This document shows positions 1-64,000 of a DNA stretch of 64,000 bases, in pieces (the first letter of the stretch is position 1; every line of letters starts with the position of its first letter). The position numbers and the translations under genes are program-made. Source of the stretch: an uncultured Pelagibacteraceae bacterium (GTDB lineage: Bacteria; Pseudomonadota; Alphaproteobacteria; Pelagibacterales; Pelagibacteraceae); contig CABZKL010000001.1 of NCBI GenBank assembly GCA_902526405.1, positions 62,001 to 126,000 on the forward strand, read 5' to 3'. Below the pieces are notes generated by a model. The model did not search any database. It was not told where the DNA came from and was given only the letters and a program-made list of their open reading frames with translations.

Positions 1-1
1 G

Positions 2-580
2 AGAAGGGAAATAAAAAAACTTCATCAACAACTTAAAACAACAGTGGTATACGTTACTCACGATCAAACTGAAGCTATGAGTTTAGGTACAAAAATCGCT
101 ATTATGAATCATGGTGTTATACAACAAAATGATACACCTGAAAATATATACAATAAACCAAACAATACATTTGTAGCTGATTTTATTGGTTCACCTTCAA
201 TGAATTTAATTAAAGGAAAATTAAAGCAAAGTTCAAATATTATTTCATTTGTTGCAGAAGGATCAAATTTAGAAATTCCAATAGATAATTATAATTTTAA
301 AGCAAATGATAATCTTAATAATAAAGAGGTTTTCTTTGGGATAAGACCTGAACATATATTCTTTAAAAAATTAAATGATAATGATTTAGAAATAACACTT
401 AGAGCAGATTTAAGTGAATATATTGGTCATGAGCAGATAATGACTTTTGATTATGATAATCAAGAAATATTAGCTAAATTCCCTTCAACTATAAAAACTG
501 AATTATCAAAAGAAACAAAACTATATTTTGACTTAACACAAGTATCTTTATTTGATGCAAAAACAGAGGAAAGGATTTAG
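2..580 (+). CDS. ABC transporter ATP-binding protein (MalK/UgpC-like), C-terminal part, truncated by the window edge
   Basis: In-frame RREIKKLHQQLKTTVVYVTHDQTEAMSLG (D-loop/H-loop region) followed by a TOBE-like C-terminal domain (FFGIRPEHI). Confidence 0.9.
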   Translation, partial: RREIKKLHQQLKTTVVYVTHDQTEAMSLGTKIAIMNHGVIQQNDTPENIYNKPNNTFVADFIGSPSMNLIKGKLKQSSNIISFVAEGSNLEIPIDNYNFKANDNLNNKEVFFGIRPEHIFFKKLNDNDLEITLRADLSEYIGHEQIMTFDYDNQEILAKFPSTIKTELSKETKLYFDLTQVSLFDAKTEERI

Positions 581-581
581 T

Positions 582-1343
582 ATGGATGTTAAATATTCAG
601 ATTTAAAGAATAAAAGAGTATTTATTACAGGTGGAGGATCAGGTATTGGTGCTTCTATAGTTGAACATTTCTGTAAGCAAGGAAGTGAAGTCTACTTTGT
701 TGATATAAATTTGAAAGAAACAAAAAAACTTTTAAATAAATTAAAAAAAAAAAAATTTAGAGCTCCAACATTTATAGAATGTAATTTATTAGATATAAAA
801 AAATTAGAAGGAGTAATAAAAAAGATAATCTCCTCTAAAGGGCCTATTCACGCTTTAATAAATAATGCAGCTAATGATGATCGACATACAACTGACCAAG
901 TAGACGAAAAGTATTGGCAAAATAGAATGGACGTAAATCTAAAACATTATTTTTTTGCTGCAAAAGCTGTTGTAAATAGAATGAAACAAATGAAAAGAGG
1001 ATCAATTGTAAATTTAAGTTCGGTATCTTGGATGTTAGGCGAGGGCGATAAAGTTGTTTACGAAACAGCTAAGTCAGCAGTAGTTGGATTAACAAGATCA
1101 TTTGCACAGGAGTATGGAAAATATAATATTAGAACCAATTCAGTAATACCTGGTTCAATTGCTACAGAAAGACAAATTAAACACTGGTTAACTCCCAAGT
1201 ATAAAAAATTAATTTTAGATAGTCAGGCTTTAAAACGTCAATTAAAACCAAATGATGTGGCTCAATTAGTTTTATTTCTTGCATCTGATCAATCCTCTGG
1301 ATGTACAAAACAAAGTTTTATTGTTGATGGTGGCATAACTTAA
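582..1343 (+). CDS. SDR-family oxidoreductase
   Basis: Rossmann motif TGGGSGIGASI, NNAAN, YETAKSA; the likely start is ATG 582 after the preceding stop rather than the track start at 552. Confidence 0.9.
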   Translation: MDVKYSDLKNKRVFITGGGSGIGASIVEHFCKQGSEVYFVDINLKETKKLLNKLKKKKFRAPTFIECNLLDIKKLEGVIKKIISSKGPIHALINNAANDDRHTTDQVDEKYWQNRMDVNLKHYFFAAKAVVNRMKQMKRGSIVNLSSVSWMLGEGDKVVYETAKSAVVGLTRSFAQEYGKYNIRTNSVIPGSIATERQIKHWLTPKYKKLILDSQALKRQLKPNDVAQLVLFLASDQSSGCTKQSFIVDGGIT

Positions 1344-1376
1344 TATTTAAAAAAGTTAACTTTTCAAACGAAACTA

Positions 1377-2414
1377 ATGTCGAAAAAAATTAATATCTCG
1401 GTTGTAGGATTAGGTTTGATGGGGGCTCAACACTTAAAGGCAATATTAAAATCAAAAAAGTCTAATTTACACTCAATTGTTGATATAAGCGATAATGCTA
1501 AAAAATTGTCAGCAAAATATAAAATACAGTTACATTCGAATGTTTCGTCTCTTTTAAATTCAAAAGAATTAGATGCGGTAATTGTTGCTACTCCAAATAG
1601 ATTACATGAAAAACATACAATAAGTTTATTAAGAAAAAAAATACCTGTATTATTAGAAAAACCAATCTCAGATAATATTAAATCGGCAAAAAAAATTATT
1701 AATATTGCTGAGAAAAATAAAACTCCATTATTGATTGGATATCATCGAAGACATAATTCAATTGTTACTGAAGTAAAAGATATAATTAAATCTGGTAAGC
1801 TCGGAAAAATAATTTCTGCTAATATTTTGTGTTGGCTTTATAAGCACAATAAATATTTTAAGGAAAAATGGAGAATTAGCAGAGGAGGAGGGCCACTTGG
1901 AATTAATCTTGTTCATGATATTGATATGATTTCTTATCTTTTAGGTTCAATTAAATATGTTCAAGCTTTTACAACAAATAAAAACAGAAAATTTAAAGTT
2001 GAAGATACTGCAACTGTTAATTTTATATTTGACTCAGGTGCTTTATGCACTTTAAATATATCTGATACAATAGTTGCTCCTTGGAGTTATGAGTTAACTG
2101 CTGGAGAAAATCCAGTTTATCCAATTACTAATCAGTCAGCTTATATGATTGGTGGCACAAAAGGATCAATACAATTTCCAAATTTAAAATACTGGTTTTA
2201 TAAAAAAGAAAGAAGCTGGTGGAAAAAAATTTTTTTTAAAAATTATACGAATAAGAAAGATAATAATACTTTAGTTAATCAAATTAATCATTTTTCAGAT
2301 GTTGTTTTAAAAAAGGTTAAGCCTAAAGTTAATGGAAATGATGGTTTAAATTCTTTAAAAATTTTTGCAGCAATCACAAAGAGTGCAAAAACTGGTAAAA
2401 AAATAAAAATTTAA
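1377..2414 (+). CDS. Gfo/Idh/MocA-family oxidoreductase
   Basis: N-terminal VVGLGLMGAQHLKAI and EKPISDN motif. Confidence 0.9.
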   Translation: MSKKINISVVGLGLMGAQHLKAILKSKKSNLHSIVDISDNAKKLSAKYKIQLHSNVSSLLNSKELDAVIVATPNRLHEKHTISLLRKKIPVLLEKPISDNIKSAKKIINIAEKNKTPLLIGYHRRHNSIVTEVKDIIKSGKLGKIISANILCWLYKHNKYFKEKWRISRGGGPLGINLVHDIDMISYLLGSIKYVQAFTTNKNRKFKVEDTATVNFIFDSGALCTLNISDTIVAPWSYELTAGENPVYPITNQSAYMIGGTKGSIQFPNLKYWFYKKERSWWKKIFFKNYTNKKDNNTLVNQINHFSDVVLKKVKPKVNGNDGLNSLKIFAAITKSAKTGKKIKI

Positions 2415-3475
2415 AGATTAGATAAAATAGTATTTGAACATTCAGCTGTATTACTTTTTCCTCCTAAGTCTTTAGTTCTATTTTTTTCAATACTTAAAGA
2501 TTTTTCAATTGCAGAGACAATCGAACTTGAAGCCTCCTTTTCTCCTAAGTAATCAAGCATCATTGCAGCTGACCAAATCTGTCCTACAGGATTTGCAATT
2601 CCTTTGCCAGCTATATCAGGTGCAGAGCCATGAACTGGTTCAAATAATGAAGGAAATTTATTTTCAGGGTTGATATTTCCTGATGGCGCTATTCCAATCG
2701 TTCCAGTACATGCTGGACCTAAATCAGACAAAATATCTCCAAATAAATTTGATGCTACAACCACATCAAACCATTCTGGATTCAGAACAAATCTTGCAGC
2801 TAATATATCGATATGAAATTGATCAGTTTCTATTTCAGGGTATTTTTTTTTCATTTTGTTAAAACGCTCGTCCCAAAAAGGCATTGTTATTGAAATACCG
2901 TTAGATTTTGTTGCATTAGTTAGCTTTTTTCTCTGTCTTTTTTTTGCTAATTCAAAAGCAAACTTTTGAACTCTGTCTACTCCGTGAGCGGACATGATAG
3001 TTTCTTGTATAGCTATTTCTCTATCTGTATTTTGGTACATTTTACCACCAACTGAAGAATATTCTCCTTCTGTATTTTCTCTAACAATCATCATGTCAAT
3101 GTCCCCAGGTTTTTTATTTGCAAGTGGAGGGTTTATTCCTGGAAAAAGTTTAACTGGTCTAAGATTTATGTATTGATCAAATCCTCGCCTAAATTGAAGT
3201 AGTGATCCCCATAACGAAATATGATCTGGAATTTGATTAGGCATTCCAACTGCACCAAAAAATATAGCATTATGTTTACTTAACTTTTCTTTCCAATCAT
3301 CAGGTAACATTTTTCCGTGCTTTTTATAATAATCACAAGATGCAAAATCATATTCAGTAAAATTAATTTTAAATTGATGTTTGAGCGCTGCCTCTTTTAA
3401 AATTTTAAGACCCTCAGGCACAACTTCTTTGCCTATTCCATCTCCTGGTATGGCTGCAATATTATATTCTTTCAT
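2411..3475 (-). CDS. Isocitrate/isopropylmalate dehydrogenase-family protein, tartrate dehydrogenase-like
   Basis: IPGDGIGKEVVPEG, MMIVRENTEGEYSSVGG, NLFGDILSDLGP, EPVHGSAPDIAGKGIANP. Confidence 0.85.
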   Translation of the reverse strand: MKEYNIAAIPGDGIGKEVVPEGLKILKEAALKHQFKINFTEYDFASCDYYKKHGKMLPDDWKEKLSKHNAIFFGAVGMPNQIPDHISLWGSLLQFRRGFDQYINLRPVKLFPGINPPLANKKPGDIDMMIVRENTEGEYSSVGGKMYQNTDREIAIQETIMSAHGVDRVQKFAFELAKKRQRKKLTNATKSNGISITMPFWDERFNKMKKKYPEIETDQFHIDILAARFVLNPEWFDVVVASNLFGDILSDLGPACTGTIGIAPSGNINPENKFPSLFEPVHGSAPDIAGKGIANPVGQIWSAAMMLDYLGEKEASSSIVSAIEKSLSIEKNRTKDLGGKSNTAECSNTILSNL

Positions 3476-3566
3476 AAATAAAGGGTTTATACGTTAAATA
3501 TTTGTTAAATAATATTGTTAAATTATCTTTAAAATTTTAATCATCCATTGTTTTGACATATTTAAT

Positions 3567-4091
3567 TTGTTAACTTTCACTATGAAAAAGTTGTTTTTTA
3601 TCTTTTTATTTAGTCTATTTTTTATTTCAAATTCAAATGCAGCTTGTGATGACCCTTTAACCGAGGGTGTGGATTATTCAAATTGTAGATTTTCTGATGC
3701 ACAAGATTTACAAGGAAGCTACTTCCCAAATTCCAATTTATCTTTTGCAAGCTTCATTCAGGTTAATTTGGATAAAAGCATAATGATGAACTCCAATTTA
3801 TCATTTGGAACATTTCCCGAGTCTACATTTGTAAGAGCCAACCTTTATGAAACAGTTTCTATAGGTGCCAATTTTGAAAAAACAAATTTTACAAGTGCAA
3901 ATTTAACAAGAGTTGATTTTATGGGTGCTACACTAATTGAAGCTAACTTTCAAAATTCAAATTTGATGGAAGCAAACCTTACCTCATCAAATATAACCAA
4001 TGCTAACTTTGATGGTGCTAATTTAATTGGTGCAACTTGGACTAATGGACAAACATGTGGTCCAGAGTCAATTGGAACCTGCAATCAATAG
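3567..4091 (+). CDS. Secreted pentapeptide-repeat protein
   Basis: Signal peptide followed by A(N/D)LxxA/xNF pentapeptide repeats (TSANLTRVDFMGATLIEANFQNSNLMEANL); the actual ATG may be at 3582 (MKKLFF...). Confidence 0.85.
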   Translation: MLTFTMKKLFFIFLFSLFFISNSNAACDDPLTEGVDYSNCRFSDAQDLQGSYFPNSNLSFASFIQVNLDKSIMMNSNLSFGTFPESTFVRANLYETVSIGANFEKTNFTSANLTRVDFMGATLIEANFQNSNLMEANLTSSNITNANFDGANLIGATWTNGQTCGPESIGTCNQ

Positions 4092-4094
4092 TCA

Positions 4095-4379
4095 ATGAGC
4101 AGTTCTGTTAAGACTGATGATGTAATATTCAATTTTTTTAAGCAAATTTGTGACGAAAAAGATGATCAAAAATGTGTAGAACTTGGAAAAAATTGGATTG
4201 AAGCCATGGAAACAAATTTATCTAATATGGAGGCAAATTTAAACGGTGCTGATAAATTAAAGCACAAAGATGACATTCAAAGTAATAGAGATCATTTGAA
4301 TAGTTTAAAAAACAAAACCTCCTCTGAGTGGAGAGATTATGCAACTCAATGTATGGTTGAAATACTAAGTCAAAAATAA
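4095..4379 (+). CDS. Hypothetical protein (94 aa)
   Basis: Intact ORF directly after the pentapeptide-repeat gene; no family recognised. Confidence 0.6.
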   Translation: MSSSVKTDDVIFNFFKQICDEKDDQKCVELGKNWIEAMETNLSNMEANLNGADKLKHKDDIQSNRDHLNSLKNKTSSEWRDYATQCMVEILSQK

Positions 4380-4428
4380 AATTAAAAAATTTTTAAGCTT
4401 TTCTTTTCAAAGTATATGTAATAGAAAA

Positions 4429-4499
4429 TTTATAAGGGGTGTCTTTATAGACTGAGATTATACCCTAAGAACCTGTCCGGTAATTCAGAAAGGGATAAT
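4429..4499 (+). promoter_or_regulatory. TPP riboswitch (THI box)
   Basis: AAGGGGTGTC-TTTATA-GACTGAGATTATACCCTAAGAACCTGTCCGGTAATTCAGAAAGGGATAA matches the THI-box core (GGGGTG...CTGAGA...ACCC...AACCTG...TAAT...CAG..AGGGA), immediately before an SSS-family transporter. Confidence 0.93.
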
Positions 4500-5942
4500 A
4501 TGAACAAAACATACTTTATAAGTCAATCATCATCATTAACATTAATAATAATTATAAGTTTAATATTTGTAATTTTTGGAATTTATCATTCAAAAAAATT
4601 CCAAGGAATAAATAATTATTTAACTGCGAATAGAAACATTGGTTTGTTTTCGCTTACAACAAGTTTAGTTGCATCAGCTTTAGGTGCCTGGATTTTATTT
4701 GGGCCAGCTTCAGCCTCAACATGGGGTGGTATAGGAGCAGTAATTGGTTATGCATTAGGGACTGGTTTTCCAATGATATTTTTAATTTATTTAGGAAAAA
4801 AAATTAGAACAGACTTTCCAAAAGGCTCCTCACTTATTGAATATATGAGAAAAAAGTTTGGTAAAAGTTTATTTAAATTAATTTTACTAATGACAATTTT
4901 CTATATGTTCATTTTTTTATGTGCAGAAGTTACTGCCGTAGCAGTTCTCATTAATTATATTTCTGGAACAGAATTATGGATTACTGCATTGATAGTTATT
5001 ATTTCAACTTTAACTTATACTTTGTATGGAGGATTGAGAGCTTCAATTTTTACAGATAATATTCAGATGTTTGTGATAGCAGTTTTGTTATTGATAACAA
5101 TTTCATACATTACATTATTCAATGGTAATAATTTTTCTTTTGAGTTTATTGAAAGTAAAAATCCTAAGCTTTTGAGCTCTTCTTATGTACCAAGCTATAC
5201 TGCAGGTTTGACTTTTTTTATTGCAGTGGCTGCAACAAATCTATTTCATCAAGGTAATTGGCAAAGAGTTTATGCTGCTAAAAATTATGAAACACTTAAG
5301 AAAGGATTGATTATTTCCTTTTTAATTATTGTTCCAATAGTATTCCTAATGGGTTTTATAGGCATGGTATCTTTTTCTGTTGATCCAACTAATAGACCAG
5401 ATCTTGGATTTTTTACATTACTGTTAAAAGAGCAAACTGAATTATTGTCATTATTAATTATCGTACTTGGTTTGGCTTTAACCATTTCAACAGTAGATAC
5501 TTTAGTTAATGCGATATCAAGTCTGTTTGTAGTCGATGGCAAAGCAACTTTTAATTTTGATAAGAAAACCGATTATTTAAAACTTTCTAAATATTTTATT
5601 GTGGCAATTTCGATTGTTGTATTTATTGTTGCTTCAAAAGGATTTGATATTTTATATTTATTTTTGCTAGCAGATTTATTTTGTTGTGCTTTTGTTTTAA
5701 CTGTTTTTTATAGTTTCTATAATAAGAGAATTAACGAAAAGATTGCTTACATTTCCATAATAGTTGGGTTAATTGCAGGATTTTTAATGTTTCCTTTTCC
5801 AGATTTTTCTAAAAGTTTATTGGTAGGAGTGTTGGTTCCAACGGAAGCATTTAGCCCTTTTGTCTCTCAATCTTTATTATTCTTATCTTTTTTAATTGCA
5901 ACTTTTTTACCGGCTGTGATTTTAAAAATAAAAAAATTGTAA
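4500..5942 (+). CDS. thiV: Sodium:solute symporter family, ThiV-like putative thiamin-precursor (HMP) transporter
   Basis: SSS-family multi-TM protein (FGPASASTWGGIGAVIGYALGTGFP, GNWQRVYAAKN) under a THI box; same arrangement as described for SAR11 thiV. Confidence 0.85.
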   Translation: MNKTYFISQSSSLTLIIIISLIFVIFGIYHSKKFQGINNYLTANRNIGLFSLTTSLVASALGAWILFGPASASTWGGIGAVIGYALGTGFPMIFLIYLGKKIRTDFPKGSSLIEYMRKKFGKSLFKLILLMTIFYMFIFLCAEVTAVAVLINYISGTELWITALIVIISTLTYTLYGGLRASIFTDNIQMFVIAVLLLITISYITLFNGNNFSFEFIESKNPKLLSSSYVPSYTAGLTFFIAVAATNLFHQGNWQRVYAAKNYETLKKGLIISFLIIVPIVFLMGFIGMVSFSVDPTNRPDLGFFTLLLKEQTELLSLLIIVLGLALTISTVDTLVNAISSLFVVDGKATFNFDKKTDYLKLSKYFIVAISIVVFIVASKGFDILYLFLLADLFCCAFVLTVFYSFYNKRINEKIAYISIIVGLIAGFLMFPFPDFSKSLLVGVLVPTEAFSPFVSQSLLFLSFLIATFLPAVILKIKKL

Positions 5943-5945
5943 TTA

Positions 5946-6335
5946 CTAAATTGAGGATCTTATAGCTTCATAAAGTAAGTCTTTGGTAGTTTCTCCAAGA
6001 CTTCTATACACTTCTTCTTTATTTTTGAAAATTATAAGAGTTGTTTGATATTGAACATTAAACAAATCAGCTATGTTTCTGTTTGTTACGTCAAAAGAAA
6101 AATATTCAATGTTTTCAAACTCTATATCATTTAATTTACCATCTTTTTTTGCTTTATTTAAAATTTTCATTTGTCCTGCACAAGATGAACAATACTTAAT
6201 CCAAGAACTAATTATAATAATTTTCCCCTCAGATTGAGCTTTATTAAACAGCTTTTCATTAAAAGTTGTTTCCTTTTCCATAGCATTGGCATTCAATGTA
6301 ATTAAAAACAAAAAAGAGAAAAAAAATTTTTTCAT
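5946..6335 (-). CDS. Thioredoxin-like periplasmic protein
   Basis: Signal peptide, thioredoxin-like fold with SSWIKYCSSC motif. Confidence 0.7.
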   Translation of the reverse strand: MKKFFFSFLFLITLNANAMEKETTFNEKLFNKAQSEGKIIIISSWIKYCSSCAGQMKILNKAKKDGKLNDIEFENIEYFSFDVTNRNIADLFNVQYQTTLIIFKNKEEVYRSLGETTKDLLYEAIRSSI

Positions 6336-6403
6336 AAAACAGAAATTGCAACAAATTAAAATTTATTGTAATCCCACAAATTGTCTCTATATAACTCATG
6401 TAA

Positions 6404-7339
6404 ATGTCGACTAATCAAATCACAATTAAGGACTTATCAAAGGTTTATGACAATGGATTTGAGGCCTTAAAAAAGATTAATTTAGATATTAAAAAAGGTG
6501 AAATTATCGCACTTCTAGGACCAAATGGTGCTGGTAAGACAACTTTAATAAGTATTATTTGTGGTATCGTAACACCCTCATCAGGGAAAGTGACTGTTGA
6601 AGATTTTGATATTATTGATGACTATAGGGAAACCCGTTCAAGAATTGGATTAGTTCCTCAGGAACTAACTTTAGAATTATTTGAAACGGTTTTTAATAAT
6701 GTCTCATATTCAAGAGGTTTAAATGGAAAAAAACCAAATCCTCAATACATCGAAAAAATTTTAAAAGATCTTAGTATGTGGGACAAAAAAGATTTAAGGC
6801 TTAGACAATTATCTGGTGGTATGAAGCGAAGAGTTTTAATTGCTAAGGCTTTATCTCATGAACCTTCAATATTATTTTTGGATGAACCAACAGCAGGGGT
6901 CGATGTTGAGCTGAGAAGAGATATGTGGAAAGTAGTTGAAGATTTGAGAAAGACTGGAGTTACTATCATCTTAACAACTCATTATATTGAAGAAGCTGAA
7001 GCAATTGCTGATAGAGTAGCTGTAATAAATCAAGGAGAGATTATTGTTATTGATAAGACAGACGAATTATTAAAAAAAATGGGTCATAAAAAATTAACTA
7101 TAAATCTTCAAAATGAGTTAAATAAAATACCCGGAAGCTTGGAACCATATAACTTAGAAATAGGAAGTGATAAAAAATCAGTTAATTATACTTATAATGT
7201 TAACGCAGAAAGTACTGGTATAACTAATTTGCTAAAAGATTTAAAGGATGCAGGTTTGAAACTCCAAGATCTTAAAACAGAACAAACTACATTAGAGAAA
7301 ATATTTGTGAGTTTAGTTAAGGAGAATAATGAAATTTAA
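6404..7339 (+). CDS. ABC transporter ATP-binding protein (ABC-2/DrrA type)
   Basis: Walker [10 protein letters not shown], signature LSGGMKRR, Walker [13 protein letters not shown]. Confidence 0.95.
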
Positions 7340-8096
7340 TTATTACGCATTTAGAGCAATGTACCTTCATGAAATGGATCGTTTCAAAAGAACATTAATG
7401 CAATCTTTATTCTCACCAGTTCTCTCAACTTCATTATACTTTATTGTTTTTGGATCAGTTATAGGTGGTTATGTGGAGAAAATTGATGGTATCAGCTATG
7501 GATCTTTCATAGTTCCAGGTTTATTAATGCTTACATTGTTAACTCAATCAATAAGTAACACTTCGTTTGGTATTTTTTTTCCAAAATTTAACGGTACCAT
7601 GTATGAAATTCTTGCAGCACCTATTTCAACATTTGAAATTGTATTAGCATTTGTTGGTGCTGGTGCGACCAAAACATTACTTGTCGGTGTAGTAATTTTT
7701 TTAACAGCTACATTTTTTGTAGAAGTTCAAGTTATGTATCCATTGTTAATGATTTTTTTATTAGTATTAGTTGCTTTTACATTTGCTTTATTTGGTTTTT
7801 TAATTGGTTTGATGAGCTCAAATTTTGAACAAATGTCAATTGTTCCAACACTAGTGATCACACCAATGGTTTTTTTAGGGGGAAGTTTATATTCTTTAGA
7901 TATGCTACCAGAATTTTGGCAGACGGTTACTTATTTTAACCCAGTAGTATATTTAATTAATGGTTTGCGATTTGCATTTTATGGAGTTTCTGATTTTAAT
8001 ATATGGATTAGTGTCAGCCTAATGGTTCTATTCTTAGTAATATGTGTAACTGTAGTGTCTGTACTACTTAAAAAAGGTTACAAAATTAAAACTTAA
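7329..8096 (+). CDS. ABC-2 type transporter permease
   Basis: Overlaps the upstream ATPase; six TM segments; [31 protein letters not shown] motif. Confidence 0.93.
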
Positions 8097-9232
8097 TTAC
8101 TAGCTATTTTCTTTTTTGGATCAAAAAAAGGTTTTTCTACTACTATAGCTTCAAAATTACCTTTATTAGTATTTACTTCTAAACTAGTTCCAATTTCTGA
8201 ATTTTCAATATTTACCATTGCTAGCGCAATATTTTTTTTTAATCTTGGTGAATATACCGCAGATGTTACTTTTCCAATTTTGTTGTTATCTTTTTTTATA
8301 GACCAGAAAGTTGTGTTAGGCCCAGATAGCGGTTCACAATTAATCTCTAAACCAACTTGTTTTCGTGTTATACCCTCAGCTTTGATTTTTTTTAGAGCTG
8401 TCTTTCCAATAAATTCAATATCACTATCTAGAGATACTAAACGATCTAAACCTAATTCAAATGGGTTAGTATTAATATCAGCATCAGCATGATATGAAAG
8501 CATCCCACCTTCAATTCTTCTTATTGAAGATGTATGGCCAGGCTGAAGACCATATTCTTTTCCAGCACTCATTATTTTTTCATATAAATTATTTCCTTTA
8601 GAACCATCTCTTAAAAATAATTCATAACCAAACTCACTAGACCAGCCAGTTCTAGAAACAATTAATGGTATGCCATCTAAATCATATTCCCTAAACCAAT
8701 AATATTTGAGATCTTTAATACTTTCACCAAAAAGTTTTATCATAATGTCTTTCGATGTAGGTCCTTGTAGCTGTAATGGCGAAACATCAGGTTCTGTTAT
8801 ATTAACACTCATTCCTGAATTAACCGCAACACCTTGAGCCCATAATAAAACATCACTATCTGCGAGTGAAAGCCAAAAATGATTTTCACCTATTCTTAAT
8901 AAAACTGGGTCGTTTAAAATTCCACCTTCATTATTTGTGATTAAAACATATTTACATTGACCAATAGCAACATTTGAAAGATCTCTTGGTGTAAGTAGTT
9001 GAGTAAATTTGAAAGCATCAGGTCCAGTAATTTCAACCTGTCTTTCTACTGCAACGTCACAAAGTATTGATTTTTCAATCAAGTTCCAAAAATTTTGTTC
9101 AGGGCTCCCAAAATCTCTTGGAATATACATATGATTGTAGACTGAAAAACCGGTTGCACCCCATTTTACAGTTGAGTCAAAGTATGGGGACTTTCTAATT
9201 TGTGTTCCAAAACCAAAGTTTTTATTAGTCAT
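8093..9232 (-). CDS. GcvT/DmdA-family aminomethyltransferase-like protein
   Basis: ERQVEITGPDAFKFTQLLTPRDLS, SLADSDVLLWAQGVA, LQGPTSKDIM; resembles the DMSP demethylase DmdA branch, substrate not determinable by eye. Confidence 0.85.
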   Translation of the reverse strand: MTNKNFGFGTQIRKSPYFDSTVKWGATGFSVYNHMYIPRDFGSPEQNFWNLIEKSILCDVAVERQVEITGPDAFKFTQLLTPRDLSNVAIGQCKYVLITNNEGGILNDPVLLRIGENHFWLSLADSDVLLWAQGVAVNSGMSVNITEPDVSPLQLQGPTSKDIMIKLFGESIKDLKYYWFREYDLDGIPLIVSRTGWSSEFGYELFLRDGSKGNNLYEKIMSAGKEYGLQPGHTSSIRRIEGGMLSYHADADINTNPFELGLDRLVSLDSDIEFIGKTALKKIKAEGITRKQVGLEINCEPLSGPNTTFWSIKKDNNKIGKVTSAVYSPRLKKNIALAMVNIENSEIGTSLEVNTNKGNFEAIVVEKPFFDPKKKIASN

Positions 9233-9283
9233 TTTCGGAAAGGCTTAACAGATGGAGTAAATTTTGCAAAGAAATTCAAGAGG

Positions 9284-9309
9284 TTTATAGCCCATTTAAG
9301 GGCTATAAA
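9284..9309. terminator. Perfect 10-bp inverted repeat between aceA and the GcvT/DmdA-like gene
   Basis: TTTATAGCCC-atttaa-GGGCTATAAA. Confidence 0.6.
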
Positions 9310-9334
9310 AATTGAGAGGGGGTTATTAATTTTT

Positions 9335-10609
9335 TTAAAATTGTTCTGACTCCGTTGAGCCAGCCATCGCGGTGGTTGAACTTTGTCCACTGCTTATAGT
9401 ATTTGAAACTGCATCAAAATAAGATGTTCCAACTTCGCGTTGATGCTTTACGCTGGTATAACCATCTTTTTCTCTAGCAAATTCTTGTTGCTGGATTTTA
9501 GAATAAGCAGTCATACCTTCTTTTTTATATTTTTCTGCAAGTTCGAAAATTGCAATATTTTGAGTATGAAAGCCAGCTAATGTTATAAACTGAAATTTGT
9601 ATCCCATTTTAGCAATTTCTTTTTGAAAAGACGCTATTTCATCATCATTTAAATGTTTTTTCCAATTAAAGGATGGAGAACAATTATAAGCTAAAAGTTT
9701 TCCAGGATATTTTTCATGAATAGCATCCGCGAATTTTTTAGCTTCCTCTAAATTTGGAGTAGCTGTTTCACACCATATTAAGTCAGCATACGGTGCATAT
9801 GCTAGACCTCGAGAAATTGCTTGTTCAATACCATCTTTTACATAAAAGAAACCTTCAGGAGATCTTTTGCCTGTAAGAAAAGGTTTATCATTTTCATCGA
9901 AATCATTTGTAATTAATTTGGCTGCATTAGCATCTGTTCTCGCTAAAATAATTAAAGGCACGTCTGCAATATCAGCAGCAAGTCTTGCTGCCTTTAAATT
10001 TTTAACCATAGTTCCTGTTGGCACTAAAACTTTACCACCCATATGGCCACATTTTTTTTCACTAGCTAATTGATCTTCAAAATGAACACCAGCAGCACCT
10101 GCTTTAATAAATTTTTTAGTTAGTTCAAAAACATTCAATGGTCCACCAAAACCTGCCTCTCCGTCTGCTATAATTGGCAGCATATAATCTGTTCTATTTT
10201 TTGCCTCCATGTCTCCATCTTGCATTTCCATATGTTGAATTTGATCTGCTCTTACAAGGGAGTTGTTCATTGACTCAACTAATTTGGGAGCACTATCATA
10301 AGGATAGAGTGATTGATCAGGATACATTTCACCAGCTGTATTAGCATCCGCTGCTACTTGCCACCCACTTAAATAAATTGCTTTCAAACCCGCTTTAGCA
10401 TGCTGTACTGCTTGATTACCTGAGAGAGAGCCTAGAGTATTAACATATGGTTCTGAATTTAATAATTTCCAAAGCTTTTGTGATTGGTTCTTGCATAAAG
10501 AATATTCTATTTTAATTGAGCCTCTTAATCTTTCTACTTCCTTTTCTGTATAATCACGTTTAATTCCAGAGTATCTTTTTAGTTCGTAGGAGATTTTTTC
10601 TGCACTCAT
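9335..10609 (-). CDS. aceA: Isocitrate lyase
   Basis: [14 protein letters not shown] catalytic motif; [15 protein letters not shown]. Confidence 0.96.
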
Positions 10610-10658
10610 TTTTTTCCTTTGGTTTTATTTTAACTAAAAATGAATCAACTTGATTGAA

Positions 10659-10820
10659 TTAATCTTTATCGTTTGATGTTTCGATAAGATCATTCATTCC
10701 ACTTGAACCCCAATCACAGTAATCATCTCTCATATAGATCCCTCTATTATTATGATGATCTAAATCTTCTTTTCTTATGATTTGAGCCTCATTTTCAGTG
10801 TTTTTGATTTTTTTGTTCAT
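10659..10820 (-). CDS. Unannotated 53-aa small ORF upstream of aceA
   Basis: Read directly: MNKKIKNTENEAQIIRKEDLDHHNNRGIYMRDDYCDWGSSGMNDLIETSNDKD*; 54 codons, same strand as aceA, 49-bp gap. Confidence 0.55.
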   Translation of the reverse strand: MNKKIKNTENEAQIIRKEDLDHHNNRGIYMRDDYCDWGSSGMNDLIETSNDKD

Positions 10821-10832
10821 GTAAATCTTATA

Positions 10833-10925
10833 ATTTACTAAATTTACAAATTCTACAAAAAATTACAAAATGCTTGTAAATGCTATAAAATAATTGTAAA
10901 AATAAATTTACAAAATTTACAATAA
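10833..10925. promoter_or_regulatory. Cluster of TTACAAA/TTGTAAA elements in the regulator/aceA divergent region
   Basis: TTTACAAA, ATTACAAAA, TTGTAAA (x2), TTTACAAAATTTACAA repeated within about 90 bp upstream of the XRE/ScfR-like gene. Confidence 0.5.
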
Positions 10926-10930
10926 GTAAA

Positions 10931-12367
10931 ATGAGTCAAATAGATTTAAAAATAGGCCCAAAAATCAAGGCGTTTCGAAGACAATTAGGCCTTCAAGCAA
11001 ATAAGTTAGCTGAGGATTTAAGTATTTCTCCTAGTTATTTAAATTTAATAGAAAGTGGCAAGAGAAAAATTGATGGAGATTTGCTACTAAACGTCTGTGA
11101 GAAATTAAATATTCAATTATCAGATCTTACATCAAAAACGGATATTAATCTTCAAAACACAATTTCTGAAATTCTAGATGATAATTTGTTTGAGGATTTG
11201 GATATCTTGGGGCCAGAGGTAAAAGATTTAGTTAGCACAAACCCTAAAATTGGAAAAGCAATAGTTAGATTAGGAGATATTTTAAAAAAAAAGGATCATG
11301 AATTAATTGATAAAATTGAAAGAATTTCTGGCAAAATAGTAGACAACAGAAAAAATTCTTTTCCAGGCGAGGTAATCTCTGACTTCTTGCAAGAAAATAA
11401 AAATTATTTTCCAAAATTAGAGGAATTTGCAAATAAGGTTTTTGAAAAAATTCAGAAAAATAACAGAACAAGATATATTTCATTATGCGAATATTTGAAT
11501 ACTGAATATTCTATAATTGTAAAAGATGTTATTCCTGACGAAAAAAAACCCTTTTCAAAAATATATAAGAAAAATAAAAAAGAACTTTTATTAAGTGATT
11601 ACAGTTCATTAGAAACTAAAAAATTACATGCTGCAGCTCAAATAGCTCAAGAGGGAGCAAACAAGGAAATAGATAATTATTTATCAGGATTTAGTTTTCC
11701 AACAGAGGAGTCTAAAAAGCTAACAAAAATAGCTTTACTAAATTATTGTGCAGCTGCAATTTTAATGCCATACGAATTATTTCATGCGGAGTGCAAAAAA
11801 CTCAAATATGATTTAGAATTATTACAAAATACATTTGCCACTTCTTTTGAACAAGTTGCTCATAGGGTGACATGCCTACAAGATCCCAAACTCCCAGGAA
11901 TTCCATTCCATTTTTTGAGAGTAGATATGGCTGGTAATATTTCTAAAAGATTTTCTTTATCAGGGATTGATATCCCTAGATATGGTGGAGCATGCCCTAG
12001 GTGGAATGTTTATTCGGCATTTACAAGACCTGGAGTGATACAAGCGGCAGTAAGTAAAATGAATAATGGAGAAAAATACGTCTGCATTGCTAGAACTGTT
12101 GAAAAAGGTATTGGAAGATTTGGACAAGCAAAGAGTGTTTTGTCAATTGGTCTAGGCTGTGAAGCAAAATATGCAAAAGATTTTATTTATACAGAAAACA
12201 TAAATGTAAACGATAAATCTTCAGAAATACCGATTGGTGTATCTTGCAGGACATGTGACAGATTGGATTGTTCACAAAGAGCCTTTCCACCCTTACATAA
12301 AAAATTTGATGTAGATTTAAACTCCAGAGGAGTTTCTGTTTATGTTAGTGATAATAATTTTAAATAA
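10931..12367 (+). CDS. XRE-family ScfR/RamB-like transcriptional regulator (HTH + IrrE-like + DUF2083-type C-terminus)
   Basis: HTH KIKAFRRQLGLQANKLAEDLSISPSYLNLIESGKR; C-terminal GVSCRTCDRLDCSQRAFPP; divergent to aceA. Confidence 0.9.
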   Translation: MSQIDLKIGPKIKAFRRQLGLQANKLAEDLSISPSYLNLIESGKRKIDGDLLLNVCEKLNIQLSDLTSKTDINLQNTISEILDDNLFEDLDILGPEVKDLVSTNPKIGKAIVRLGDILKKKDHELIDKIERISGKIVDNRKNSFPGEVISDFLQENKNYFPKLEEFANKVFEKIQKNNRTRYISLCEYLNTEYSIIVKDVIPDEKKPFSKIYKKNKKELLLSDYSSLETKKLHAAAQIAQEGANKEIDNYLSGFSFPTEESKKLTKIALLNYCAAAILMPYELFHAECKKLKYDLELLQNTFATSFEQVAHRVTCLQDPKLPGIPFHFLRVDMAGNISKRFSLSGIDIPRYGGACPRWNVYSAFTRPGVIQAAVSKMNNGEKYVCIARTVEKGIGRFGQAKSVLSIGLGCEAKYAKDFIYTENINVNDKSSEIPIGVSCRTCDRLDCSQRAFPPLHKKFDVDLNSRGVSVYVSDNNFK

Positions 12368-12531
12368 TGATAAAATTTATAATCCCAGCTGTTGTAGTTT
12401 TCTTGATAGTTTTGTTTTGGGAAAAAATTACTGAATTTGCTGAAAAAAAATTAAATATTAAACTTAATTATATTCTTGTTAGCTCCATAATAGTAATTAT
12501 AGCAATTATCCTTTTATTGCTAAATTATTAG
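12367..12531 (+). CDS. Small membrane protein (54 aa)
   Basis: MIKFIIPAVVVFLIVLFWEKITEFAEKKLNIKLNYILVSSIIVIIAIILLLLNY*; starts in TAATG overlap with the preceding stop; below track cutoff. Confidence 0.6.
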   Translation: MIKFIIPAVVVFLIVLFWEKITEFAEKKLNIKLNYILVSSIIVIIAIILLLLNY

Positions 12532-12536
12532 GAATA

Positions 12537-12806
12537 ATGCCAAGAATCGATCTTTCAAAATATCAAATCGAGGTGTCGGATGGTGTATTTACTTTTAAAA
12601 ATATGAATACAACATTAGGCTTTGTAAGATTTAATATAAACGGTGAAGTAGAGTATATTTTTGTTAATCCAATATTTAGAAAACAAGGTTTAGCAACTAA
12701 ATTGTTAAAACTTGTAAAAGAAAAAACTGGAAAAGAAATTACACTTAAAGAACCTATTAGTCCTCTAGGATCAAAATTACTAAATTCATTAAAGCGATGG
12801 AAATAA
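12537..12806 (+). CDS. Small GNAT-like acetyltransferase
   Basis: VEYIFVNPIFRKQGLATKLLKLVKE acetyl-CoA-binding-like motif. Confidence 0.65.
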   Translation: MPRIDLSKYQIEVSDGVFTFKNMNTTLGFVRFNINGEVEYIFVNPIFRKQGLATKLLKLVKEKTGKEITLKEPISPLGSKLLNSLKRWK

Positions 12807-13543
12807 ATCTTTTATTTTTTTTTACAGCAGTGCCTGCGATAATTTTGTTTGGTATAGCTAAATCTGGTTTAGGTGGATCAATGGCACTTATTTCAATTCC
12901 TTTAATGACTATTTCAATGCCTTTAACTGCAGCTCTTGGAATTATACTTCCTATATTGATATTTTCAGATTTTATTGCGACATATAAGTACAGAAAAGAA
13001 TTTGATTTAGAAACTTTAAAATTATTAATTCCTTTTGCGGCAGTTGGAATATTTATAGGATCATTAAGTTTTTCATATTTCTCAGAAGAATTACTAAAAT
13101 TCATAATTGGATTAATGGGTTTTCTTTTTGCTGGTCATTACTTTTTTATTAAAAAAAATAAAGAAGCAAAGTCAGAAAAAAATTTTTTTAAAGGCGGTAT
13201 ATGTTCAATTATAGCAGGCTTTACCAGTTTTAGTGTTCATGCTGGGGGCACACCAACTAGTCTTTATTTACTTCCATTGAGAATGAAAAAAGAAATTTAT
13301 GTTGGAACTAGAATTATTTTTTTTACTTTTGTAAATTTAATTAAACTTCCTCTTTATATAAACTTATCGATGATGAATTTGGAAACTTTTAAACAATCAA
13401 TAATTTTGTTCCCTGTTGCATTAGTTGGAATTTTAATAGGTTATAAACTTCTAAAGATAATTGAAGAAAAATTATTTTATAATATATTATACGCTCTAAT
13501 TTTTGTGACTAGTTCAAAGTTAATTTTTGATTTTTTTGTATAA
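12797..13543 (+). CDS. TauE/SafE-family transporter
   Basis: Multi-TM protein with two-half TauE architecture (GIAKSGLGGSMALISIPLM ... HAGGTPTSLYLLPLRM). Confidence 0.85.
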   Translation: MEINLLFFFTAVPAIILFGIAKSGLGGSMALISIPLMTISMPLTAALGIILPILIFSDFIATYKYRKEFDLETLKLLIPFAAVGIFIGSLSFSYFSEELLKFIIGLMGFLFAGHYFFIKKNKEAKSEKNFFKGGICSIIAGFTSFSVHAGGTPTSLYLLPLRMKKEIYVGTRIIFFTFVNLIKLPLYINLSMMNLETFKQSIILFPVALVGILIGYKLLKIIEEKLFYNILYALIFVTSSKLIFDFFV

Positions 13544-13561
13544 GTATTTAGTTTAAATAAA

Positions 13562-16096
13562 TTATTGATTTCTTATTAGTGGATAGATTTTAGGATTTAG
13601 ATATCTTAAATTGGTAATTAAAATAAACATTAAAGTAACGAACCCAATTGAAAAACCCAAATAAATTAAAACTTTAAAGTCAAATTGCCAAACTAGTTCA
13701 AATATATTTTCCATAATAAATTTAGACCCTATAACTGCAAAAAATGTTGCAATCAAAATCACAGACATAAAAATAATTATGAATTCAAGTAAGGAGGAGA
13801 AAATAATTTGTTTTTTTGAAAAACCCAAGATTTTAAAAACTAGATTTTGATACTCTTTAATTTTTCCCTGAACCATAATTGCACTTGATATTACAATTAA
13901 ACCAATAATAATTGTTACAGCGGAAATTAAAGTTACAGCAATGAATACTTTGTTTAAAACTGCAGTTACTTTTAGGAGATAATCTGCAATTTTAATCATG
14001 GATAAACTTGGCATTATCTCCAACATTTCTGTTTCATCAAATTTATCAGAATTAAATTTTGCGGTTGCTAAGTATTCATGTGGAATTTCCTTTGCAAATT
14101 GGGGGTTAAAGAGCATTGCAAAATTAATACTTAGATCACGGTAATCTACTTCTCTAAAATTAATTACTTCTCCATCAATCTCTCTTCCATAAATGTTCAA
14201 AGTAAAAATATCACCTAATTGAATATTAAAATCTTTTGCAACTTTAGCATCCAGCGATATTTGTAACTGATTTGGTTTGGATAAATCCCACCATTCGCCC
14301 TCTAAGATTACATTATCTTTTGGAATATCCTCTATCCATGATGATCTTCGTTCACTTCCAATTACCCAATAACTATCATTATCAGGTTTAATGAATGTAT
14401 TAGGATCAACTCCATTAATTTTTGTAATACCAGATGATACCATTGGAACTATTTCGATGTTTGCATCTTTATCCATATTTAAAATACCTTGCTCAAATTT
14501 TTCACGCTCTCCTTTTTGAATGCCAACAAAAAAATAATCAGGCGCAATATCAGGGATAGATTTAGCAATTTCTCTTTGAAAGTTAGTACCAACTAAAGCG
14601 AGGGTTAACAATAATGTAACGCCTAACCCCAGTGACATTACAGTGATTGGAGTAATACTTTTTGTTTGAGTAATATTTTTAATTGAGACTTTTAGAGAGA
14701 CAATTGAACTTGATTTTAATTTTTTTAGAAAAAAAATAATTAATTTTGAAAGTAAGAAAAAAACTATTAAACACACAAAAAAAGCTACAAAATATCCCAA
14801 ACTATAGGCAGGTTGTTCAGATCCAATTGTAAATAATAAAATTAAAGTAGATAACAAAATAAAACTTACAACGACTGATTTTTTTGAATAATAAAATTGT
14901 AGATTTTGAAATACATTTCTAAACAAATTAGATGCTTTTACTTGATCAATAGAACTTATTGTTGGTATAGAAAAAATTACAAGAACTAGTAATCCAACTA
15001 AAAATATTTTTAAAAAATTCAAAAATGAAAAAACTGGATAAACATTTAATCCTAAACCATCAGACAAGTATTTATCTGCTATTGGAACAATTAAGAAACT
15101 AGACCCATAGGAAATTACAGTAATAACAAAGAGTAAAATAAATAATTGTAGATAATAAAGTGTTTTGATATTTCCAGAATAAAATCCTACAGCTTTTCTA
15201 ACAGCAATTGACATGTTATTTTGGTTGATAAAAGACAACAAGGTATTTGCAATTCCAATTCCAGCAATCAACATTGCACTTATAGATACAAGAGATAAAA
15301 ATTGAGAAAAATTGTTAATAATTCTTTTAATACCACTTGCTGAATTTTCAGGGTATCTAAGTTTTACTTTTTGATCGTTTTTGAAAATATTTTCAATTTT
15401 TCTTTCAATTTGTTCTGGATCATCATCATTATTAAATTTTACTTTATATTCATAATTTAAAAAACTTCCTATTCCATTTAGTTTTAATATTTCTAAAGTT
15501 TGTTTGCCAGCAAGGGCCCAATCACCAAATGCAACAAATCCGCTTACATCTGGTACTGATTTAATAATTCCAATGACGGTGAAGTTTTGATCTTGAACTT
15601 TAACTTGCTCATTAATCTTTATGTTCAGTGTTTTTGATAAACTTTCGTTAATTAAAATTGTATTTGGTTCTTTTTGCATTCTTTCATAAGCTTCGATCGG
15701 CTCATAATCAACTTCACCATAAAGTGGATATTTTTCATCCACAGTTTTTATTCTTGTAAATAAAGATTTATTTTTCTCTCTTCCAGTTGTTGAGAGCATC
15801 GTACTAAATTCAATCATTTGAGAAACTGTTGCAAACTCTTTAACTTGATTTACCAAATCCAAGTTTCCTTGATTACGATTGTAATCAATCTCCAAATCTC
15901 CACCCAACAGTGCTTTAGCATTATCATTTAGCTCTTTTTTTAAGCTATCCTCGATTGTGAAAATAGCACTTAGAATAAAAAGACTAATAAAAAGAGTTAT
16001 AATAATGCTTGAAATTTTGTGATAATTTCTGCTCAAATCTTTTAAAGCATATTTAAGTATTAAATTAAATTTTGAAGAGTTATTTGATTTTTCCAT
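13562..16096 (-). CDS. FtsX-like ABC permease (YbbP type)
   Basis: Eight-to-ten TM protein with paired FtsX-like domains, downstream of a LolD/YbbA-like ATPase; ATG at 16096 ([10 protein letters not shown]) preferred over track start 16144. Confidence 0.9.
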   Translation of the reverse strand: MEKSNNSSKFNLILKYALKDLSRNYHKISSIIITLFISLFILSAIFTIEDSLKKELNDNAKALLGGDLEIDYNRNQGNLDLVNQVKEFATVSQMIEFSTMLSTTGREKNKSLFTRIKTVDEKYPLYGEVDYEPIEAYERMQKEPNTILINESLSKTLNIKINEQVKVQDQNFTVIGIIKSVPDVSGFVAFGDWALAGKQTLEILKLNGIGSFLNYEYKVKFNNDDDPEQIERKIENIFKNDQKVKLRYPENSASGIKRIINNFSQFLSLVSISAMLIAGIGIANTLLSFINQNNMSIAVRKAVGFYSGNIKTLYYLQLFILLFVITVISYGSSFLIVPIADKYLSDGLGLNVYPVFSFLNFLKIFLVGLLVLVIFSIPTISSIDQVKASNLFRNVFQNLQFYYSKKSVVVSFILLSTLILLFTIGSEQPAYSLGYFVAFFVCLIVFFLLSKLIIFFLKKLKSSSIVSLKVSIKNITQTKSITPITVMSLGLGVTLLLTLALVGTNFQREIAKSIPDIAPDYFFVGIQKGEREKFEQGILNMDKDANIEIVPMVSSGITKINGVDPNTFIKPDNDSYWVIGSERRSSWIEDIPKDNVILEGEWWDLSKPNQLQISLDAKVAKDFNIQLGDIFTLNIYGREIDGEVINFREVDYRDLSINFAMLFNPQFAKEIPHEYLATAKFNSDKFDETEMLEIMPSLSMIKIADYLLKVTAVLNKVFIAVTLISAVTIIIGLIVISSAIMVQGKIKEYQNLVFKILGFSKKQIIFSSLLEFIIIFMSVILIATFFAVIGSKFIMENIFELVWQFDFKVLIYLGFSIGFVTLMFILITNLRYLNPKIYPLIRNQ

Positions 16097-16745
16097 CTTT
16101 GATTTTAATTTTTCTTTTTGCTTTATCTGCAAGTTTGGGATCATGAGTTACCATAATTAAAGAAGAACCTTCCTCTTTTACATATTTAAACAATATATTT
16201 GAAATCAATGTAGAGTTTTCAGTATCTAAATTACCAGTTGGTTCATCAGCTAAAATCAATTCAGGCTTCATAGCGATCGCTCTTGCTATGGCTACTCTTT
16301 GCTGTTCCCCACCAGATAATTGACTTGGAAGATTATTAAAACGATGTTTTAAACCAAAACGATCTAACAGAATCTTTCCCTCTTTCTCAGGATTTTTAAA
16401 ATTATTTAGTTCAAGTGTTAAAGCAACATTTTCAACTGCAGTATAATTTGGAATTAAATAAAAAGATTGAAATACAATTCCAATATTTTTCTTTCTAATT
16501 TCTGATACTTCATCCTCATTAAGGCTTGTAATTTCTTGATTTTGAAAAATAATCTTTCCAGAGGTTGGCTTCTCTAATCCACCAACAAGCATTATTAAAC
16601 TGGTTTTTCCTGAGCCGCTCTCTCCTACAATAGAAACTGTTTCTTTTTTCTTAATATTTAAATCTACATTCTTTAAAACACTGATATTATCTTTACCAGT
16701 TTGGTATTTGAGATTTATTTTTTTTAATTTAAGAAGTGAAGACAT
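16080..16745 (-). CDS. ABC transporter ATP-binding protein (YbbA/LolD type)
   Basis: [42 protein letters not shown]; likely start MSSLLKLKK at 16745. Confidence 0.93.
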
Positions 16746-17367
16746 GAATAAAAGTTTATTTACAAAAATTCTGATAATCTTTCTAGTGCACATAAAAGCA
16801 AGTGCAATAGAAAAGGTAATATTATTTGGAGACAGTCTGATGGCAGGTTATGGTTTACCTAAAGAATATCATTTATCCTTAGTTTTAGAGAATAATTTAA
16901 AACAAGATGGATTTAACATTCAAGTTATAAATGGAAGTGTTTCAGGCAGTACATCTTCGGGAGGATTAAATAGGGCAGAGTGGAGTTTATCAGATCCAGG
17001 GATAGATCTTATCATTTTAGGAATGGGTGCAAATGATATGCTTAGAGGAATTCAACCAGATGAAACAAAAAAAAATTTAGAACAAATAATAGAAATTGCA
17101 AAAAAGAAAGAAATTGAAATAATTTTGGCTGGTATGATTGCTCCAACAACACATGGAATAAAATACAAAAAAGACTTTGATGCTATCTATCCAAAATTAT
17201 CCGAGAAGCATAATTTATTATTAATACCTTTTCTTTTGGAGGGTGTGGCACTTAATCCAGGTTTAAATCAACAAGATGGAATACATCCTAATAAGCAAGG
17301 AACAATTAAAATAAGTGAAAATATTAAAAAAAGTATTATTGCTAGTTTAAGTAAAAAAAAAAATTAA
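16744..17367 (+). CDS. Arylesterase/TesA-like SGNH hydrolase
   Basis: VILFGDSLMAGYGLP (GDSL), GANDMLRG, DGIHPN; signal peptide; classical neighbour of ybbAP. Confidence 0.92.
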   Translation: MNKSLFTKILIIFLVHIKASAIEKVILFGDSLMAGYGLPKEYHLSLVLENNLKQDGFNIQVINGSVSGSTSSGGLNRAEWSLSDPGIDLIILGMGANDMLRGIQPDETKKNLEQIIEIAKKKEIEIILAGMIAPTTHGIKYKKDFDAIYPKLSEKHNLLLIPFLLEGVALNPGLNQQDGIHPNKQGTIKISENIKKSIIASLSKKKN

Positions 17368-17416
17368 ATTTATAATTTTATAAATTTATCATTTACTATC
17401 AATTTTATATTTATAT

Positions 17417-18415
17417 ATGGATAAAGTACCTTATCATCATTTACCAGACGGCACTTTTAGGAACCCTCTAGGGTCTCCTAAAGTTGATCGAAATTTTAGA
17501 TGGTCATTTAAAGTATTTAATAAAGAAAAAAAGAAACTCAATATGACTGTTCCAAAAGATCATGTTGTAAACAAAGAACAAGTATTAGCTGATATCAAAA
17601 AATATAAAGATGGTGACTACATTGGATGGATAGGTCATGCAACTTTTCTTATAAAATTAGGAAATACGACAATCATAACTGATCCTGTTTTTTCTAAAAA
17701 TGCAGGACCATTAATATTTGGACCTAAAAGATTTACTGAACCAGCTTTAAATTTAAAAGAAATACCTCCCGTAGATGTTTTTTTACTTACTCATAATCAT
17801 TATGATCATCAAGATATGATGACAATCAGAAGATTCCCTTTCAAAAATACCAAAGTAATGGCTCCTTTAAAGCTAGGTAAGTATTTTGAAAAAAATGGAT
17901 ATAGCGATGTTAATGAGATGGATTGGTATGAAGAAATCATCATTAACGAAAAAATGAAAATAACATTTCTTCCAGCAGTCCATTGGTCTAAAAGAAGTCT
18001 AACTGATACTAATAAATCTTTATGGGGAAATTTTTTAATTGAATACGATGGAAAAAAAATTTTGTTTGCTTGTGATACTGGAGTTGGAAATATTTATAAA
18101 GAGATTGGTGAAAAATACGGACCAATAGATATTAATATTATAAATATTGGAGCATATAATTTTTATCCGTTAACACCATATAAAGATAAATCTGCTTATC
18201 ATACTAATCCTGAGGAAGCTCTTGAGATTTCTAGAGATTTAAAAAGTAAAAAAGTAATTGGTATGCATTGGGGCACTTTTGTATTATCGTTGGAACCAAT
18301 TATGGAACCGAGAGACAGATTTAGAGATAATGCAGAAAAATATGGCTTTAAAAAAGAGGATGCAATTATTTTTAAAATTGGCCAAATAGAACTATTAAAT
18401 GAAATTTTAAAATAA
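17417..18415 (+). CDS. MBL-fold (NAPE-PLD/UlaG-like) metallohydrolase
   Basis: GHATFLIKLGNTTIITDPVFS, LLTHNHYDHQD, HWGTF. Confidence 0.9.
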   Translation: MDKVPYHHLPDGTFRNPLGSPKVDRNFRWSFKVFNKEKKKLNMTVPKDHVVNKEQVLADIKKYKDGDYIGWIGHATFLIKLGNTTIITDPVFSKNAGPLIFGPKRFTEPALNLKEIPPVDVFLLTHNHYDHQDMMTIRRFPFKNTKVMAPLKLGKYFEKNGYSDVNEMDWYEEIIINEKMKITFLPAVHWSKRSLTDTNKSLWGNFLIEYDGKKILFACDTGVGNIYKEIGEKYGPIDINIINIGAYNFYPLTPYKDKSAYHTNPEEALEISRDLKSKKVIGMHWGTFVLSLEPIMEPRDRFRDNAEKYGFKKEDAIIFKIGQIELLNEILK

Positions 18416-18420
18416 TATTT

Positions 18421-18873
18421 ATGAAATATTTTATTTTGATAATAATTTTTTTATTTACCAGCAATGTGCAAGCAAACAATATTAATATTTCAGTAAAAAC
18501 GGACTTAGATCTTAATTGTAAGTTTGAAAAAGTTATTATTAAAAACACGGAACATAACTTCGTTTCTTTTACAAATGATCAAGTGGAAAGAGAAAATCTT
18601 AAAAATTTAAAAATAATAGCAAAAAACCCTGATATTTTAGTAATAAAAAATTTATCAAAATTTATTAATAAGATTAATTTGGAAGTTAAAATATCAAATA
18701 AAGATATAATTTTGATACAGGCTTTTGATCAAGAGAGAAATTATTCTGAGTCTGCAGTCTACACTAGAAGCACTGGAGAATTGATCCATGAAATTACAAG
18801 AAAAATAAACTCTGATGAAAAAGAGAAAGATATTTCATTTTATAGTTGTATAAATGACAACCAAGACACTTAA
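18421..18873 (+). CDS. Hypothetical secreted protein
   Basis: Signal peptide; no family recognised. Confidence 0.6.
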   Translation: MKYFILIIIFLFTSNVQANNINISVKTDLDLNCKFEKVIIKNTEHNFVSFTNDQVERENLKNLKIIAKNPDILVIKNLSKFINKINLEVKISNKDIILIQAFDQERNYSESAVYTRSTGELIHEITRKINSDEKEKDISFYSCINDNQDT

Positions 18874-18913
18874 GACCAAAGACTCCAAATCTTTTATTTG
18901 ATAATATAAATAT

Positions 18914-19462
18914 ATGAAGAAACTTATTTTAATATTCTTATTTTATTTATTTTCTCAGACGAGCTCCTTTTCAAATGAAAGAGATGTAAGACTTAACCAA
19001 TTATTCAATGAGTTAAAGGCCAATAAGTCAAAAGTATCATCTATTGTTGAAAAGGAAATATGGAAAATTTGGAGCACTCATCCAACCGATGCAAAACTTA
19101 CCGCAAAATTAGAGAAAGGTTCTCAGTTTGTAAGAGACCAACAATTTTTTAAAGCTATAGAAATCTTTACAGAAGTTATAAATTTTGATCAAAATTGGGC
19201 CGAGGCATGGAATAAAAGGGCAACAGTTTTTTATTTGATAGGAGAATTCAAAAAATCTCAAGATGATATTGATAAAGTTTTAGAAATAGAAGCAAGACAT
19301 TTTGGTGCTTTGGCAGGACAAGGTTTAGTAAATATACAATTAAAAAATTATGAAAAAGCAATTCTGAGTTATGAACAAGCAAAAGAGATACACCCATCAA
19401 TGCAATCTCCAGAGATCATGATAAGACAGATAGAAGAATTAATTAAACAACAATCAATATAA
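18914..19462 (+). CDS. TPR-repeat protein with signal peptide
   Basis: Tandem TPR helices (WAEAWNKRATVFYLIGEFKKSQDDIDKVLEIEARHFGALAGQG). Confidence 0.85.
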   Translation: MKKLILIFLFYLFSQTSSFSNERDVRLNQLFNELKANKSKVSSIVEKEIWKIWSTHPTDAKLTAKLEKGSQFVRDQQFFKAIEIFTEVINFDQNWAEAWNKRATVFYLIGEFKKSQDDIDKVLEIEARHFGALAGQGLVNIQLKNYEKAILSYEQAKEIHPSMQSPEIMIRQIEELIKQQSI

Positions 19463-20088
19463 TGTGCGGAAGGTATGTTGTTAAAAATCCAGTTACTAAA
19501 ACTTCTTCTTTAGTAAAATCTGCTATTCAAGTTGAGGATACAGTCAATTATAACGCTCATCCTTATCAAAAACTTCCAGTGATAAAAAAATATAAAAACG
19601 GTAACACTTTAGAGGCTTTAAAGTGGGGATTAGTCCCTGGTTGGGCAAAAGACAAAGAATTTAAAGCATTGATTAATGCAAGATTAGAAACGATTGATGA
19701 AAAGGTTTCTTTTAAAAAACTAATTAAAAATCATCGATGTGTTGCTGTTGCAGATGGTTTTTATGAATGGAAGAGGGAAGAGAATAAAAAAACTCCTCAT
19801 TACTTTTTTAGAAAAGATACTAATGTAATTTATTTTGCAGGTATTTTTGAAGAGGACCAATTTTGTTTAATTACAGAAGAAGCAAAAGAAAATATTAAAG
19901 AAATTCATCACCGTCAGCCTGTAATACTTAATCAAGCAGATGTTAACCGTTATTTAAATTTAGAGCTACAGGGCTCAGCCTTTTTGAATGAACGTAAAGT
20001 TCCTGAACTTGTTTTTCATGAGGTTTCAAAGGATGCGAATAAACCTACAAACAATTCAGCATCATTGATACAAAAGATTTTGAACTAA
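19462..20088 (+). CDS. SOS response-associated peptidase (SRAP/YedK/HMCES family)
   Basis: MCGRYVV N-terminus, WGLVPGWA, NARLETIDEK, ADGFYEWK. Confidence 0.95.
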   Translation: MCGRYVVKNPVTKTSSLVKSAIQVEDTVNYNAHPYQKLPVIKKYKNGNTLEALKWGLVPGWAKDKEFKALINARLETIDEKVSFKKLIKNHRCVAVADGFYEWKREENKKTPHYFFRKDTNVIYFAGIFEEDQFCLITEEAKENIKEIHHRQPVILNQADVNRYLNLELQGSAFLNERKVPELVFHEVSKDANKPTNNSASLIQKILN

Positions 20089-20091
20089 ATC

Positions 20092-21504
20092 TTATTTCCT
20101 TTTGTGTCTTCTAAATGAAAATTTTTTAGGTCTTTGTCTTTTTTTAAATTTTTTTCTTCCTTTAAAAGAGGATCTGTTATCTTCTTTTTCAACTACATTA
20201 TCTGTTTTTTTACCAAAATATTTAGGATTATTGGTAAACCCAAAAAATTTTTTTTTTTCTTTAAATTTTAATTTTTTATTTTTATCTTTTTTAAAAAATT
20301 TCTTTTTTTCTTTGAAGTTACTCCTCTTATTATCCTTAAATTTTCCTTTTTTGTTAAATGAACCCTTACCTTTTTTATGTTTTCTAAAACTTTTTTTAGG
20401 GCTTTTTTTTGGTGGCTTAAAATTAGGATCTATTAATTTACTTATAGCATTCCACATCGGTCGATCACTTGGTGTTAAAAAGGTTAAAGCTGATCCTTCT
20501 TTACCAGCTCTACCGGTTCGTCCTATTCGATGAATATAATCCTCAGGAACTTGTGGTAGATCGTAATTAATAACATGTTTGATAACTGGAATATCTAATC
20601 CGCGTGCAGCAACATCTGTTGCTACTAGTATTCTATTATTGCCATCTCTAAATCCTTTTATTACTCGTTCTCTTTTGCTTTGTCTTAAGTTCCCGTGAAT
20701 AGCATCTGCCTTATGGCCATCGTATTTTAAACGTTTAACAATTTTATCTGCCCCATGTTTTGTTCTAACAAAAACCAAAATTGAACCATTCCTCTCAACT
20801 AATTGATTAATTAGTTCGTGATATTTTTTGTCTTGATTAACTTGAAAAGTTTCTTGCTTAATTTTATCGATAGGAGTGGATATTGATCCAACAGAAATTC
20901 GTTCAGGATTTTTAAGATATTTTTGAGATATTTTTAAAATATCATTGGGCAAAGTAGCTGAAAACAATAACGTTTGATGGTTTTTTGGAACAAATTTTAA
21001 AATTAACTCAATTTGTGGAGTAAAACCCATGTCTAACATTCGATCTGTTTCATCAAGAACTAAGTAGTTAACCCTTGAGAGATCTAAACTTTTTCTTTTT
21101 AAATGATCGTTTATTCTTCCAGGTGTTCCAACTATTATTCTTGCTCTCTTATTTAATTTTCGAAGCTGTTTTTGCATGCTCTCACCACCAATTAGTAATG
21201 CGTTGCCTATTCCAATTTCTCTTACATTTAATTTAAGCACAGTTTGCATTACTTGAGACGCTAGCTCTCTAGTAGGACATACAATTAGCGCCATAGATTT
21301 CTTGTCTAAAATTAATTTATTGAGCATTGGAATTGTAAAAGCTAATGTTTTACCAGTCCCAGTTTGAGCAGTCCCTAAAATATCTCTACCCTCAAGACTT
21401 ATTGGAATTGATTGACTTTGAATTGGGGTAGGAATTTTAAAATCAGCAAATTGAATTGATTTTTTAAGTTTTTTTTCTATTAAAAGTTCATTAAAATTGT
21501 TCAT
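20092..21504 (-). CDS. DEAD-box RNA helicase (RhlE-like) with Lys/Phe-rich C-terminal tail
   Basis: AQTGTGKT, DETDRMLD, SAT, HRIGRTGRAG; about 100-residue KF-rich basic tail. Confidence 0.95.
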   Translation of the reverse strand: MNNFNELLIEKKLKKSIQFADFKIPTPIQSQSIPISLEGRDILGTAQTGTGKTLAFTIPMLNKLILDKKSMALIVCPTRELASQVMQTVLKLNVREIGIGNALLIGGESMQKQLRKLNKRARIIVGTPGRINDHLKRKSLDLSRVNYLVLDETDRMLDMGFTPQIELILKFVPKNHQTLLFSATLPNDILKISQKYLKNPERISVGSISTPIDKIKQETFQVNQDKKYHELINQLVERNGSILVFVRTKHGADKIVKRLKYDGHKADAIHGNLRQSKRERVIKGFRDGNNRILVATDVAARGLDIPVIKHVINYDLPQVPEDYIHRIGRTGRAGKEGSALTFLTPSDRPMWNAISKLIDPNFKPPKKSPKKSFRKHKKGKGSFNKKGKFKDNKRSNFKEKKKFFKKDKNKKLKFKEKKKFFGFTNNPKYFGKKTDNVVEKEDNRSSFKGRKKFKKRQRPKKFSFRRHKRK

Positions 21505-21615
21505 TTTGGTTTATTTAAAGACTTATTCGGATCGTTATAGGATTTTGCGTCAAATACAACCAATCATTATTAATCATATTGAGAGTATATTCAAAATCAG
21601 ATAAAAAGTAAGTAA

Positions 21616-22728
21616 ATGCTCAGTTATATAATACCTTTCTTAATTTTAATTCTTGTTGTTGTTTTTATACACGAGTTTGGACATTATTATTTTGCAAGAA
21701 AATATGGAGTAGGTGTTACTGATTTTTCTATAGGTTTTGGAAAGGAGCTGTTTGGATGGAATGATAAATCAGGCACTAGGTGGAAAATATGCGCTATACC
21801 ATTGGGTGGCTATGTTAAATTTTTTGGTGATAGGAACGTATACTCTCAATCAGACCACCAAGAAATACTTGAAAAATATAACGAGGAAGAAAGAGATAAA
21901 TTATTTATTTTAAAACCGCTTTACCAAAGAGTATTAATAGTTTTTGGTGGACCTTTAGCTAATTTTTTGTTGGCTTTAGTTATATTTTTTTCAATTTATA
22001 TATTTATTGGTAAAGACTTTACACCAGCAGTTATTAATGAAGTTCAAAAAGAGAGTCCAGCTATGATGGGTGGACTTAAAAATCAAGATGTAATTTTAGA
22101 AATAGATGGAAATGAGGTCATAAGCATAATGGAAGTTTCTAAATTTATTACTATGTCAACAGGAGACTATATAGATTTCAAAGTTAAACGATCTTACGAT
22201 GAATTAATATTAAAAATTAAACCTAATATTGTGGAAGGCGAAGATGGATTAGGAAATAAAATTAATAAAAGAATGGTTGGAATAAAACTTGGTGCATATA
22301 ACAATGAGGTTAATCATGTTAAATTAGGTCCTGCTCAAGCATTATATCACGCGGCTAATGAAGTATATTATGTCAGTACCGCATCATTGAAATATATTGG
22401 TGGTATGATATTGGGAAAAGCAGACACTTCTCAACTTGGAGGTCCAATAAGAATTGCCAAAATTTCTGGACAAGTTGCAAATTTTGGAGTGTTAGCTTTT
22501 ATTAATATGATGGCCTATATTTCTATTAGTTTAGGTCTAATTAATTTATTTCCAATACCTATGCTTGATGGAGGTCATTTGATGTTTTACGCATTTGAAA
22601 AGGTTTTAGGCCGTCCTTTATCACAGAAAACCCAAGAAGCTTTTTTTCGAATCGGAATGTTTATGTTGCTATCATTGATGTTTTTCACAACCTTTAATGA
22701 TCTTAAAGATCTAGGTTTATTTAGTTAA
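21616..22728 (+). CDS. rseP: RIP metalloprotease RseP
   Basis: HEFGHYYFARKYGV, PDZ domain, NLFPIPMLDGGHL. Confidence 0.95.
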   Translation: MLSYIIPFLILILVVVFIHEFGHYYFARKYGVGVTDFSIGFGKELFGWNDKSGTRWKICAIPLGGYVKFFGDRNVYSQSDHQEILEKYNEEERDKLFILKPLYQRVLIVFGGPLANFLLALVIFFSIYIFIGKDFTPAVINEVQKESPAMMGGLKNQDVILEIDGNEVISIMEVSKFITMSTGDYIDFKVKRSYDELILKIKPNIVEGEDGLGNKINKRMVGIKLGAYNNEVNHVKLGPAQALYHAANEVYYVSTASLKYIGGMILGKADTSQLGGPIRIAKISGQVANFGVLAFINMMAYISISLGLINLFPIPMLDGGHLMFYAFEKVLGRPLSQKTQEAFFRIGMFMLLSLMFFTTFNDLKDLGLFS

Positions 22729-22883
22729 TAAAATTTTCTTAAGGTAAAAAATACAGTAAAATCAACACTTAATTTAAATTTTACTACATCTTGTGCTATA
22801 AAAGTCTTTTAACACTAAAAAAAAGCTTGATTTATCAGGGTTTATGACAAGTATAAATCTTAACCAACAAAACCGGAGCTAAA

Positions 22884-23159
22884 ATGAACAAAAAACAATT
22901 AATTGCTAAGCTTTCAGGCTCGCTAAACTTGAGCAAAGCTGATGCGGAGAGAACATTTGATACAATTACCAATACTATTTTAGATGCTTTGAAAGGCGAT
23001 GATTCAGTTAAAATCGCAGGATTTGGTACTTATAAAGTAGCTAAAAGAAAAGCTAGAGTTGGAAGAAACCCAAGAACAGGTGAGCAAATTCAGATCGCTG
23101 CTTCCCAAAAAGTAAAATTTTTACCAGCTAAAGCTTTAAAAGAAGTATTCAATAGATAA
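22884..23159 (+). CDS. HU-family DNA-binding protein
   Basis: MNKKQLIAKLSGSLNLSKADAERTFDTI ... GFGTYKVAKRKARVGRNPRTGEQI. Confidence 0.96.
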   Translation: MNKKQLIAKLSGSLNLSKADAERTFDTITNTILDALKGDDSVKIAGFGTYKVAKRKARVGRNPRTGEQIQIAASQKVKFLPAKALKEVFNR

Positions 23160-23169
23160 TAATTTTTTT

Positions 23170-23206
23170 AACAGCCCTAATGAAAAATATACACGTTAGG
23201 GCTGTT
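23170..23206 (+). terminator. Hairpin downstream of the HU gene
   Basis: AACAGCCCTAA ... TTAGGGCTGTT perfect 11-bp stem. Confidence 0.7.
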
Positions 23207-23301
23207 TCTATATGCAAATACCGCATACCCAGTTTTCCTAATCAGCGTTAGTTTAAAATTTTAATAAAAAATATAACCATATCTCTAACAGTGGAGGTCT
23301 T

Positions 23302-24603
23302 ATGACTAAATTAATAAAAAAAATATCCGCACCAATTTTAAGTTTAATAATTTTATTAAACATGAGTAGTGCGGGAATGGCAGAGACAACTGTTTCTGCT
23401 GAAGTTCAAGCTATATTCAATTCACTACTTTTTTTAATGTGTGGTTTCATGGTCATGTTCATGGCAGCAGGTTTTGCAATGCTAGAATCTGGCATGGTTA
23501 CTTCTAAAAGTGTTTCAGTAATTTGTGCAAAGAACATTGGTCTTTACTCAATTGCAGGTATCATGTTTTGGTTGTTTGGATATAACTTAGCGTATGGAAT
23601 TCCAGAAGGTGGATACATTGGAACATTTACTCCATGGTCAGATGCAAGTTCAGTAGACACTGGATATGCAGATGGTTCTGACTGGTATTTCCAAATGGTT
23701 TTCTGTGCAACAACAGTTTCAATTTGTTCAGGAGCAATGGCTGAAAGAGTAAAACTTTGGCCGTTCTTTCTTTTCGCAGCAATCTTAGCTGGAATTATTT
23801 ATCCGATTGTGATGGGTTGGCAGTGGGGTGGAGGCTGGTTAGCAGAGCTTGGCTTTTCAGATTTCGCTGGTTCAACTTTAGTACACTCTACAGGTGGTGC
23901 AGCAGCACTAGCTGGAATAATGTTACTTGGATCACGTGCTGGACGATTTGACAGTAAAGGTGAAGCAAAAGCTATGAAACCTTTTGCTGCTTCTTCAATT
24001 CCACTTGTAACAATAGGTGTATTTATCCTATGGTTAGGTTGGTTTGGATTCAATGGTGGATCTCAATTAGCTATTGGGACATTTGATGATGCAGTGGCTG
24101 TATCAGGAATCTTTATCAATACAAATCTTGCAGCTTGTGGTGGTGTAATGGCTGCAGCAACAATAACAAGATTAATGTATGGTAAAACAGATGTTGTACA
24201 AATGTTAAACGGAGCAATCGGTGGATTGGTAGCAGTAACTGCTGAACCATTAGCGCCAACACCATTAGCTGCAATTTTCATTGGAGCAATAGGTGGTTTA
24301 ATCGTTGTATTTGGAACTAAATTATTGTTCAGTTTCAAACTTGACGATGTTGTAGGTGCAATTCCAGCTCACATGTTTGCTGGAATATGGGGAACACTTG
24401 CAGTGCCACTTACAAACACTGATGCAAACTTTAGTGCACAGATAATTGGTGTACTATCAATTAACATTTTTGTATTTGTTGTGTCATACATTGTGTTCTC
24501 AATTATGAAAGCTACATTTGGAATTAGACTAAGTAAAGAAGCTGAGTCCAAAGGTACTGACGTAACAGAAACTGGTGTAATAGCATACGCAATACGAGAC
24601 TAA
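23302..24603 (+). CDS. amtB: Ammonium transporter
   Basis: Amt family: GFAMLESGMV, HSTGGAAALAG, WFGFNGGSQLA, PAHMFAGIWG. Confidence 0.95.
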   Translation: MTKLIKKISAPILSLIILLNMSSAGMAETTVSAEVQAIFNSLLFLMCGFMVMFMAAGFAMLESGMVTSKSVSVICAKNIGLYSIAGIMFWLFGYNLAYGIPEGGYIGTFTPWSDASSVDTGYADGSDWYFQMVFCATTVSICSGAMAERVKLWPFFLFAAILAGIIYPIVMGWQWGGGWLAELGFSDFAGSTLVHSTGGAAALAGIMLLGSRAGRFDSKGEAKAMKPFAASSIPLVTIGVFILWLGWFGFNGGSQLAIGTFDDAVAVSGIFINTNLAACGGVMAAATITRLMYGKTDVVQMLNGAIGGLVAVTAEPLAPTPLAAIFIGAIGGLIVVFGTKLLFSFKLDDVVGAIPAHMFAGIWGTLAVPLTNTDANFSAQIIGVLSINIFVFVVSYIVFSIMKATFGIRLSKEAESKGTDVTETGVIAYAIRD

Positions 24604-24617
24604 TTGCATGCAATATA

Positions 24618-24660
24618 GGGGCTCTTCGATCTCCATGTCGTTATCTCATTGAAGAGCTCC
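24618..24660 (+). ncRNA. Hairpin in the amtB 3' region (possible 3'-UTR-derived RNA)
   Basis: GGGGCTCTTC ... GAAGAGCTCC stem (one G-T) with a 23-nt loop, followed by a separate terminator at 24706. Confidence 0.35.
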
Positions 24661-24705
24661 TTAAAAAAAAGATTGGCTAAATATCTCTCTCTAGTTAGTT
24701 AATTT

Positions 24706-24730
24706 AAGGCCCCGAAAGGGGCCTTTTTAT
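24706..24730 (+). terminator. Rho-independent terminator downstream of amtB
   Basis: AAGGCCCC-gaaa-GGGGCCTT followed by TTTAT. Confidence 0.9.
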
Positions 24731-25195
24731 TTTGAAATACTTTTGAGTGTTTCAAGGACTTCTTTAGCATGATCTTTGACTTTAACATTCTCCCAAGCCT
24801 CAATAATTACATTTTTTTTTGTCAATTAAATAAGTAGATCTAATTGTACCCATAAATTCTCGACCCATAAATTTTTTCTTACCCCAAACTTTATATTTCT
24901 TTAATATTTTAAGATCTTTATCAGCCAAAAGGTCAAATTTAATCTTGTATTTATCTTTAAATTTTAAGTGACTGTCTAAACTATCTTTTGAAATTCCATA
25001 AACTTCACAATTTAATTTGCTAAATTTTGGTAGAAGTTTATTAAAATCATTAGTTTCAATTGTGCAACCCGGGGTATTATCTTTAGGATAGAAATATAAA
25101 ACAACATATTTACCAAAAGAATCTTTTAATGAATAATTATTTTTTGAAGTTGATACAGCTGTAAATGAAGGTGCTTTTGTATTAATCTTTAACAT
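24727..25195 (-). CDS. bcp: Peroxiredoxin, Bcp/PrxQ type, with a frameshift at an A9 tract (about 24812-24820)
   Basis: YFYPKDNTPGCTIETNDF catalytic motif; frame 1 ends as IDKKKCNY* (track end 24800), while removing one A gives IDKKNVIIEAWENVKVKDHAKEVLETLKSISK*, the expected Bcp C-terminus. Confidence 0.85.
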
Positions 25196-25240
25196 ATTTT
25201 TCTAGAATTATATTGATTTTGAGATAATTTATATAAAATT

Positions 25241-25624
25241 ATGAATATAAAATCAGCGCAGTCCTTAGTTGCAGAAGCACTGAAAGAAATAAAAACAATT
25301 GATACAGATCAGGCATTTAAAATGGTCGAGGATAATATTTGTAATCTAATTGATATTAGAGACGTGCGTGAATTAGAAAAAGAAGGTCGTATAGAGAACT
25401 CTCATCACATACCAAGAGGAATGATGGAATTTTGGTTGGATCCAAATAGTCCTTATTTTCAACAAGGTAAACTTGACCAATCAAAAGAAATGGTATTGTT
25501 TTGTGCTGGAGGGTTACGGTCAGCTCTTGCTGCAAAAACATTAAAAGATATGGGTTTTGAAAAAGTTTCACATATAGATGGTGGATTTGGAGCTTTGAGA
25601 AATAGTAAGTTTAAAATAGTTTAA
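25241..25624 (+). CDS. Rhodanese-like domain protein
   Basis: LIDIRDVRELEKEGRIENSHHIPRG, VLFCAGGLRSALAAKTL. Confidence 0.9.
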   Translation: MNIKSAQSLVAEALKEIKTIDTDQAFKMVEDNICNLIDIRDVRELEKEGRIENSHHIPRGMMEFWLDPNSPYFQQGKLDQSKEMVLFCAGGLRSALAAKTLKDMGFEKVSHIDGGFGALRNSKFKIV

Positions 25625-26199
25625 TTATTATTTAATTCTTCTAAAGCATATTCTAATCTATCTTGACCCCAGAATATTTTATTATTCACGACAAATGTCG
25701 GTGCTCCAAAAATATCTTTTTTGAAGGCTTCATTTGTAATATTTTTTAATTCATCTTTAATTTCTTGTTTTTTAATACCTTCAAAAAATTGTTTGTGATC
25801 TATACTTAAATTATCTAATAATTTAGTAATATTTTCTAAGCTGGTTAGATTTATATCATCTTGCCAATAAGCATTAAAAAAATTATTTAAATATTCTTTT
25901 TTTTTGTTCTCTTCTACAAATAAGTAGCCCCTCATAATATTAAGTGAATTGAGTGGAAATTTTGAATTCCATTTAAAATTTATTTTATTTTTTTTTGAAA
26001 TTAATTCACAATCATTTTTCATATTTTTTAATTTGAATTTATTGAAAGCTGGAGCGGTTATCTCAACTAAATTATGCAATCCACCTAATAAAATAGGTTT
26101 ATAATTAAATTTAATGCTCTTGATTTTATTAATATTTTTATAAGCTATGAAGGCATAAGGGCTTATAATATCAAAATAAAAATCTATATGATTACTCAT
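25621..26199 (-). CDS. 2-hydroxychromene-2-carboxylate isomerase/DsbA-like
   Basis: IDFYFDIISPYAFIAYKN, FGAPTFVVNNKIFWGQDRL. Confidence 0.9.
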   Translation of the reverse strand: MSNHIDFYFDIISPYAFIAYKNINKIKSIKFNYKPILLGGLHNLVEITAPAFNKFKLKNMKNDCELISKKNKINFKWNSKFPLNSLNIMRGYLFVEENKKKEYLNNFFNAYWQDDINLTSLENITKLLDNLSIDHKQFFEGIKKQEIKDELKNITNEAFKKDIFGAPTFVVNNKIFWGQDRLEYALEELNNN

Positions 26200-26683
26200 A
26201 AAGATTTATTCTTTTTGCGTAAAAAATTCTGATTATCCAATAAATAAAAATTCCAAGAGGACCGATTAAATAGGTAATTATCAATGGAATTGACAATAAA
26301 ATTTTATTAATAGAAAATTTTTGAGAGTCTTTTACTATCCATCCACCAACAAATAAATTGATAGCAATAAAATGAGTCCAGAAGATCATCAAGTATAGAG
26401 AATCTTCAAACAATCTTGATAATTCATTCAATCCTAAATATAGATTGAAATTCCCATCAAAATCGTAACCAAATAAGAATGATTTATAGAGAATAAAAAT
26501 ATAAACACCGCTCAGTATTATAAAAGGAAAAATTGAAGTCACAAAAAATCTACTTAGGTATGATTGAGGAAAAAAAATTAATATAAGCCAGAAAGGCAGA
26601 ACTCCTAAATTAATCCACATATAAAGTGTTTCAATTGTAAAATAAGTAAAAATTTGTTCGATCATATAATATATTATATTCAA
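26192..26683 (-). CDS. ABA4-like (DUF4281) membrane protein
   Basis: FWTHFIAINLFVGGWIVKDSQ ... YLIGPLGIFIYWIIR pattern of ABA4-like proteins. Confidence 0.65.
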   Translation of the reverse strand: MNIIYYMIEQIFTYFTIETLYMWINLGVLPFWLILIFFPQSYLSRFFVTSIFPFIILSGVYIFILYKSFLFGYDFDGNFNLYLGLNELSRLFEDSLYLMIFWTHFIAINLFVGGWIVKDSQKFSINKILLSIPLIITYLIGPLGIFIYWIIRIFYAKRINLYE

Positions 26684-26690
26684 TCTTACG

Positions 26691-27254
26691 ATGATTCCTA
26701 TAAGAAATAAAAAAAAAACACTTCAGGTCACTGTAGATGAGATGAGAAGTTTTGCATTTGCATATGTTGATAAATATGCTCCCTCTAAACAACAACTTAA
26801 AACCTATCTTTTAAAAAAATATATGAAACTTTCTGCAACAGACTCAAGAAAAAAGGATGTTAATAAATTAATTGATATTGTTTTGTCTGATCTTGAAAAA
26901 AATAAATTTATTAATGATCAATTCTATTCCGAAAGCAAAGCAAAAAGCATGGTTCAAAGAGGACATTCATTAAATAAAATTCGTAATTATCTTATGGGAA
27001 AAGGAATAGATAGTGAGTTTATTAAAGATACTGTAGAAAAAATTAAAGAAGATAACAGTGACCAAGATTTTTTTTCTGCAATAAAAATTTGTAAAAAAAA
27101 AAGAATTGGACCAGCAAGAACTGAAAATAATAGAACTTTATTTTACAAAAAGGATATTTCGCTTTTGGCAAGGAATGGTTTTGATTTTGAAACTTCAAAA
27201 AAGGTAATGGATATAGAAAAAGATGAATTTCTAAAAATTATAAATTTACTCTAA
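26691..27254 (+). CDS. recX: RecX-family regulatory protein
   Basis: RecX-like helical repeats (RRSxxxIxxxLxxKGI pattern: RGHSLNKIRNYLMGKGIDSEFI). Confidence 0.7.
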   Translation: MIPIRNKKKTLQVTVDEMRSFAFAYVDKYAPSKQQLKTYLLKKYMKLSATDSRKKDVNKLIDIVLSDLEKNKFINDQFYSESKAKSMVQRGHSLNKIRNYLMGKGIDSEFIKDTVEKIKEDNSDQDFFSAIKICKKKRIGPARTENNRTLFYKKDISLLARNGFDFETSKKVMDIEKDEFLKIINLL

Positions 27255-27389
27255 ATTTTTTTTGTCTTCATCTTCTACTAGTTGATTAATTTTATTTCTA
27301 ATATAATTTTTGACTAATACAAAAACTAATAAACCAAAAATAGAAACAGATACTATTATTATTAGTATAATTCTTAGCTGATCATCCAT
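27246..27389 (-). CDS. Small membrane protein (47 aa)
   Basis: MDDQLRIILIIIVSVSIFGLLVFVLVKNYIRNKINQLVEDEDKKNLE*; start overlaps the stop of the upstream IMPase gene. Confidence 0.5.
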   Translation of the reverse strand: MDDQLRIILIIIVSVSIFGLLVFVLVKNYIRNKINQLVEDEDKKNLE

Positions 27390-28153
27390 TACAATATAGT
27401 TTTGCTTTTCAATATAAGACTCGTATTTCTAAAATCAGGTTTACCATATAAAATTTCATTTCCATTAAAATCAGTAATCTTCCCACCTGCATGATTTAAA
27501 ATTGCATGACCTGCTGCTATATCCCATTCATACGCTCTTGGTTCGGCAACATAACCATCGTATTCACCTGTTGCAACCACACAAAATTTGAGAGAACTTT
27601 TCATTCTAATATTTTTCTTTACTCCTAATTCATCATATATTTTTTGTATCTCAGGTTTGATTTTATTAGAGTAAGATATAAACTTAATTGGTCCATTATT
27701 TTTTGCTATTGAACTACTAAGATTTGATGTCTTTCCATTACAAAGTTCATAAGCATTACTCTCTGCATAAGAGTAAAACATTCTCTTCTTAGCAGGTGCA
27801 TTAATTAAACCTGCAACTGGTTTATTGTCCATTATTAATCCAGCATTAATTGTAAATTCTTCTAAATTATTTATGTAATCATACGTTCCATCAATTGGAT
27901 CTATAAGCCAAAAATTCTTTAAATTTGATTTGTCTTTATTCTCTAAACTTTCCTCGGAAATGATTGGAATTTCTGGAGTTATTTTAGAAATTACTTTTGA
28001 AATAAGATTATTTACTTCTAAATCACCATTGCTAACAGGCGTATTGTCTGATTTAATTTTTTTTATTAAGCCTTTTTTTCTTAATTCGATAGCTAAATCT
28101 CCAGCAGTTAAAAAACATTTAATCAAATCCTCAACTATCTTTCTTAAATCCAT
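27389..28153 (-). CDS. Inositol monophosphatase family (CysQ-like)
   Basis: PIISEES, LIDPIDGTYDYIN, YEWDIAAGHAIL. Confidence 0.93.
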   Translation of the reverse strand: MDLRKIVEDLIKCFLTAGDLAIELRKKGLIKKIKSDNTPVSNGDLEVNNLISKVISKITPEIPIISEESLENKDKSNLKNFWLIDPIDGTYDYINNLEEFTINAGLIMDNKPVAGLINAPAKKRMFYSYAESNAYELCNGKTSNLSSSIAKNNGPIKFISYSNKIKPEIQKIYDELGVKKNIRMKSSLKFCVVATGEYDGYVAEPRAYEWDIAAGHAILNHAGGKITDFNGNEILYGKPDFRNTSLILKSKTIL

Positions 28154-28157
28154 TTTA

Positions 28158-28328
28158 TTATTTTCCTAATTTTCTAAGTTCGATATTTTTTGCATTAATT
28201 ACTTTTTTTCCAGCATTTTCAAAATTTACAGTTACTTTGTCATTTATTATAGATTGCACCTGCCCTATACCCCATTCTTTTTTGTCTGGATTAGTGACTT
28301 TGTCACCTGGTTCATAATCTAAAATCAT
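28158..28328 (-). CDS. DUF3553-like small protein (56 aa)
   Basis: [56 protein letters not shown]; below track cutoff. Confidence 0.8.
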
Positions 28329-28369
28329 TTAATTTAACTTATATTGTAAATCAGTATAAATACCACCTT

Positions 28370-29488
28370 ATGAGCAAAGAAATAAACTCTTTAGGTTTTA
28401 ACAAAAAACCATCTGATACCACCATAGTTGTTGCTATGTCTGGCGGAGTAGATTCGTCCACTGTTGCAGGTATGATGAAAAAAGAGGGTTATAAAGTTAT
28501 AGGTATTACATTAAAATTGTACGATGATGGTAAAGAAGTAGCAGCTTCTAAACAATGTTGTTCAGGTCAAGATATTATGGATGCTAAACGTGTGGCTCAT
28601 AAATTAGACATTGAACATAAAATTTTATATTATCAGGATAAATTTAAACAAGGTGTAATAAATAATTTTGTTGAAAGTTATTTAAAAGGTGAAACACCTA
28701 TCCCTTGTGTGCAATGTAATCAAACAGTAAAATTTAAAGACTTATTTGAGGTAGCAAAAAATCTTAATGCAGATGCATTGGTTACTGGTCATTATGTAAA
28801 AAGTATTACAGAACAAAATACTACAAATATGTATAGAGCTATTGATCAAACTAGAGATCAAAGTTATTTTTTATTTAATACAACTAGAGAGCAATTAGAT
28901 TATTTGAGATTTCCTTTGGGTGGAATATTAAAAGATAAAACTCGAGAAATTGCCAAAAATTTAGATTTGAATGTTGCTGATAAGCCTGATAGCCAAGACA
29001 TTTGCTTTGTTCCAAATGGTGATTATGCATCAGTTATACAAAAATTTAGACCTGACTCTTTTCAAAAAGGAAATATCAAGAATTTAAATGGAGAGGTTAT
29101 AGGAGTACATGATGGAATTATTAATTTTACAATAGGTCAACGAAAAGGAATAAAGGTATCAGATATAGAGCCTCTTTATGTACTAAAAATTAATTCTGAT
29201 AGAAATGAAATAATTGTTGGACCAAAAGAGAAACTAGGGAAAAAAACGATTTCTCTAAAAAATATTAATTTACTAGCTCCGAAAACGGATCTAGAAAAAA
29301 AAATTTTTGTGAAAGTAAGATCAACAGGAGACTTGCTAGAAGCAAATATAAATTTAAAAGATAATAAAACAGGGATTGTTAATCTAAGCTTACCAGAGGA
29401 TGGCATTTCACCAGGACAAGCTTGTGTTTTTTATAACAAAGATCAATTTGGGTATAAAGTTCTTGGTGGTGGGTGGATTAAAGAATAG
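28370..29488 (+). CDS. mnmA: tRNA-specific 2-thiouridylase MnmA
   Basis: [32 protein letters not shown]. Confidence 0.95.
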
Positions 29489-29496
29489 AAGCCTGT

Positions 29497-29580
29497 TTAC
29501 TTCTTTTTATTTTTTCTTTTAGCTCTTCTTTTTTTTGAGCCTTGTTTTCTTCGACCTCTATGTTTTTTTGGGTAACTCAT
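29497..29580 (-). CDS. Very small, highly basic protein (27 aa)
   Basis: MSYPKKHRGRRKQGSKKRRAKRKNKKK*; well-formed reading frame between mnmA and the next gene. Confidence 0.4.
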   Translation of the reverse strand: MSYPKKHRGRRKQGSKKRRAKRKNKKK

Positions 29581-29653
29581 TCAATCCTATTTTAATTATA
29601 TTGACGTTTTTCATGGGATATAGCATTGTCCTTTAAACATATCAAATTTTATT

Positions 29654-30829
29654 ATGAGTAGCTCATTCAAGACTTTTCTTAAACATGCAGCTAAAGATTT
29701 TCACAATCAATCAGTTAACCCACCAGTAGTTAGAGCTTCAACAATTATATTTAAATCAACTAAAGATATAAGAAAAACTCAAGCAAAAGCTCAAAAAAAT
29801 CCTATTGGGGGTCATTATGATTATGCGAGACAGGGCACATCAACTACTTATATTTTGCAAAAAATTTTAACCAAGCTTGAGGAAAGTTATCATGTTTTTA
29901 CAACTCCAACAGGTTTTGGGGCAGTTTTTTTAGCTATATTTAGTGTTACCAGGCCTGGAGATGAAATTATTGCAGCAGATCCACTTTATAGTCCAACAAG
30001 AATATTAACCGAAAATTTTTTAAAAGATTTTAATATTAAAACAACTTTTTACAATCCTCATGACCTTAAAACTTTAGAAAAAAATATTACAAAAAAAACC
30101 AAGTTAATTTTTGTAGAAAATCCAGGAAGTAATTCATTTGACTTTCAAGATTTAGGAAAAATTCTTTCAATTGCCAAAAAAAATAAAATTTTAACTGCGA
30201 TGGATAACACATGGGGGACACCATACTTTTTAAAACCCATAAAACTTGGATTTGATATGTCAATTGTATCTGCAACAAAATATTATTCAGGTCATTCAGA
30301 CGTTATGGGAGGATCTTTAGCAGTAAGTAAAAAAGTATTTTCTAAAGTTAAAGCTGCAGAGAGGATTACAGGTTTGAGACTTGGCCCTGATGATGCTTAC
30401 TTGATTACAAGAGGATTAAGAACTTTAGATATAAGACTAGATAGACATAGAGAAAATTCAGAAAAAGTTGCAAAATTTCTATCTAGATTTAAAAAAATTA
30501 AACTCCTTTATCCTTATAAAAAAGGTTCTTACAATTATAAGATGTGGAAAAAGTACTATTCAGGTGCTTCTGGATTAATGGGTTTAAAAATAAAGTGTAA
30601 AAATATAAGTTCTGTAAGAAAATTTGTTAATTCACTTAAACTTTTTGGCTATGGTTATAGTTGGGGTGGCTTCGAAAGTTTAGTTTTACATCAAGAGCAT
30701 AGAGAAATTGGAATAAGAAAGTTTTTTAAATTAGCAAAAGATGAACATTTAGTGAGATTACATATTGGATTAGAAGATCCTAGCGACCTTATCGCTGATA
30801 TTAAGCAAGCTTTAAAACACTTAAAGTAA
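29654..30829 (+). CDS. Cys/Met metabolism PLP-dependent enzyme (cystathionine beta-lyase-like)
   Basis: DNTWGTPYFLKPIKLGFDMSIVSATKYYSGHSDVMGG (PLP lysine region). Confidence 0.92.
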   Translation: MSSSFKTFLKHAAKDFHNQSVNPPVVRASTIIFKSTKDIRKTQAKAQKNPIGGHYDYARQGTSTTYILQKILTKLEESYHVFTTPTGFGAVFLAIFSVTRPGDEIIAADPLYSPTRILTENFLKDFNIKTTFYNPHDLKTLEKNITKKTKLIFVENPGSNSFDFQDLGKILSIAKKNKILTAMDNTWGTPYFLKPIKLGFDMSIVSATKYYSGHSDVMGGSLAVSKKVFSKVKAAERITGLRLGPDDAYLITRGLRTLDIRLDRHRENSEKVAKFLSRFKKIKLLYPYKKGSYNYKMWKKYYSGASGLMGLKIKCKNISSVRKFVNSLKLFGYGYSWGGFESLVLHQEHREIGIRKFFKLAKDEHLVRLHIGLEDPSDLIADIKQALKHLK

Positions 30830-30835
30830 TTTTCT

Positions 30836-32056
30836 ATGAGCACAGATAAATTTATTAGAAATAAAACAGCTTTAATAACTTTAATAGCTGCTTGTGTGGT
30901 AGTCTTAATATCTTTAGGTATAAGACAAACTTTTGGCTTATTCTTTATGGATTTCAAAGATGATCTGGGTATTTCTTTAACAGAGGCTGGACTGTCAATA
31001 GGGCTACAAATGTTAATGTGGGGACTTACTGGTCCTATATTTGGTGCAATAGCAGATAAATATGGAGGACATAAAGCTATAGCATTAGCATTTGTTTTTT
31101 TTATAGCAGGTATTTATTTTCTTTACGCGGGTCCAAACACAGGAATATTTTTTCAAATAGATATGGGTATTTTAGTTGGTATTGGATTAGGTGGTACTGC
31201 TATTAGTATTCCAATGGCTATAGTGGGTAAACATTTCCCTTTATCAAATAGAACAATTGCAATGAGTTTAGTAACAGCAATAGGTTCTTTTGGATATTTT
31301 TTATCACCACTGCTAACAACTTATTCACTTAGTGAAAATGGATGGCAAATTACATTAATTGCCTTCCTTTTTGCATTATTTATAGGTTTAATAGTCTCAT
31401 ATTTTGTAAGATCTCCTTCATTAGAACAAAGTATTGAAACACCAAATTCTCAAAGTACTATAGAAGCAATTAAAGAAGCATTTGCCTCAAAAAGTTATAT
31501 TCTTTTAGTCTCTGGCTTTTTTGTGTGCGGATTTCATATTACATTAGTTGGCACACATGTACCTACTTATGTGATTGATAGAGGATTAGAAAGCTGGACT
31601 GCGGCTGCAATATTATCTTTGATTGGATTATTTAATATTTTTGGTTCACTTTTGAGTGGTTATTTATCAACTAAGATAAGTAAAAAAATTATCTTGAGTT
31701 TTATTTATTCTTTAAGAGGATTATCAATTATATTATTTATATTCTTACCAGCCAGCAATATTAATGCTTTTATTTTTGGTGCTAGTTTTGGTTTCTTGTG
31801 GTTGTCAACTGTACCAGCCACAAGTGGAATTGTCGCTCATATGTTTGGAACAAAATATTTAGGTTTATTATATGGAATTGTTTTTTTAAGTCATCAAATA
31901 GGATCATTTTTTGGAGCTTATCTAGGCGGTTTATTTCATGATATTTATGGTTCTTATGATTATGCGTGGTATTTGGCAATTGCATTATCAATTTTCGCTG
32001 CAATAATTCATTTACCTATAAAAGAAGAACCAGTGCTAAGATTAAAAATAAACTAA
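30836..32056 (+). CDS. MFS transporter
   Basis: 12-TM MFS pattern, GPIFGAIADKYGGHKAI motif A. Confidence 0.92.
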   Translation: MSTDKFIRNKTALITLIAACVVVLISLGIRQTFGLFFMDFKDDLGISLTEAGLSIGLQMLMWGLTGPIFGAIADKYGGHKAIALAFVFFIAGIYFLYAGPNTGIFFQIDMGILVGIGLGGTAISIPMAIVGKHFPLSNRTIAMSLVTAIGSFGYFLSPLLTTYSLSENGWQITLIAFLFALFIGLIVSYFVRSPSLEQSIETPNSQSTIEAIKEAFASKSYILLVSGFFVCGFHITLVGTHVPTYVIDRGLESWTAAAILSLIGLFNIFGSLLSGYLSTKISKKIILSFIYSLRGLSIILFIFLPASNINAFIFGASFGFLWLSTVPATSGIVAHMFGTKYLGLLYGIVFLSHQIGSFFGAYLGGLFHDIYGSYDYAWYLAIALSIFAAIIHLPIKEEPVLRLKIN

Positions 32057-32057
32057 A

Positions 32058-33221
32058 TTGAATACTAATAAAATTTTAAACGATATTAATTTATCCGCTA
32101 AACCCTATGTTATATACAAAACATCAAAGGGCTTTGATTTATTTACAGATTTTTCAAAAAAAATTATTTTATCAAATAATAATGTTAATAATTTTTTAAA
32201 GATAAATTTTTCAAATAAAAAAAAAATTAAAAAAACAGATCTTTATATTGGTTTTTTTGGATACGAAATATTAAATTACTTAATTGGTATTAAATTTCCT
32301 AAGCAAAAAACTAACTTTTTTCCTAAGGGAATATTTTATAAACCTGAAACTTTAATAAGCTTAAGTGAAAATTTATCTTTTAAATCTCCGTCAAAAGAAA
32401 AAAAAAGTAAACAATTCAAAATAAATATTAATAGGAAAAATTATACAAAAATTTTTAATAAGTTTAAAAAAAAAATTAAACAAGGTGAAACCTATCAAAT
32501 TAAAATTTGTACTAAGTATAAAAATAAATCAAAAATAGATCCTCTAGATTTTTTTTGTCGTTTATCTCAATCCAATCTTGCTCCAGAGGCTTTTATGATT
32601 AAAGATAAAAATTATTCAGTTATTAGCTGTTCGCCTGAGACTTTAATTGAGAAAAAAGGAAGATCAATAATTACTAAACCAATTGCAGGCACTCTTAAGA
32701 AAAATGCAAGTCTTAATAAAAGTAAAGCTCTTCAATACTTTAGGAAAAACATTAAAGAGACAAAGGAGCATAATATGATTGTTGATATGGAACGAAGTGA
32801 TTTATCGCGGATATGTGTTCCAGGATCTGTTAAAATCAAAAAAGAAAAAACTATAGAGGAATACAAGGATCTTTTTCATTATGTAAGTTTGATAAAAGGC
32901 AAGTTGAGTGAAAACGTAAAAACCATTGATATAGTTAAATCAATGATGCCTGGTGGTTCTGTAATAGGTTGTCCTAAAGTAAGCACATTAAATCTTTTAA
33001 ATAACCAAGAAAAGGAAAACAGAAATATTTACACAGGAAGTTTTGGATATATAAAATTTAATGGAGATATGAAGTTTAATATTATTATTCGCTCAATACT
33101 AAATTATAAAAATATTTCAGAAATTTCAGTCGCATCTGGTGTTGTAATAGATAGTAATGCTAATCATGAATTTAATGAAAATTTTATAAAAGCAAAAGCT
33201 CTAATAGATTTATTCAAATGA
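32058..33221 (+). CDS. pabB: Chorismate-utilising enzyme, aminodeoxychorismate/anthranilate synthase component I; TTG start
   Basis: SCSPETLIEKKGRSIITKPIAGT, DMERSDLSRICVPGSV, MMPGGSVIGCPKV; next to amidotransferase and class IV aminotransferase. Confidence 0.8.
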   Translation: MNTNKILNDINLSAKPYVIYKTSKGFDLFTDFSKKIILSNNNVNNFLKINFSNKKKIKKTDLYIGFFGYEILNYLIGIKFPKQKTNFFPKGIFYKPETLISLSENLSFKSPSKEKKSKQFKININRKNYTKIFNKFKKKIKQGETYQIKICTKYKNKSKIDPLDFFCRLSQSNLAPEAFMIKDKNYSVISCSPETLIEKKGRSIITKPIAGTLKKNASLNKSKALQYFRKNIKETKEHNMIVDMERSDLSRICVPGSVKIKKEKTIEEYKDLFHYVSLIKGKLSENVKTIDIVKSMMPGGSVIGCPKVSTLNLLNNQEKENRNIYTGSFGYIKFNGDMKFNIIIRSILNYKNISEISVASGVVIDSNANHEFNENFIKAKALIDLFK

Positions 33222-33775
33222 TATATGTGATTGATCATAAAGACTCATTTACTCACAATGTAGTACATCAATTATCTTTGTTTGATAAAGTTAAATGTAC
33301 AAATTATGACGAGATTAATATTAGATATTTAAAAAGAGCGTCAACAATTGTTTTATCACCAGGACCTGGATCTCCAAAAGATTATCCAATAACTAGTAGG
33401 ATCTATAAAAATTTTAAAGGAAAAAAAAGAATAGTTGGAATTTGTTTAGGATTTCAACAAATATTATTCTGTGAGGGTGCAAAAATAGTACAACAAAAAC
33501 AAATTTATCATGGGTTCCAGTCTAAAGTTAAAGTTGTAAGTAAAAATTCTATTTTTAAAAATAAAAATAGTTATAAGGTAGGTCGTTACCATTCTTTAAA
33601 GTTAGAAGAACCTTTTTATTCTAAAAATTTTGACATAACCATGAGATGTGCTATTTCAGGTTCAGCAATGGCATTAGAAAATAACATTGATAAAATTTAT
33701 GGATTTCAATTTCACCCTGAATCTTTTTTAACTGTAAATGGTAACCTACTTATTAAAAAAATCTTATCAGCTTAA
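33218..33775 (+). CDS. pabA: Glutamine amidotransferase, PabA/TrpG type
   Basis: LSPGPGSPKDYP, GICLGFQQI, FQFHPESF. Confidence 0.88.
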   Translation: MIYVIDHKDSFTHNVVHQLSLFDKVKCTNYDEINIRYLKRASTIVLSPGPGSPKDYPITSRIYKNFKGKKRIVGICLGFQQILFCEGAKIVQQKQIYHGFQSKVKVVSKNSIFKNKNSYKVGRYHSLKLEEPFYSKNFDITMRCAISGSAMALENNIDKIYGFQFHPESFLTVNGNLLIKKILSA

Positions 33776-34505
33776 AGATCTTAAAGAGGTAGAATTTCAA
33801 GATCTTTGGGGTGACCATGGAGTATTTACAACTATGTGGATATATGGCTCAACACCAAAAATTCTTTTTTTTAAAGAACATATTCAAAATTTATTAAAAT
33901 CAATAAAAAAATACAAAATTTTTAAATCTTCAATTAAAAAAGATATTAATAAATTAATTAAATCAAATTTAGATTCTAAAAAAAATTATAACCATTTGTT
34001 GAGAGTTGCGGTAAATAAAAAAATAATATCAATATCTTTTAGGAAAAGAATTAAATCAAAAATTGATTTCAATTTAAAACTTGTTAAATTAAAAAGAGAA
34101 AAACCTGAATATAAAAATCTTAAATATAAAGAAATTTTAAAATATTTATCTAAAATGGATAACTCTAGATCTGATATCGGATTATGTTCCGATAAAAAAA
34201 TATTTGAAACTGGTACTTCAAACATTTTTTTCGTAAGAAACAATAAATTATATTCACCTGCAAAAAATTGTTACAAAGGAATTACTTATAAATTTTTTGA
34301 GACCAAAATAAAAAAAATAATTAAAAAAGATATAATGATTGATACATTGTTAAAATATGATGAAATTATTTTGATAGGTTCGGGCAAAGGTGTCGCCTCT
34401 GTCAAGACTGTAGATAAAATTGGATGGAAAAGAAAAAGTTTAAAAACTTTTAATTTACTAAATAATTATTATTCATTAGCTGCAAAAAAATACCCAAGGT
34501 ATTAA
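33738..34505 (+). CDS. pabC: Class IV aminotransferase, PabC-like aminodeoxychorismate lyase
   Basis: DIGLCSDKKIFETGTSNIFFVRNNKLYSP; the exact start is uncertain because of overlap with pabA. Confidence 0.75.
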   Translation: MVTYLLKKSYQLKDLKEVEFQDLWGDHGVFTTMWIYGSTPKILFFKEHIQNLLKSIKKYKIFKSSIKKDINKLIKSNLDSKKNYNHLLRVAVNKKIISISFRKRIKSKIDFNLKLVKLKREKPEYKNLKYKEILKYLSKMDNSRSDIGLCSDKKIFETGTSNIFFVRNNKLYSPAKNCYKGITYKFFETKIKKIIKKDIMIDTLLKYDEIILIGSGKGVASVKTVDKIGWKRKSLKTFNLLNNYYSLAAKKYPRY

Positions 34506-34508
34506 GTG

Positions 34509-34909
34509 ATGGTGAAAGATCACAACAATCCTTGCCATTTTTGTAATTCTGAAATAAGTGATATTGCTAATGAAAATGAGCTAACATATGCAAGTTACGA
34601 TACATATCCCGTCTCTAATCTTCATTAACTAATTATCCCTAAAAGGCATTTCTGTGATTTTTTTGATTTAACTAACGATAAGTTAGAAGCATGTAATAAT
34701 CTTATAAAAAAATAAAGAATGAAATCACCGCAAAAGATAAAACTGTTAAAGCATTTAATATTAGAATAAATGCTGGAAAAATTTAAGGTCAATCTATTAT
34801 ACATTGTAATATTCATATAACAACCTTAAGAGAAGGAGATGCAGAGAATCCCCAAGGTGAAGTTAGGTTTGCAATTCCTAAAAATCAACATTACAAACGA
34901 AAAATATAA
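34509..34909 (+). pseudogene. HIT (histidine triad) family pseudogene
   Basis: MVKDHNNPCHFCNSE...YPVSNLH*LIIPKRHFCDFFDL...NNLIKK[-1 fs]IKNEITAKDKTVKAFNIRINAGKI*GQSIIHCNIHITTLREGDAENPQGEVRFAIPKNQHYKRKI*; two in-frame stops, one A-tract frameshift, and a triad His changed (HCNIHIT). Confidence 0.88.
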
Positions 34910-35021
34910 ATTCTAAGTTGTTATTAAGGACAAAATAACCAATAGTTTATGTTGATATGATGATTTAACTAGATTAGAAAATCTTTAAAATTAGACCAAA
35001 ATAATTTAGTTTAAGGGTAAA

Positions 35022-35816
35022 ATGTTAAATACAAATCCATTTTCTACTTTAGCAGAGACAGTTTCTCCAATTGCGATGCAAAGTTTTATTATTGCTATGG
35101 TAGTATTGATTGCAGCTGGAACAATCATCCAAATGATTTCTCACAGGAACTTAACATATTTTTTTAATAATGCTAAAAAAGCAAAACTTAATGCAACAAA
35201 AGAACTTGGAGTAGGGGAAAAAGTATCTATCGTTGCAAAGACAACAGTTTACGACATCGGCACTACCTCTGAGCTTGGGTTTGGCAAAAGAAGGTTAGCT
35301 CATGTACTTGGCATGTATGGTACGATTTTATTTTGGGTTGCATCTGCTGTTTTAGTTTTTGGCTACACAGGTGCAGAAAAGTCATCTTCAACTATTTGGT
35401 CTATGATATGGCACATAGGAGCAATACTAACATGTGTTGGTGGATATTGGTTCTGGTTTTTTTTAAGAGTGGATGTTTCCGCAGAAGCACATCCATGGTA
35501 CAGGATTATTAAAGCAGACTTATTTGTTTTAGCTCTATTAGCTTGTGCAACTTTTGGTTTGCTATGGTCATATACTCAGTTCAATGGACAAACTGGATTA
35601 TCGTATTTATTTTTAACTTTATTTGTAGTTTCAAATTTAATTTTATTTGGAGGAATTTACTGGTCTAAGTTTGCTCATATGTTTTATAAACCTGGAGCAG
35701 CGATACAAAAAAATTTGGCAGAAGCAGATGGGTCAAGGGACAATCTACCACCACCAGCAGACGCACCTGAGCAATTTGGCTTAGGTATAAAAAGAGAACA
35801 GCCAAAACATTATTAA
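35022..35816 (+). CDS. aprM: AprM-like membrane subunit associated with APS reductase
   Basis: Multi-TM protein (cytochrome b/NarI-like layout) directly upstream of aprBA. Confidence 0.8.
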   Translation: MLNTNPFSTLAETVSPIAMQSFIIAMVVLIAAGTIIQMISHRNLTYFFNNAKKAKLNATKELGVGEKVSIVAKTTVYDIGTTSELGFGKRRLAHVLGMYGTILFWVASAVLVFGYTGAEKSSSTIWSMIWHIGAILTCVGGYWFWFFLRVDVSAEAHPWYRIIKADLFVLALLACATFGLLWSYTQFNGQTGLSYLFLTLFVVSNLILFGGIYWSKFAHMFYKPGAAIQKNLAEADGSRDNLPPPADAPEQFGLGIKREQPKHY

Positions 35817-35847
35817 TATGATAATAAAAAAAGGAAATAATTAAATT

Positions 35848-36318
35848 ATGTCAACTTTTGTATATATGACTAGATGTGACGGATGTGGTCACTGTGTAGA
35901 TATTTGCCCTTCAGATATAATGCACATTGATGAAAACATAAGACGTGCAAAAAATATAGAGCCTAATTTTTGTTGGGAGTGTTATTCGTGTGTAAAAGCT
36001 TGTCCTAATCACGCAATTGATGTCAGAGGTTATGCTGACTTTGCTCCGATGGGCCACAGTGTAAGAGTTAGAAGAGAAGAAGAAAAAGGTACTATTTCAT
36101 GGAAGATTAAATTTAGAAATGGAACTACTAAGGACTTTGTCTCACCAATAACAACAAAACCTTGGGGGAAATTTATTCCCAAATTAGCTGAAGGTGATAA
36201 ACCCAATCAAGGAGAAATTAATTCTCAAAGATTATATACTGAGCCAGAAGGACTTAATATCGATGGTGAACTACCAAGTGTTCCAAAAGACTCTTTTAAA
36301 AAAGGTGTTTATTATTAA
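35848..36318 (+). CDS. aprB: Adenylylsulfate reductase beta subunit
   Basis: MSTFVYMTRCDGCGHCVDICPSDIMHID ... CWECYSCVKACPNHAIDVRGYADFAPMG. Confidence 0.95.
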   Translation: MSTFVYMTRCDGCGHCVDICPSDIMHIDENIRRAKNIEPNFCWECYSCVKACPNHAIDVRGYADFAPMGHSVRVRREEEKGTISWKIKFRNGTTKDFVSPITTKPWGKFIPKLAEGDKPNQGEINSQRLYTEPEGLNIDGELPSVPKDSFKKGVYY

Positions 36319-38177
36319 TGGCAAAGCATAAAACACATTACGAGGATTGTGATATTCTAGTTGTTGGTGGTGGTATGGCTGGTACAGGTGCTACTTTTGA
36401 AGCAAGACACTGGGGCAGAGACATGAAAATTGTTTGTGTTGAAAAAGCTAACATAGATAGAAGTGGTGCTGTCGCACAAGGACTTTATGCAATCAATTGT
36501 TACATGGGAATGCAGTGGGGTGAAAATCAACCAGAAGATCATGTTAGATATGCAAGAAATGATTTAATGGGAATGGTAAGAGAAGATTTAGGTTACGACA
36601 TGGCTCGTCACGTAGATTCTACAGTTCATATGTTTGATGAATGGGGTCTTCCTATGATGAAGAACGAGGAAACCGGAAGATATTTAAGAGAAGGTAAGTG
36701 GCAGATAATGATACATGGTGAAAGTTATAAGCCAATTGTTGCAGAGGCAGCAAAAAAATCTGCAGATAAAATTTATAACAGAATAATGATTACTCATCTT
36801 TTAATGGATGAAGCTCAAGAAAATAGAGTTGGTGGTGCTGTAGGATTTAATATGAGAACTGGAGATTTTCATGTTTTTAGAGCGAAAGCTGTAATTGTTT
36901 CAGCAGGCGGAGCCTCTCATATTTTTAAACCTAGAGCTGTTGGAGAAGGGATGGGTAGAACTTGGTATGCGCCGTGGAGCAATGGTTCAGCTTATGCATT
37001 ACCAATTGCTGCTGGAGCTAAAATGACACAAATGGAAAACAGAATTGTTTTGTGCAGATTCAAAGACGGTTATGGTCCTGTTGGTGCCTATTTCTTACAT
37101 TTAAAGACTTATACTCAAAATGCTAATGGCGAAAATTATGAAAAAAAATGGTATGATCAAACTAAAGAATTAGTGGGTGAATACATTGATCATCACCCAA
37201 CACCAACTTGTTTGAGAAATCACGCATTTATTCAAGAAACTATGGCAGGTGGTGGGCCAATACAAATGGTTACTACTGAGGCATTCCAAGACCCACATTT
37301 AGAAACAGTAGGTTGGGAAAATTTTTTAGGGATGACTGTAGGTCAGGCTGTAGTTTGGGCATCTCAAAATATTGATCCAAAATATACAAATCCTGAATTA
37401 ACAACATCAGAACCATATGTAATGGGTTCACATGCAACTTGCTCAGGAGCTTGGGTTAGTGGGCCTGAAGATTTATCTCCTCCTGAATATTTCTGGGGTT
37501 ATAATAGAATGCTAACAATTGATGGTCTATTTGGTGCAGGAGACACTGTGGGTGGGAGTGCACACAAATTTTCCTCTGGATCATTTACAGAGGGCAGATT
37601 AGCTGCAAAAGCTGCCGTTAAATATATTGAGGATAAAAAAGCTGAGGGTTTAAAGGTCTCAGATAAACAATGTGAAGATTTTAAAGTTAAAGTTTATAAA
37701 CCACTTGAAACTTACAAAGTTGCTCAAAATGAAATAACTGGCGGAACAGTTTCACCAAGTTATATATCTCCAATCCAAGGACTACAACGTCTACAAAGAA
37801 TTATGGACGAATATGTTGGTGGTATAGCTACAAATTATATGACTAATGCCAATATGCTTAAAAGAGGTTTAGAACTTTTGACCTGGTTAGAAGAAGACTT
37901 AGAAAATGTCGGAGCTGAAGATTATCATCAGCTAATGAGAGCTTGGGAGCTAAAACATAGAGCTCTTACATCTCAGTGCGTAACTGAACACACAATGTTT
38001 AGGGAAGAAACTAGATGGCCGGGTTATTATTATAGAGGAGATCATATGAAACTTGATGATGAAAATTGGCACTGTCTAACAGTTTCAAGAAGAGATCCTA
38101 AAACAGGTAAATTTAGTCTTGAAAAGGTTCCTGTTTACCATATCGTGGATGAGAACGAGAAGAAAAAAGCCTCTTAA
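36318..38177 (+). CDS. aprA: Adenylylsulfate reductase alpha subunit
   Basis: FAD motif ILVVGGGMAGTGATFEA, VEKANIDRSGAVAQGLYAINCY, GDTVGGSAHKFSSGSFTEGR. Confidence 0.96.
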   Translation: MAKHKTHYEDCDILVVGGGMAGTGATFEARHWGRDMKIVCVEKANIDRSGAVAQGLYAINCYMGMQWGENQPEDHVRYARNDLMGMVREDLGYDMARHVDSTVHMFDEWGLPMMKNEETGRYLREGKWQIMIHGESYKPIVAEAAKKSADKIYNRIMITHLLMDEAQENRVGGAVGFNMRTGDFHVFRAKAVIVSAGGASHIFKPRAVGEGMGRTWYAPWSNGSAYALPIAAGAKMTQMENRIVLCRFKDGYGPVGAYFLHLKTYTQNANGENYEKKWYDQTKELVGEYIDHHPTPTCLRNHAFIQETMAGGGPIQMVTTEAFQDPHLETVGWENFLGMTVGQAVVWASQNIDPKYTNPELTTSEPYVMGSHATCSGAWVSGPEDLSPPEYFWGYNRMLTIDGLFGAGDTVGGSAHKFSSGSFTEGRLAAKAAVKYIEDKKAEGLKVSDKQCEDFKVKVYKPLETYKVAQNEITGGTVSPSYISPIQGLQRLQRIMDEYVGGIATNYMTNANMLKRGLELLTWLEEDLENVGAEDYHQLMRAWELKHRALTSQCVTEHTMFREETRWPGYYYRGDHMKLDDENWHCLTVSRRDPKTGKFSLEKVPVYHIVDENEKKKAS

Positions 38178-38197
38178 AACACAAACTAAAAATTTAT

Positions 38198-38548
38198 ATG
38201 GATATTTTATCTAAAACTGATGATGAAATATATGAATTGGCTAAACCAATTTGGGATAATTTAGTAAAATCATCTAATCTTAAAGATTACGGTGGATTTA
38301 CAAGAGATTTCTCTACTCAAATGCTTTTTGGAGCAAATGAAGTTGAATTAGGTAAACAGTGGGCAAATAATAAATTAATTGTAAATTTAAAGGAAACTTT
38401 TGAACCTTTTGGATGTTTAAGAAGAGGGGATCACGTAACTGTTTTGATAAAACAAACAAACAAGGAACTCCCTGGTGAGTTTTTAGGTAGATTAGTTCTA
38501 GGTGTGGAAGATAATCTTATTAAAGTTTATGGTGCAACAATTTATTAA
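38198..38548 (+). CDS. Apr-operon-associated protein of unknown function
   Basis: 116-aa ORF 20 bp after aprA, same strand. Confidence 0.7.
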   Translation: MDILSKTDDEIYELAKPIWDNLVKSSNLKDYGGFTRDFSTQMLFGANEVELGKQWANNKLIVNLKETFEPFGCLRRGDHVTVLIKQTNKELPGEFLGRLVLGVEDNLIKVYGATIY

Positions 38549-38613
38549 AAAAAAATTAGAATAAATTAAATAATTATTTGACAAATTACTTACTGGGTGT
38601 ATTCACGTAGAGA

Positions 38614-38748
38614 ATGCTCCTTTCAGAAATAAAAATTTTTAATAAACTCTCCAGATTAAAATCATCATATATTAAAGTAGGCATTTTAATGAGTTTACTT
38701 GCATACTGGGGTATAATTTTAGTTGGAACTTTTGTTACTTTTAACTAA
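38614..38748 (+). CDS. Small membrane protein (44 aa) between apr genes and TauE-like transporter
   Basis: MLLSEIKIFNKLSRLKSSYIKVGILMSLLAYWGIILVGTFVTFN*; one TM helix; below track cutoff. Confidence 0.5.
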   Translation: MLLSEIKIFNKLSRLKSSYIKVGILMSLLAYWGIILVGTFVTFN

Positions 38749-38779
38749 GTTATTTTTAAGCCACATTTTTTAAGTTTAT

Positions 38780-39862
38780 ATGGAAGTATTTTTACCAATA
38801 GCACAAGTATTTGTTAATCCTATAGAAATACTTTTATTAAGTGCAATTGTTGGAGTTCTTTCTGGATTATTTGGAGTTGGAGGTGGTTTTTTAATGACAC
38901 CATTTCTTATTTTTTTAGGTATTCCTCCTGCTTATGCTGTTGCAAATGAGGCTAATAATATTTTAGCCACATCAGTATCTGGATCAACTACATACTATTT
39001 AAAAAATATTTTGGATTATAAAATGGGTTTTATAATAGTAATTGGTGGTGCAATTGGAACTACTATAGGAATTTATACATTCACATATTTTAAGGGTATT
39101 GGAAAAATAGATACTGTAATTTCATTAGCCTATATGTATATTTTAGCAATCATTGGAACGTTGATGCTTGTTGAAAGTTTAAGAGAAATAGATCAGGCAA
39201 AAAGAAATGTTTTAGCTAAAAAAAAGGCACATGTTCATTATTGGATACATGGCCTTCCACTTAGAATGAGATTTCCTAAATCAAAATTGTATGAGAGTAT
39301 TTTTACCCCAATTTTTATAGGACTTATTGTTGGATTTATCGCTGCTATTATGGGAATTGGTGGTGCTTTCATACTAGTACCTGCAATGATTTATATAATA
39401 AAAATGCCTACTAAATTAGTTCCAGGAACTTCTTTGTTTGTAACAATTTTCGTAAGCGTAATAGTCACTTTTTTACACTCGTTTAATTATGGATCAATAG
39501 ATTTACTTTTAGTTTTAATGTTAGTTATAGGCTCAATAATTGGAGTTCAAGTAGGTCAAAAAATTGGTGAGAGAATTGATAGCTCTGGATTACGAGCCTT
39601 ACTTGCAATATTATTATTAATTGTTGGAATAGCTATTGCTTATGACACTTTTTTTGCTAATGAAATTTTAAATAATGTTCAATCAACTAAAAGTAAAGAC
39701 CTTAACTTTTTTTCAGAATTTATTATTGATTTTTCTAATGAGATGCCATTTTTTTATGGTTTATTCACAATTATGTTTGCTATCATTTTAGGAGTTGCTG
39801 CAGCATTTATGAGAAAATTTGTGTCAAACTTAAAAATAAAATTACTTATTAAAGCTAAATAA
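38780..39862 (+). CDS. TauE/SafE-family transporter (putative sulfite exporter)
   Basis: GVLSGLFGVGGGFLMTPFLIFLGIPPAYAVANEA; GIGGAFILVPAMIYI. Confidence 0.9.
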   Translation: MEVFLPIAQVFVNPIEILLLSAIVGVLSGLFGVGGGFLMTPFLIFLGIPPAYAVANEANNILATSVSGSTTYYLKNILDYKMGFIIVIGGAIGTTIGIYTFTYFKGIGKIDTVISLAYMYILAIIGTLMLVESLREIDQAKRNVLAKKKAHVHYWIHGLPLRMRFPKSKLYESIFTPIFIGLIVGFIAAIMGIGGAFILVPAMIYIIKMPTKLVPGTSLFVTIFVSVIVTFLHSFNYGSIDLLLVLMLVIGSIIGVQVGQKIGERIDSSGLRALLAILLLIVGIAIAYDTFFANEILNNVQSTKSKDLNFFSEFIIDFSNEMPFFYGLFTIMFAIILGVAAAFMRKFVSNLKIKLLIKAK

Positions 39863-40928
39863 TATAATTAATAAATATTTCTATTGTAACAATTGAAATT
39901 AAGCCAACTGTTCCCATAGCAACAAAACCTACAAGAAAAGGCTTATAGCCCATATTTTTTATCTCCCTCAAATTTGTTGAAAGACCTATTGCAGCCATTG
40001 CCATTGTTAAAAAAATTTTAGATAAAAATTTTATATTTTCTACCGTACTTGACCAAATTTCATTTTGGTTAACCAAGAATATGTGATCACCTAAATTTCT
40101 TAAAATTATCATGGCTATAAAACCTAATACAAAGTAAGGAAAAATACTAATAAATGAGTATTTTTTATGTTTAAATTGACCTCTGGAATACAGATAGGCA
40201 AATAGAGGTATCATAATTATTAAAAATGTATTTCTGATTAATTTAGTTACTGTTGAAATATTTAAAGTTTCTGGACTGTTAAATTGTTGGTCATAAATTA
40301 GTCCAGCTGCAGCAACTTGAGCTGTCTCGTGTATAGCAGTGCCTAAAAACAAACCAATGAATAATGATTCACCATTAAAATAAAAATTAGCAAAGTAAGG
40401 GTAAATGAGCATTGAAATAATACCAAATAAAGTAATATTAGCAATTGCATAGGATACTTCATTTTTTTTTGCATTTATTACAGGAGCCATTGCCATTATT
40501 GCTGTAGTACCACAAACAGTACTGCCAACAGAAATAAGATAGGACATACGTTTTGGGATTATTATTTTTGTACTTATTAGTTTTATAACTAATAAAACAC
40601 TAACAATACAAATTATTATCAATGGTATTGCTATTTTTCCAAATTCTAAAAATGCAAATGGTTTTAGTTGAATTCCTAAACAAATAATACCAAGCTTTAG
40701 AATATTTTTTTGAGTAAAATCTAAACCTTTTAAAAAAATTTCCCTGATTTTGAATATATTTCCAAACAACATACCAAATAATATTGCAATCATTGCTGTA
40801 GAAATAGGACTTTTGGTATACCCCATTAGTTCTATTCCAACTATGTTATTTATACCTTGCGATAAAGTATAAAGAATGAAAGCTAGAATTATACCAGGTA
40901 TCAATACCAAGTACTTTTTATAAATCAT
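39855..40928 (-). CDS. YeiH/UPF0324 (PSE) family putative sulfate exporter
   Basis: GIICLGIQLKPFAFLEFGK, STVCGTTAIMAMAPVI, GTAIHETAQVAAAG. Confidence 0.9.
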   Translation of the reverse strand: MIYKKYLVLIPGIILAFILYTLSQGINNIVGIELMGYTKSPISTAMIAILFGMLFGNIFKIREIFLKGLDFTQKNILKLGIICLGIQLKPFAFLEFGKIAIPLIIICIVSVLLVIKLISTKIIIPKRMSYLISVGSTVCGTTAIMAMAPVINAKKNEVSYAIANITLFGIISMLIYPYFANFYFNGESLFIGLFLGTAIHETAQVAAAGLIYDQQFNSPETLNISTVTKLIRNTFLIIMIPLFAYLYSRGQFKHKKYSFISIFPYFVLGFIAMIILRNLGDHIFLVNQNEIWSSTVENIKFLSKIFLTMAMAAIGLSTNLREIKNMGYKPFLVGFVAMGTVGLISIVTIEIFINYII

Positions 40929-40944
40929 GAAATTAAAAAATTAA

Positions 40945-42111
40945 TTAGGCACTTCTATAAAGTTTTGTCATAACAAATTCTTTATGACCTAAAGCTTCAG
41001 CACATGTTAATCGTCCGTTAGCAACTCTTAATGTTGTTTTAATTAATTCGTCACCACCCTCTGATAAATTCATTTCTCTTGAAAGTATTTTTGATACATC
41101 ACAATCAATGTGTTCACCCATACTTTTAACTGTCAAAGGATTAGCGGTTAGTTTAATAACTGGTTCAATTGGATTTCCAACAATGTTCCCTTGTCCAGTT
41201 GGGAATAAATGAATATTAAAACCTGCTGCTGCTTGAAGTGTTACGCACTCAGCTGCAGCCGAAGAAGTATCCATAAAATACAAACCTTTCCCTTTAGTTG
41301 GTTCTTCAGCAGGTTCTAAGACATCAATAAATTTACAATTTCCAATTTTTTGAAAGTTTCCAAACGCTTTTTCTTCAATTGTGGTAAGACCACCAGCAAT
41401 ATTTCCAGCTGTTGGCTGACTTTCAGATAAATCATCAGTAGCTTCCTTCAATATAAAATCATTATATGCATTCCATGTCTTCAAGAATTTATCTGAAGCT
41501 TCTTTTGTTGCCCCTCTTGTAGCGCAAACTTTTTCAGCACCAGTTAATTCTGAAGTTTCTCCAAAACATAAGTGAACACCTAGAGGTTCCAATTTATCCA
41601 TTAAGTTTCCCACTGTTGGATTTGATGCTAAACCAGATGTAGTATCAGACTCACCACATTTAACAGATATCCACAGATCGCTCAAAGGACATTCCTCTCT
41701 TTGTTTTTCAGATGCCCACATGACAAATTCTTGAGCTTTCTTCGAGGCTTTCATTGTAGTTCCGATATCACCTGTTCTTTCAATGTGAAAGCCCTCAACT
41801 GGTTTTCCAGTTTTTGCAATTCCATCAACAATTTTTTTAGTCCATTTTGGTTCAATTCCTATAACAATTACAGCAGCAACATTTGGGTTACACCCAGTTC
41901 CAATCATTGTTCTAAAATGAAGTTCTAAATCCGCACCAAACTGAAGTCTTCCATAAGAATGTGGAAGCGCTATGGTCCCTTTGATATTATTTGCTACTGC
42001 TTCAGCACATGCATTAGAAATATCGTCAACAGGTAGTATAATTACATGATTTCTCGTACCTGCTCTTCCATTTTCTCTTTTATAACCTAAAAAACTTTTT
42101 GGTATTTCCAT
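40945..42111 (-). CDS. suyB: UxaA/altronate-dehydratase-like, (2R)-sulfolactate sulfo-lyase beta subunit
   Basis: [44 protein letters not shown]; paired with SAF-domain SuyA-like gene. Confidence 0.85.
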
Positions 42112-42115
42112 TACT

Positions 42116-42400
42116 TTACCACTTTTTAGTTTTTACATTGTGAACATGTACATGCTCACCTTTCTTAGTAGATTTTACAACTTTACCAATATCATGACCA
42201 TATTTTAAAATGGTTTCACCTTCTTTAAGATCAGTCATAGCAATTTTATGACCCAAGGGTATTTCGTCTAAAGAGTGTATATTTACAGTGCTATCATCTT
42301 CCATTATCCAGCAAGAACAATTTTGCTTTGGATTGATTTTTTCTATTACTACTACGCCCACATTATCTTTTTTGTCGTGGATTATAATATCTGTAGCCAT
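42116..42400 (-). CDS. suyA: SAF-domain protein, (2R)-sulfolactate sulfo-lyase alpha subunit
   Basis: [22 protein letters not shown] ... [27 protein letters not shown]. Confidence 0.85.
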
Positions 42401-42512
42401 ATATAGTGTCGATTTGTTTGTTTGAATTTTTCAAAATCTTATATATTAATCCCTAGAATTAACAAACGAATTTTAAAAATATTAAATTTAAACTTTATCG
42501 AGGCTATAGTTT

Positions 42513-44297
42513 ATGACTAAAATGACAACAGAGGAAGCTTTTGTAAAAGTATTACAAATGCATGGAATTGAACATGCCTTTGGAATTATTGGTTCAGCCT
42601 TTATGCCAATTTCAGATATATTTCCAGATGCTGGTATTACATTCTGGGATGTTGCTCACGAAACTAACGGTGGACTAATTGCAGATGGTTATACAAGAGC
42701 CACAGGAAAAATGTCTATGGTTATTGCTCAGAATGGTCCTGGAATAACAGGATTAGTAACACCTATTAAAACTGCTTATTGGAATCATACTCCTCTATTA
42801 TTAGTTACACCTCAAGCTGCTAACAAAACCATGGGTCAGGGTGGCTTTCAAGAAGTCGAACAAATGAATTTATTTAAAGACATGGTCTGTTATCAAGAAG
42901 AAGTTAGAGACCCTTCTAGAATGGCAGAAGTGTTAAATAGAGTTATAGAAAAAGCAATTAGAGGATCAGCTCCAGCACAAATCAACGTACCAAGAGATTA
43001 TTGGACTCAAGTTATTGATATAGACCTTCCTCCAATTGTAAGATTAGAAAGACAAGCTGGTGGTGTGGATGCAATAAAAAAAGCAGCTGACCTATTATCT
43101 AATGCAAAATTTCCAGTAATTCTATCTGGAGCAGGTGTTGTTATTGGAGGTGCAATTGAAGACTGTAAAAAACTTGCTGAAAAATTAGATGCTCCAGTTT
43201 GTTCAGGTTACCAACATAATGATAGCTTTCCGGGAAGTCATCCTTTAGCAGCAGGGCCTTTAGGTTACAATGGTTCAAAAGCTGGGATGGAATTAATTAA
43301 ACAAGCAGATGTAGTTTTAGCATTGGGAACTAGACTAAATCCTTTTTCAACTTTACCAGGGTATGGAATGGATTATTGGCCAAAGGATGCAAGTATCATT
43401 CAAGTTGATATGAATTCAGATCGTATTGGCTTAACAAAAAAGGTTACAGTTGGAATTTGTGGAGATGCAAAACTAGTAGCTCAACAATTACTTGCTCAAC
43501 TATCTCCAAATGCAGGTGATAAGGATAGACAAAAGAGAAAAGATATAATTCATCAAACTAAATCTGCATGGTTACAAAAATTATCAAGTTTAGATCATGA
43601 AGAAGATGATGAGGGAACTGTTTGGAACAAAGAGGCAAGGGAAAGAGACTCAGATAGAATGTCTCCCAGACAAGCTTGGAGAGCAATTCAAGCAGGTATG
43701 CCCGAGGATGTAATAATTTCTAGTGATATTGGAAATAATTGTGCAATTGGTAACGCTTATCCAACATTTGAAAAAGGAAGAAAGTATTTAGCACCAGGAT
43801 TATTTGGACCATGTGGATATGGTTTTCCGTCAATTTTAGGAGCAAAAATCGGGTGTCCAGATACACCAGTGATTGGTTTTGCGGGTGATGGTGCATTTGG
43901 CATAAGCATGAATGAAATGAGCTCATGTGCAAGAGAAGAATGGCCTTCAATAACTATGGTAATATTTAGAAATTACCAATGGGGAGCAGAAAAAAGAAAT
44001 TCTATATTATGGTTTGATGATAATTTTGTTGGAACTGAGCTTGATCCAGAACTTAGCTATGCAAAAGTAGCTGACGCCTGTGGTTTAAAAGGTGTAACGG
44101 TTAAAACAATGGAAGAAACTACCAATGCTATCAAGCAATCTTGTGAAGATCAAAAGAAAGGAATTACAACATTTATAGAAGTAATTTTAAATCAAGAGCT
44201 TGGTGAACCATTTAGACGTGATGCTATGAAAAAACCAGTTAGGGTTGCTGGTATTAAAAAAGAAGATATGAAAAAACAGCCTTCTTTAAATTCTTAA
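42513..44297 (+). CDS. xsc: Sulfoacetaldehyde acetyltransferase (TPP enzyme)
   Basis: TPP-enzyme architecture; EAFVKVLQMHGIEHAFGIIGSAFMPISDIFPDAGI; GDGAFGISMNEMSSCAREEWP; NYQWGAEKRNSILWFDDNFVGTEL. Confidence 0.93.
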   Translation: MTKMTTEEAFVKVLQMHGIEHAFGIIGSAFMPISDIFPDAGITFWDVAHETNGGLIADGYTRATGKMSMVIAQNGPGITGLVTPIKTAYWNHTPLLLVTPQAANKTMGQGGFQEVEQMNLFKDMVCYQEEVRDPSRMAEVLNRVIEKAIRGSAPAQINVPRDYWTQVIDIDLPPIVRLERQAGGVDAIKKAADLLSNAKFPVILSGAGVVIGGAIEDCKKLAEKLDAPVCSGYQHNDSFPGSHPLAAGPLGYNGSKAGMELIKQADVVLALGTRLNPFSTLPGYGMDYWPKDASIIQVDMNSDRIGLTKKVTVGICGDAKLVAQQLLAQLSPNAGDKDRQKRKDIIHQTKSAWLQKLSSLDHEEDDEGTVWNKEARERDSDRMSPRQAWRAIQAGMPEDVIISSDIGNNCAIGNAYPTFEKGRKYLAPGLFGPCGYGFPSILGAKIGCPDTPVIGFAGDGAFGISMNEMSSCAREEWPSITMVIFRNYQWGAEKRNSILWFDDNFVGTELDPELSYAKVADACGLKGVTVKTMEETTNAIKQSCEDQKKGITTFIEVILNQELGEPFRRDAMKKPVRVAGIKKEDMKKQPSLNS

Positions 44298-44416
44298 TGT
44301 AAATCCATATCTGGCCAGTCTTTATTATTGTATCTATCTAGCTCTTTTTTAGTAATTGGGCGGAATAAAACCCATGCTATAACAATAACTAAAGCTATAA
44401 GTATTAATGTTTGCAT
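44294..44416 (-). CDS. Small membrane-anchored protein (40 aa)
   Basis: MQTLILIALVIVIAWVLFRPITKKELDRYNNKDWPDMDLH*; stop shares TTAA with the xsc stop. Confidence 0.45.
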   Translation of the reverse strand: MQTLILIALVIVIAWVLFRPITKKELDRYNNKDWPDMDLH

Positions 44417-44419
44417 TAT

Positions 44420-45220
44420 TTAATTTATAACAGACATTGGATCCAGTCTAGTTTGAAACCAATTAACTCTAAAATCTAGATGTGGGCCAGTTGATCTTCC
44501 AGTTGAACCAACTGTTCCAATAATATCTCCTTGATTAATATTATCACCTACTGAGACTAAAACATTTTCTAGGTGCGAGTATATTGTAGAAATTCCATGT
44601 CCGTGATCCATTATAACGGTTCCACCAGTATAATATAAATCATTTTCTGCCATAGTTACTGTTCCAGATCCAGAGGATTTAATCATCGTTCCTTGTTTAG
44701 CGGCAATATCAATTCCATAGTGTGGCCATCGTGGTTTACCATTTAAAATCCTTTGACTGCCATAAACACCACTTATGACTCCTTCAACTGGCATAATAAA
44801 TTTTTCTTTAAAAAATTGCAGATTTGAATTTATTGCTCTTGCTTCACCTATTGCGTTATTTTCTTTTTTAATTCTTTTGTACATAGACTCAGGTGGAGTA
44901 ACCTTACTTTCTTCGAGACCATCAATTCTTTGAATGTTATATTTTCTTTTTAGTACTTTTTTTACAAATTTTGTTTTTTTTCCATTAAGGATTTTCGTAA
45001 AAGTAAGATCATATTTTTGGTCTCTATCAATTCCAAAAACAAAGTACCCATCCTTTGAGACTTTTACTTCTCTTTTACCAACTAAAATTTTAGAGTTTGG
45101 GTCAGTTAGACCAAGTATGAAATGGCCTTGTAAAAATTTTCCTTGAAACTCAATTGCATGTATAGGAGATATTAAAAATAATAAAACTAGAAAAATCTTA
45201 TAAATTATTGAGCTGTCCAT
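44420..45220 (-). CDS. M23-family peptidase (LytM domain)
   Basis: HYGIDIAAKQGTMIKSSGSGTVT, GHGISTIYSHL, STGRSTGPHLDFRV; start at M of MDSSIIYKIF preferred. Confidence 0.93.
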   Translation of the reverse strand: MDSSIIYKIFLVLLFLISPIHAIEFQGKFLQGHFILGLTDPNSKILVGKREVKVSKDGYFVFGIDRDQKYDLTFTKILNGKKTKFVKKVLKRKYNIQRIDGLEESKVTPPESMYKRIKKENNAIGEARAINSNLQFFKEKFIMPVEGVISGVYGSQRILNGKPRWPHYGIDIAAKQGTMIKSSGSGTVTMAENDLYYTGGTVIMDHGHGISTIYSHLENVLVSVGDNINQGDIIGTVGSTGRSTGPHLDFRVNWFQTRLDPMSVIN

Positions 45221-45963
45221 CCACCATCTATTATAATTGATGTTCCAGTAATCATAGAGGAAGCTGGAGATGCTAAAAAGCAAACTGTAGTAGCAATATC
45301 ACTTTCAGTTGCAACTTTTCCCATTGGGATTTTTCCTAAAACCAGTTTTTTAAACCTATTATTTTTAAAAAATCTTTTTACCATTGGAGTTTCAACAAAT
45401 GTTGGAGACACCGAGTTAACTCTGATATTTTTTTTTGCTAATTCAACACCCATTCCTTTTGTTAGACCTTCAATGCCAAATTTAGTCATGTTATAAACAT
45501 TTCTTCCAATCATTCCTACATGACCAAGCTGTGAAGACATATTGATAATTGAACCGGGTCTTTTTTTATTTTTTAACATTTTTTGAACTACTAATTGAGC
45601 AACATTAAACGCAGCTTTCAGGTTTAAATCTACTAAATAGTTCATGCTTGATTGTTTTATTTTTTCAAAAGGTTCAGGGATATTTGTCCCTGCGTTATTT
45701 ACCAAAATATCAATAATTTTAATTTTATTTAATTTTTCTTTTAGATCTTGATAATTCATCACATCACATTGAATTTTTATGATTTTTCCTTTAACTTTTT
45801 TGATGTCATTCTCCAATTTATCTAAATCAGATTTAGTCCTACTTAATCCAATTATAGTTGCTCCTGCCTCTGCCAATGCAATAGAGCAAGCTCTTCCAAG
45901 TCCTTTTCCTGCGCCAGTAACCAAAGCATATTTTTTTTTGAGATTTATTTTCTGAAGATACAT
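45205..45963 (-). CDS. SDR-family oxidoreductase
   Basis: VTGAGKGLGRACSIALAEAG, NNAGTN, YNMTKFG. Confidence 0.93.
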   Translation of the reverse strand: MYLQKINLKKKYALVTGAGKGLGRACSIALAEAGATIIGLSRTKSDLDKLENDIKKVKGKIIKIQCDVMNYQDLKEKLNKIKIIDILVNNAGTNIPEPFEKIKQSSMNYLVDLNLKAAFNVAQLVVQKMLKNKKRPGSIINMSSQLGHVGMIGRNVYNMTKFGIEGLTKGMGVELAKKNIRVNSVSPTFVETPMVKRFFKNNRFKKLVLGKIPMGKVATESDIATTVCFLASPASSMITGTSIIIDGGWTAQ

Positions 45964-46556
45964 TATAAGAATAATATTTTAATATCAGTGTAAATCAACT
46001 CAACTGCAACAACTAAAATTGCCAATAATCCAAGCCAAGCTATCCACCTGTATTTCTTAATCCATCCAGATATTAGTGTAGCAGCTGTAGCCATCAGTAT
46101 AATTGATAAAACTAAACCAAATACAAGAAGTCCATAATGTTCACCAGCAGCACCCGCAACACCCAAAACATTATCTAAACTCATTGTGAAATCAGCTAAA
46201 AGAACAGTCCAAATCGCTTTTAAGAAACTAGAGTTATCTACTTTAATATCTTCCTCTTTTTCAGATCCTTTAATTACATCGACGTAAAGTTTGTAAACAA
46301 TGTAAAGTAATAAAAGTCCTCCTATAAGTCTTAAACCTGTAATCTGTAAAAGATAAGCAGTAAGAAGTGTTAATATTATTCTGAGTATTACTGCACCTCC
46401 TATACCCCAAAATATAATTTTTTTTCTTTGTTCAGGTGGAAATTTGGATGCAACCATACCAATGATAATTGCGTTATCCCCAGCTAAAACTAAATCTATA
46501 AATATTATTTGTGTTAAAATCGCTATTTGTTCAGGAGCAAATAATTCAGCAAACAT
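45963..46556 (-). CDS. TerC-family membrane protein
   Basis: DLVLAGDNAIIIGMVA ... DFTMSLDNVLGVAGAA. Confidence 0.93.
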   Translation of the reverse strand: MFAELFAPEQIAILTQIIFIDLVLAGDNAIIIGMVASKFPPEQRKKIIFWGIGGAVILRIILTLLTAYLLQITGLRLIGGLLLLYIVYKLYVDVIKGSEKEEDIKVDNSSFLKAIWTVLLADFTMSLDNVLGVAGAAGEHYGLLVFGLVLSIILMATAATLISGWIKKYRWIAWLGLLAILVVAVELIYTDIKILFL

Positions 46557-48151
46557 TAATGATTAAGTATCATGTCTGCACCTTTTTCTGCAATCATTAT
46601 TGTAGGAGCATTAGTATTGCCAGATGTAATATTTGGCATAATGGATGCATCAATCACTCTTAGATTACTTACTCCTCTAACTCTTAGTTTTTCATCAACC
46701 ACTGACATTTCATCCTGACCCATTTTACAAGTACCAACGGGATGAAAAATAGTTTGAGCGTAATTTGAAGCCTCTTTAACTAACTCCTCATCATCATTAA
46801 TGTTTATTCCAGGTCTATATTCTTCAGGTGAATATTTTTTAAAAGTTTTAGACTCCATTATTATTTTTCTTGTTAATTTCAGACCTTTAGCTGCAATCAT
46901 TCTATCATTATCAGTAGATAGATAGTTTTGTTTTATTTTAGCATAAGTTCTAGAGTCTTTGTCGACTATACTTACATGACCTCTGCTAGTAGGTTTTATG
47001 TTGGACACTGTCGGTGTGAAAGCATGAAAGTCGTGATTTTTAGTTGCACCCAATGTATCCATACTCATTGGTTGAACATGCCATTGTAAATCTGGTAATT
47101 CTAATGAAGAATCACTTTTTGCAAACATACAAAGTTGACTAGCTCCCATAGTCATAGGACCAGTTCTCTTAAAAATATACTCTAATCCAATCATTAAATT
47201 TCCAAACAGACTATTAATTTTTTTGTTTAAAGATTTAAGACCATTTATTTTATAAATAGGTCTTAACATAAGATGATCATGTAAATTTTCACCTACACCA
47301 TTTAAATTATGCACCATTTGTATTCCGAGGTTTTTTAATTTTTCAGAATTTCCAATTCCTGAAACTTGTAGGATTTGAGGTGAACCAATAGCCCCTGAGG
47401 ATAATATTATTTCTCTATTAGCTTCTACTTTTTTTAATTCATCTCCTTGCCAAAATTCAACACTTTTAGCTATTTTATTTTCAAAGATTATTTTTTTGAC
47501 ATGTGCATGAGTAATAATTTCTAAATTTTTTCTATTTTTAATTGGATTTAAGTATCCCACAGATGTACTACATCTAAAACCATCTTTCTCTGTAACTTGA
47601 AAATATCCACATCCAAGATTGTCGCCAGTGTTAAAATCTTTAGTTTTAGGTATTCCAAACTCTTCAGCTGCATTTTGAAATTCATCTAATAGCGGGAGAT
47701 GAATTCTTTGATCAGAAACCGCCAAAGGTCCATCAACTCCATGAAATTCATTTTTACCTCTTTCTTGATCCTCAGCTTTTATAAAATAAGGCAACACATC
47801 ATCCCATCCCCAACCAGTATTTCCTAACTGACGCCAGACATCATAATCTCTATTTTGACCTCTTATATATAACAATCCATTTATTGATGAACTTCCTCCT
47901 AAAGTTTTACCTCTAGGATACCTAATAGAAATATTGTTCATGCTTTCATCAGGCTCAGTTTTGTAACACCAATCTGTTTTTGGGTTATGCATAGTTTTAA
48001 AATAACCCACAGGTATATGTATCCAGGGATAATTATCTTTACCACCAGCCTCCAAAAGAAGGACTTTATGAGCTGGATTTTCTGACAATCTGTTTGCTAG
48101 CACACAACCAGCCGATCCGGCTCCAAGTATTATAAAATCGTAATTATTCAT
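46556..48151 (-). CDS. GMC-family FAD-dependent oxidoreductase (choline dehydrogenase-like)
   Basis: FIILGAGSAGCVLANRLSE, RGKTLGGSSSINGLLYIRG, GAIGSPQILQVSGIG, TFHPVGTCKMG-type C-terminus. Confidence 0.93.
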   Translation of the reverse strand: MNNYDFIILGAGSAGCVLANRLSENPAHKVLLLEAGGKDNYPWIHIPVGYFKTMHNPKTDWCYKTEPDESMNNISIRYPRGKTLGGSSSINGLLYIRGQNRDYDVWRQLGNTGWGWDDVLPYFIKAEDQERGKNEFHGVDGPLAVSDQRIHLPLLDEFQNAAEEFGIPKTKDFNTGDNLGCGYFQVTEKDGFRCSTSVGYLNPIKNRKNLEIITHAHVKKIIFENKIAKSVEFWQGDELKKVEANREIILSSGAIGSPQILQVSGIGNSEKLKNLGIQMVHNLNGVGENLHDHLMLRPIYKINGLKSLNKKINSLFGNLMIGLEYIFKRTGPMTMGASQLCMFAKSDSSLELPDLQWHVQPMSMDTLGATKNHDFHAFTPTVSNIKPTSRGHVSIVDKDSRTYAKIKQNYLSTDNDRMIAAKGLKLTRKIIMESKTFKKYSPEEYRPGININDDEELVKEASNYAQTIFHPVGTCKMGQDEMSVVDEKLRVRGVSNLRVIDASIMPNITSGNTNAPTIMIAEKGADMILNH

Positions 48152-48291
48152 AAATTATATCCTTTATAAGTAAAAAAATTTTTTTTTCTAATAAATCTGT
48201 GAAAAATTTAAGAATATGTCAATTTTAGTGCTTGTTTTGAATTTCAATATAAGAGAAGCTTAATTTTTAAAAAATAAAGAGAGGGAAAAAA

Positions 48292-49386
48292 ATGAAAAAA
48301 ATCGTTTCAATGTTATTTGCAGTTGCAATGGTGTTTGGATTTATCTCAAATGCTAATGCTGCAAAAACACTAAAATGTCAGACGGTACTTAACACTAAAG
48401 CTGATGAAGTGAAAATGTTAAAAGACTTTACTGACACTGTTACAACTTTGACATCTGGATCTCTAAAGTTTGAAATTTTACCTGCAGGCGCTGTAGTTGG
48501 AGTTAAAGAAACATTAGATGCAGTTGACAAAGGACTAATCGATTGTGGTTTCGCATGGACTCACTATTGGTCAGGTGATCACCCTGCTGCTATGTTATTT
48601 GGTTCGCCAGTAGCTGGTGGTGGTGTAGGTATTGATAATATCGCATTCTTATCATGGTTTCAATATGGTGGTGGTAAAGAATTATATGACCAACTATGGA
48701 AAGAAATGGGAAGAGATATTAAAGGATTTATGATTCAACCTGTTGGACCAGAAGCTTTAGGTTGGTTTCCAAAACCAATTAAAGACATGGCTGACTTCAG
48801 AAAATATAAATTTAGAACTCCTCCAGGAATTCCAGGACAAACTTATAAAGATATCGGTATCGCATCTGTAGCTATGGGTGGTGGAGACATTCTACCAGCT
48901 TTAGAAGCAGGTACAATTGATGCTGCTGAGTGGTGTTGTCCAAAACCAGACTTAACTTTTGGTTTCCAAAAGGTATTAAAGCACTATTACTTACAAGGTT
49001 TACACCAAGTAGTCGTAAATGCTGACTTTTATATTACTGGAAAAACTTACAATGCAATGTCTGATCATGAGAAGAAGTCTCTTGAAGTAGCTGCTAATGC
49101 GTCATTAGCAAAATCTTTAAGTTACAGAATCTATGAAAATGGTAAAGCTTTGAAAGAACTAACAGAAGTTCATGGAGTAATTTTAGAAGATACACCTTCT
49201 GATTATTTCACAGAATATATGGCTGCTGCAAAAGCTTCTTTAAACAAGAATGCTGCAGATAACAAATTTTTCAATGAAGTATACACTTCAATGAAAGAAT
49301 TTGCTGATATAGCAGTTCCTTTCTGGAGCGGTTCTCAAATGTCTAATGCTAAGCTAGGAATGGCTCACGCAGCAACATTAAAGTAA
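48292..49386 (+). CDS. TRAP transporter substrate-binding protein (DctP family)
   Basis: Signal peptide; FRTPPGIPGQTYKDIGIASVAMGGGDILPALEAGTIDAAEW. Confidence 0.93.
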   Translation: MKKIVSMLFAVAMVFGFISNANAAKTLKCQTVLNTKADEVKMLKDFTDTVTTLTSGSLKFEILPAGAVVGVKETLDAVDKGLIDCGFAWTHYWSGDHPAAMLFGSPVAGGGVGIDNIAFLSWFQYGGGKELYDQLWKEMGRDIKGFMIQPVGPEALGWFPKPIKDMADFRKYKFRTPPGIPGQTYKDIGIASVAMGGGDILPALEAGTIDAAEWCCPKPDLTFGFQKVLKHYYLQGLHQVVVNADFYITGKTYNAMSDHEKKSLEVAANASLAKSLSYRIYENGKALKELTEVHGVILEDTPSDYFTEYMAAAKASLNKNAADNKFFNEVYTSMKEFADIAVPFWSGSQMSNAKLGMAHAATLK

Positions 49387-49410
49387 TCAGTAATTAATCT
49401 TAAATTATAT

Positions 49411-49448
49411 AATTAGAGCGAACTTAAATGTTCGCTCTAATTTTTTTT
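49411..49448 (+). terminator. Intra-operon terminator/attenuator between TRAP SBP and permease genes
   Basis: AATTAGAGCGAAC-ttaaat-GTTCGCTCTAATT followed by a T run. Confidence 0.85.
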
Positions 49449-49459
49449 AACAGAATTAT

Positions 49460-50074
49460 ATGGCAGACGAACCAACTAAATTAGATATCTCTGATGAAAT
49501 GATTGCCGAAAGGCGAGGTGGTTCAGGCAAAATGCCAGAAGATATGCCATCTTGGATGGCTAGCTCTATAGTCAATATTGATAAATTTAGTAGATGGGTT
49601 GGAAATGTTGTTTGCTGGATTTTAATGCCTTTAATTTTTGCTATGACTTATGAAGTATTGGCAAGAAAATTATTTTTAGCCCCAACAATTTGGGCTTACG
49701 ATATAAGTCGATTTTTGTATGGCGCATTATTTATGCTGGGTGCTGCATATGCTCTTTCTAAAGGAGTTCATATAAGAGCTGACTTTTTATACAGAAATTT
49801 TAAACCAAAGAATCAAGGTAAGATTGATTTTTGGTTGTATCTTTTATTTTATTTTCCAGGATTATTAGTTTTTCTTTATATGACGATTGGATTTGTTGGA
49901 GAGTCAATTCAAAGAGGTGAGAAAGGTATGGATACCACATGGATGCCTTATATGTGGCCTATCAAATCTTGTTTGTTGATTGGAATTGTTTTTTTATTAA
50001 TTCAAGGAATTTCGGAATTATTTAAAAGTTATTGGGCTGCCACCAAAGGTGAATGGCCTGGAGAAGAAAAATGA
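49460..50074 (+). CDS. TRAP transporter small permease (DctQ family)
   Basis: 4-TM DctQ pattern, RFLYGALFMLGAAYALSKGVHIRADFLY. Confidence 0.9.
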   Translation: MADEPTKLDISDEMIAERRGGSGKMPEDMPSWMASSIVNIDKFSRWVGNVVCWILMPLIFAMTYEVLARKLFLAPTIWAYDISRFLYGALFMLGAAYALSKGVHIRADFLYRNFKPKNQGKIDFWLYLLFYFPGLLVFLYMTIGFVGESIQRGEKGMDTTWMPYMWPIKSCLLIGIVFLLIQGISELFKSYWAATKGEWPGEEK

Positions 50075-51405
50075 TTGCTGAGCTTATAGATCCAGCTATT
50101 TTAGGTTTCATTCTTGTGGGGGTAATGCTTTTTGCTATCTTTGTTGGTTTTCCGATTTCATTTACATTAATTTTTTTAGGTTTTGTCTTTGGTTATTTAG
50201 GTTTTGGTAAGCTGGTATTTTACTTAATGACCCTCCAATTTTCGATGGTAATGACTGAACAAACACTCGCTGCCGTTCCACTCTTTGTCTTTATGGGAAT
50301 AATGATGGAGCAAGCAGGTTTGATGGAGAGATTATTTTCCTCATTCCAAATGATGTTAGCAAAAGTAAAAGGTTCTTTATACTATGCGGTTTTATTTGTT
50401 TCTGTAATTTTTGCTGCAGCAACAGGTATTGTTGGTGCATCAGTTACAATTTTGGGAATTATGGCTGCTAAGTCAATGAATAGATCAGGATATGATGTAA
50501 GATTAGCAGCAGGGACAATAACTGCTGGAGGAACTTTAGGGATATTAATACCTCCAAGTATTATGCTTGTTGTAATGGGACCAATCATGGAAATTCCAGT
50601 AATTGATTTATTCGCTGCTGCTATAATTCCAGGAATTCTTCTTGCAAGTTTATATGCAGGTTACACAACAATTAGATGTATGATTAATCCAAAATTAGGC
50701 CCCGTTCTTCCAGAGGAAATGCGAGCTGCTAGCATGAAAGAAGTATGGGTTGAATTTTTCTTGGGATTAGTTCCACCTGCAGCTCTAGTTTTTGCTGCTT
50801 TAGGAAGTATTTTATTTGGGTTTGCTACACCTACAGAAGCAGCAGGTTGTGGTGCAATGGGTGCTTTACTTCTTTCTATAGCTTACAGAAAATTAACGTT
50901 ACCAAAATTGCAAGATGCTTTAGTTAAAACTTTAGAGATTACTGCCTTAATAATGGTTCTTGTAGCTGCCTCAAACTTTTTTGGAGCAGTTTTTGCAAGA
51001 TTAGGTACTCCAACATTATTAACAGAGTTTCTATTAGGTCTAGAAATGAATAAGTACTTAATTTTGGCCATGATAATGGTGATGATTTTTTTGTTAGGAT
51101 GGCCACTAGAATGGGTACCAATCGTTATGATTATAGTTCCAATCTTATTACCTTTAGTTGAGGCTTTAGGTTTTAACCTAACTTGGTTTGCAATTTTGGT
51201 TGCAGTTAATTTACAAACCGCCTGGCTCTCTCCACCTGTAGCTCTTTCAGCTTATTTTCTCAAAGGTGTAGTTCCTGAATGGGATTTAAAAGATATTTAC
51301 TATGGCATGATGCAATTTATGGTTCTACAGGTATTTGGTTTAATTTTAATTATTATTTTCCCTAAAATTGCTCTCTGGTTACCAACTCTCTTATATGGAC
51401 AGTAG
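50071..51405 (+). CDS. TRAP transporter large permease (DctM family)
   Basis: IFVGFPISFTLIFLG, TITAGGTLGILIPPSIMLVV, TPTEAAGCGAMGA; ATGA overlap start at 50071. Confidence 0.93.
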   Translation: MIAELIDPAILGFILVGVMLFAIFVGFPISFTLIFLGFVFGYLGFGKLVFYLMTLQFSMVMTEQTLAAVPLFVFMGIMMEQAGLMERLFSSFQMMLAKVKGSLYYAVLFVSVIFAAATGIVGASVTILGIMAAKSMNRSGYDVRLAAGTITAGGTLGILIPPSIMLVVMGPIMEIPVIDLFAAAIIPGILLASLYAGYTTIRCMINPKLGPVLPEEMRAASMKEVWVEFFLGLVPPAALVFAALGSILFGFATPTEAAGCGAMGALLLSIAYRKLTLPKLQDALVKTLEITALIMVLVAASNFFGAVFARLGTPTLLTEFLLGLEMNKYLILAMIMVMIFLLGWPLEWVPIVMIIVPILLPLVEALGFNLTWFAILVAVNLQTAWLSPPVALSAYFLKGVVPEWDLKDIYYGMMQFMVLQVFGLILIIIFPKIALWLPTLLYGQ

Positions 51406-51430
51406 AATTTATTAGTTTAAAATAAATTCA

Positions 51431-52888
51431 GTGAATCAGCCAAAAGTTAAATATTCTCTTTCAAATTGGGATCTTGTTACTGTAAATCCAAATTACAAAA
51501 CTTGGAATTGGAAAGATATTTTTTGCTTTTGGGGAGTAAATATACAAAGTGTAATTGGTTTTTCTTTGATTGCATCTCTATATATAATTTATAGCCTTAA
51601 TACTTTTGTTGTTTTTTTTGGGACTATTTTGGGATCTTTTTTAGTTTATATTTTTTGTAATTTAATAGGAAAACCCTCTCAAAAATTTGGATTACCTTTT
51701 GCAGTTCTTTTAAGATCCTCTTTAGGCTTCAATGGTGCAAAATTTTTTGGTTTATTAAGAAGTTTAGTTGGGATTTTTCTTTTCGGTATTCAAACATATT
51801 TTTTATCAAAGTTAGTTGTATACCTTATTAGAATAATTATTTTTTCAATAGACAATACTTATCTAGACCAAGAAATATTCTTAACTTTTTTATTGGGATT
51901 AAATATAATCGATTGGATCTCAATTTTATTAGTAATCGTTTTTCAAACAATGCTGTTTAGTATTGGAATTCAATATAATAAAAAACTAATTAATTATTCA
52001 GCAATAATAGTTTATACAGGAATGATAATATTCTTTTTAACAGTCTTTCTTAGTGATGTTAAAACTACCGCTCAGGCATTTTCAAATATTTTAAATTTAG
52101 AGAATTTTATAAACAAAGATAATATTTTACCTTTAATTACAGTTACAGGAACAATTTTTGCTTACTTTTCAATTATCATTGTAAGTTTTGGAGATTTTTC
52201 AAGATATGTTAAAAATGAGAAAGACCTAAATAAAGGAAATTTAAGTTTATTTTTAAACTTAATAATATTTTCATTCTTTGCTGTAGCTATTGTTATTGGT
52301 TCAGATGTTTTTTTAAATCAAAAATTTCAGGATTTGGATAGAATTTTCACAAATCCAACTGATATAATTGGTAAATTTGATAATCTTCAAATTACAATAG
52401 TAGTTCTGTTCTTTATAATAATTGCCTCAGCATCAACTAATTTAGTGGCAAATTATATTCCTTCTCAATACTCACTTATTAATTTTTTGCCTAATAAATT
52501 AAATTTAAAAAGTGCAAGTTACACAATTTCCTTTTTGGGATTAATTATTGGAATTTTTTGGCTAACTGTTCTAAGTCAAATTGGTATTTTATCTTTTGTG
52601 GATACATTCAGTTGTTTTTTTGGGCCCTTATTTGGTGTTATTATTGCCGATTACTATTTAATAAAAAATCAAAATTTAAGTAATAAAGACCTGTATTCGA
52701 TTGAAAATCAAAGTGCTTATTATTATTCAAAAGGGTGGCACATTAAAGGTACTTACTCAATAATATTAGGTTTTATTTTTTCTGCCTCAACTATCTGGAA
52801 TACTAATTTAATGTTTTTACAATCATATGCATGGATTATAGGTGCATTTATTTCTTGGTTGACATATTATTTGCTAGCTAAAAAATAA
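51431..52888 (+). CDS. NCS1-family nucleobase/hydantoin-type permease; GTG start
   Basis: WNWKDIFCFWGVNIQSVIGF, GLPFAVLLRSSLGFNGA, FGPLFGVIIADYYLIK. Confidence 0.88.
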   Translation: MNQPKVKYSLSNWDLVTVNPNYKTWNWKDIFCFWGVNIQSVIGFSLIASLYIIYSLNTFVVFFGTILGSFLVYIFCNLIGKPSQKFGLPFAVLLRSSLGFNGAKFFGLLRSLVGIFLFGIQTYFLSKLVVYLIRIIIFSIDNTYLDQEIFLTFLLGLNIIDWISILLVIVFQTMLFSIGIQYNKKLINYSAIIVYTGMIIFFLTVFLSDVKTTAQAFSNILNLENFINKDNILPLITVTGTIFAYFSIIIVSFGDFSRYVKNEKDLNKGNLSLFLNLIIFSFFAVAIVIGSDVFLNQKFQDLDRIFTNPTDIIGKFDNLQITIVVLFFIIIASASTNLVANYIPSQYSLINFLPNKLNLKSASYTISFLGLIIGIFWLTVLSQIGILSFVDTFSCFFGPLFGVIIADYYLIKNQNLSNKDLYSIENQSAYYYSKGWHIKGTYSIILGFIFSASTIWNTNLMFLQSYAWIIGAFISWLTYYLLAKK

Positions 52889-52893
52889 TTCAT

Positions 52894-53640
52894 ATGCACA
52901 AATTTGATTTTGAAAATCAAACAGCCATTATAACTGGGGGCGCTCAAGGTTTTGGATTAGATATTGCTAAAAGATTTTTAGAATCTGGATGTAGTGTCTT
53001 TATTTGGGATATAGATGAAAATCTTTTAAAAAAAACAATAAATGAAATCAATAATCCAAATTTGCATTATCATGTAGTTGATGTTTCAAATTATGCTGAA
53101 GTCGAAAAATTTGTTGCTGAAATAACCAGTAAAAATAAAATAGATATTTTAATTAACAATGCAGGAATTACGGGTCCAACGGACCCTCTTTGGAAGTATG
53201 ATGTAAAAATGTGGAATAAAATAGTTCAAATTAATTTAATGGGCACATTTAATTGCTGCAGGGCAATAGTACCAAATATGATTAAGAATAATTATGGCAG
53301 AATAGTTAATGTTGCATCAGTCGCAGGTAAAGACGGCAATGCAAATGCTAGTGCCTATAGTTCTGGAAAAGCGGGTGCAATTGGTCTCACTAAAGCATTG
53401 GGTAAGGAATTAGCAGACAAGGATATTGCTGTAAATGCTGTAACACCAGCAGGAGCTAAAACTAGAATTTTAAATCAAATGAGCAAAGAACATGTTCAAA
53501 GAATGCTTTCCAAAGTTCCAAGAGGAAGATTTCTTGAGATACATGAGTTTACTTCACTAATTTGTTGGCTTTCGTCACAAGAGAATACTTTTTCAACTGC
53601 TGCTGTCTTTGACATAAGTGGAGGAAGATCTACATATTAA
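52894..53640 (+). CDS. SDR-family oxidoreductase
   Basis: ITGGAQGFGLDIAKRFLESG, NNAGITGP, YSSGKAG. Confidence 0.93.
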   Translation: MHKFDFENQTAIITGGAQGFGLDIAKRFLESGCSVFIWDIDENLLKKTINEINNPNLHYHVVDVSNYAEVEKFVAEITSKNKIDILINNAGITGPTDPLWKYDVKMWNKIVQINLMGTFNCCRAIVPNMIKNNYGRIVNVASVAGKDGNANASAYSSGKAGAIGLTKALGKELADKDIAVNAVTPAGAKTRILNQMSKEHVQRMLSKVPRGRFLEIHEFTSLICWLSSQENTFSTAAVFDISGGRSTY

Positions 53641-53702
53641 ATTAATAATTTATAAATCTTACAGATTGTTGAATTAAAAAATAATTTATCTATAAGAAAG
53701 AT

Positions 53703-54353
53703 ATGTTAAAAATTTTCAATATTATTATTACGTCCATATTTTTATTTAGTTTTGCAGCTGCTGAGAATATAAGAATTTTTGAGTTTACTGAAAAAGAGCT
53801 TTCAGAACTAGAGGTACGCAAAGTAAGAGGTGCGGATAATAGAACTAATTACTCTGTTGGCTCAAACGAGAATGGTAATTTTTTATTAGCTGTTGCAGCT
53901 AATGCTGCCTCAGGTCTTGGTAAAGAGATCAAAATTAACCTCAATAAAACACCCTATATTAATATTACATGGAAAATAGAGAAAGATTTAAAAGGAATTA
54001 AAGAAAATACCAAAAAAGGGCATGATTATGCAGCTCGTGTATTTGCAATTAAAAAAACTGGGGCCACACCTTTATCAAATAGAGCAATTAATTATGTTTT
54101 TTCTAGCAATAGTGAAGTAGGTGAAAATTGGCCCAGTCCTTATACTAAAAAATCAATAGATAATGTATTAGCTTCTACAAGAAACAATTTTAATGAATGG
54201 GTAACAGTAAAAGCAAATGTTAAAGAAGATTTTAAAAGATTTCATGATCTAGATGTTGATGAACTTGATGGGCTAGCAATAATGGCTGACACAGATAATT
54301 CAAAAAAAAAATCAATTTCTTATTTTCAAAATATTTATTTTTCAGAAAATTAA
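53703..54353 (+). CDS. DUF3047-like secreted protein
   Basis: Signal peptide; INITWKIEKDL... DYAARVFAI ... NYVFSS ... VKEDFKRF...DELDGLAIMADTDNSKKKSISYFQNIYF. Confidence 0.75.
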   Translation: MLKIFNIIITSIFLFSFAAAENIRIFEFTEKELSELEVRKVRGADNRTNYSVGSNENGNFLLAVAANAASGLGKEIKINLNKTPYINITWKIEKDLKGIKENTKKGHDYAARVFAIKKTGATPLSNRAINYVFSSNSEVGENWPSPYTKKSIDNVLASTRNNFNEWVTVKANVKEDFKRFHDLDVDELDGLAIMADTDNSKKKSISYFQNIYFSEN

Positions 54354-54502
54354 AACTTCAAATATTTATTTAAAATTAAACTTAGAAAAGATAACAAAAT
54401 AGCTGCTACAACATCGGCTAATGGAATCGCATTTGGGAAGCCAAAGTTCCAAATAATTACTCCAATTAACCATATTATATAAATTTTTATTGATGAACTC
54501 AC
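54350..54502 (-). CDS. Small membrane protein (50 aa), GTG start
   Basis: (M)SSSIKIYIIWLIGVIIWNFGFPNAIPLADVVAAILLSFLSLILNKYLKF*; stop shares TTAA with the DUF3047 gene. Confidence 0.5.
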   Translation of the reverse strand: MSSSIKIYIIWLIGVIIWNFGFPNAIPLADVVAAILLSFLSLILNKYLKF

Positions 54503-54548
54503 AACTTAGTTTCTATTTAATTATAAAAATTTTTGATAATATATTAAC

Positions 54549-54962
54549 ATGCCTAAAAATTTTAATCATACAATTAAGGTTTATTATGAAGATACAGACG
54601 CGGGAGGTGTAGTATATTATGCAAATTATCTTAAATATCTTGAAAGGGCTAGGACAGAGGCCTTAATCAAAATTGGTCTAAGCAATCTTAAGATCAGAGA
54701 CAATTTTAAAGCACTAATAATAGTCAAATCATGCAACATTGATTATAAAAAATCAGCTTATTTGGAAGACCAGCTTAATATAAAATCTTATATACTTTCT
54801 CTTACAAAGACATCATTTGTTATGAACCAAACTATTATTAAAAATAAGATAGTAATAGTTGAGGCCAAAATACACTTAGTTTTTGTAAATGAAAAAGCTA
54901 AACCTATAAAAATTCCAAAATTGGTTGTAGACAAATTTAAACCTTATATTTCTAACTTTTAA
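54549..54962 (+). CDS. YbgC-like acyl-CoA thioesterase (hotdog fold)
   Basis: VYYEDTDAGGVVYYANYLKYLERARTEAL. Confidence 0.93.
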   Translation: MPKNFNHTIKVYYEDTDAGGVVYYANYLKYLERARTEALIKIGLSNLKIRDNFKALIIVKSCNIDYKKSAYLEDQLNIKSYILSLTKTSFVMNQTIIKNKIVIVEAKIHLVFVNEKAKPIKIPKLVVDKFKPYISNF

Positions 54963-55638
54963 TAGCGGAAATTTTTTTTGCTTTTTTAAATAGCTTAATC
55001 ATCATTTTTTCTGAAATTACTTTAGTGTTTACATTTCTTGGACTTGGATGATAACTCGAAATTAAATTTATGTTATTTGGTAATTGATAGATTTTACCAT
55101 GAGCAAATTTTAATTTTTTTGAAAAATTATAATTTTTTTTGTAAAATTTAACACAATTATCAAAAGCTACCTTACCAAGTGCTACTATTGTTTTTAAACT
55201 TCTTAAATTTGATAGCTCAGAGCTAAAGTATTTTGAACAATTATTTAATTCTTCTTTATTTGGCTTATCTCCAGGTGGAACACACTTAAGAATATTAGTG
55301 ATATAGGTAGATTTTAATTTTAGACCATCTTTTAAATTTAGAGAATGTGGTTGATTAGATATATTTGTTTTATGTAAACATTTAAATAAAAAATCACTAG
55401 ATTTATCACCTGTAAACGGTCTACCTGTTCTTGTCCCTCCATGTGCTGCAGGTGCCAAGCCTAAAATAAGAAGTTTTGAACTTGATTTGCCAAACCCTGT
55501 AACGGGTTTACCCCAATAAGTATCATTAATATTTTGTTTTCTTTTTTCAGTAGAAATTTTTTTAATAAAATTGATTAATCTTGGACATTCATTGCAATTT
55601 ATAATTGTTTTATTTAACTTTTTAAATTTAATATTCAT
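54952..55638 (-). CDS. Family 5-type uracil-DNA glycosylase (UDGb)
   Basis: LLILGLAPAAHGGTRTGRPFTGDKSSDFL; SSYHPSPRN; N-terminal Cys motif (CNECPRL). Confidence 0.9.
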   Translation of the reverse strand: MNIKFKKLNKTIINCNECPRLINFIKKISTEKRKQNINDTYWGKPVTGFGKSSSKLLILGLAPAAHGGTRTGRPFTGDKSSDFLFKCLHKTNISNQPHSLNLKDGLKLKSTYITNILKCVPPGDKPNKEELNNCSKYFSSELSNLRSLKTIVALGKVAFDNCVKFYKKNYNFSKKLKFAHGKIYQLPNNINLISSYHPSPRNVNTKVISEKMMIKLFKKAKKISAIKS

Positions 55639-55640
55639 TA

Positions 55641-56198
55641 ATGAAATTTTTAAAATTTATTTTAATATTATTTATATCTTTAACCACACTTGTTAAAGCA
55701 GATTCAAAAAAAAATATAATTGAAAATTTAAAAGAGGGTGGAAAATTAATCTTTATAAGGCATGCCTATGCACCAGGTGGGGGAGATCCTGAAAATTTTG
55801 ATATTTATGATTGCTCAACTCAAAGAAATCTCAGCGAAAGTGGTAGAATACAGTCGAGAAAAATTGGTAATTTTTTTAAAGAAAATAAGATTAAAATAGA
55901 AAATGTGTATTCTAGTGAATGGTGTAGGTGCAAAGAAACTGCCTCTTTAGCTTTTGAAAATTTTAATACAAAAAGTTTTTTGAACTCTTTTTTTAGTTCA
56001 AAATTTGCACAAAATAAAAATTCACAAATGAAAGATTTCCAAAAATTTTTATTAGATTGGGACGAAAAAACTAATTTAATTTTTGTAACTCATTATGTCG
56101 TAATTTCTGAGATCTTAGATTACCCATCTTCCTCAGGAGAAATAGTAATTTCAAATAAAAATTTTAAAATCATTGATACTTTAGAAATAGAGTATTAA
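55641..56198 (+). CDS. Histidine phosphatase-family protein, secreted
   Basis: Signal peptide, IFIRHAYAPGGGDP RHG-like motif, FVTHYVVISEI. Confidence 0.85.
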   Translation: MKFLKFILILFISLTTLVKADSKKNIIENLKEGGKLIFIRHAYAPGGGDPENFDIYDCSTQRNLSESGRIQSRKIGNFFKENKIKIENVYSSEWCRCKETASLAFENFNTKSFLNSFFSSKFAQNKNSQMKDFQKFLLDWDEKTNLIFVTHYVVISEILDYPSSSGEIVISNKNFKIIDTLEIEY

Positions 56199-56207
56199 AT
56201 TAAATTT

Positions 56208-56345
56208 ATGTCCTCTAAAAGAGCAATGCGACAAGCGCAAAAGCAAGCATTTGCTAAACATCGGTCTAATATCACTAATAATAGATTTAACTTAAAGAAA
56301 AAAAATATAATAAATAAAAAAAATAAAGATAAATTAAAAGATTAA
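56208..56345 (+). CDS. Small basic protein (45 aa)
   Basis: MSSKRAMRQAQKQAFAKHRSNITNNRFNLKKKNIINKKNKDKLKD*; stop shares TTAA with the opposing gene. Confidence 0.45.
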   Translation: MSSKRAMRQAQKQAFAKHRSNITNNRFNLKKKNIINKKNKDKLKD

Positions 56346-56785
56346 CTTTGTTGATCAAATTTCTCAATTTTTTCACAAGTTGATATTTTTGTAATACCCT
56401 CAATATCATTTAAAACTGACTTCATAAATATTTCTGGTTTTTCTTTATAAAATAATATTTGCGTGTAGAACTGAGGATAGCCATGCTTTAGGGTAAAAAT
56501 TTTGCCATTTTCTTCGTAAATATTTCTTACATAAGTGTTTGATTTTTTAACACTAAGGTCAGTTATTCTATATTTCTGATAGGTTTTTTCATTGTAAACA
56601 TAATTTCTAGTCATAAGCAATTCGTTAAGATTTAAGATGTATTCATTTTTTAAAAATACATCTTCTTTATGATCACACTTACTCAATACAATTATTTCTG
56701 AATAACAATTAGTGAAACTAAACATTAAAGTAGAAAGTACTAAAAAAAATGTTTTTAAATTACGCTTTTTCATTTTTATCAGCAA
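56342..56785 (-). CDS. Hypothetical secreted protein
   Basis: Signal peptide followed by small domain; no family recognised. Confidence 0.6.
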   Translation of the reverse strand: MLIKMKKRNLKTFFLVLSTLMFSFTNCYSEIIVLSKCDHKEDVFLKNEYILNLNELLMTRNYVYNEKTYQKYRITDLSVKKSNTYVRNIYEENGKIFTLKHGYPQFYTQILFYKEKPEIFMKSVLNDIEGITKISTCEKIEKFDQQS

Positions 56786-56933
56786 AAAATAATGCGATTA
56801 AAAATATGATTGTCCAAATAAAAACACCAATAGTTTTAATGAAAGAAGTTTCTGCAGCCCAGACTTCAAGAAAAAGAGCACCAATTATTATTCCTATAGC
56901 ATAAATAATGCTAATTAATTTTACTTTACTCAT
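56760..56933 (-). CDS. Small membrane protein (57 aa)
   Basis: MSKVKLISIIYAIGIIIGALFLEVWAAETSFIKTIGVFIWTIIFLIALFFADKNEKA*; below track cutoff. Confidence 0.6.
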   Translation of the reverse strand: MSKVKLISIIYAIGIIIGALFLEVWAAETSFIKTIGVFIWTIIFLIALFFADKNEKA

Positions 56934-56941
56934 ACAGATCT

Positions 56942-57193
56942 TTATTCTTTAATTTGATTTTTTTTGAATAAAGACATTCCATTATTTATCTTGTATTCAT
57001 AAGACTCATTGAAGCTGTCAAGCTGCCAGCCAGATAATCTTTTTTTTATTGACACTAGATTGTTTTTTTTCCAATCATCAGATGTATCATCTTTCTTCCA
57101 TATTTGCTTTTCTTCATTGCTTCTTCCACATCCATAACAATACCCTGTAGAAGGATCTGTTTTGCAAATGCTTATGCAGGGTGAAATAATCAT
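56942..57193 (-). CDS. DUF1289-family protein
   Basis: SPCISICKTDPSTGYCYGCGRSNEEKQIW. Confidence 0.9.
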   Translation of the reverse strand: MIISPCISICKTDPSTGYCYGCGRSNEEKQIWKKDDTSDDWKKNNLVSIKKRLSGWQLDSFNESYEYKINNGMSLFKKNQIKE

Positions 57194-57250
57194 TTTTTAA
57201 AAGTAATATAAAATTAGTCAGATAAATAGATAATTTTTGAGGATTTGTCA

Positions 57251-57279
57251 TTGGACAAATAGTTTCAATAATATATAAA
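57251..57279 (+). promoter_or_regulatory. Candidate sigma70 promoter for tRNA-Leu
   Basis: TTGGAC-N17-TATAAA, 14 bp before the tRNA 5' end; the -35 box lies in an inverted repeat ATTTGTC-attg-GACAAAT (57243-57260). Confidence 0.5.
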
Positions 57280-57293
57280 ACCTCATAATTTGT

Positions 57294-57378
57294 GGGGCGA
57301 TGGCGGAATTGGTAGACGCGTTGGTCTTAGGAACCAATATGGCAACATGTGAAGGTTCGAGTCCTTTTCGCCCTACCA
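57294..57378 (+). tRNA. tRNA-Leu (anticodon UAG)
   Basis: GGGGCGA/TCGCCCT acceptor, TTGGTCTTAGGAACCAA anticodon arm, GGTTCGAGTCC T-arm, encoded CCA. Confidence 0.97.
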
Positions 57379-57388
57379 TTAAGATATT

Positions 57389-58819
57389 ATGAAAGTCACA
57401 GTAGAAAATAAAAAAGGTTTAAATAAGGATCTCAAAATTTTAATCGATAAAGAGACTATGAACTCTTATATGGACGAGAAGTATGAAGAGATTAAAGGAA
57501 CTGTAAATCTTAAAGGTTTTCGACCAGGAAAAGTTCCAAAAGAAGTTTTAAAAAGACAATTTGGTAAGGCTGTATTTGGAGAAGTTTTAGATAAAGTTTT
57601 AAAAGATACTTCAACAAAAGCTTTGAAGGAAAATAAAATAAAACCAGCTGGTCAACCTAAATTAGATCTAAAAACCTATGGAGAAGATAAGGAGCTAGAA
57701 TATGTATTATCAGTTACAGAATTACCGAAAGTTAATATTAAATCATTGGAAAATATAAAATTTGATCAATACATTGTTAAGATAGATGATAGCGAAACTG
57801 ATAAAAGAATTAAAGAAATTGCAAAAAACCAACCAAATTTTAAAGACACAAAACCTGAAACAAAAGCTAAAGAGGGTGATCTGGTCGCTTTAGATTACAA
57901 AGCAACAGTAGATGGCAAAGAATTTAAGGGTAATGAGGGAAAAAATACTCAGTTAACTCTAGGAAAAGATTTATTTCTAAGAGGTTTCGATAAGCAGTTA
58001 ATTGGAGTAAAGAAAGATGATGAAAAAATAGTTGAAGCTATATTACCTGAAAATTTTCCTGAAAAAGATTTGGTAAATAAAAAAGCTAAATTTAATTGTA
58101 AAATTTTAAATATAAAACAATCAGAAGAAGTTAAAATTGACGACAATTTTGCAAAAAATTTAGGAGCTAAAGATTTAAAAGATCTTAAAATTTTAATTTC
58201 TAAACAAATTAATGATGAATATAAAAACTCTCTTGATCAAATATCAAAAAATCAGATTTTAAAAGAAATTGAAAAGATCAAAGTTGATGAAGTTCCTGAA
58301 AATTTAATAGACGAAGAAGTAAAAATTCTCTCACAAGGAATGCCAGAAGATGAGGCAAAAAAAAATAAGAAAACTTTTGAAGAAAAAGCTAAAACCCGAA
58401 TTAAGACTGGATTAATCCTAAATGAATTTGGAGAAAAAAATCAAATAAAAGTAAGTGAGGTAGAAATTCAGAATGAGGTCCAAAAACAACTAAGGATGAT
58501 GCCAGGACAAGAAAAAATGGTAATGGATTTTTATCAAAAAAATCCGTCTGCTGTTGCTAGCTTAAGAGGAACAGTATACGAGGAAAAAATTTTAAATTTA
58601 ATTAAAGAAAAAGGTAAAGTAAATAAAAAGCAAATATCAAAATCTGAAGCTGAGAAAATTTTAAAAGAGGCACATGAGCATAGTCATGATCACGATCATG
58701 AAAAAAAAGATAGTAAGAAAAAGTCTGAGGTAAAAACTGCTAAAGAAAAAAAACCTTCAACAAAAACAGCAAAATCAAAGCCAGCTACTAAAAAATTAAA
58801 AAAAGTTAGCAAAAAGTAA
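57389..58819 (+). CDS. tig: Trigger factor with His- and Lys-rich C-terminal extension
   Basis: [18 protein letters not shown]; PPIase domain; [17 protein letters not shown] tail; upstream of clpP-clpX-lon. Confidence 0.96.
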
Positions 58820-58851
58820 TCTCAAGTTGTATAAGTGAGATCGAATCAATT

Positions 58852-59463
58852 ATGACAATAAAATTATCTGAACACATGAGTAACCTAGTTCCTATGGTTG
58901 TTGAACAATCAAGTAAGGGTGAAAGGGCATACGATATTTATTCAAGACTTTTAAAAGAAAGAATAATTTTTTTAACAGGTCAGATTAACGATAATGTTGC
59001 CTCTCTAGTTACCGCTCAATTATTATTTTTAGAGGCAGAAGATCCTAAAAAAGAAATTTATTTATATATCAATAGTCCTGGTGGACTAGTAACAGCTGGG
59101 CTTGGTATTTATGATACCATGCAATATGTAAAACCTGACATATCAACATTATGTATAGGACAAGCTGCATCTATGGGATCATTTTTATTAGCAGCTGGAA
59201 CCACAGGAAAAAGATTTTCATTACCTAACTCAAGAATAATGGTTCACCAACCCTCAGCTGGTTTCCAAGGTCAAGCTACTGATATCGAGATACATGCGAA
59301 CGAAGTGTTGTCATTAAAAAAAAGATTAAATGAAATTTACTCAAAACATACAGGCAAGAGCGTAAATGAAGTGAAATCTGCTCTTGAAAGAGACAATTTT
59401 ATGACAGCAGATGTAGCAAAGTCATTTGGTCTTATTGATGAAGTTGTAGAAAAAAGATCCTAA
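58852..59463 (+). CDS. clpP: ATP-dependent Clp protease proteolytic subunit
   Basis: [11 protein letters not shown] (active Ser), [22 protein letters not shown]. Confidence 0.98.
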
Positions 59464-59551
59464 TACGCTATATATAGAACTTAAATAATCCAAACTTGAT
59501 TATTGGGAGACATCTATAATAAAGTATTCTAATTGATTCGTTTAAAAAATT

Positions 59552-60820
59552 ATGACAACAAATAATAAAAACATTCTTTATTGTTCTTTTTGCGGAAAAA
59601 GTCAGCATGAAGTTAGAAAATTAATTGCTGGACCAACTGTTTTCATTTGTGATGAGTGCGTTGAGCTATGCATGGATATTATTAAAGAAGAAAGCAAAGA
59701 TACTTTTGTTAAACATCAAGACGGTCTTCCTTCACCTAAAGAAATTTGTACAGTTTTAGACGATTATGTAATTGGACAAGCTCACGCTAAAAAAGTTTTA
59801 TCAGTAGCAGTTCATAATCATTATAAAAGATTAAATTACGAGAGTAAGACAAGTAAAAATGTTGAGCTTTCTAAGTCAAATATACTTTTAGTAGGCCCTA
59901 CAGGTTGTGGTAAAACTTTATTAGCACAAACACTTGCAAGAATTTTAGATGTTCCATTTACTATGGCAGATGCAACTACATTGACTGAAGCCGGTTATGT
60001 TGGTGAGGATGTTGAAAATATTATTTTAAAATTATTACAAGCTTCTGATTATAATGTAGAAAAAGCTCAAAGAGGAATAGTTTATATTGACGAAGTTGAC
60101 AAAATAAGTAGAAAATCTGAAAATCCATCAATCACTAGAGATGTCTCAGGTGAAGGTGTTCAACAAGCTTTGCTTAAAATTATGGAAGGGACTGTTGCTA
60201 GTGTGCCTCCACAAGGTGGAAGAAAACATCCACAACAAGAATTTTTGCAAGTCGATACAACAAATATATTGTTTATTTGTGGTGGTGCTTTTGCTGGATT
60301 AGATAAAATAATTTCTCAGAGGGACAAAGGAACTTCAATTGGATTTGGTGCTGATGTAAAAAATACCCAAGATAAGAAAACTGGTGAATGGATGAAAGGA
60401 CTTGAGCCTGAGGATTTATTAAAATTTGGATTAATTCCAGAATTTATAGGCAGACTACCAATGATTGCTACCCTTGAAGATCTGGACGAAAAATCCTTAA
60501 TAAAAATATTGCAGGAGCCAAAAAACTCTTTAACTAAACAATATCAAGAATTATTTAAATTAGATGGAGCTAAATTGCTATTTAGAGAAAATGCTCTCAA
60601 AGAGATAGCTCAAAAAGCAATAAAGAAAAAAACTGGTGCAAGGGGATTAAGATCAATTTTAGAAAATATTTTGTTAAAAACAATGTATGACTTACCAAGT
60701 AAAGAAAATATTGTCGAAGTAATTGTTGATTCAAGCGCTGCAAAAGGTCAGTCTCAACCTATTTTGGTTCACTCAAAAGACGATAATAAATCTAATTCAA
60801 ATAAGACTACAGCGGCTTAA
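59552..60820 (+). CDS. clpX: ATP-dependent Clp protease ATPase subunit ClpX
   Basis: N-terminal zinc finger [33 protein letters not shown]. Confidence 0.98.
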
Positions 60821-60880
60821 TATCCCTAATAACTATTAAAAACCTGTTGCAAAATAAAATATAATATCCATATTACAGTT

Positions 60881-63259
60881 ATGGATGTTAAAATCTCACT
60901 ACCGCTTCTTCCTTTGAGAGACATCGTCGTCTTTCCAAGTATGGTTATTCCATTGTTTGTTGGAAGGGATAAATCCATATCTGCGTTAAATGAAGTTATG
61001 AAAAAGGATAAAAAAATTATCCTAGTCACTCAAAAAAATTCTGAAATTGACGATCCAAGTAAATCAGATGTCTTTATGTATGGATGTGAAGGTAATATTT
61101 TACAGTTATTAAAATTACCAGATGGTACGGTTAAGGTTTTAGTTGAAGGTATGAAAAGAGTTAAAATTTTAGATTTTAAAGATAATGAAAAATTTATTAT
61201 TTGCGATTATACATATTTCAATGATGTTTTATCTAAAGATGAGGATTTGTTTCCATTAGCATCTACAGCTTTAAAAAGACTAGAGAAGCTGACCTCAATA
61301 AATAAAAAAATATCTAATGAAACAATAAATACAATCAAGCAATTAAGAGACCCATCTCAAATTGCAGATAATATAGCATCACATATATCAGCCACAATTT
61401 CTGAAAAACAACAAATTTTTGAAACGAATGATGTTAAGAAAAGATTAAATGCCATAATCAAAATTATGGAAAATGAAACCAGTATAATTGGAGTTGAGAA
61501 AAGAATTAGAGGAAGAGTTAAAACTCAAATGGAAAAAACTCAGCGTGAGTATTATTTAAACGAACAATTGAAAGCTATTCAAAAAGAACTTGGTGAAATT
61601 GAAGATGGAAAAGATGAAACATCAAGCTTAAATAAAGCTATCACTAAAGCTAAAATGCCAAAAGATGTGGAAAAAAAATGTCTTCAGGAGTTAAAAAAAT
61701 TAAAAAACATGAGTCCTATGTCCGCTGAAGCTACAGTGGTAAGAAATTACTTAGATTGGATGACAGAACTTCCTTGGAATAAAAAAAGTGAAGTTGATAT
61801 CGATTTGACGAAGGCACAAAATACTCTAGATAAGGATCATTTTGGTTTAGAAAAAATTAAAGAAAGAATAGTAGAATTTCTTGCCGTTCAAAAAAGGATG
61901 GAAAAAATTAAAGGTCCAATTTTGTGTTTAGTTGGCCCACCAGGTGTAGGTAAAACTTCATTAGGAAAATCGATTGCCAAAGCTACTAATAGAGAATTCG
62001 TAAGAATGTCCGTTGGAGGTATGAGAGACGAGGCTGAAATTAGAGGTCATCGAAGAACTTATATTGGCTCACTCCCTGGCAAAATTATTCAGATGATGAA
62101 AAAAGCTGGAACTAAAAACCCTTTAATTTTGTTAGATGAGATTGATAAAATAGGAAATGATTACAGGGGAGATCCATCGTCTGCTTTATTGGAAGCTTTA
62201 GATCCAGAACAGAACACAACTTTTAATGATCATTATCTAGAGGTAGATTATGATCTGTCTGATGTAATGTTTGTTACAACTGCAAATACTCTAAATATAC
62301 TTCCCCCACTACTTGATAGAATGGAAGTGATCAGACTTGCCGGTTATACGGAGGATGAAAAAATTAGTATTGCTAATAAATATTTGTTACCAAAGCAAAT
62401 TAAAGACAATGGCGTTAAAGATAGAGAAATGAATTTAAGTGATGATATTATTAAAGAGGTAATTAGAGGTTATACTAAAGAGTCTGGAGTTAGAAACTTA
62501 GAGAGAGAAATTTCAAAAATAGCAAGAAAAGTAGTTAAGAAAATAGTCGCTGGAGAGGAAAAGGAAGTCAATGTTAATAACAAAAATCTATCTGATTTTC
62601 TTGGAGTTGCAAAATTTAATTTTGGAGAACTAGAAGCTGACAACAAAGTTGGTATTGTTGTTGGACTAGCATGGACAGAGTATGGTGGTGAGATACTTAA
62701 AATTGAAACAGTCACCATGCCTGGAAAAGGAAGAATGCAAATTACAGGTAAGCTTGGTGATGTAATGCAAGAGTCAGTTAAAGCTGCGAAATCTTTTGTG
62801 AGATCTAAATGTTTAGAATACGGAATTATTCCACCTGTATTTGAAAAGAAAGATTTTCATATTCATGTCCCTGAAGGTGCTACACCTAAAGATGGTCCAT
62901 CTGCTGGAGTGGGAATGGTTACATCTATTGTATCTTCTATTACAAATATTCCAGTTAGAAAAGACTTAGCTATGACAGGAGAAGTAACTTTGACTGGTCA
63001 GGTCTTACAAATTGGCGGATTAAAAGAAAAATTGTTAGCAGCACATAGAGCAGGAATTAAAGAAGTCTTAATTCCAAAAGAAAATGAAAAAGATCTTGTG
63101 GATATGCCAAAAAAAATAATGGATGATATAAAAATTACTCCTGTGGAACATGCAGATCAAGTAATTAAGATAGCATTAACAAAGGAATTAAAACCTACTG
63201 AATATGTTGAGGTTGATATATCAAAAAAAGATGACAAATCTCAAGCTAGTATTCAGTAA
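60881..63259 (+). CDS. lon: Lon protease
   Basis: GPPGVGKTSLGKSIA, GGMRDEAEIRGHRRTYIGSLPG, KDGPSAGVGM catalytic Ser. Confidence 0.98.
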   Translation: MDVKISLPLLPLRDIVVFPSMVIPLFVGRDKSISALNEVMKKDKKIILVTQKNSEIDDPSKSDVFMYGCEGNILQLLKLPDGTVKVLVEGMKRVKILDFKDNEKFIICDYTYFNDVLSKDEDLFPLASTALKRLEKLTSINKKISNETINTIKQLRDPSQIADNIASHISATISEKQQIFETNDVKKRLNAIIKIMENETSIIGVEKRIRGRVKTQMEKTQREYYLNEQLKAIQKELGEIEDGKDETSSLNKAITKAKMPKDVEKKCLQELKKLKNMSPMSAEATVVRNYLDWMTELPWNKKSEVDIDLTKAQNTLDKDHFGLEKIKERIVEFLAVQKRMEKIKGPILCLVGPPGVGKTSLGKSIAKATNREFVRMSVGGMRDEAEIRGHRRTYIGSLPGKIIQMMKKAGTKNPLILLDEIDKIGNDYRGDPSSALLEALDPEQNTTFNDHYLEVDYDLSDVMFVTTANTLNILPPLLDRMEVIRLAGYTEDEKISIANKYLLPKQIKDNGVKDREMNLSDDIIKEVIRGYTKESGVRNLEREISKIARKVVKKIVAGEEKEVNVNNKNLSDFLGVAKFNFGELEADNKVGIVVGLAWTEYGGEILKIETVTMPGKGRMQITGKLGDVMQESVKAAKSFVRSKCLEYGIIPPVFEKKDFHIHVPEGATPKDGPSAGVGMVTSIVSSITNIPVRKDLAMTGEVTLTGQVLQIGGLKEKLLAAHRAGIKEVLIPKENEKDLVDMPKKIMDDIKITPVEHADQVIKIALTKELKPTEYVEVDISKKDDKSQASIQ

Positions 63260-63477
63260 TAAACAAAATCTATAAAATAGAACTATTAGTAATTTTTTTT
63301 AGTAATTATATTTTTAGCAATTTATTTATTTAGACCTATTTCAAAACAGGAAAAAGATAGTTTTGAAAATAAGACAAATTGGAGGGGTGGATTTTAATTT
63401 TTACCCTATTTTAGAGCAATTATTAAATCTTGACGTTATTAATCTAAAAGATATAAATCACGTTACTTTTTGGTTAT

Positions 63478-63553
63478 GGGCGGTTAGCTCAGTTGGTAGA
63501 GCATCTCGTTTACACCGAGGGGGTCATAGGTTCGAGTCCTATACTGCCCACCA
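63478..63553 (+). tRNA. tRNA-Val (anticodon UAC)
   Basis: GGGCGGT...ACTGCCC acceptor, CTCGTTTACACCGAG anticodon arm, encoded CCA. Confidence 0.97.
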
Positions 63554-63565
63554 AGAATCAAAAGT

Positions 63566-63642
63566 GGGGGTGTAGCTCAGTTGGTTAGAGCGATCGCCTG
63601 TCACGCGATAGGTCGAGGGTTCGAGTCCCTTCACTCCCGCCA
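63566..63642 (+). tRNA. tRNA-Asp (anticodon GUC)
   Basis: GGGGGTG...CACTCCC acceptor, CGCCTGTCACGCG anticodon arm, encoded CCA. Confidence 0.97.
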
Positions 63643-63800
63643 CTTTTTTAATAAATTACCTCTAATTATCTAATACATTGAAATCATTAGCTTTTTTAGC
63701 CTATCCAATATAACTCATTGAAATTGTTAATTTTTTTTTTCAAAAAAAATGTGACGTATGAGCGCTTCAAGAACAAAAAAAAAGTGTTATATAGATTTCA

Positions 63801-64000
63801 ATGTTATCTGATTTTTTACAAAACTACTTACCTATCATAATTTTTTTAGTTCTAGCATTAGGACTAAGTTGTGCTTTTGTGGTAATTAATTTTATTCTTT
63901 CACCAAAAAGACCAGATCCTGAAAAGCTTTCAGCTTATGAATGTGGATTTGAACCATTTGAAGATTCAAGGATGGAGTTTGATGTAAGATTTTATTTGGT
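63801..64000 (+). CDS. nuoA: NADH-quinone oxidoreductase subunit A, truncated by window edge
   Basis: MLSDFLQNYLPIIIFLVLALGLSCAFVVINFILSPKRPDPEKLSAYECGFEPFEDSRMEFDVRFYLV. Confidence 0.95.
   Translation, partial: MLSDFLQNYLPIIIFLVLALGLSCAFVVINFILSPKRPDPEKLSAYECGFEPFEDSRMEFDVRFYL

Follow-up and report, generated by a model that had tools for sequence, protein, structure and literature searches.

The isocitrate lyase gene of SAR11 bacteria, aceA, is preceded by a small gene that is under strong selection at the protein level, is present whenever aceA is, and is lost together with aceA and with the gene of a divergent ScfR-type regulator. Its product probably serves these bacteria as an uncharacterized regulator of the glyoxylate shunt, or as a partner in it.

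A small gene between aceA and a divergent regulator

The analysis started from a window of 64,000 nucleotides of DNA from an uncultured Pelagibacteraceae bacterium; "the window" refers to this whole stretch, whose source genome is a member of a large SAR11 genus. The small gene occupies positions 10659..10820 on the minus strand, with an ATG start and 53 codons followed by a stop, and belongs to a family that is conserved beside aceA. The aceA gene (9335..10609, minus strand; isocitrate lyase, 424 aa) is preceded by its own Shine-Dalgarno-like AAAGGA. Upstream of the small gene and divergent from it lies a regulator of the ScfR/RamB type (10931..12367, plus strand) with a helix-turn-helix (HTH), an IrrE-like M78 domain and a ScfRs C-terminal domain (Pfam HTH_3, Peptidase_M78 and ScfRs). 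Its NCBIfam RamB score of 356 bits is under the model cut-off of 700 bits. A previous reading of this DNA (the sequence-only reading) had reported the ORF on the aceA strand, 49 bp before aceA and between aceA and a probable ScfR/RamB-type regulator. The ORF sequence and coordinates agree exactly with that report, the spacing to the start of aceA measures 49 nt, and the Pfam domains together with the RamB match below cut-off bear out the placement. The product is polar and acidic, as had also been claimed, with 12 D/E against 8 K/R.

Two further neighbours were recorded. The gene after aceA in the window (8093-9232, minus strand) resembles GcvT and reaches 389.6 bits against a DMSP demethylase model, just below the 410-bit cut-off; the cultured strain HTCC1062, unlike the window, has a 97-aa ORF together with the sfu iron transporter at this position. 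On the other flank, a very hydrophobic 54-aa ORF (12367-12531, plus strand), which has sub-threshold Pfam matches only, begins on the final nucleotide of the ScfR stop.

The ORF is under protein-level selection

A search with the single sequence gave a match in 95 of 151 genomes of the same genus, at one place per genome. A 15-row profile found the gene in 164 of the 297 genomes of the order and in 98 of the 150 near-complete ones, and both searches returned one copy per genome. A scan of the collection yielded 516 relatives, and all of the 80 listed are SAR11. Every one of the 165 loci that were read, among which some genomes are counted twice and 93 distinct peptides are represented, has an intact ORF followed directly by aceA on the same strand; neither a loss of conservation nor a broken frame was seen in these syntenic relatives. 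ScfR is divergent and upstream in 163 of the 163 loci where this could be read.

Codon-level purifying selection is evident in the 128 distinct coding sequences, with a pooled pN/pS of 0.26. This value falls to 0.021 for residues 27-42 (10695..10742, minus strand; GIYMRDDYCDWGSSGM) and is 0.34 for the remainder of the ORF. The near-invariant core follows the pattern G-[IVT]-Y-[MLI]-RDDHCDWGSSGM, and 12 of its 16 residues are invariant in this set. I28 and M30 are exchanged mostly for similar residues, I28 is also replaced by T, and M42 is replaced by I once. The family consensus at residue 34 is H, present in 127 of the 128 coding sequences; the Y found in the window alone (codon 10719-10721, minus strand) may be peculiar to this genome or may reflect a sequence error. 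Across relatives G27 is encoded by all four Gly codons, and the length of the ORF varies by whole codons only.

It might be supposed that the ORF is spurious, or that it is conserved merely as DNA, for instance as an operator or promoter. The AT-rich intergenic setting and the lack of any match in Pfam and NCBIfam would be in keeping with this idea, but the pN/pS values, the use of all four Gly codons at G27, the restriction of length changes to whole codons and the diversity of peptides argue against it. The codon analysis rules it out, and we regard it as hardly credible. The ORF is a real gene, in agreement with the earlier claim that it did not resemble random translation.

Co-occurrence with aceA and ScfR

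Among 25 ORF-negative SAR11 genomes that were tested, 23 lack aceA and yield weak paralogue matches only. In the remaining two a contig end falls in or near aceA: in G013 the contig stops inside aceA, and in G241 it stops 108 nt upstream of aceA, where the leftover stretch encodes IKSLDDNN*, the C-terminus of the small-protein family. Inside SAR11, presence of the small gene and presence of aceA imply each other. ScfR is also absent from nearly all of the ORF-negative genomes that were searched, with two retaining a C-terminal fragment, so that loss takes all three genes as a block. At the 27 aceA loci examined from other alphaproteobacteria, of which 19 have a detectable ScfR, no member of the small-protein family was found. 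Two loci from another alphaproteobacterial family (L213 and L214) carry close copies of an 82-aa ORF (MQDQNNRTQPPQEDYCTIIAPSMAEAMRQF...) upstream of aceA, which has no Pfam match.

Diverged relatives and novelty of the family

Two other SAR11 genera possess diverged members, with the motif QDWGxSG, before aceA. In one of these genera the stop codon of the member (MTNKTSELFTKYLEEKLGLNTQVAKECQFQQRGIYVREDDQDWGGSGMQDIQTNNEETSNA) abuts or overlaps the start of aceA, and in the other the member (MSKSSEDFIKEIEQKIKKAAGGEPGQDQGLFINEDNQDWGSSGLEHYTAAQRMN) lies ~200 nt before aceA. Residues G27, D33, D36, W37, G38, S40 and G41 are invariant in all three genera. The core Cys (C35) is replaced by Gln in the two other genera and H34 is likewise unconserved outside the genus. 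A metal or redox site formed by H34 and C35 was therefore rejected, H34 being missing in the window itself, and judging by these replacements such a role is not a general one. Genus g5, which is more distant, has an additional 56-aa ORF (MRREKNNIESNC...) between the small gene and aceA (L240:2219-2389, plus strand; also L174), with a sub-threshold Pfam match only (Imm30, E 0.0063).

A 27-row profile gained no further genus (3 of 12). Pfam, NCBIfam, PHROGs and PDB contain no relative, the matches being at chance level (one PHROG at 0.18; PDB E values of 1.1 and 1.4). The plasmids and phages that were searched gave nothing better than E 6-9, and none of four pattern matches in viral contigs encodes a relative. 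Class-level profile searches outside SAR11 returned weak matches only. Two candidates were taken as chance: the match in L166 is out of frame and falls on an ABC-transporter gene, and that in L203 (EKGYFFMSDEDDWGGSG; per-genome E 0.0012, with 385 genomes) lies away from aceA. As judged from these searches, the small protein represents a new family of operon-encoded small proteins, so far seen in SAR11 only.

The sequence-only reading had called the ORF unannotated, which is doubtful and probably wrong for HTCC1062. In a microarray study of this strain aceA is SAR11_1240 and a transcription regulator is SAR11_1242, and both rise mildly under iron limitation (PMC2864753). An HTCC1062 intergenic region, 1181972-1182071, has been reported between SAR11_1238 and SAR11_1239 (PMC2704228). 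In genome G196 the end of sfuC and the start of the next gene fall exactly on the borders of this region, and the gene order beyond the border is 97-aa ORF, aceA, small ORF and ScfR. One locus tag is free between SAR11_1240 and SAR11_1242, at the place of the small ORF, and by elimination the HTCC1062 equivalent is probably SAR11_1241. A search of the available literature for SAR11_1241 found no paper naming the gene and no function.

Predicted promoter and putative operators

In the window a -10-like hexamer, TATAAG (10827..10832, minus strand), lies 6 nt before the ATG of the small gene. This placement is nearly constant: of 116 distinct loci, 105 have TATAA or TATAT starting at exactly -12, so that the hexamer ends 6 nt upstream of the ATG. 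The small gene is without a Shine-Dalgarno-like 4-mer in 109 of these 116 loci, and aceA has a Shine-Dalgarno-like sequence of its own in 102 of 110. The fixed TATAA[AG] and the lack of a Shine-Dalgarno sequence predict a leaderless message, whose 5' end would lie at the ATG or close to it. This signature was not seen in g5, in which GGGAGG precedes the start (L165).

The divergent promoter region (10821..10930) contains five TTTACAA/TTGTAAA boxes (10843-10849, 10874-10880, 10894-10900, 10907-10913 and 10916-10922), compared with 0.2 in shuffled sequences, and 0 of 2000 shuffles reach 5. Boxes of the TTTACAA type are conserved in 130 distinct intergenic regions. The Paracoccus denitrificans RamB operon resembles that of SAR11 in having a divergent ScfR gene beside glyoxylate genes, with paired operator boxes upstream, and purified RamB binds its boxes as well as CoA esters; in Paracoccus malate synthase lies between ramB and icl, whereas SAR11 has the small protein there and TTTACAA-like boxes (PMC10370305). 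By analogy with these paired boxes, it is plausible that the SAR11 boxes are ScfR operators.

What the small protein may do

An AlphaFold (AF2) model of the small protein has a mean pLDDT of 62.7 and a pTM of 0.20, and its core contains neither helix nor strand, so that the protein has no confident or stable predicted fold. The combination of disorder with a single fixed motif suggests that the peptide docks on a partner that is conserved too. Of AceA and ScfR, the former is the more conserved across the loci; for this reason, and on account of operon position and co-occurrence, AceA is favored as the partner. The best explanation of the data, with nearly an even chance of being correct, is that the protein is co-expressed with isocitrate lyase and, through its short motif, serves as a partner or regulator of the enzyme. 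It would be translated from the 5' end of the leaderless aceA transcript, which is probably controlled by the divergent ScfR/RamB regulator, and would act, without a stable fold, through the motif G-hydrophobic-aromatic-x-x-acid-D-x-x-DWGxSG-hydrophobic. Isocitrate lyase itself is the most likely candidate for the constant partner on which this motif would dock, and docking would tune or stabilize the enzyme, at the isocitrate branch point of cells in which no AceK was found. AceK (PF06315), searched for with E. coli as the positive control, gave no match in the genome from which the window comes, although the absence is weak since that genome is only ~77% complete; some other control of the branch point is conceivable. 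The more specific proposal, that a dedicated 53-residue protein controls SAR11 isocitrate lyase post-translationally via a DWGSSG docking motif and replaces AceK-type control, is possible but more speculative.

The sequence-only reading had offered two roles, a regulator of isocitrate lyase or a leader peptide. The first remains plausible and the best reading, on the grounds of synteny, co-loss and operon structure; the second is disfavored. If the ORF were a leader peptide, its translation and not its product would control aceA by attenuation or ribosome stalling, and as in leaders of the TnaC/SecM type a short upstream ORF is found in the same transcript, where the aceA mRNA is predicted to begin. 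The window RNA also folds better than its own shuffles (z -3.34), but in four other loci folding does not exceed that of shuffles (z -0.38 to -1.06), no conserved structure, compensatory pairs or covariation was found across the loci, and there is no terminator; an RNA element was accordingly dismissed. Moreover, the gap to aceA varies from 29 to 81 nt within the genus, and in the other two genera it is nil or ~200 nt. The conserved residues are central, in a block that ends 11 codons before the stop, and selection acts on amino acids. The ORF thus differs from the TnaC/SecM type in having neither a conserved RNA element nor a C-terminal arrest motif, and its central motif appears to be selected as protein, which makes a leader-peptide mechanism quite improbable.

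Since the co-loss takes in ScfR, synteny alone cannot choose AceA over ScfR as the partner. The main rival is that the small protein, as the first product of an ScfR-driven transcript, binds ScfR and feeds back on the divergent promoter. The gene always lies between the two promoters, and its partial distance correlation with ScfR (0.44) is at least that with AceA (0.38), but the two values are too similar to separate the candidates, and alleles are swapped in both directions; the labels of tandem and single ScfR forms in this comparison are blurred by short loci that cut ScfR. In L087 and L007 AceA and the small protein are 98.3 and 98.1% identical and ScfR 81.4%; in L026 and L023 the respective values are 98.8, 100 and 73.8%. 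Conversely, the small proteins of L082 and L119 are just 75.5% identical and their AceA 99.1%. A minority of SAR11 loci (L005, L027, L033, L044, L050, L064, L067, L071, L072, L073, L076, L079, L082 and L087) carry a divergent ScfR with two tandem HTH domains, of 564 aa compared with 476-479, and these forms are exchanged among close relatives in which AceA and the small protein differ little. This swapping of ScfR alleles while the small protein is unchanged argues against a co-regulator of ScfR, as does the ability of purified Paracoccus RamB to bind boxes and CoA esters (PMC10370305). The 19 alphaproteobacterial loci with ScfR beside aceA and no such ORF weigh against it as well, and we consider this role less likely than partnership with AceA; that many alphaproteobacteria run aceA and ScfR without the small protein is equally a counterpoint to AceA as the partner. 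Somewhat less probable again is an accessory protein that is co-regulated with aceA and serves another target in the pathway, such as isocitrate dehydrogenase, malate synthase or acetyl-CoA supply. Tight co-occurrence proves membership of the pathway only and a short motif could bind another protein, but in three genera the gene sits with aceA and not with other shunt genes.

Partnership with isocitrate lyase, the reading that we prefer, has parallels elsewhere. CP12 and PirC are small or disordered regulators of carbon-metabolism enzymes, very short, with one conserved short motif, that act at a central-carbon branch point. The SAR11 protein resembles them in its length, its lack of a predicted stable fold, its single short motif and its tie to such a branch point; it differs in that no sequence relation was shown and its partner is putative. 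CP12 uses Cys pairs, and no conserved pair of this kind is present in the SAR11 protein, whose single Cys is conserved in one genus only. AceK, a large isocitrate dehydrogenase kinase/phosphatase, also exerts control at this branch point, and in enterics its gene lies with aceA; it bears no relation to the 53-aa protein.

Significance

SAR11 are among the most abundant cells in the ocean and possess few regulators, and the glyoxylate shunt can balance respiration against biosynthesis. The near-absolute selection on the core of this protein and its strict tie to isocitrate lyase point to an undescribed control of the decision between the two.
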